25,953 nt of DNA. Source: a virus. Shown one piece after another: positions 1 through 25,953 of this stretch (positions are counted from its first letter, which is position 1; each line of letters opens with the position of its first letter). The stretch lies in IMG/VR virus record IMGVR_UViG_3300020467_000042, positions 1 to 25,953 of that record; one strand, 5' to 3'. A program made the translations under genes and the position numbers. Below the pieces are notes generated by a model. That model saw only the letters and a program-made list of their open reading frames with translations, was not told the origin of the DNA and did not search any database.

Positions 1-575
1 GAAGTCCTTACATTATCAGCACCATTTGAGTCATTATGATATTGATTTACATAAAGGGTTCTTGTTGATGAGCTTATATTATATTGAGCTAGTCGATATG
101 TTAAAGCACTTGTACTGCCAGCAGTATCAAGGTAAGAAAAACTTTGAGGAATAATTGAATAAGTACCATATTGACGAACAGCAGTCATAGCACCTTCTCT
201 AGTGCCTACTATTGCACCATTTGCTGCTGTTATTGAGGCAAAAGAACCCGAACCAGTTTGTTTTTGAAGAATAACTGAAATATTATTTACATCGTTTGAT
301 GAAGTGAAATGAGTATTGGCTATTATAAAAATTTTATTTGAGGCATTGCTTGGTGTTATAGTCACTTGAATATTATGTCCTGTCCATACTGCCTGTGAAG
401 CAGTACTTTGTGAGGCACTATCATTCCTACCACCCTGTACAACTTGAAGAATTTTACCTCCTCCAAACCCAGTAGCTGTTCCATTACAAGTAACATTACC
501 AGAACTATCTAATGAAATAGCGTCAACTGACGCTCCTGTATGCCTAATACTATTAACAATTAACCTACTGCTCAT
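1..575 (-). CDS. Small tail-fibre-like protein, type C header (partial, runs off left edge)
   Basis: The frame opens at ATG 575 and stays open for 191 codons to the window edge, so the C-terminus is missing. The start overlaps the stop of the upstream gene as ATGA. The N-terminus MSSRLIVNSIR... matches the header of the gene at 2523-3095 (MSRLITNAIR...). The body carries the family signature GGGKILQVVQ, then VTITPSNASNKIFIIANTHF, a SFSYLDTAGSTSALTYRL segment and LYVNQYHNDSN near the cut end. These are the shared landmarks of the six related proteins in this array. The composition is rich in Ser, Thr, Asn and Gly with alternating beta-type patterning, with no signal peptide or membrane segment. 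The likely role is a virion surface or fibre-tip component; this is inferred from the position after the tip and fibre genes and from marine phage relatives. Confidence 0.75.
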   Translation of the reverse strand, partial: MSSRLIVNSIRHTGASVDAISLDSSGNVTCNGTATGFGGGKILQVVQGGRNDSASQSTASQAVWTGHNIQVTITPSNASNKIFIIANTHFTSSNDVNNISVILQKQTGSGSFASITAANGAIVGTREGAMTAVRQYGTYSIIPQSFSYLDTAGSTSALTYRLAQYNISSSTRTLYVNQYHNDSNGADNVRT

Positions 576-913
576 GGCTTGGGATACTTGTCTTTAGTAG
601 CTTTAATTGCAGTTGCCCAAGTCCCTGTTGTATCTAACTTCCCAGCAACCATATCTTTATAAAGCATATCTAACTGATCTCCTATCGTTGGATAGATAGT
701 ATCTGTTGTACCATCAGCACCAGTTCTTTTTGATTTGTAGGCTATAAGGGCTGCTGCATCATCTAATGCTTTTCTAGCTGCTGCTACTTTTGTATCATCT
801 AGTGTTACTTTTGATCCGTCAGCAGCAAACGCTCCAGCAGTATCGTCTATAGAAACAACAGGTTTTGTTGCCGTTTTGTAAGCCTCATAAATAGCCTCGT
901 GGTCTAACGCCAT
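572..913 (-). CDS. Small fibre-locus protein with C-terminal YPTIGDQLDMLYKD motif
   Basis: This 113-residue soluble protein is preceded by an AAGGA ribosome binding site 10 bases before ATG 913. The C-terminal half has the motif YPTIGDQLDMLYKD followed by a short helix and ends KYPKP. The same ending is common in small proteins beside tail-fibre genes of many phages and recalls XkdW-type proteins; that link is from memory, not a search. The N-terminal half is Ala/Asp-rich. It sits between two members of the fibre-like array and does not share their body. It could be a fibre accessory or assembly factor, but the sequence shows no specific function. The call as a real gene is firm; the role is not. 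Confidence 0.7.
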   Translation of the reverse strand: MALDHEAIYEAYKTATKPVVSIDDTAGAFAADGSKVTLDDTKVAAARKALDDAAALIAYKSKRTGADGTTDTIYPTIGDQLDMLYKDMVAGKLDTTGTWATAIKATKDKYPKP

Positions 914-953
914 AATTAAAAAATCCTTTTTACTAAATTATATAGGATGGACA

Positions 954-1607
954 TTAAGCTGCCACCTCAATCGCTGTAAGAGTTGACATTGAGTTTTGTT
1001 CCATATCGCCAGTTCCTCCACCATGATCTCTGTTTAAGTAAATGGTATGACCGCTTGTGCTGTTATTTCCATGCCGTAGTCTGCAATCATAAGTTATGGC
1101 ACTTGTACCCCCTGCTGTATCTAAATAAATTCCAGTAATTGTATTTTGATGTTCAGAATGACTATTAAAACCTTGTGCGTGTAATCTTGCAGCACTTCCA
1201 CTTGCATCTGCTGTAGCACCTGTTATTACTGACCCTGCTTTAAAAAAAGCAAAACCAATATCATTATCAGATTCAAGACCTATTGTTAAATTTGCAAATA
1301 GAAGTATTTTGTTGGAAGAGTTTGCAGGAGTTATGGTTACACTTATAGCTGCACCACTAAATGATTGTTTACCTATGCTTGCTGAGAAAGTATCTGTTTT
1401 TGCAGTTTGTTGAATCTGCAAAAGTTTTCCACCAGCAACAGATGCAAACGATAAATTTCCCGAAGCATCTGTAACAAGAGCTTGTCCAGACGACCCATCA
1501 GCTTGAGGGAGTTTAAATTCAACTTCACTTGAAGAAGGGTTAGATGTTGGTACAGCTATCGAAACTGCATTACCACCAGAATGTACGAGTTTAATTTTTC
1601 CTGTCAT
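954..1607 (-). CDS. Small tail-fibre-like protein, type B header
   Basis: I place the start at ATG 1607, which overlaps the upstream stop as ATGA, giving 217 residues. An in-frame codon further upstream at 1652 would add 15 residues inside the preceding gene and is not needed. The header MTGKIKLVHSGGNAVSIAVP closely matches that of the gene at 3092-3751 (MSQIKLLHSGGNGVIL...). A short linker (VTDASGNLSFASVAGG) leads into the shared body: GGKLLQIQQTAKTDTFS, ISVTITPANSSNKILL, YLDTAGGTSAITY, IYLNRDHGGG and the C-terminal STLTAIEVAA. The predicted fold is a beta-sandwich fibre head, on composition and pattern only. No catalytic motif is visible. It is inferred to be part of the phage's receptor-binding or virion-decoration set. 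Confidence 0.75.
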   Translation of the reverse strand: MTGKIKLVHSGGNAVSIAVPTSNPSSSEVEFKLPQADGSSGQALVTDASGNLSFASVAGGKLLQIQQTAKTDTFSASIGKQSFSGAAISVTITPANSSNKILLFANLTIGLESDNDIGFAFFKAGSVITGATADASGSAARLHAQGFNSHSEHQNTITGIYLDTAGGTSAITYDCRLRHGNNSTSGHTIYLNRDHGGGTGDMEQNSMSTLTAIEVAA

Positions 1608-2191
1608 GCTGATACCTCCAAAATAACAATTGATGACGCGGATCTTGCACAAGATCCAATATCTGAATCATTATGTGATCTATTTAAATAAACTGTTCTT
1701 GCACTAGAGTTTTCATGAAAAAATCTATATGAATATCTAGTTGTACTTGTTGCAGTTGTACCAGAACCACCATGTATATAGTTGTGGTGCATAAGTATTA
1801 TTTTTTCATCGTCATTGTTTGGCTGTGCTACAAAAGAGGATCTTCCCCTACTACTAGAAGCATCAGATAAAGATGCTGTAGCAAGCGAACCTCCTATATA
1901 CAATTCCCCATAAGTTCTATTACTATGTTGATTTGATATAGCTAAGTTAGCCATAATTAATAATTTATTATTACTATTAGCTGCTGCATAATCTATAAAT
2001 ATTAAGTCTCCAGTTCGTGTAGGGTAGCTAACATCACTAGATGCAGTATCAGTTTTATAAGTAACAGCGTAATTAACAATTTTACCCCCAGCACCACTAG
2101 CTAAATCGTCAGCAGTAATACATCCATCAGGTAACCCACCAACTGCAAGACCTGTAATTACTCCTGTGTTTCCGTTGATTGATACTGGCAT
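1604..2191 (-). CDS. Small tail-fibre-like protein, type A header
   Basis: This 195-residue protein starts at ATG 2191, which shares bases with the upstream stop (TAATG). The header MPVSINGNTGVITGLAVGGL is nearly the same as in the gene at 3748-4341 (MPVVINGSGTVTGISVGGL), so the two form a header pair. The body follows the family plan: GGKIVNYAVTYKTDTAS, a SNNKLLIMANLAI strand pair, a variable Ser/Asn-rich middle, VYLNRSHNDSD and the C-terminal ASSIVILEVSA. The middle third differs strongly from the paired copy, as expected for a variable surface. It is tightly coupled to its neighbours, so expression is probably coordinated. The specific receptor or role cannot be read from sequence. Confidence 0.75.
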   Translation of the reverse strand: MPVSINGNTGVITGLAVGGLPDGCITADDLASGAGGKIVNYAVTYKTDTASSDVSYPTRTGDLIFIDYAAANSNNKLLIMANLAISNQHSNRTYGELYIGGSLATASLSDASSSRGRSSFVAQPNNDDEKIILMHHNYIHGGSGTTATSTTRYSYRFFHENSSARTVYLNRSHNDSDIGSCARSASSIVILEVSA

Positions 2192-2523
2192 TAGATAACT
2201 GTGAAAACTGATCCAGAAGGTATGGTTAAAGTATAAGTAGCCATTGAGAAAGGGCCAGCCACCATACCATTCTTATTATTACTAATTGTAATATTCCCTG
2301 CTGCTGCAACAGGATTTTGGAATATATCATCAGTTACTCCACTTGCAGGTATGGATATAGCATTAGTAGATGCAGCAGTAACTCTTCCTTGTGCGTCAAC
2401 TGTAATAGCAGGAATTGCAGTTGCAGAACCATAGCTTCCAGCTGTTACAGAAGTGTTAGCTAATTGATCTGCTCCAACAGAATCATCAGCTAATCCACCT
2501 GTTTGTGTTTTAGTTAATCCCAT
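2191..2523 (-). CDS. Short fibre protein lacking the shared body (110 aa)
   Basis: The start at ATG 2523 overlaps the upstream stop (TAATG) and the stop overlaps the next start in the same way. The N-terminus MGLTKTQTGGLADDSVGADQ has the GGLxDxxVxxxxL pattern of the header regions. The centre has SYGSATAIPAITVDAQGRVT, a motif widespread in phage tail fibres. The C-terminus (ITISNNKNGMVAGPF ... TIPSGSVFTVI) resembles the end of the 699-residue fibre upstream (LTISNNYTMTTNKSG ... TIPSGSRYVIV), so both appear to carry the same terminal beta cap. It lacks the GKILQ...NKILV body of its neighbours. It may be a short trimeric fibre or spacer between the two header sets; function is inferred from motifs and place only. 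Confidence 0.7.
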   Translation of the reverse strand: MGLTKTQTGGLADDSVGADQLANTSVTAGSYGSATAIPAITVDAQGRVTAASTNAISIPASGVTDDIFQNPVAAAGNITISNNKNGMVAGPFSMATYTLTIPSGSVFTVI

Positions 2524-3095
2524 TATGCTGCCAACTCCATAACTGTTATTGATGAAGTACCGTTTGTAACATATCCGTAATTATCTAATGCAACAGTACT
2601 ATTAATTGCAACCACATATGAAGAAGAATATGGAGAATATACCTGCATTTTATATGTTGTCGCTGATGTGGTGTTTGGAGAGTCTAAATAAGAAGTTACA
2701 ATCGTTTGTGTATCCATAGTTGAAGCCATATAACCTCCAAAAGTGGCTCTAGTTTGATTTGTATTTGAACCGTTTACATCCCCGATAAAAATTGTATTAT
2801 CACTATCTCTAGCTAAACGCATTGCATAATAAATAGCATTACCGTTAACATAAACAGAACTATGTACTAGAATTTTATTAGACGCTGAACTAGGAGTAAT
2901 ACTTACACTTAAACCTGTAATATCAACTGGAGTTTGTGATTGAGCAGTAAATCTATCTTTTTTTACAGTTTGAACAACTTGCAGAATTTTACCAGCACCG
3001 CCATTTGGAAAGGCTGGTTTGCCAGAGTTATCAAATGTTATTGCATCTGATGAAGCAGAAGTGGATCGTATTGCGTTTGTTATTAACCTACTCAT
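2523..3095 (-). CDS. Small tail-fibre-like protein, type C header
   Basis: This 190-residue protein starts at ATG 3095, overlapping the upstream stop as ATGA. The type C header MSRLITNAIRSTSASSDAIT is shared with the partial gene at the left edge. The body has all family landmarks: GAGKILQVVQTVKKDRFTAQ, LSVSITPSSASNKILVHSSV, AMRLARDSDNTIFIGD, SYLDSPNTTSATTYKMQVYS and the end SSITVMELAA. Among the six it is closest to the form I recall as abundant in marine phage contigs. Proteins of this kind are usually annotated as hypothetical or tail-fibre-like; a trimeric jelly-roll or lectin-like head is a reasonable guess. No enzymatic motif is seen. Confidence 0.78.
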   Translation of the reverse strand: MSRLITNAIRSTSASSDAITFDNSGKPAFPNGGAGKILQVVQTVKKDRFTAQSQTPVDITGLSVSITPSSASNKILVHSSVYVNGNAIYYAMRLARDSDNTIFIGDVNGSNTNQTRATFGGYMASTMDTQTIVTSYLDSPNTTSATTYKMQVYSPYSSSYVVAINSTVALDNYGYVTNGTSSITVMELAA

Positions 3096-3751
3096 GCTGC
3101 AACCTCCATTGCTGTTATTGTTGAAATACCATTTGCATCGTAAGTTGCATTATTTTGTAAACTTCCAGACCTATTTATATAAACTGTTTCACTTGAACTG
3201 TAGCCCATACCTTCTAAATGATATGTAATTTTATTTCCTAATGTGTAACTTGGTGTATCTAAAAAACTAAAATGTGATTGATGTATAGCATGAACTTTCA
3301 TGCCTGTTTGATCGTCACGAACTTGTCTTGATACTCTTGGTCTGCTTCCACTAGAATGACCTAAAGCTGGATATGTAGGGTTTGCATCTTGTATTTCTCT
3401 AACTAATCTTACTGTCATCATAACTCCAAGATTAGAACCCATTGCTGCACTAAATTCAACTAGAATTTTACTATTTGCTGCTGTTGGAGTTATGTTTACT
3501 TCCCAAATAGATCCAGCACCTGTTTCATCCGTCCCAGCAATATCTACAAAAGAAGTACCTGTCCAACTTGCAGTATCAGTTTTAACTGATTGCTTCACTT
3601 GGAGAATTTTTCCTACAACTGAGTTTGAGGTAAGGATAGTTCCATCAGCATCGCCTGGTAATTTTAAAGTACGATCAGATGCAGGGTTGCTATCAGGTGC
3701 AGTTAATATAACTCCATTACCACCGCTATGTAACAACTTTATCTGACTCAT
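3092..3751 (-). CDS. Small tail-fibre-like protein, type B header
   Basis: This 219-residue protein starts at ATG 3751, overlapping the upstream stop as ATGA. The type B header MSQIKLLHSGGNGVILTAPD is followed by TLKLPGDADGTILTSNS, a linker typical of marine tail fibres, then the shared body VGKILQVKQSVKTDTASW, WEVNITPTAANSKILVEFSA, RLVREIQDAN, FSFLDTPSYTLGNKITYHLE, VYINRSGS and the end ISTITAMEVAA. It has a longer, more charged middle (SRPRVSRQVRDDQTGMKVH) than its paralogues, which may be the exposed variable surface. The position after the large fibres suggests a receptor-binding or decoration role; this is inference. Confidence 0.77.
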   Translation of the reverse strand: MSQIKLLHSGGNGVILTAPDSNPASDRTLKLPGDADGTILTSNSVVGKILQVKQSVKTDTASWTGTSFVDIAGTDETGAGSIWEVNITPTAANSKILVEFSAAMGSNLGVMMTVRLVREIQDANPTYPALGHSSGSRPRVSRQVRDDQTGMKVHAIHQSHFSFLDTPSYTLGNKITYHLEGMGYSSSETVYINRSGSLQNNATYDANGISTITAMEVAA

Positions 3752-4341
3752 GCTGCAAACTCCACTACATAGGCTTGTGTACCACCTGCACGTTGTTGAA
3801 ATGATGAGGGATCAGATTGTCCTAAATAACAAGTCTGTCCAGAGTTAGCAATCCATTGTATTTTATAAGTTATTGTTGTGCTACCATCTCCACCTGGATC
3901 CATATCCCACCATTGAAATCCAACGTGAAATATTTGGTTTGAATTATCGCCACCTACATAGTTAGACATAGTTGAAGTTCTACCAACACCATCTCCTGTA
4001 GTATTCATTCCTAAATCTGTAGAAACACCACCTTTTGTTCTGACAATTTTAAATCTTACAGTATCAGTATTACTTGAGCCTTTTGGAGCGCAAAAAGATA
4101 TAAGCACGTTAGCATTAGTTGCAACATTGGGTAGATCGAATTCAAAATCACTTGATATACTTGCCCATGATGTTGCGGTTGTAGAATATGAACCTACTGC
4201 TTGATATTGTTTATACTGTAAAACTTTACCACCAGCAGGGATTACACCAGCTGCAATCATATCACTATCAACTATTCCATCAGGTAACCCTCCTACCGAG
4301 ATTCCTGTTACTGTTCCTGATCCGTTAATAACTACTGGCAT
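3748..4341 (-). CDS. Small tail-fibre-like protein, type A header, first of the array
   Basis: This 197-residue protein starts at ATG 4341. A G-rich ribosome binding site (GGGGG at 4348-4352) lies 6 bases upstream, so this copy may begin a freshly initiated translation unit. The header MPVVINGSGTVTGISVGGLP matches the gene at 1604-2191. The body is the most divergent of the six (GGKVLQYKQYQAVGSYST, ATNANVLISFCAP, VRFKIVRTKGGVS, TITYKIQWIANSG, CYLGQSDPSS), but the order of landmarks and the C-terminal YVVEFAA keep the family pattern. Trp and Cys residues in the core are unusual for the set. It is inferred to be a virion surface protein. Confidence 0.74.
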   Translation of the reverse strand: MPVVINGSGTVTGISVGGLPDGIVDSDMIAAGVIPAGGKVLQYKQYQAVGSYSTTATSWASISSDFEFDLPNVATNANVLISFCAPKGSSNTDTVRFKIVRTKGGVSTDLGMNTTGDGVGRTSTMSNYVGGDNSNQIFHVGFQWWDMDPGGDGSTTITYKIQWIANSGQTCYLGQSDPSSFQQRAGGTQAYVVEFAA

Positions 4342-4351
4342 AATTTACCCC

Positions 4352-6451
4352 CTAGACAATAACATAACGTGAACCTGACGGAATGGTAACTGTTACCCCA
4401 TTTGCTATTATTATATCCCCTGCACTAATACCTGACTTATTTGTGGTCATAGTATAATTATTTGAAATTGTTAGCGAGTTTTCTGTAATACAACCATCAG
4501 CTTTTTGTGAGGAAACTCCAGTTAGTGCTGATCCATCAATTGCAGGTAATGCCCCAGTTAGTTTAGATGCTGTAAGAGCAGAAATCCTAGCATCTGCTAC
4601 TGTACCTGTTAAGTTACCTGCTGGTAAATTAGTTAAGCTTGCACCTGACCCACTAAATATAGTTGCTGCTAATAATCCTGTAGCTGCATTAAATGTAAGA
4701 TTTGAACCTGACTTTAATGCCAAGTCTCCTGTAGCTGCGGTAGCGAATAGAGGAAAACAGGTGGTATCAGAACTCTCATCAGCAATTGTAGAGGTAGTGG
4801 CATTACCAACTGCAACTTGAGTTCCCATATTAATAATGAAATATGTAGATCCACTAGGAGGAGCAGAATCAAAAATTATATCTGTTCCACTTACGACATA
4901 TCCATCTGTCATATCTCCCTGCCCAGTTCCATCATTGGGTTGTTGCATCACACCATTAATAGATACTCTTAATATCTCTGCATTAGCAGGTGTTACTGCT
5001 GTACTTGTACCTTTCGTGACTAATTTAAATCTGTAAGCAGATCCGTTAAATGTAGCTGATCCACCACCAGTTCCAGAAGAAGATGCAATATCTAATAAAT
5101 CTGCTGTTCCTGTGGCTGCTGATCCACCAATTTCTCCCCAAGCACTTCCATCATATCCCTCGAACTCTGATGTTTGGCTATTAAATCTGAACATACCAGC
5201 TGAAGCTGATGCTGGCCTTTGTGCTGTTGTCCCAGCAGCAACATCAATAGCTCCTGTTCCTGTCATCAAAATATCGCCACTTATACTTAAATTTCCACTA
5301 ACAGTAAGACTAGAAAGTAAAGTTCCTGTAGCTGTAGCTGAGTTTGTCTGAACAGCATTACCCATCAATGAGTGGCTTGAGCATTGATAATGAAGAACCA
5401 TTGGGGTGTTATCTGCTATAACAATCTGCACATATGCACCACTTTGCCCTGCTGTGCCATTTACAGTAACATTTGTTGTATAAGCTGTAGTTTTATTTGA
5501 CTCAAGATAAAAACGCAAAGGATGACCAGAATTACTTGAATGTGATTGATCAAATTTATAAGTACGACCAGGTGTAAGAGTTAAAAATGGTGCTTCTTTG
5601 CCGTCAATTAAATATCCATTTCCAGAGCCACTTCCGTTATATCTATGTGCTGCTGTTTTGCTTGCGACAGTAACAGCTAAAGTTTTTACAGATCCAGTAT
5701 ATGTTGCTTGAGTAGAAGCAAATCCTCTTATATTTCCATCATCAGTAAGAGTTAAAGTTCCTGTAAAATTAGGATCTGCATTTTGACCAGGGGCTACCCA
5801 ACTTAGAACTCCAGAAGCATTACTTGATAAAACATATCCACTTACAGAAGAATCAGCAGAAGGTAATGTCCAAACAACATTTGATGTTACTGTTGCTGCT
5901 GATTTAAAACCAACATAATGAGATGAGTCTGCATCTAAATATCTAACCTCTTTTTGTGCAGAAACAGATAAATGCTCACTACTTGTCCAAGAGTCTGTTG
6001 CATTTACCCAATTAAAAGTTTTGTCAGTTGCACCTTTTAAAGTTAAACCACCTTGGTCAGCGGTCGTATCAGTTGGAGTTGATACTTTACCGAGAGTAAT
6101 GTTTTTGTCTTCAACATCAAGATTAGTAGTATTGATGGTGGTCGTTGTACCACCTACTGTCAAGTCTCCGGGTACATTAACTGCTCCAGCACTACTGATT
6201 GATAAACGAGCTACACCTCCTGTTATTAATGATAAAGTATCTGATCCACCTGATATTCCTGAGTTACTATCTGAGTTAAAACTAAACGCAGGGCTACCAA
6301 CAGTTCCATCAGGTGCTTTGCTTAATAAATTTGCATAACTTATCTTTTTATTTTTTGCTGAACCTGTTGCACTTTGATCTATTATCGGCAAAGTATCTGT
6401 ACTAGCTGGTGCAGTAAGTTCTGTAAATTCTGATATTTTGCGGTTTGTCAT
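4352..6451 (-). CDS. Large tail fibre with apparent cupredoxin-like domain (699 aa)
   Basis: The N-terminus MTNRKISEFTELTAPASTDT is a typical marine-phage fibre attachment-type start. Residues about 45-200 hold the PAFSFNSDSNSGIS, LTVGGTTTTINTTNLDVED and GGLTLKGATDKTFNW repeats common in cyanophage and marine fibres. Residues about 256-370 look like a small copper-protein fold: HRYNGSGSGNGYLIDGK, SGHPLRFY (His310) and HYQCSSHSLMG (Cys357, His360, Met363), the H-C-H-M set of type 1 copper sites. Residues about 395-440 (GTTAQRPASASAGMFRFN ... FEGYDGSAWG) repeat a module of the next gene. The C-terminus has LTGTVADARISALTASKLTG and a beta cap ending TIPSGSRYVIV. It follows J and the collar fibre, so a host-contact role is likely. 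Actual copper binding is not shown by sequence alone. Confidence 0.82.
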   Translation of the reverse strand: MTNRKISEFTELTAPASTDTLPIIDQSATGSAKNKKISYANLLSKAPDGTVGSPAFSFNSDSNSGISGGSDTLSLITGGVARLSISSAGAVNVPGDLTVGGTTTTINTTNLDVEDKNITLGKVSTPTDTTADQGGLTLKGATDKTFNWVNATDSWTSSEHLSVSAQKEVRYLDADSSHYVGFKSAATVTSNVVWTLPSADSSVSGYVLSSNASGVLSWVAPGQNADPNFTGTLTLTDDGNIRGFASTQATYTGSVKTLAVTVASKTAAHRYNGSGSGNGYLIDGKEAPFLTLTPGRTYKFDQSHSSNSGHPLRFYLESNKTTAYTTNVTVNGTAGQSGAYVQIVIADNTPMVLHYQCSSHSLMGNAVQTNSATATGTLLSSLTVSGNLSISGDILMTGTGAIDVAAGTTAQRPASASAGMFRFNSQTSEFEGYDGSAWGEIGGSAATGTADLLDIASSSGTGGGSATFNGSAYRFKLVTKGTSTAVTPANAEILRVSINGVMQQPNDGTGQGDMTDGYVVSGTDIIFDSAPPSGSTYFIINMGTQVAVGNATTSTIADESSDTTCFPLFATAATGDLALKSGSNLTFNAATGLLAATIFSGSGASLTNLPAGNLTGTVADARISALTASKLTGALPAIDGSALTGVSSQKADGCITENSLTISNNYTMTTNKSGISAGDIIIANGVTVTIPSGSRYVIV

Positions 6452-6453
6452 AA

Positions 6454-7419
6454 TTAAAACTTGATTATGTACATAAGAGCTATATTTTTAGGTCTTGCTT
6501 CAGTACCACCACCACCACTTGATATTGTATGAGAATGAGTTGCGTCAATACTTATTCCTGACGCATTTGCTGAACCAGAACTTCTTGCACCAACAGCTGA
6601 TTGTGGAGAAAGTTTTGTAATAATTCCACTTGCACTTCCTGGATTATTTGCAAGAGAACCTGATAAATGCGAAACACTACCAGTTAAGCTTTGAGAATCT
6701 GTTGTATGATCGTGGTTTTTGTTTTGATCAGTTTGTGATGATCCAAATACACGACTTGCATCTACTCCAGCACTATTATCCCAACCTCTAACAAATTGAC
6801 CTCTTAAATCAGGCAGGTTGAATGTAGAAGATCCATCCCCTGCCCCATGTGTTGTTGATAAAATTGAAAATAATGACGCATATGTGGATCTACTAATAGC
6901 ACTACCATTACATTCTAAAAACCCAGAAGGGGGAGTAGAAGCTCCAAAAGTTAATATAGTTCCTGTCGGAATTCCTGACGCTAAACCGCCCCAAGCCGAT
7001 CCGTTATAACCCTCAAAACTAGTTGTTGTACTATTAAATCTTATTTGTCCTGTAGCTGCTGTTGGTCTTTGTGCAGTTGTACCACTTGGCAATTTTAATG
7101 CACCTGTACCACCCATCACTATATCTCCAGCAGAATCTACTGTGCCTGTAAAATCTGGAGATGCTTTTGTCGCTAATCCAAAATTATTTGTATGAGCCGC
7201 ATCTGTCAAACTGCCTAAAACTAACCAACCATTATTTGCAGAATTTCTTATTTTTAATAAATTTGTTGAAGTATCAGCCCATATTTTATAAGCAACAGTT
7301 GTAGTTGGATCTGAAGAACCACTATTTAAAGATTGTATATCTCCTAATACAGCATTAAGTTCAGTTCTAAATGTAGACCCAACTTGGTTAGCTAAATTAT
7401 AATCTGCTGCATTACTCAT
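6454..7419 (-). CDS. Tail fibre with phage tail collar domain (321 aa)
   Basis: The start codon directly follows the J stop (TAAATG). Residues about 1-70 (MSNAADYNLANQVGSTFRTE ... IWADTSTNLLKIRNSANNGW) are a conserved marine fibre N-terminus that likely docks on the tail tip. Residues about 105-145 contain GTTAQRPTAATGQIRFNS and FEGYNGSAWG, shared with the next fibre. From about residue 150 the collar domain appears: GTILTFGASTPPSGFLECNG, YASLFSILSTTHGAGDGSST, FNLPDLRGQFVRGWDN, then NHDHTTDS and ATHSHTISSGGGGTEARPKN with the C-terminal IALMYIIKF. The HxH pairs match metal-binding loops of collar-domain proteins such as T4 gp12 tips (family knowledge). It probably makes a trimeric receptor-binding tip. 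The domain call is strong; the receptor is unknown. Confidence 0.9.
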   Translation of the reverse strand: MSNAADYNLANQVGSTFRTELNAVLGDIQSLNSGSSDPTTTVAYKIWADTSTNLLKIRNSANNGWLVLGSLTDAAHTNNFGLATKASPDFTGTVDSAGDIVMGGTGALKLPSGTTAQRPTAATGQIRFNSTTTSFEGYNGSAWGGLASGIPTGTILTFGASTPPSGFLECNGSAISRSTYASLFSILSTTHGAGDGSSTFNLPDLRGQFVRGWDNSAGVDASRVFGSSQTDQNKNHDHTTDSQSLTGSVSHLSGSLANNPGSASGIITKLSPQSAVGARSSGSANASGISIDATHSHTISSGGGGTEARPKNIALMYIIKF

Positions 7420-10400
7420 TTATGTAACCTCCTTACCAAAACCTGACGCTGCCCATACAAATGATCTTGCAACCGCAGAAGTACCATTTTTAAAAGTGAC
7501 TTGAAAACCTGACCTACTAATATTAGCAAGTTCGTGAAAATCTCCTGATTGTTGATTAGTCGGAGTCACTACTACAGTTGGGGTTTGCTTAAATGGATTA
7601 GTAAAGGAAACAGAATATTGTTGCGAACCAGTTGTTACTGGACTTGAAATAGATTCTGTTCTTCCTTGTAATTCTAGTGTAGCTCCTAATTTAGTAACAG
7701 CTATATTTTGGTTAGTGTCATTACTTGTTAATATTGCTTTAAATTGAAATGCTCTACCTGTAATTAAAACATTACTAAATTCTTTGTATGCACTCCAAGT
7801 TGGAGAACCTGATGGATTATCGTTAGTTGATCTAACATAAATTGCAGCATTACATTTTGTCGCTTCTGTTGCACCACCAACCGCATCAATATATCCCCAA
7901 CTGTCAATTAAATCTGTTCTATCGTCCCATAGATTATTTAAGTTGAAACTTGAAGCTTCTAATACTTTTTTTAGGTTTACATCATAAGCTTGTGTTAAAT
8001 CTATTGAATTATTATAAATATATTCTCCAGAAGTTGATACAGCATTACTAGAAACACTTAGTGTTAAAGCATCTAATGATGCATCATAAACAGTATTACT
8101 TTTTGACCCTTGAAAGTTAGGGGTATGCTCATCAATTGATCCTACTGCAAGTCTTTCTGATGGAGCTGGAAGATTTGTTGTAACTCTAGTATTATTCCAA
8201 TCAGAATCTTGTGAACCAGGAGAGGGACTTTCTCGTCCACCATCGTCCTCAAATTTAATTAGATAAGTTCCCGCAAGTAACGGAACGATTTTTTGAGTTT
8301 GGTTTCCAGCAGCAGCTACAACTATTTCTTGTGCATCTTTCCATTGCGCTCCTGTTGTTTTACTAGAATGTCTGATGAGGGTTTTGCCTCCTAATAAAAC
8401 GTCAAGTTCTGTAGCACGATTCCAACTTAATATTGCACTTGATTGATCTATAGGCAATAACGTAACTCCGCTTACATTTGAAGGAGGAGCGGTTTTGCCA
8501 TTAGCTACAAAGAAATTACCATTACCTGTAACAAGTTTTGCTGATTGTACGGATCTTAGACCTGATGGGCTAACACTAAAAACTTCTATTTCATAATTAC
8601 CAGCAATAGTATCTAAAATCTCGTAACTTTTTGAGTTTTCAACAGTTCTAGAAATGTAATTACCATTTTGTAGCCTGTATCTTATGTAATGTGTATCAGA
8701 AGTGCTAGTCCAACTTACAATAATTTTAGTTCGTGCTATACCTGTATTTTCATAAATAACTTCTTCTCCTGTAATACCTGTGGGAGATGCAGGTGGTACA
8801 TCTAAATTAGTGACATCTCTAACAGGTAAAGCTATACCACTTTCTATATGATTGTATTTACCAGAGTTATATTCACTAGCAGTAACTGAATAATATGCTC
8901 TATCTTTTTCTTCAACTGATAATACTCTCCAAGTGCTTGCAGCAATCCCTGTTACACTACTAAATGTTTGATATACCCAAATACTATTTGCATTTGGTGC
9001 AGCAGTAAAATGTTGACCTAAACTGAATACATTATTTGATAATCCAGCAACTGTTACTGTCTCAACAGATCCATCAGGTAAAACACAACTCAAAGTTGAG
9101 TTTGGCTCAAAACTTAAATTTACATCTGATCCGTTTTGTGTTTTTGCAAAAATAGTGTCTACTGTGACAGAGTTAGTAGTTGCAGATATTATACGTCCTC
9201 CTCTTCTTTCTCCTGACCTCAATGGATCTGCAATTTCTATAATTTGTCCAGGTCTTACAACAACTCCAGCTTCAATTCCACAGCTAAATGTTACGATTTC
9301 TCTTTCTATATTACTCATGTAAAGCATCCATTTTGCTAAACGAGAAGCCTGACCTCTTGATGTGCAAGCGAAACTGTCTATATTTTTTACAACTGAGCCG
9401 TACCTAGTTTGGTTTGCAGTATCAATTTGCTCAACATAATTTATATCTCTTAGATCTAAATCTAAATATTTTGCAATTACAACTGTTGGTCTTGTTTTTT
9501 GACTTGTATTTGAATAACTAAATCCAGGTTCTAATACATTTGCAAGTGAGAATACATAACTAGAATCTTTAGGAGCATCTTGTGTGATAGTAAAAGAGCC
9601 AGCACTATAAAAAGGCATTGCTCTAAATACAGAACACATTTGATTTATGACGTTATATGCCTCTTTTTGACTATTTAAACATACATTGCAACTAAATCTT
9701 GGTTCTGTATTACCTGTACCTGTACCATCATCAACTTGTTGCGAACAATAAACAGAAGCCTGATAAAAACTAAATTTATCAAGATCAGAATCAGATAAAT
9801 GAGAACCTAAACCATACCTCTCAGAAGTCAAAAGATCATATAAACACCATGCTGGATCGTTTGTAAATTGTGCTGCACCAAGAGTTCCATTAAATGTTCC
9901 TGTATATTCCAAACTGCCATCAGCACGAACAGTTGCATTATGCGGAATTTTAACTTTTATACCATTTACAAGATATTTTCTACTCGGAACAGATGTAAAT
10001 TGTTCTGCATCTACTTTTAATCCAACTAATGCGCTATTTGGATAACTTCTTTTGTCGTATTTTATTTCTACATAATTATTAAATTGAAAAGCATCAATAA
10101 TTTTGCTCGATGAACTATTAGAAGTTATTCTTGTTACTCTTATATTTACAGGAAAAGCACCACTTAAATTTACTAAATAATCTCTCACATAAGCATCAGG
10201 AGTTCTACCAGAAATAGTGCCACTATTTCCAGAAACAACAGTTTGATAACCACCGCCAGAATATTGAACAGCAATTGCTAATTCCACACTAGTACCAAAT
10301 ATATCTCCCTCATCACTAAATTTCTGTAATTGTGGAACTGTTATCTGTATAGAAACAGCATCAACATCTGAATCTGTTATTTGTATAACTTTAGGAGAAC

Positions 10401-10722
10401 CTTGTTCTACCAAAGAAAAACCAGTTGCTTTAGTTGTTGCAACATCTCTTGTTATTGGTATTACTGTTTGACTAGACGTACCAGTTCTAACCTCAAAACT
10501 TACATCTTTAAAATTAAAAGAACCATCACTAGCTTGAAGTGGTGTGTTGTTAAGAAATATTGATTTTGCTCCATCGACAAGTCCTCCAATTTCTCCTTCT
10601 CCTATAAGATCGAGAACTCTAGCAAAAGCTTTTGAGTCAAGATTATCTTTGGCTTCGTGTGGACTTCCACCTCCACCTCCACCTCCTTTTCCTCCACCTC
10701 CACCAGAACCAATAATCTTCAT
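7420..10722 (-). CDS. J: Tail tip / host specificity protein, lambda J-like (1100 aa)
   Basis: This is the central tail-tip protein, which forms the hub under the tail tube and carries the receptor-binding end. Residues 5-20 are a glycine run (GGGGGKGGGGGGGS) followed by PHEAKDNLDSKAFARVLDLI and GEIGGLVDGAKSIFLNNTPL, the diagnostic J start. Residues about 180-480 hold the tip core (DYLVNLSGAFPVNIRVTRIT, YDKRSYPNSALVGLKVDAEQ, YDLLTSERYGLG, RYGSVV). Residues about 644-735 and 745-850 are two fibronectin-III-like stretches. The C-terminus (about 1025-1097) has FTNPFKQTPTVVVTPTN and ARSFVWAASGFGKEV, like a small lectin-type beta domain. Length is close to lambda J (about 1130). The start overlaps the I-like gene stop as ATGA. 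The fibre locus follows directly. Confidence 0.93.
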   Translation of the reverse strand: MKIIGSGGGGGKGGGGGGGSPHEAKDNLDSKAFARVLDLIGEGEIGGLVDGAKSIFLNNTPLQASDGSFNFKDVSFEVRTGTSSQTVIPITRDVATTKATGFSLVEQGSPKVIQITDSDVDAVSIQITVPQLQKFSDEGDIFGTSVELAIAVQYSGGGYQTVVSGNSGTISGRTPDAYVRDYLVNLSGAFPVNIRVTRITSNSSSSKIIDAFQFNNYVEIKYDKRSYPNSALVGLKVDAEQFTSVPSRKYLVNGIKVKIPHNATVRADGSLEYTGTFNGTLGAAQFTNDPAWCLYDLLTSERYGLGSHLSDSDLDKFSFYQASVYCSQQVDDGTGTGNTEPRFSCNVCLNSQKEAYNVINQMCSVFRAMPFYSAGSFTITQDAPKDSSYVFSLANVLEPGFSYSNTSQKTRPTVVIAKYLDLDLRDINYVEQIDTANQTRYGSVVKNIDSFACTSRGQASRLAKWMLYMSNIEREIVTFSCGIEAGVVVRPGQIIEIADPLRSGERRGGRIISATTNSVTVDTIFAKTQNGSDVNLSFEPNSTLSCVLPDGSVETVTVAGLSNNVFSLGQHFTAAPNANSIWVYQTFSSVTGIAASTWRVLSVEEKDRAYYSVTASEYNSGKYNHIESGIALPVRDVTNLDVPPASPTGITGEEVIYENTGIARTKIIVSWTSTSDTHYIRYRLQNGNYISRTVENSKSYEILDTIAGNYEIEVFSVSPSGLRSVQSAKLVTGNGNFFVANGKTAPPSNVSGVTLLPIDQSSAILSWNRATELDVLLGGKTLIRHSSKTTGAQWKDAQEIVVAAAGNQTQKIVPLLAGTYLIKFEDDGGRESPSPGSQDSDWNNTRVTTNLPAPSERLAVGSIDEHTPNFQGSKSNTVYDASLDALTLSVSSNAVSTSGEYIYNNSIDLTQAYDVNLKKVLEASSFNLNNLWDDRTDLIDSWGYIDAVGGATEATKCNAAIYVRSTNDNPSGSPTWSAYKEFSNVLITGRAFQFKAILTSNDTNQNIAVTKLGATLELQGRTESISSPVTTGSQQYSVSFTNPFKQTPTVVVTPTNQQSGDFHELANISRSGFQVTFKNGTSAVARSFVWAASGFGKEVT

Positions 10723-11339
10723 ACTTCTACCTGCTCATTCTCAATATTTGCTGACACCACTACAGAACCAACCATTACACGACCATATATCACAGGAACA
10801 GCAACTCCTGCTCTGCTAGTGTTTTGTATACCACTAAAATTAAATGATCTTCTTGGATCTTGATTTTCTTCTGGAATAGTATCAACAGGTGTGAGCATTG
10901 TAGATACTCCGTTTAAAACCATAGCAGCACCAACATAAGATACTATTGTACCTACTTTTGTAAAAAATCCTCCAGCTACAGCGGTCTTTCCAAAAATACT
11001 TGAATAACCAAAAGCACCTGCTCCCGGAAACATAAAACTTATACCTATTAATGCTGCCCCAAACAATATTTGCCTACCAGCACCACCTCCAGCACCTCCA
11101 ACAACAGGAACTATTTTTATGTCATTTTGTCCTATGGGATAATGTAATTCCTCATCATTTAAAGACCAATTTTTATCAACTATTATTTTGTAATAATTAT
11201 TAGCCATATGACTTTCTAGTTGAGGAAAATTAACGACTAAAAATCTTACAGCTTGTGCAGCATTATTAACTTCTGCCTCAAAAGTTCTCTGACCTAAAAA
11301 CTTTGCAAGTTCTCCGTATAGCTTAATTTTCTTTAGCAT
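10719..11339 (-). CDS. I: Tail assembly protein, lambda I-like
   Basis: This 206-residue protein has the two-part design of the lambda I family. Residues about 1-82 look ubiquitin-like (KKIKLYGELAKFLGQRTFEA, AVRFLVVNFPQLE, YKIIVDKNW, LHYPIGQNDIKIVPVVGGA). Then comes a Gly/Ala-rich hydrophobic segment (RQILFGAALIGISFMFPGAG ... VGTIVSYVGAAMVLNGVSTM) with membrane-like character, and a C-terminal tail (RSFNFSGIQNTSRAGVAVPV, IYGRVMVGS) typical of the family. It lies between K and J as in lambda, where it is needed for tail-tip assembly. The start ATG 11339 lies 17 bases inside the end of K. Recognition rests on motifs and gene order. Confidence 0.9.
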   Translation of the reverse strand: MLKKIKLYGELAKFLGQRTFEAEVNNAAQAVRFLVVNFPQLESHMANNYYKIIVDKNWSLNDEELHYPIGQNDIKIVPVVGGAGGGAGRQILFGAALIGISFMFPGAGAFGYSSIFGKTAVAGGFFTKVGTIVSYVGAAMVLNGVSTMLTPVDTIPEENQDPRRSFNFSGIQNTSRAGVAVPVIYGRVMVGSVVVSANIENEQVEV

Positions 11340-12030
11340 AACGAATCCTTTTACCTGTACATTTTAGCAACCATTCATCTAATAAATCACGACTTGATAA
11401 TCTATTTTGTAGATGATGCAAAACTGTTTGCTGTCCTAAGTAAACACCAATATGATTTAATCCGCTACTACTTATTGACATTAATAATAAATCTCCATAC
11501 TGCAAATCTTCTTGTTGATTTAATTCTCTAAATCCTGTTTGTTCATAACAATCATTAAACATCGGATTTTCAACAAAGTCATTAGGATCGTTTGGTCTTA
11601 CCCAATCTTTTAATTCTATTCCTAATTCTTCTGCATACCAATCTCTACATAAACTCCAGCAATCATTTACACCCCATACCCATTTCCTACCAATAAGAGG
11701 GGCTTTATAACCACATGGCTCGCAATATTTCCAATCATTAGAATCAGGTTGTACAATCCACCATTTTAAATTTGATTTTTCACAAGCTACCTTATCTGCC
11801 TCACTTGGATTTGCACTAGTAAATGGATGGCTATGAATGACAGCAGTTACCTCTCCCTGTTCTTCTGCGTCTACCCAATCTTCGGGAGACAATATAAATT
11901 GATCGTTTGGATTTGCAGCTAAATTTTGACATGGGAAATACACCTCTTTGCCTTTTTTTATAATTAATAAGCCACATGACTCATTTGGCCTACTTTCTAA
12001 TGCGTGTTGAAGTGCCTCAGTTTGCCACAC
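11323..12030 (-). CDS. K: Tail assembly peptidase, lambda K-like (JAMM + NlpC/P60)
   Basis: Two peptidase domains are visible. Residues about 5-95 are a Mov34/JAB1 metalloprotease domain: E17 in NESCGLL and the JAMM motif HSHPFTSANPSEAD (H66, H68, S76, D79). Residues about 105-232 are an NlpC/P60 domain: GVNDCWSLCRDWY (C124, nucleophile), GLNHIGVYLG (H193) and a downstream VLHH that can supply the third residue. All catalytic positions are intact, so peptidoglycan or stem-peptide cleavage during entry or tip assembly is plausible. The start is GTG, sharing its G with the L stop (TAGTG). A C-x2-C pair (YCEPCGY, residues 103-106) bridges the domains. Confidence 0.93.
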   Translation of the reverse strand: MWQTEALQHALESRPNESCGLLIIKKGKEVYFPCQNLAANPNDQFILSPEDWVDAEEQGEVTAVIHSHPFTSANPSEADKVACEKSNLKWWIVQPDSNDWKYCEPCGYKAPLIGRKWVWGVNDCWSLCRDWYAEELGIELKDWVRPNDPNDFVENPMFNDCYEQTGFRELNQQEDLQYGDLLLMSISSSGLNHIGVYLGQQTVLHHLQNRLSSRDLLDEWLLKCTGKRIRYAKEN

Positions 12031-12653
12031 TAGAAAAATCCTCCCACACCAGGGAAATCTTCGGGTAAAACTTGACGTTTAGGTAGTCTTACACCATCTA
12101 AATCAAAACTTGCAGCTAATTCAAAAGAAACCTCTGCTCTGTTTTCTCCTGATTTACGATCTATAAAAAATATTTCATCAGGAAACTTTGCTGTTGGATC
12201 AGCAGTTCCAAATGTATTCTGACCTGACTCTAAATCTACAAAACTACCATCTTCTTGTAATAGAAGAGAACTATCTTCTAGCAAAATGTCTCCTCCAGCA
12301 AAGTTATCATCATCAATAAATCTTCTTAAAGTTCTTATTCTTGTTACTTTTGCACCTTCTAAGCCTTGAGGTAATGTTAAAAGAATAGTAGTTATGTTTC
12401 CAAAAATATTAGATATTTTTAAATTTGGTCTTGGTAATTGTTTACCATTATATTCAAAACCTTCCGCTTGTATTGGCATTCTTGTATACTCATTGCTATC
12501 AAAAATTAGATTCGCATCATTGTTAGTTCCAACACCATTATGAAAATAATAGGTTTGAGAGACACCATGCATAGTTGTATTTAACTCAAGTTGAAAAAGC
12601 TCAACAATATTATCTATATTTGGATTTTGTAACTGAGATACAGGTACGGCCAT
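12030..12653 (-). CDS. L: Minor tail protein, lambda L-like, lacking the cysteine-rich site
   Basis: This 207-residue protein lies between M and K. Family features are IVELFQLEL near the N-terminus, YTRMPIQAEGFEYNGKQLPR, LKISNIFGNITTILL, VTRIRTLRRFIDDDNFAG, FPDEIFFIDRKSGENRAEVS and FELAASFDLDGVRLPKRQV. Lambda L ends in a domain whose cysteines bind an Fe-S cluster. Here the protein has no cysteine at all, and PKRQV is followed almost at once by LPEDFPGVGGFF, as if the metal-binding stretch were cut out. It also has a repetitive acidic insertion (DILLEDSSLLLQEDGSFVDL) before NTFGTADPTA. The start is ATG 12653, overlapping the M stop (TAATG). The role is tip assembly by homology and gene order. 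Confidence 0.88.
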   Translation of the reverse strand: MAVPVSQLQNPNIDNIVELFQLELNTTMHGVSQTYYFHNGVGTNNDANLIFDSNEYTRMPIQAEGFEYNGKQLPRPNLKISNIFGNITTILLTLPQGLEGAKVTRIRTLRRFIDDDNFAGGDILLEDSSLLLQEDGSFVDLESGQNTFGTADPTAKFPDEIFFIDRKSGENRAEVSFELAASFDLDGVRLPKRQVLPEDFPGVGGFF

Positions 12654-13000
12654 TATGGTTCAAATACTTCTGTAAAGGTAACTGATATTGTGGCAAGACC
12701 AGGAAAATTAATAGTTTTCTTTCTATTTAAAGCACGATATTTACTTGTCGTTGGCTCATCAGGTGCTTGCCAATTAAAATAATCCCCATCCTCAATACGA
12801 GCATCAAGAAAAGTTTCTATTGTGTCACTTTCTGCTTCCGTGATATTTTCAAATCTAAGATTATAAGATTTTGGATTAATATTTAATCCAAATTTTACTA
12901 CCTGTTCATATCCGTCTTGAAATCTTGTCCTCGACACAAAAGGACTTACATCTTTTGTTACACCATAAACAGGTTCAATAGATGGAAATGTTTGAGCCAT
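12653..13000 (-). CDS. M: Minor tail protein, lambda M-like
   Basis: This 115-residue protein has the marks of the lambda M family: FPSIEPVYGVTKDVSPFVSR, TRFQDGYEQVVKFGLN, SYNLRFENITEAESDTIETF, GDYFNWQAPDE, KYRALNRKKTINFPG and ATISVTFTEVFEP at the end. Length is close to lambda M (109). In lambda it joins the tip complex with L, I, J and K around the tape measure. It is encoded between the tape measure and L, with the start ATG overlapping the tape-measure stop (TAATG). The call is firm. Confidence 0.92.
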   Translation of the reverse strand: MAQTFPSIEPVYGVTKDVSPFVSRTRFQDGYEQVVKFGLNINPKSYNLRFENITEAESDTIETFLDARIEDGDYFNWQAPDEPTTSKYRALNRKKTINFPGLATISVTFTEVFEP

Positions 13001-15234
13001 TATGACAATAAACCTCCTGGTCGTTTTTGTCTGATAAGTTCTGCCTGTACTGCCATGCCAAGCATTTTTCCTAATTCAGCAGCTTGAGTTGAGTCTGATT
13101 CAACACTTGATCCTGTTGCATCAACATTAACACTTATATTACCAACTCCTCCTCCTTGTGCTATTACTCCAAGTTTTCCATCTTTACCACGTTTCAGCGG
13201 GAGTATACCTTCTGCCCCAGACTCGGCCATTAAACCTGCACCATTTGCCATTGGAAAAATGGTTGGACGATCAACTATGCCTCCCATTTTGTATGGGACA
13301 ACTTTATTTTGAGCAAATACATTTCCTTTAGCATTCTTCTCAACTACACCGCCTTTTTCAAAACCTAAGAATTTTTCTAATCCAGGTGCTACTGCAAATA
13401 AAGTTTTGAAAAACAAAGCTTTTAAAATCATTCTTTGTAAGTCAGCTAATATCGATCTTGCTAACTCGCCAAAACTAGCTTTTCCTGTCATTGCAAGTTC
13501 TACAAAACCATCTGCAAGTTTATTTATAGAATTAACAGCAAGTTCCCCAATCTGTGTGTTTAAATCCATTGCAGATTCTGCAATTTTTTTAAATTCTTCT
13601 TTAAAATTATATGTTTCATTTTTATTTTCAATTAACTTTGCTTTTATTTCATCAAGTTCCATTTTAAATTCTGGACCTTGAATCTCTATCATTTCATCTC
13701 TAATTGCTCTTGCTTCTCTATCTATTTCTAAAGCATCAAATTTTTCTTGAGTTATTAGTCCTAGCTGTAACTGACGTTTTGCAAGTTTTTCATTTATTTT
13801 ATCTTGTGATATAGGTTCATCAAAATTACTTTCAGCCGTACCACTCTCAGATGGGTTTGCAGCATAAAAATCTTGCATATTAAGCATAGCTAAATCTCTA
13901 GCTCTCTTAATTCTGTTAAATCTAGCTCTGTCTTTTGGATCGGTGCTTTTATCTAATCCCTGTCTAATAGCAATAGTGTAAGCATCACTACTACTCTTGA
14001 CTTTGTTTTCTAAATTTGTTCTTTGATTTTCTGTTCCAATATTAAATAGCCTTCCAAGACCCTCAATTATTCTATTTATAGAATTAACTATACTAGTTGC
14101 TAATCTTTGGAAGAATGCCCCTATAGGCTGCATAATTCTTCCAAGATGTAATTGTAATTGTTGCATTGCAACAGTTAATTTTTGCCCTGCATCCATTCCA
14201 CTATCAGCCATTTTTAAAGCTGCTTCTCTATGATCATCACTAAGCTTGACAACAAACTTCATAACATCATTAAGACCAACAGTTCCATCTCTCAAGTCTT
14301 TCTGCAACTCAGGTAGTGTTCGTCCTGTTGCTGTAGCAAATTTAACCACGGCTCCTGGTAATCTTTCTCCGAGCTGACCTTGTAATTCTTCGGCCGACAC
14401 CTTACCTTTACCAAAAATCTGCGACATCGCTCGAATAGCAGATTGCACATCTTCAGCATCTCCACCTGTTGCCTTGATAGCCTCAGATACACCTCTGAAA
14501 ACTTTTTCAGCATCTTCTACATTTCCACCAGCACCGATAACAGATGCAGATAAAGTAGTAAATTGTTTTGTAGATGCACCAATTGGTACATTTAATTCTC
14601 TAGAAACAGTTGATATAACTTTTTGTGCTTTTGAAAAATCTCTTTGTGTTTTAGTTACACCTTTTAAAGCAATCTCTAAACGACCAATTTGAGCAGCATA
14701 TTTAGCAGCCGCACTAGCCGCTCTTACAGTATCTATTGCACCTCCAACGGCAGCCCCTGCAACAGCACCTGCCGGGCCTCCTAAAGCAGCACCTGTAAGA
14801 GCCATTTGACCTGTAGCTCCAAAATTACCTGCCATAGAACCAGCCATTGCACCAAGTGCTGCTCTACCTCCAACTCCAAATTTAGAAGCCTTAAGTCTTC
14901 CAAACATTCCTTTTGGTTGGATTTGTGTAAATGATTTTAATTTTGCATTATTTGCATCAATTGCTGCTCCAAGTTTTTTAAATTCAGCACCACCAATCTT
15001 TACTTCATTCCTAAGTGCTTTTAATGTTCTTTCTTTCTGCTTAAATTGATTTACACTTTTTGGTACAAGTGCAATTGTTGTTTTTATATTATTATTAAGG
15101 CTTTTTATTCCTGTTTGATTTAGTGGCTTAAATGCTTTATCTAATTGTTTTAGTGAACGTGTTAATCCAGTAAGATCTTCTAGACCTTTTAAATCTATTT
15201 CAATAGTAAATTTTTCTAACTTCTTAGCTGCCAC
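13000..15234 (-). CDS. H: Tail tape measure protein, lambda H-like (744 aa)
   Basis: The start is GTG 15234, with a strong AGGAG ribosome binding site at 15242-15246 (spacing 7) inside the end of the T region. Residues 1-110 are Lys/Leu-rich and helical. Residues about 124-170 are an Ala/Gly-rich hydrophobic stretch. Residues about 180-400 match the tape-measure N-terminal domain: KAQKVISTVSRELNVPIGAS, AIRAMSQIFGKGKVSAEELQ, GQLGERLPGAVVKFA, MQQLQLHLGRIMQPIGAFFQ. The C-terminus has FGELARSILADLQRMILKAL, MGGIVDRPTIFPMANGAGLM and AESGAEGILPLKRGKDGKLG, as in lambda H and relatives. At about 1.5 angstrom per residue this suggests a tail near 110 nm; C-terminal processing would shorten that slightly. 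It sits after G/T and before M, as in lambda. Confidence 0.94.
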   Translation of the reverse strand: MAAKKLEKFTIEIDLKGLEDLTGLTRSLKQLDKAFKPLNQTGIKSLNNNIKTTIALVPKSVNQFKQKERTLKALRNEVKIGGAEFKKLGAAIDANNAKLKSFTQIQPKGMFGRLKASKFGVGGRAALGAMAGSMAGNFGATGQMALTGAALGGPAGAVAGAAVGGAIDTVRAASAAAKYAAQIGRLEIALKGVTKTQRDFSKAQKVISTVSRELNVPIGASTKQFTTLSASVIGAGGNVEDAEKVFRGVSEAIKATGGDAEDVQSAIRAMSQIFGKGKVSAEELQGQLGERLPGAVVKFATATGRTLPELQKDLRDGTVGLNDVMKFVVKLSDDHREAALKMADSGMDAGQKLTVAMQQLQLHLGRIMQPIGAFFQRLATSIVNSINRIIEGLGRLFNIGTENQRTNLENKVKSSSDAYTIAIRQGLDKSTDPKDRARFNRIKRARDLAMLNMQDFYAANPSESGTAESNFDEPISQDKINEKLAKRQLQLGLITQEKFDALEIDREARAIRDEMIEIQGPEFKMELDEIKAKLIENKNETYNFKEEFKKIAESAMDLNTQIGELAVNSINKLADGFVELAMTGKASFGELARSILADLQRMILKALFFKTLFAVAPGLEKFLGFEKGGVVEKNAKGNVFAQNKVVPYKMGGIVDRPTIFPMANGAGLMAESGAEGILPLKRGKDGKLGVIAQGGGVGNISVNVDATGSSVESDSTQAAELGKMLGMAVQAELIRQKRPGGLLS

Positions 15235-15574
15235 TCTTCTTCTCCTTATTTATCTCACGAAGAGCTACAGATTCCATAAGTTGTAAGCCCTCTAACATTT
15301 CTTGGCGGTTTTCTACATTGTAAAGGTCAAATAGACCTCCAGCAAGCAATAAAACCTCGTATTTTAATCCTACTACACCTCCAAAGGACATATTCCATTG
15401 TGTTTGTATTCTTAAAAACATCATAACAATTTCCCAATTATCTTCCCACACTTCAAAATCAGTACTTACCTCTGGTTGCTTCTCTATTTTGATACCGAAT
15501 GCTTTTGCATCTTCCTCGGTACTATCTATTATCTGTTTGCCACCCGAAGCCCAGTATATGGCAGCATCAGTTAG
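15224..15574 (-). CDS. T: T region of tail assembly chaperone, reached by -1 frameshift from G
   Basis: This frame has no ATG. A GTG at 15451 exists, but the frame is open further back, through 15574 to a stop at 15605-15607, and overlaps the end of G. Read after the slip at GGGAAAC it begins LTDAAIYWASGGKQIIDSTE and adds 116 residues, giving a G-T fusion of about 226 residues. The body (WEDNWEIVMMFLRIQTQWN, GGVVGLKYEVLLLAGGLFDL, LEGLQLMESVALREINKEKK) resembles the T parts of lambda-like phages. In lambda, G and G-T chaperones coat the tape measure during tail assembly and T binds the tail tube protein. The end overlaps the tape-measure start. Expression solely by frameshift is inferred; independent initiation at GTG 15451 would give only 75 residues. 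Confidence 0.88.
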   Translation of the reverse strand, partial: LTDAAIYWASGGKQIIDSTEEDAKAFGIKIEKQPEVSTDFEVWEDNWEIVMMFLRIQTQWNMSFGGVVGLKYEVLLLAGGLFDLYNVENRQEMLEGLQLMESVALREINKEKKSGS

Positions 15575-15903
15575 TTTCCCACTTGTGCATTTGCATAGAA
15601 TTTTCTAAATGCTGCTAAAACTGCTGCAACAAAATCTGTGTCCTCTGCAAATTCTTTAAGGATTGTTTTACTGAAAGATATAGGAGTACCATCTTCTTCA
15701 TTTACATCTTCCCAACCTACTAAAATTTTTGACAAAGCAGAATACTCATCCTCATCTTCAAATTTGTTTAACTCAGTTCTTGATAATCGTGCAAATTTTC
15801 CTGTAAATGATGTTTTCTCAAATTCGCCCGGTATTGTCTCAGAAGGACGTTCTACTTCAACAGGCCAAGGATAGACCTTGGTCTTTTTACGAACAAATGC
15901 CAT
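15571..15903 (-). CDS. G: Tail assembly chaperone, lambda G-like (110 aa)
   Basis: The start is ATG 15903 and the stop TAA is at 15571-15573. It is a small protein with a basic N-terminus (MAFVRKKTKVYPWPVEVERP), then TSFTGKFARLSRTELNKFED, LSKILVGWEDVNEEDGTPIS and FSKTILKEFAEDTDFVAAVL, ending FRKFYANAQVGN. The LVGWEDV segment with a preceding Glu/Asp-rich helix and the ending AVLAAFRKFY are typical of this chaperone class. It is placed exactly between tail tube and tape measure. Its last three sense codons, GTG GGA AAC, contain the slip site. Most ribosomes should make G alone and a minority G-T, as in lambda (established for the family). Confidence 0.9.
   Translation of the reverse strand: MAFVRKKTKVYPWPVEVERPSETIPGEFEKTSFTGKFARLSRTELNKFEDEDEYSALSKILVGWEDVNEEDGTPISFSKTILKEFAEDTDFVAAVLAAFRKFYANAQVGN
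15574..15580 (-). promoter_or_regulatory. -1 programmed frameshift site G GGA AAC
   Basis: On the minus strand the 0-frame codons are GTG GGA AAC TAA, so the heptamer GGGAAAC has the X XXY YYZ form immediately before the stop. Slipping back one base pairs GGG and AAA and continues CTA ACT GAT in the T frame. Lambda uses GGGAAAG at the same place. The T frame is open for about 380 bases through this point with no ATG start. Confidence 0.9.
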
Positions 15904-15953
15904 AAAGACTAAATAATATATATACTTCTATACTTTAGCTAGGAAGTCAATAG

Positions 15954-16886
15954 TTATTCATATACTAAAGACATTTCATTATTAGCTGCGGAAGGCACAA
16001 GTGTATATGGTATTTCTAACATTGTAACCCCATCCATTTCTCCGTAATTAACATCTCCAATATCTACTTTAGTAGATGTAAATGTGATTTTATTACCTGC
16101 TGCTGTGCCATGTAAAAATGTAAGATTTCCTAAAGTCGAATCTGTTAAAGCAGCAGCAAAATAATCTTTTTGTGCAAGTGTTGGTGCTTCTATAGTTACA
16201 GTTCCGTTAGATGCTCTGTCAGTTATAAGAACTTCTTTTGTACCTCCAACAAGTTCTCTGTAAACGCTAGATACACCAACATCCATTGTTAATGATTGCA
16301 AAGCACCTGCATAAGACAAAAGTTGGAAACTAGTAGTATTGCCATTTTTAAAAATCAGAGGCGTGGCCTGGTTGCCATAGGTTATTGTGGGCAATGAGGT
16401 GTCGGTTGGGGCATTATAGATTCCAGTAAAAGTAAACTCAATTGTTGGAATTGCTCCAACTTCAGCATTAATTACAAAGTTTCCACGACAACCAGTAACA
16501 ATATGTCTAACACCATCTACGTTGTAATGAATAGTTATAGATGAAAAACTAGATGATACAGGTGCGTAGCTAACAGATGTACCAGAAGCTATTGTCTCTG
16601 AAAAACCACAGGCCTTGATGGCATCTCCATATCTCGGAGCAGTCCCTGCTGCTCCAGATCCAGCAAGTTCCACGCTGAAAGTACACTCAACTCTTGTGTT
16701 TGCTAAAAGCTGTTCAGATGCACCTAAAAATGGTCTTACAACATCTCTGTTAACAACATCACTTGATTGCGGTGTAATACTCAGATCTGTAACTAAAACA
16801 ACAGTAGAAGCTGCCATGCTTGGCCCAGTTCCATATGAACTTTCTGCTTCAATCAGAATTACTCTTTTTCTTGTCAGTAGTGCCAT
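15954..16886 (-). CDS. Major tail tube protein (lambda V position)
   Basis: This 310-residue protein has the pattern of the large tail-tube family of siphophages: MALLTRKRVILIEAESSYGT, DLSITPQSSDVVNRDVVRPF, CTFSVELAGSGAAG, PRYGDAIKACGFSET, SITIHYNVDGVRHIVTGCRG and FVINAEVGAIPTIEFTFTGI. The C-terminal half is a second beta-rich part (TYGNQATPLIFKNGNTTSFQ, VSSVYRELVGGTKEVLITDR) ending MLEIPYTLVPSAANNEMSLV. It polymerises as rings around the tape measure. The start ATG 16886 lies inside the preceding small ORF and has GAGG 9 bases upstream. It is followed by G, as V is in lambda. Confidence 0.9.
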   Translation of the reverse strand: MALLTRKRVILIEAESSYGTGPSMAASTVVLVTDLSITPQSSDVVNRDVVRPFLGASEQLLANTRVECTFSVELAGSGAAGTAPRYGDAIKACGFSETIASGTSVSYAPVSSSFSSITIHYNVDGVRHIVTGCRGNFVINAEVGAIPTIEFTFTGIYNAPTDTSLPTITYGNQATPLIFKNGNTTSFQLLSYAGALQSLTMDVGVSSVYRELVGGTKEVLITDRASNGTVTIEAPTLAQKDYFAAALTDSTLGNLTFLHGTAAGNKITFTSTKVDIGDVNYGEMDGVTMLEIPYTLVPSAANNEMSLVYE

Positions 16887-17001
16887 CAGTTGTTACCTCA
16901 GTAATAGATTCAGCTTGTGAAGTTTGTTGGACTAGCTTTACCTTGCCAGTTTTGGAATTAAGGATGTAAGTTCCACCCTCATTTGGGTTCTCATACTCCA
17001 T
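16849..17001 (-). CDS. Small hypothetical protein (50 aa) before tail tube
   Basis: An uninterrupted frame from ATG 17001 to TGA 16849 encodes 50 residues starting MEYENPNEGGTYILNSKTGK and ending in a Lys-rich tail (DKKKSNSD). It fills the gap between the tail-terminator gene and the tail tube gene and overlaps the tube gene start by 38 bases, in a region where every other gene abuts or overlaps its neighbour. No good ribosome binding site precedes it. I do not recognise a function. A small ORF here, with an NPNEGG start, resembles short proteins I recall in the same place in marine siphophages. Confidence 0.5.
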   Translation of the reverse strand: MEYENPNEGGTYILNSKTGKVKLVQQTSQAESITEVTTDGTTDKKKSNSD

Positions 17002-17043
17002 ATTAAACAATAAGGGTTATTAGGCTTGCATTTCTAGTATAAA

Positions 17044-17472
17044 TCATGTTGATAAATTGTTATATGCTGTTCGATAATCAATCTCAAACTCACAAGTTAT
17101 TAGTCCAGCAGGGGTATCTGCTTCTAATACCTCAAAAGTTTGTGTCGCTGGTCTTATATCTTTTGCAAGACCGCCAACAGTTGGATCATTCAGTACTTTT
17201 GTAAATAAACTTTTAACAGTTGGATCAGCAACACTATCAGGAATAGTGCCTCTAACAATTACTACAATTCTAATTCTTAATGTCCAATCTATTTTTAGAT
17301 AGCTCGAACTATTAATAGATGGTTCATCTGTAACAGGTTCTATAACAAGAGCAGGGGATTCTCCATTTGTTATTGGTTCTATTCGAGATCTATAAATCCG
17401 AGTAGATACTCCTGTAGTACCTGCAAGTGTAGTTTTTAAAGCAGCTATAATTTGTTCTCTTTTGCTTGACAT
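17044..17472 (-). CDS. Probable tail terminator protein (lambda Z/U position)
   Basis: This 142-residue protein begins with an amphipathic helix (SSKREQIIAALKTTLAGTTG), then VSTRIYRSRIEPITNGESPA, LVIEPVTDEPS, YLKIDWTLRIRIVVIVRGTI and a C-terminal strand pair (AGLITCEFEIDYRTAYNN). An opening helix followed by PALVIEP and long beta strands ending EIDYRT is typical of tail terminator/completion proteins of siphophages. In lambda this place is held by Z and U, which finish the tail end that joins the head. Only one such gene is present here, so it may do the work of both. Assignment rests on pattern and synteny. Confidence 0.75.
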   Translation of the reverse strand: MSSKREQIIAALKTTLAGTTGVSTRIYRSRIEPITNGESPALVIEPVTDEPSINSSSYLKIDWTLRIRIVVIVRGTIPDSVADPTVKSLFTKVLNDPTVGGLAKDIRPATQTFEVLEADTPAGLITCEFEIDYRTAYNNLST

Positions 17473-17474
17473 AG

Positions 17475-17753
17475 TTATTGCTTATTCAGAGAAACTATAC
17501 AAAATTTACCATCATCTATTTTTCGTGCTTGTCTTACTTTATAGTTTGTACCATCAACTGAGATAATATCATCAAATACTAATGATCCAAGCTCGCTTGT
17601 TTTAGCAGTTAATTCATAATCAGTAGACATTACTAATCCGTCAGCAACTATTTCATCTGGTTGCTCTAATATTCCTTTATAAGAAACACCACCTCTAACA
17701 ACCGCATTGCCAAAATCTGCTAAAAAAGTATCTAAATTTTCAGTAAATGCCAT
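17475..17753 (-). CDS. Head-tail connector, lambda FII-like
   Basis: This 92-residue protein (MAFTENLDTFLADFGNAVVR, YKGILEQPDEIV, STDYELTAKTSELGSLVFDD, ISVDGTNYKVRQARKIDDGK, FCIVSLN) has the compact all-beta pattern of FII-type attachment proteins: a YKGI strand early, a Leu-rich hydrophobic middle and a final YxVRxxxxxDDG hairpin. In lambda FII forms the surface to which the finished tail docks. It is the first gene after the intrinsic terminator. Its ATG lies 3 bases after the U-tract (TTTCTCATG), and no normal Shine-Dalgarno sequence is present; GAGGG in the terminator stem is 13 bases away. Confidence 0.8.
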   Translation of the reverse strand: MAFTENLDTFLADFGNAVVRGGVSYKGILEQPDEIVADGLVMSTDYELTAKTSELGSLVFDDIISVDGTNYKVRQARKIDDGKFCIVSLNKQ

Positions 17754-17756
17754 GAG

Positions 17757-17782
17757 AAAAAAAAAGCCCTCGTTTGAGGGCT
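17757..17782 (-). terminator. Intrinsic terminator after the head genes
   Basis: On the minus strand the RNA reads AGCCCTC AAAC GAGGGCT followed by eight to nine U. That is a perfect 7-bp stem, GC-rich at the core, with a four-base loop (stem and loop 17765-17782). It starts 8 bases after the stop of the decoration-like gene and is a strong hairpin in otherwise AT-rich DNA. The U-tract nearly touches the next start codon at 17753. Confidence 0.9.
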
Positions 17783-17790
17783 AAATATTT

Positions 17791-18174
17791 TTAGCCGTAC
17801 TTTTTAAGACCAACTAGGTTGATGCTAAAAGTAAATGTTGGGGATGATCCACCGATTGTCTGAACAATCTTGATGTAACGCTTGCACTCATCTTTATTGA
17901 TTGCAAGTGTTTGCATTGAAGCAGATCCTGTTACCTGAGTAAAAGCAGCACCAGATAAATCTGTGTATGTACCACTTGAAGAATCAGATTCAGTAATTTT
18001 AATATCTAATGTTGGGGAAGAACCGCCACCAGCAGCACTATCCAAAATTAGCATTACATCTCCATCATATTCGAGAAGATCTATTGCACTTGATGTAGCT
18101 GTGCTTGTTACAGCAGCAGTAGCAACACCCGCAACAACAGTTAGTTTTTCTAAGTTCTGTTGAATAACAGACAT
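17791..18174 (-). CDS. Probable capsid decoration / head structural protein (127 aa)
   Basis: This small beta-rich protein starts MSVIQQNLEKLTVVAGVATA, then AIDLLEYDGDVMLILDSAAG, GSSPTLDIKITESDSSSGTY, FTQVTGSASMQTLAINKDEC, KRYIKIVQTIGGSSPTFTFS and INLVGLKKYG. The pattern (acidic LLEYDGD, then LDSxxGGGSSPTLDIKI and a late RYIKIVxTIGGxSPTFTFSINLVG) is common in structural proteins encoded next to the capsid gene in many phages. It lies between the FI-position gene and the terminator, in the unit with the capsid gene, so high expression is expected. A decoration role analogous to lambda D is inferred from position, size and fold pattern. The start ATG 18174 is just after the upstream stop. Confidence 0.7.
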   Translation of the reverse strand: MSVIQQNLEKLTVVAGVATAAVTSTATSSAIDLLEYDGDVMLILDSAAGGGSSPTLDIKITESDSSSGTYTDLSGAAFTQVTGSASMQTLAINKDECKRYIKIVQTIGGSSPTFTFSINLVGLKKYG

Positions 18175-18175
18175 T

Positions 18176-18508
18176 TTAAGATTCCTCCTGAGTAGAAATA
18201 AATGCTTCTAATTCTTTGATTAGATCAGCTTTGTTATGTCTTCTATCGAGTTCTATTCCAAGCTTGCGACCATAAGTTTCGATTTGTGATTTTGTCATTT
18301 CAGAAAAATCAATCTCTTCACTTTCGGTAGGCTCTGTCTCGACAACTGGCTCTGTACTAGTAGTAGGTGCTTCACAAGTTTCAACAACTAATTCAGCTTT
18401 CCCAATAGCTACTAAATACTCTCCACTTTGCTCTTTGATATCAACAATAGAACCAGAGTCCGTAGGGACTCCAGCTATCATTGTTGGTCGTAGCAATTTG
18501 ACCTTCAT
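18176..18508 (-). CDS. FI-position protein with SAP/HeH-like C-terminus (110 aa)
   Basis: I choose ATG 18508, one base past the capsid polyprotein stop, rather than an in-frame start at 18571 that lies within the capsid frame. The protein begins MKVKLLRPTMIAGVPTDSGS and has a short beta region (VDIKEQSGEYLVAIGKAELV), an acidic Pro/Thr/Glu-rich linker, then DFSEMTKSQIETYGRKLGIE and RRHNKADLIKELEAFI. The last part is a helix-extended-helix motif of the SAP/HeH/LEM type, often found in small proteins after capsid genes. Lambda FI sits in the same slot and aids packaging. Whether this one binds DNA or terminase is not shown. Confidence 0.78.
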   Translation of the reverse strand: MKVKLLRPTMIAGVPTDSGSIVDIKEQSGEYLVAIGKAELVVETCEAPTTSTEPVVETEPTESEEIDFSEMTKSQIETYGRKLGIELDRRHNKADLIKELEAFISTQEES

Positions 18509-18509
18509 A

Positions 18510-21260
18510 TTATGTTCCGAAGCAGAACGCACCTGGTTGCTTAACAGCAAAGTCAACATCCTGTAATGCAATAATTCTTACACTACCTGCTGTTGCGTTT
18601 GCATATGGATCTACAGTTAGATCTAAACCAGACCACATACCGATTACAAACTGTGAAAAGTCTCCAAAGAGAACATCGTTGTTTGCAAGTTGGTTAGAAA
18701 CAATAGCAGGGTAGCCATTAATTTCATTGTTCTCAAACACGAACTGTGCTGTGTTTGAAGCTTTTTCTGTTGACTTCAAAGCACCTCTAGCAGAAGCATT
18801 TATTAGGTAGAACATATTAGCTACATCAGCATTAGCCGCTGCAACGTCTGTCTCCATTCCAATGTACTCAGCAAAAGTACCAAATGTACTGATTGTTTGT
18901 GTTCCTACACCAGTTGTATCTTTAATTCCAAGAGGCTCGTTAGAACTACCAGAACCATAGATTGCTGCGTTATCAAGCTTAGTTGCAATAACCTTTGCAA
19001 TATCATCTCTAATCATTGACTCAACATCAATTGAAGATTGAAGAAGTAATCTTCTTGAGTAATCAACAAATGCACCAACTGTCTTAGGTGTCATGTTGAC
19101 TTGATCAAAAGCTTGCTGACTTTCTGTTGGAGAACCCGATTCGCCAACGAAATAAGCGGTGCTACTTGAGGTCATCCGGGGGATAGATACGTTTCCTGAC
19201 AATCCAGTAAGCATTGTTGGGTTAGTTGCCATCACAGCCATTCTCTTTCTAAGAATGTCGATGAATGAACCTGCAAGTAATTCTGTTGGAACTAAGTTAC
19301 CACCAGCTGTTGCAGTACCTACATTCAAGTCTCTTTTTAAAACTTCGTTAGGAACTAAAATTCCATTTGCAGGTTTTTCATACTTCTTAGAAGCTGCATC
19401 AGATACCTCTCTCTCAAAAGCTGCTGCTTCTTGAGCTTGACGATCTGTAGGATTTGCTAATGCGTTTAATGCTCTTAAGAAAGAGAAACGCTTAATTTCT
19501 TTTTGGTCTAAGCCAACTTCGTTTGTTGTCATGTCAGTAGAACGAATGGGTGTATTACGAACCTCTGCCTTGTTTTTTACAAGATCGAGGATAGCTGCCT
19601 TTGCTTCTTCGGGAGTTTTATTTCCCTTTATAAGTGAATCAGCAAGCTGTTCTGCTCCATACTCTCCAAACTCACGACATAACGAAGTGATTGATGCTGT
19701 ACGAGCATTGTTTTCATCAATAGCACGTTGTACTTCGGCTTTGATGTCGATTTCAACGGCTGGAGCCGTATCAACCGCAGTTTCTTTAGTTGATTCTTCC
19801 ATGTTTCGGACTGTTGTTGATGCGGGTTCAACCGCAGAATTAATCTCCTGTATAGGAGATTCTTCTTCCATACTAATACTATTACCTTGGGAGGGTTCTA
19901 TCAAACTTCTTCCAAAACCAATAGTTGGATCAGCTGGAACAGTTACAACTGATAATTCGTGTACTGACCAGTTGGTGGCTCTCATGCCATCTTCCATCTC
20001 TTCCATATTATTAATTTGATATCCAAAAGAAATACCTCTTAATATTCCATCCTGGACATCTTGTAATATTTCAGATGCAAACTTGTTTCTAGAAAAACGA
20101 ATTTTTGCATAGCCACGTTTATCTTCTGGATTTATATAAGCACGTTCAACAACACCTATTGGTTTGTTCATATCGTGATTAAACAGAACCGCTCCACCAT
20201 CATTTAATCGTGATAAGTCTGCTGCTCCCTCATCATGGCTTAACACTTCGTTACCAAAATAACGCTTGACGCTAAATTCTGAGCTAAATGGAAACTCAAA
20301 TGTGCGTGATTTCACATTTTTGAAGTCCGTAACCTCTTTACGCTCAAATTTATCTCCAATCTCAATCGATCTAATATCGGCAATTTTTGTAAGTGCCGAA
20401 AATCGATGACCTGCATAAATATCGGTGGACTCGCCATCTCTATATACTTGGATCAAAGCAGCAGGGTCTTCGGCTGTTCCGTTAATAACAAAAGAACTGC
20501 TAGGAACATCAATCTGTCCATCACGTTCTATTCTTGTAATCTTTCCTCTAGCTCGACCTCCACTAGCATTCCAAGATACAAAATCTCCTGTTTTTAAAGC
20601 ATCAGGTTCTGCTCTTTTTTCGACTTTAGTTGTTTCAGCCATAGTTTTTTCGTTAGTAGCAGGTTCAAACTCGATAGGTTCAAACTCGTTTCTCTCAAGC
20701 CAAGCTTGTGCTTCAGAGGCAGAATATTCAGAAAGTCTGAACCTAATTGATTGAAGTTCAGCACCCTCCTCATTATCCTTTATACCAAATATAAAGTCTA
20801 TGCCTTGAGAGGCTTCGTTGTTAGACCGCCTAAATGTATCATATTGTTCTGAATTTGTAATAGTTGCTGCGTGTTCATTTGGATATGGTCTTGCAAATTC
20901 TATAAGTTCTGCTCTTTCTCTTGCTTTTTTAATTTGTGCTGCTTTTTTACGACTCCAACTAAAACCAGCGTCCCCTCCCCAGGCTGCCCAAGCCGTGCGT
21001 CCAGGACTAGGATATCCTTTCTCGCCTGGTCTAAAACCTTCTGCTTTTTTATCAACTTCATGTCTAGCAAAAAAACTAAACATCCTTACAACAACATCTG
21101 GAGATAACTCATTACCACTTAATATTTGTGTCGCTCTTACGGCTGCAACTTGAGTACCGCCTTTTCTACCTTCCTTTTTCCATTCCTTATAACGTCTAGC
21201 CTCCGTCTTCATCCCATCTGTGGGTTTTAAATTAATCTCTGTGCCACTTACATTTGCCAT
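18510..21260 (-). CDS. Head maturation protease - scaffold - major capsid polyprotein (916 aa)
   Basis: One frame from ATG 21260 holds several domains. Residues about 17-115 are a compact domain (GRKGGTQVAAVRATQILSGN, FSFFARHEVDKKAEGFRPGE, TAWAAWGGDAG) seen at the front of some phage proteases. Residues about 118-198 (HAATITNSEQYDTFRRSNNE, GIDFIFGIKDNEEGAELQSI) and about 220-290 (LKTGDFVSWNASGGRARGKI, EDPAALIQVYRDG; DUF2945/Tudor-like) are accessory. Residues about 310-455 are an HK97-type prohead protease: LFNHDMNKPIG (His362), ISFGY, VHELSVVTVPADP (Ser437). Residues about 460-570 are acidic and helical, a scaffold-like delta region. Residues about 640-916 are an HK97-fold capsid: TAGGNLVPTELLAGSFIDIL, VSIPRMTSSSTAYFVGESG, FVDYSRRLLLQSSIDVESMI, GSGSSNEPLGI, VDFAVKQPGAFCF. 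The protease should cut the fused chain during maturation. Internal Met464 and Met576 could give separate products. Confidence 0.9.
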   Translation of the reverse strand: MANVSGTEINLKPTDGMKTEARRYKEWKKEGRKGGTQVAAVRATQILSGNELSPDVVVRMFSFFARHEVDKKAEGFRPGEKGYPSPGRTAWAAWGGDAGFSWSRKKAAQIKKARERAELIEFARPYPNEHAATITNSEQYDTFRRSNNEASQGIDFIFGIKDNEEGAELQSIRFRLSEYSASEAQAWLERNEFEPIEFEPATNEKTMAETTKVEKRAEPDALKTGDFVSWNASGGRARGKITRIERDGQIDVPSSSFVINGTAEDPAALIQVYRDGESTDIYAGHRFSALTKIADIRSIEIGDKFERKEVTDFKNVKSRTFEFPFSSEFSVKRYFGNEVLSHDEGAADLSRLNDGGAVLFNHDMNKPIGVVERAYINPEDKRGYAKIRFSRNKFASEILQDVQDGILRGISFGYQINNMEEMEDGMRATNWSVHELSVVTVPADPTIGFGRSLIEPSQGNSISMEEESPIQEINSAVEPASTTVRNMEESTKETAVDTAPAVEIDIKAEVQRAIDENNARTASITSLCREFGEYGAEQLADSLIKGNKTPEEAKAAILDLVKNKAEVRNTPIRSTDMTTNEVGLDQKEIKRFSFLRALNALANPTDRQAQEAAAFEREVSDAASKKYEKPANGILVPNEVLKRDLNVGTATAGGNLVPTELLAGSFIDILRKRMAVMATNPTMLTGLSGNVSIPRMTSSSTAYFVGESGSPTESQQAFDQVNMTPKTVGAFVDYSRRLLLQSSIDVESMIRDDIAKVIATKLDNAAIYGSGSSNEPLGIKDTTGVGTQTISTFGTFAEYIGMETDVAAANADVANMFYLINASARGALKSTEKASNTAQFVFENNEINGYPAIVSNQLANNDVLFGDFSQFVIGMWSGLDLTVDPYANATAGSVRIIALQDVDFAVKQPGAFCFGT

Positions 21261-21262
21261 AA

Positions 21263-22819
21263 TTACTCAGCTTTTTTGCGTGTTTTCTTAATTCTATTTG
21301 GTGGAGGAGGAGTGATATTCACATTACCCTCAGATCCAATCTCTACTTCTAAGTCAAGATCTTTATCTAATGTAACTCCTAAACTATCAGCAACATCTTG
21401 TTCTCTTGCAATCTCAGACACAATATCGTCATAATCTCCACCATTTGTCTGTGCTATGACTTGTGACTTAGTCATATAACCTGCTTGCTCTGCCTCACGA
21501 TATGCTTTTATTTCTTTTAATGGATCTACATAATGTTGTGCAGGTGGAGTCCATCTTGGTTTGCAATATCGTTTTGAATTAGCAGCGTAATCAGGAAAAT
21601 CTAAATCGCCTGATAATACTGATAATGCAAGCCACTCTTTAAATATTCTGAAATGAAAATTATCAATCATATACTTCTGACAAAACTTCCAATGTTCTCT
21701 GTCTTCTAACAAGCTAAGTCTTGAACTTGAATAATTAGTTTCAGAAAAGTCTTTACTGATAGTTTCAAAACTACAACCTATACCTGTGGCAAAACGTCTG
21801 ATTTTATTTTTTACAAACATCTCATATTGCTGAGATGGATAATCAATATCAGGTATCTGTACTGACTCATTTGGTGCTAGATATCTAAACTCTCCAGGAC
21901 TAAAGGTTTGTATTCTTTGATTATTCTGTACTTCATCTCCGATTAATTCCCCTTGATCATTTTGAATAAATCCCATAATACTTGCACCTGCTCTAGCTCT
22001 GATAACAGCAGCTTCTTCATATCCCTGTAACTGATGCATATCAGCCATCACACTATGAAACCAAGGTACTCCTCTATTCTGTCCAGGTCTTTCGGGTAAG
22101 AATAAATGAATAATATCTTTTGCATCTACAAAAATATGTAATTTACGATTTGCAGAATAATCTAAATAATATGCATCGCCCGGATGTTTTGTAAGTATGG
22201 CGTATCTGACAGGTCTGCCCCACTCATCTACCTCTACACCATTTCTCCACTCATTGTTTTTATTAAGTAACTTGTCATCATATTCTTCATCTAACAAATC
22301 ACTTTCAATCATTTGCAAAGCAATAGGAACATTTGAATCGCCAAATGGTTTTCTTACAATTCTAAAAATAGCTTCTCCTGATTCGCACAATGCACCTGCC
22401 GCTAACCACTCAAATTGATGAAAGGAATACTTCCCTGCACAATCGCAACTATCAGCTTCTGACCATTCTTCCCATTTTTCCTCTATTAATGCATTTACTC
22501 TTTGATCTCTTTTCCCTCCTCTTTGTTGTAAGACAAGAGATTGAAATTTCATGCCTGTCCCGACAATATTAATTTGTGTTGTTCTTTTTGCTTGTCTTGC
22601 ATATGGATTATTTCTTACAAGTTCTCTGGATCTATCTCTTAGCTTACGCAAACTATTTCTAATCTCAGCATCAGCACTTAACTGACTACTCATCCAATCT
22701 TGTGTAAGTCTAGAAACTAATGCTCCTTGGTATGCTCGAAGACCTCTAAGTGGTTTTGCATTACTACCAAACCCTAAAACTCTTTTTACTGCATTTGCAA
22801 TGTTAGATCTAATTCCCAT
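21263..22819 (-). CDS. B: Portal protein, lambda B family
   Basis: The 518-residue length fits lambda B (533). Family marks include LRGLRAYQGALVSRLTQDWM, LRKLRDRSRELVRNNPYARQ, INIVGTGMKFQS, KWEEWSEADSCDCAGKYSFH, ALCESGEAIFRIV, QMIESDLLDEEYDD, GVEVDEWGRPVRYAILTKHP, IIHLFLPERPGQNRGVPWFH, EEAAVIRARAGASIMGFIQN, FSETNYSSSRLSLLEDREHW and the C-terminal YVDPLKEIKAYREAEQAGYM. It forms the dodecameric ring through which DNA enters and to which the connector binds. The start overlaps the upstream stop (TAATG). The C-terminal tail is Pro/Lys-rich (PPPPNRIKKTRKK). The call is firm. Confidence 0.95.
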   Translation of the reverse strand: MGIRSNIANAVKRVLGFGSNAKPLRGLRAYQGALVSRLTQDWMSSQLSADAEIRNSLRKLRDRSRELVRNNPYARQAKRTTQINIVGTGMKFQSLVLQQRGGKRDQRVNALIEEKWEEWSEADSCDCAGKYSFHQFEWLAAGALCESGEAIFRIVRKPFGDSNVPIALQMIESDLLDEEYDDKLLNKNNEWRNGVEVDEWGRPVRYAILTKHPGDAYYLDYSANRKLHIFVDAKDIIHLFLPERPGQNRGVPWFHSVMADMHQLQGYEEAAVIRARAGASIMGFIQNDQGELIGDEVQNNQRIQTFSPGEFRYLAPNESVQIPDIDYPSQQYEMFVKNKIRRFATGIGCSFETISKDFSETNYSSSRLSLLEDREHWKFCQKYMIDNFHFRIFKEWLALSVLSGDLDFPDYAANSKRYCKPRWTPPAQHYVDPLKEIKAYREAEQAGYMTKSQVIAQTNGGDYDDIVSEIAREQDVADSLGVTLDKDLDLEVEIGSEGNVNITPPPPNRIKKTRKKAE

Positions 22820-23403
22820 TAGTATGCTCCATCAAAACGAACAAATGTAGCTCTTGGATTGCCCAAACCATTTGCCATCATCTCAGCTTGTTTTTCTCTT
22901 ACAAGTTCTACTTTATATTGACTCTTAAGTGCTAACAACTCAGCTAACTCATATTTCTTAGCATTTCTTGTTCCAATCTTATATTCCTTAACAAGACCGC
23001 CACTAATTAAATCTCTAATTGCACCTTCAATAACATCTAAGTCTTTTTCTACTTGACTTCTATCATCGAAAGCAGCAGGTGTACCAGAATATTCTAAAGA
23101 TGCTAATACCTTAAAACTTCCTGTATATAAGGTTTGTTTTTCTGCACCTGATTTATTTGCAACTGCTTGATAGAACCAATCCCCTGCATCAAAATTAGCT
23201 GATGTTGCAGATGAGATATTAAATTCAAATCCATCTAAATAAGCAGAACTATTTACAATAGCTCCTTCTGAACTTGTATTAGTTCTTAAATAATAAATAA
23301 CAGACCAATCAGGACTACTTATCGCATTTCCAAATACATCTTGATCTGCTGGTATCCTCCATTGTATATAATCCCCTGCTCTGATCTGTTTAGGAAAAGT
23401 CAT
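22819..23403 (-). CDS. Ig-like domain fused to gpW-type head-tail connector (194 aa)
   Basis: I choose ATG 23403, four bases after the terminase stop codon. The longer form at 23424 would use TTG and overlap terminase. Residues about 1-105 are beta-rich (KQIRAGDYIQWRIPADQDVF, WSVIYYLRTNTSSEGAI, LDGFEFNISSATSANFDAGD, WFYQAVANKSG, LYTGSFKVLASLEY), like a small immunoglobulin-type domain. Residues about 112-194 (VEKDLDVIEGAIRDLISGGL, YKIGTRNAKKYELAELLALK, YKVELVREKQAEMMANGLGN, FVRFDGAY) resemble lambda W (AALHDLMTGK..., DLKKYIAELEVQ...). It lies between terminase and portal, exactly W's place; W stabilises packaged DNA and readies the connector. Lambda W is a 68-residue single domain, so the N-terminal part is extra. 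Its role is unknown. Confidence 0.8.
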   Translation of the reverse strand: MTFPKQIRAGDYIQWRIPADQDVFGNAISSPDWSVIYYLRTNTSSEGAIVNSSAYLDGFEFNISSATSANFDAGDWFYQAVANKSGAEKQTLYTGSFKVLASLEYSGTPAAFDDRSQVEKDLDVIEGAIRDLISGGLVKEYKIGTRNAKKYELAELLALKSQYKVELVREKQAEMMANGLGNPRATFVRFDGAY

Positions 23404-23407
23404 TTTT

Positions 23408-25276
23408 TTACCAATTAGAGACAAAATTCGAGTTTTTAGTCGAATTAGTACGATTTAATGATAGCTTACTATCCTTTTTAGGTTCAGAGGGATTTAATCT
23501 TCTTTCAAATTGATCAAAAATTGTTCTTCTGTCATATTTTTGCAATAATCTTTGCCAAGCTGCATATGCGTATACCATTTCATCAAGAGCTTCATTTCTT
23601 GCATTACTTTTTTTGACCCAAATACGTTCTTGATATCCATGCTTATATCTAAGCACTTGTCTCTCTGCCGTTAACTCTTCAAAATAATCATGCGTGATTG
23701 TTGGGTAAAAATGAATATATCCTTCCCCCGGTTCTGCATCTTTTAATTTGTTGTGAAGTGTTGATTTTATAACATCTACTCCTACAGGAAATAACTGCAC
23801 TCCTCTTTTTAATGCTTTACCAGAAAAATTAATATCCACCTTACTAGGTTTGCCAATAGGAGGTTTTCCTTTTTGTCCCATACCCTTAACTCCAATTAAT
23901 CCTAAATTTGTTCTTTCTCTTACATATTGATAAACCTCTTGCGTAAAATGACCACCTGTATCAATCGCAGCACTATCAATCTTCATCTTCTTACCATCTT
24001 CATTTGTATATTCACTCATTAATACCTCATCCATCTGTTTCCATAGATCTGCTCTTGCAGGGCTACCATATATAACTTTTCTATCTATTAAATACATTTC
24101 CTCGTTACGTCCTATACCCCAGAGGCTCATAGAAAGTCTGTCATCTTGTACGTCACATCCGAGACACAAACTGAGAACGCTACTAGGTGGTATGCCTTGC
24201 TTATAAGTTTCTAGTGACGCTCTTTCCATAAGACCTTCTGCACCAACCTTGCTCGCATATGTATCCTCCCAGCACTCCCCCAAAATAGTATTTATCCACG
24301 TTTTTAATTGTTCTGGATCATCTTTACTTTGTAAAAACTCCTCAACAAGATTAGACCAACTTGCATTTGGCGAGTAAGAATATGCAGCCCATATATGAAA
24401 TCCAACGTGTTTCGGATTACCAGGTGCTGTAGCTCGCCACTCTCCTCTCTCTACCATCCATCTCTTTTTACTATGTGGAATCAAACACCCACAATCCTCA
24501 CAAGCATAGGCAACTGTGTCAGGATCATTATCTCGCCATTTCATATTTGACCATCTCAGATATTGCATATGATTGCACTCTGGGCAAGGAACGTAGTATC
24601 TCATCTGATTCGTCTGCAAAAATAATCTTTCTATACGACTAAAATCTTTTATTGTTGGTGTTGATCCAGCTACTATTTTTCGATTCCAATAGTATTCTGT
24701 TCTCCTAATACCAAGTTTTATCTGATCTCCCTCTGTACCTGCTGAAGCACTATAGCCATCCACCTCATCAAAAAGGACAATACGTCTAGATACTCTTCTA
24801 AAACCTCTAGCACTATTACTACCAACTAGAGATAATGTACCTCCAGGGAAGTTTTTCTGTAATAACGTGTTATTTCCATCTTTTGATTTAGGATCACTTA
24901 CTAAACCTTGCAAACAAGGTGTATCTCTTAACATCGGAGCTATCTCTTCCTTGGAATAACCCTGACAATCTTCTATTGTTGGCTGACAAACCATGATAGG
25001 ACAGGGATCTTGGTGTATATAATATCCAATAATATGGTTTAAAATTTTAGAATATCCGACTCTAGCTGACTTCATAACTGTCACTTGTTCCACATTTGGA
25101 TCAGTAATCGCATCCATAATGCCTTTTTGATATGGAAGCGTCCTCCATCTACCACCCTCGGCTGAACTTTCTGCGGAAAGATAGGCAAAATTATTAGCCC
25201 ATTGGCTCAAACTAAGCTTTTTAGGGGGTTTAAACGACAAATAAGCCTTTTTTTCGAGTTTTAAGAGGTTATTCAT
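23408..25276 (-). CDS. A: Terminase large subunit, lambda A (GpA) family
   Basis: This is the ATP-driven DNA packaging motor and genome-cutting nuclease. The ATPase part shows RWRTLPYQKGIMDAITDP (residues 43-60), a Walker A-like VMKSARVGYSK (67-77), nearly identical to lambda A, and Walker B RIVLFDEVD (165-173). A zinc-ribbon-like insert has CPECNHMQYL (C231, C234) and ACEDCGC (C259, C262). The nuclease part has LGCDVQDDR (D375), AAIDTGGHFTQEVYQYV (D439) and ARNEALDEMVYAYAA near the C-terminus. The 622-residue length fits (lambda A 641). The start ATG 25276 overlaps the small-subunit stop as ATGA. The family is usually linked to cos-type packaging. Confidence 0.96.
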   Translation of the reverse strand: MNNLLKLEKKAYLSFKPPKKLSLSQWANNFAYLSAESSAEGGRWRTLPYQKGIMDAITDPNVEQVTVMKSARVGYSKILNHIIGYYIHQDPCPIMVCQPTIEDCQGYSKEEIAPMLRDTPCLQGLVSDPKSKDGNNTLLQKNFPGGTLSLVGSNSARGFRRVSRRIVLFDEVDGYSASAGTEGDQIKLGIRRTEYYWNRKIVAGSTPTIKDFSRIERLFLQTNQMRYYVPCPECNHMQYLRWSNMKWRDNDPDTVAYACEDCGCLIPHSKKRWMVERGEWRATAPGNPKHVGFHIWAAYSYSPNASWSNLVEEFLQSKDDPEQLKTWINTILGECWEDTYASKVGAEGLMERASLETYKQGIPPSSVLSLCLGCDVQDDRLSMSLWGIGRNEEMYLIDRKVIYGSPARADLWKQMDEVLMSEYTNEDGKKMKIDSAAIDTGGHFTQEVYQYVRERTNLGLIGVKGMGQKGKPPIGKPSKVDINFSGKALKRGVQLFPVGVDVIKSTLHNKLKDAEPGEGYIHFYPTITHDYFEELTAERQVLRYKHGYQERIWVKKSNARNEALDEMVYAYAAWQRLLQKYDRRTIFDQFERRLNPSEPKKDSKLSLNRTNSTKNSNFVSNW

Positions 25277-25779
25277 GCTACTGACAACTCCTCTAACGCT
25301 TCACGAACAATATCGTCTAAACAAGACACCGCATTTGCATCTAAATCAGGTATTCTTTGTTTTGCTTTGGCGGGGATACCTAATAACTTGGTTCGAGCAT
25401 TTGTAATGATGTCGCACCACTTATTTTCAACATCCTCCATAGGCACTAATTCTTTTTCTTTTACTTTTCGATCAAGTTCTAATAATTCTGCTTTCAAATG
25501 CTCTGTTCTTGCTTTACTTTCTTCATATTCTGGTATTGACTCATCTGTTTTACTAAGTCGGGATCTATGGACAACTACGTTATTGTCCTTAGATACAGTT
25601 CTTACCCTTTTAAAAGCGGATTTGCTATACCACTCTTTTTCTAATGTATCGCTGTTAATAACAATCTTACCTTTGTCATCCGTCATCGCTGTAAGACGGC
25701 CTTCTTTTATAGCACCATATACAGCCTGGATAGTTACACCCATTTTTTCTGCTGCTTCCTTTCTAGTTATCAGAGGCAT
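25273..25779 (-). CDS. Terminase small subunit, Nu1-like
   Basis: This 168-residue protein starts MPLITRKEAAEKMGVTIQAV YG, a winged-helix/MerR-like DNA-binding start of Nu1-type small terminases (helix-turn-helix about residues 5-50, with AIKEGRLTAMTDDKGKIVIN as wing). The middle is a Lys/Glu-rich helical coiled region (YEESKARTEHLKAELLELDR, KEKELVPMEDVENKWCDIIT) and the end has LLGIPAKAKQRIPDLDANAV, the typical assembly segment. It recognises the packaging site and recruits the large subunit. It is the first gene of the structural unit. AAGGA lies 15 bases before the ATG, farther than usual, so initiation strength is uncertain. Confidence 0.9.
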   Translation of the reverse strand: MPLITRKEAAEKMGVTIQAVYGAIKEGRLTAMTDDKGKIVINSDTLEKEWYSKSAFKRVRTVSKDNNVVVHRSRLSKTDESIPEYEESKARTEHLKAELLELDRKVKEKELVPMEDVENKWCDIITNARTKLLGIPAKAKQRIPDLDANAVSCLDDIVREALEELSVA

Positions 25780-25831
25780 ATAAAAAATGTAAATTCCTTA
25801 CACTTCTTACAATAGCGTAAATATTATTTCG

Positions 25832-25840
25832 TGGTATAAT
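25832..25840 (+). promoter_or_regulatory. Possible plus-strand extended -10 (TGGTATAAT)
   Basis: A perfect TATAAT at 25835-25840 is preceded by TGG, fitting an extended -10 element pointing right, away from the late operon. No good -35 is found at the normal distance. In DNA this AT-rich a chance match is quite possible, and the gene it would serve lies outside the window. Confidence 0.25.
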
Positions 25841-25870
25841 TCCGCATTTTTACTAGCTTTTTCATAGATG

Positions 25871-25887
25871 TTGTCTCACTTGTCTCA
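25871..25887. repeat. Direct repeat TTGTCTCA x2, 9-base period
   Basis: Two perfect 8-base copies (25871-25878 and 25880-25887) are separated by one base, so they fall on nearly the same face of the helix. The second copy also forms an inverted repeat, TCTCA tatgc TGAGA (25883-25897). The location upstream of the small terminase gene suggests a protein-binding site. Confidence 0.6.
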
Positions 25888-25953
25888 TATGCTGAGATTT
25901 GTAAGAACATTTATGCCGTTGTGCCTAGAAAAAATTTGCGATCTGAAACCAAC

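Follow-up and report, generated by a model that had tools for sequence, protein, structure and literature searches.

Exchange of adhesins at the distal tail fibre of T-even phages was reportedly described by Tetart in 1998, and it is said to concern one fibre tip and not an array of slots with non-allelic exchange. In the Ackermannviridae, the tailspikes TSP1-TSP4 form a branched complex in which conserved N-termini place each receptor-binding protein (RBP) and the C-terminal receptor domains are variable; these receptor domains recombine, including in a laboratory exchange between tsp4 and tsp5 (PMC11414711, where the Tetart study is also cited). In the Klebsiella phages KP32, KP34, Menlow and PhiK64-1 (PMC6872550), as well as in K1-5 and G7C, secondary RBPs are thought to be attached to a platform protein through a short conserved N-terminal peptide of 7 to ~70 aa. 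Here we describe a marine phage locus that is probably a further modular receptor-binding array, made of two T-A-B-(y)-C units with slot-specific docking headers and exchangeable receptor-binding heads.

Gene array of the window

The window, by which we mean the whole stretch of DNA analysed, is a 25.9-kb fragment of a lambda-type siphophage. Pfam families were found in it for terminase gpA, portal, a protease-capsid fusion, tail tube, tape measure and gpJ, all encoded on the minus strand. After gpJ, on the same strand, come a collar-type fibre gene (6454-7419) and T1, a 699-aa tail fibre (4352-6451) that matches tail fibre PHROGs and whose C-terminal tip (...TISNNYTMTTNKSGISAGDIIIANGVTVTIPSGSRYVIV) lies directly before the first small protein of the array. 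The array itself reads, on the minus strand, A1-B1-C1, a 110-aa gene, A2-B2, a 113-aa gene and C2. In the first set, A1 (3748-4341) joins the header MPVVINGSGTVTGIS to a predicted TNF/C1q-like body, B1 (3092-3751) carries the header MSQIKLLHSGGNG and C1 (2523-3095), whose structure was predicted, the header MSRLITNAIRSTSAS, each followed by a body. The 110-aa gene, T2 (2191-2523), encodes a mini-fibre that ends in a T1-type fibre tip and opens the second set, which continues with A2 (1604-2191; header MPVSINGNTGVITG plus body), B2 (954-1607; header MTGKIKLVHSGGNAV plus body, with its ATG at 1607), the conserved 113-aa protein y (572-913; PHROG 9114, to which that database assigns no function) and C2 (1-575; header MSSRLIVNSIRHTGAS plus body), the 3' end of which is cut by the window edge; these genes too lie on the minus strand. 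A longer B2 frame, with a TTG start extending it to 1652, was rejected as an artefact of the ORF rule.

Pairwise BLASTP within the window gave header alignments for A1/A2, B1/B2 and C1/C2 that start at residue 1-5, and placed the bodies of all six small proteins in one family. For headers and bodies alike, Pfam gave no family. The positions, the header types and the A-B-C order that the first-pass annotation had read from the letters are borne out by these alignments and by the minus-strand reading frames. It had also proposed following the array leftward, which was possible through a near-identical contig (L005, IMGVR_UViG_3300020448_000093; 98.9% nucleotide identity to the window over 12 kb), where C2 is complete at 202 aa and is the last gene of the array; beyond it this contig holds no more family members but small unrelated genes. 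Because C2 is completed and the array ends there, each header type is present in exactly two copies.

Order of the header classes and the fibre tips

Loci were gathered through relatives of gpJ and through header searches, yielding 178 loci in which the body family occurs; of these, 126 are non-redundant. Order was counted over every header-bearing reading frame regardless of its body, since a body profile alone misses slots with unrelated bodies. Nearly all small proteins of the 126 loci belong to three header classes, with header identity of ~78% within and ~21% between classes. Forward steps between neighbouring genes numbered 204 (A>B in 114 pairs, B>C in 86 and A>C in 4), against 19 wraps from C to A and 3 exceptions, one of them C>B and two B>B. 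Retrieval by C headers skews which loci enter these counts but not the gene order inside them. Shuffling the labels within loci gave means of 102 forward, 28 wrap, 74 violation and 21 same-class pairs. The only B-B pairs arise because two loci have a B1-type header inside the second set. Random order in related phages, which would have spoken against an ordered array, was thus not seen, and the observation of ordered header types is confirmed as real and above chance by its recurrence in 126 non-redundant loci. Arrays without some slot do occur, for example with only A and B or only A and C, so that no slot is essential everywhere; several apparent gaps turned out to hold the right header on an unrelated body.

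Nineteen loci contain two sets and, with few exceptions, have A1/B1/C1-type headers in set 1 and A2/B2/C2-type headers in set 2. Headers pair across sets and across phages, as an array built by slots had been expected to show. Over the first 24 aa, A1 headers are 67% identical to the A1 headers of other phages and 54% to their own A2; the corresponding values for set-1 headers against other phages' set 1 and against their own set 2 are 92 and 58 for B and 89 and 69 for C. Set-1 headers being nearer to the set-1 headers of other phages, any duplication must be older than these phages. An ancient duplication is possible, and the set-1 and set-2 slots have stayed separate since.

A second regularity concerns the gene in front of each set. 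Directly before 114 of 115 A genes lies a gene that ends in one shared type of fibre tip (93/93 first A genes, 21/22 later ones), the sole A gene lacking such a neighbour, in phage MEP402, matching the header only loosely; no such tip-bearing gene was found directly before the B and C genes. About 7% of random reading frames in the same loci also score as tips, because the fibres themselves lie among those frames. In front of a first set, a long fibre often provides the tip; in front of later sets the tip protein is, with one exception, an open stretch of 99-129 codons; in the window, set 1 stands behind the 699-aa fibre and set 2 behind the 110-aa mini-fibre. Since tip genes open both sets, the window carries two T-A-B-(y)-C units. 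The y gene was met 59 times between B and C and 21 times between A and B, and the predicted fold of the 113-aa protein had no match in the PDB.

Exchange of heads between slots

The bodies diverge far more than the headers, and header and body behave as separate modules, much as the first-pass annotation had supposed. It had not noticed that bodies also swap between slots, which goes beyond mere divergence. Each of the six window bodies has a twin of 84-98% identity in another slot of another phage: A1 in the A2 slot of L086 (98%), B1 in the C1 slot of L008 (98%) and the C2 slot of L086 (88%), C1 in the B1 slot of L086 (96%), A2 in the A1 slot of L117 (89%), B2 in an A slot of L170 (84%) and C2 in the A2 slot of L087 (89%). 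Such cross-class pairs combine bodies of 75-98% identity with headers of ~20% identity. Among body pairs of 50-95% identity, 65 of 209 (31%) share a header class, against 34% expected for random pairs. Of the clusters cut at >=60% identity, which are less redundant than pairs, 24 of 50 span more than one header class, with at least 28 switches, and the 24 multi-class clusters compare with 37 +/- 2.9 under shuffling, so that some bodies have been kept in their class by descent. Exchange of heads between slots is frequent and not fully random. The clearest case is L086, in which 6.5 kb of upstream backbone is collinear with the window at 78.7% nucleotide identity and the headers are collinear too, while the heads are permuted (A1 to A2, 92% at the nucleotide level; B1 to C2, 86%; C1 to B1, 96%).

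The exchanged segment is bounded by two short DNA seams; cross-class joins fall at such seams, ~18 conserved nucleotides amid headers that are otherwise unrelated. The 5' seam, at the junction of header and head, is GGTAAAATTCTTCAAGTT and encodes GKILQV; the 3' seam, at the end of the head, is ATGGAGGTAGCAGCATGA and includes the Shine-Dalgarno sequence and the start of the next gene, the stop codon overlapping or abutting the next ATG in 250 of 271 cases. Across 53 cross-class pairs, homology sets in at +2 nt from the 5' seam (IQR -1 to 6) and ends at -2 nt from the stop (IQR -8 to 1), whereas in same-slot controls it continues through the seams. Synonymous codon use is far more uniform at the seams than within bodies: Ile is ATT in 0.94 of cases at seams and 0.50 elsewhere, Leu CTT in 0.75 and 0.22, Glu GAG in 0.94 and 0.15, and Ala GCA in 0.93 and 0.44. 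At the 3' seam this uniformity follows from the ribosome-binding site and the start of the next gene, which lie there; the 5' seam would be a substrate used repeatedly for recombination.

Predicted fold and likely function of the heads

The AlphaFold2 model of C1, computed as a monomer, has a mean pLDDT of 89, with values above 90 in the body and of 48-79 in the header. In this predicted model the body resembles two TNF-like lectins, PLTL (9ib7; Z 14.3, with an rmsd of 2.0 A across 122 residues) and BC2L-C (2wq4; Z 13.5), at a sequence identity to these bacterial lectins of 16-17%. Further fold matches include Pgp3 (Z about 14) and C1q heads (Z 9-10), as well as numerous uncharacterised proteins of phages and the ends of fibres, and the body also matches the C-terminus of orf22 in PDB 9efk (18 chains; E 8e-34). 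The common head is therefore predicted to be a TNF/C1q-like jelly roll of the kind seen in bacterial TNF-like lectins. PLTL binds glycans between the protomers of its trimer (PMC12914763), and with a lectin-like fold of this kind the heads are likely to bind receptors, a reading that also draws on the position of the genes by those for gpJ and fibres and on the annotation of the P-SSP7 homologues.

The same headers also occur with other bodies, of three kinds or more, for which neither profile comparison nor motif revealed a relation to the common head. One has a Peptidase_S74 chaperone domain, and the others comprise a long 'N' type and further families. The A2 slot of L030, for instance, had looked empty and proved to hold the right header with an unrelated body.

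Host, spread and recombination genes

The Prochlorococcus single-cell genome AG-418-M08 encodes a gpJ 78% identical to that of the window; the contig that carries it is identical to locus L149, in which a two-set array is present. Relatives of the window phage are associated with Prochlorococcus; that its own host is the same we only infer, because the virus in the single cell may have been infecting it or attached to it. A similar array is found in the isolate P-SSP7, a podovirus of Prochlorococcus, whose fibre gp17 is similar to the 699-aa fibre over residues 419-699 of the latter (E 5e-20). The cyanophage marker psbA was absent from 12 related records, and bacterial genomes searched with the C1 header profile gave no match.

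Of six related records, the single-cell contig was found to carry a gene for an Erf-type annealing protein and the other five were not; RecT and RecA were found in none of the six. Diversification of the DGR type was considered and rejected, as these six records (41-52 kb, possibly fragments) contain no RVT_1 and as whole bodies change and not scattered positions.

A model of docking headers and exchangeable heads

Phages share a conserved, collinear header frame, and the heads are exchanged, often across slots and classes. Headers and T tips are what is conserved across the array, so any conserved contacts should involve them, and it is on this that a docking model is based. T is a fibre protein whose C-terminal tip is conserved, long (699 aa) in set 1 and short (110 aa) in set 2. 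A, B and C each consist of a slot-specific N-terminal header of 25-60 aa fused to a C-terminal head of ~160 aa. Each would form a homotrimeric receptor-binding head, which the header would dock or assemble at a particular site, on the T fibre or on its neighbours. It is plausible that heads are swapped at the seams by short homology during mixed infections, and such a swap would let a phage re-arm any slot with assembly and translational coupling undisturbed. A more specific picture, quite possible though tentative, is that each T tip presents three sockets (A, B and C) for which the headers are plugs, and that heads of unrelated fold circulate as seam-bounded in-frame cassettes in a pool common to siphoviruses and podoviruses of Prochlorococcus, from which any head could reach any slot by short-homology recombination.

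The most serious competitor holds that the headers are only trimerisation nuclei or translational start modules, with no docking to slots, and that the order follows passively from a header frame that is frozen while only bodies recombine. Order would indeed be kept automatically if bodies move and genes do not, and with the ribosome-binding site of the next gene in the 3' end of the body, constraint on the DNA alone would preserve the 3' seam. We nevertheless regard this as unlikely, given that the headers are conserved as protein across phages whose gpJ is just 76-80% identical, and even in a podovirus (the A header of P-SSP7 is 92.5% identical over 40 aa to a consensus-like query), that A genes so constantly stand behind a tip-bearing T, and that the same headers carry non-homologous bodies.

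The C1q/TNF superfamily includes A/B/C heterotrimers, and the three header classes could likewise mark three different chains that make up a single heterotrimer, as complement C1q does, so that each set would yield one asymmetric tip, with the gene order reflecting stoichiometric co-assembly. The presence in each set of exactly three header classes, always in the same order, a predicted C1q/TNF-like head and translationally coupled genes all agree with this. Bodies that move between classes, arrays reduced to A and B or to A and C, and single slots that may hold S74, long 'N' or other unrelated bodies, which are hard to fit into a common trimer, make it improbable.

It is more improbable still that the permuted bodies are chimeras of metagenome assembly at repeated sequences. 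Most loci come from metagenome contigs in which similar modules recur, where such errors might be expected, but the cross-class joins sit at the seams amid unrelated headers, the A-slot body of the isolate P-SSP7 is 85% identical to a C1-slot body, the B2-slot body of the single-cell contig is 99% identical to a B1-slot body elsewhere, and L005 retains the arrangement of the window. Least credible is a recent tandem duplication of the A-B-C block followed by insertions, as the first-pass annotation had worded it, for although the same order occurs twice in one phage, the set-1 headers of all three classes are closest to set-1 headers of other phages, and the 110-residue protein it took for an insertion bears a tip and starts set 2.

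With so many natural recombinants, the fixed pieces of the proposed docking array (header, tip and seams) can be told from the mobile one (head). The model predicts that headers alone bind T or their neighbours and that heads fold on any header, and a cultured system is at hand in P-SSP7 on Prochlorococcus MED4. Head exchange would be a simple route to a change in host recognition in phages of a very abundant photosynthetic cell of the ocean, and plug-in heads may explain how such viruses keep altering their binding range.

Comparison with known receptor-binding systems

The array shows the general features of RBP arrays, namely a slot-specific conserved N-terminus, a variable C-terminal domain and recombinational exchange of domains. 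It resembles the Ackermannviridae in several RBPs per virion, a conserved N-terminus and exchanged heads, a likeness that for the present array is drawn from its genes. In the Ackermannviridae, however, the N-termini are folded XD/TD (gp10-like) domains, the spikes large and beta-helical and the slots up to four, whereas the window has headers of 25-60 aa, heads of ~160 aa, six slots, two T-A-B-C units and short DNA seams, and its head is predicted to be a TNF/C1q-like jelly roll and not a beta-helical tailspike. The anchor-branch Klebsiella systems, as presented in the portions of the account used here (PMC6872550), usually have a T4gp10-like domain as platform and depolymerases as bodies, and those portions describe no A-B-C classes and no in-frame seams. 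In the T proteins of the window, the T4gp10-like domain of those platforms had no Pfam or PHROG match; both scans matched only fibre and collar families, and a remote gp10-like XD similarity is possible. Because it differs from both in the fold of its heads, the size of its headers and the build of its unit, we do not file the array with either group. Bacterial TNF-like lectins (PLTL, PMC12914763; BC2L-C) have a similar fold (Z 13-14), but they are bacterial proteins and not phage parts, and the heads are likened to them by predicted fold.

The literature searched, with most subscription papers outside its scope, contained no prior description of the T-A-B-(y)-C layout, though one may exist. 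The closest counterpart is P-SSP7 (NC_006882), where the gp17 tip is followed by A, B and C-like genes, a y homologue and a C2-like gene, as in the window array, all annotated only as tail fibre or uncharacterised proteins; it differs in being a podovirus and in having a single T unit, to which a second C-like gene is added. Modularity of RBPs is already well known; multi-slot cases with exchange between slots and exact boundaries, such as the array described here, are few.

Array order and the y protein

Three related loci (L041, L042 and L070) carry the header classes of the fibre-like proteins in the order A C - A B B C, with a B1-type header beside a B2-type header in set 2; an entire gene, header plus body, has apparently been transferred between sets in these loci. 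Many unrelated phages, among them phages of Limnohabitans, Methylophilales and Pelagibacter, encode relatives of the small y protein (window 572-913, minus strand; gene usually between B and C) beside their fibre-head genes. Relatives lie at 4294-4584 in the Prochlorococcus podovirus P-SSP7 (L236), at 2081-2452 in L237, at 4498-4776 in L238, and at both 3597-3881 and 4426-4695 in L239. Fold comparison of the predicted y structure against the PDB gave no match. L238 is Limnohabitans phage DC33 (PQ492659.1; 39 kb, tailed-phage-like), whose taxonomy line reads Inoviridae, probably a database error.

Other genes of the window and beyond the array

By Pfam, a single 916-aa ORF (18510-21260, minus strand) fuses a prohead protease (Peptidase_S78) to an HK97-type major capsid protein, with a weakly matching TUDOR-like stretch N-terminal of the protease, and a gpK-like protein (11323-12030, minus strand) combines JAB/MPN and NlpC/P60 domains. 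Past the array, the near-identical contig L005 encodes small coiled-coil-like and membrane proteins and one of 216 aa (12089-13700). The P-SSP7 array is likewise followed by a 121-aa protein with a comparable make-up.
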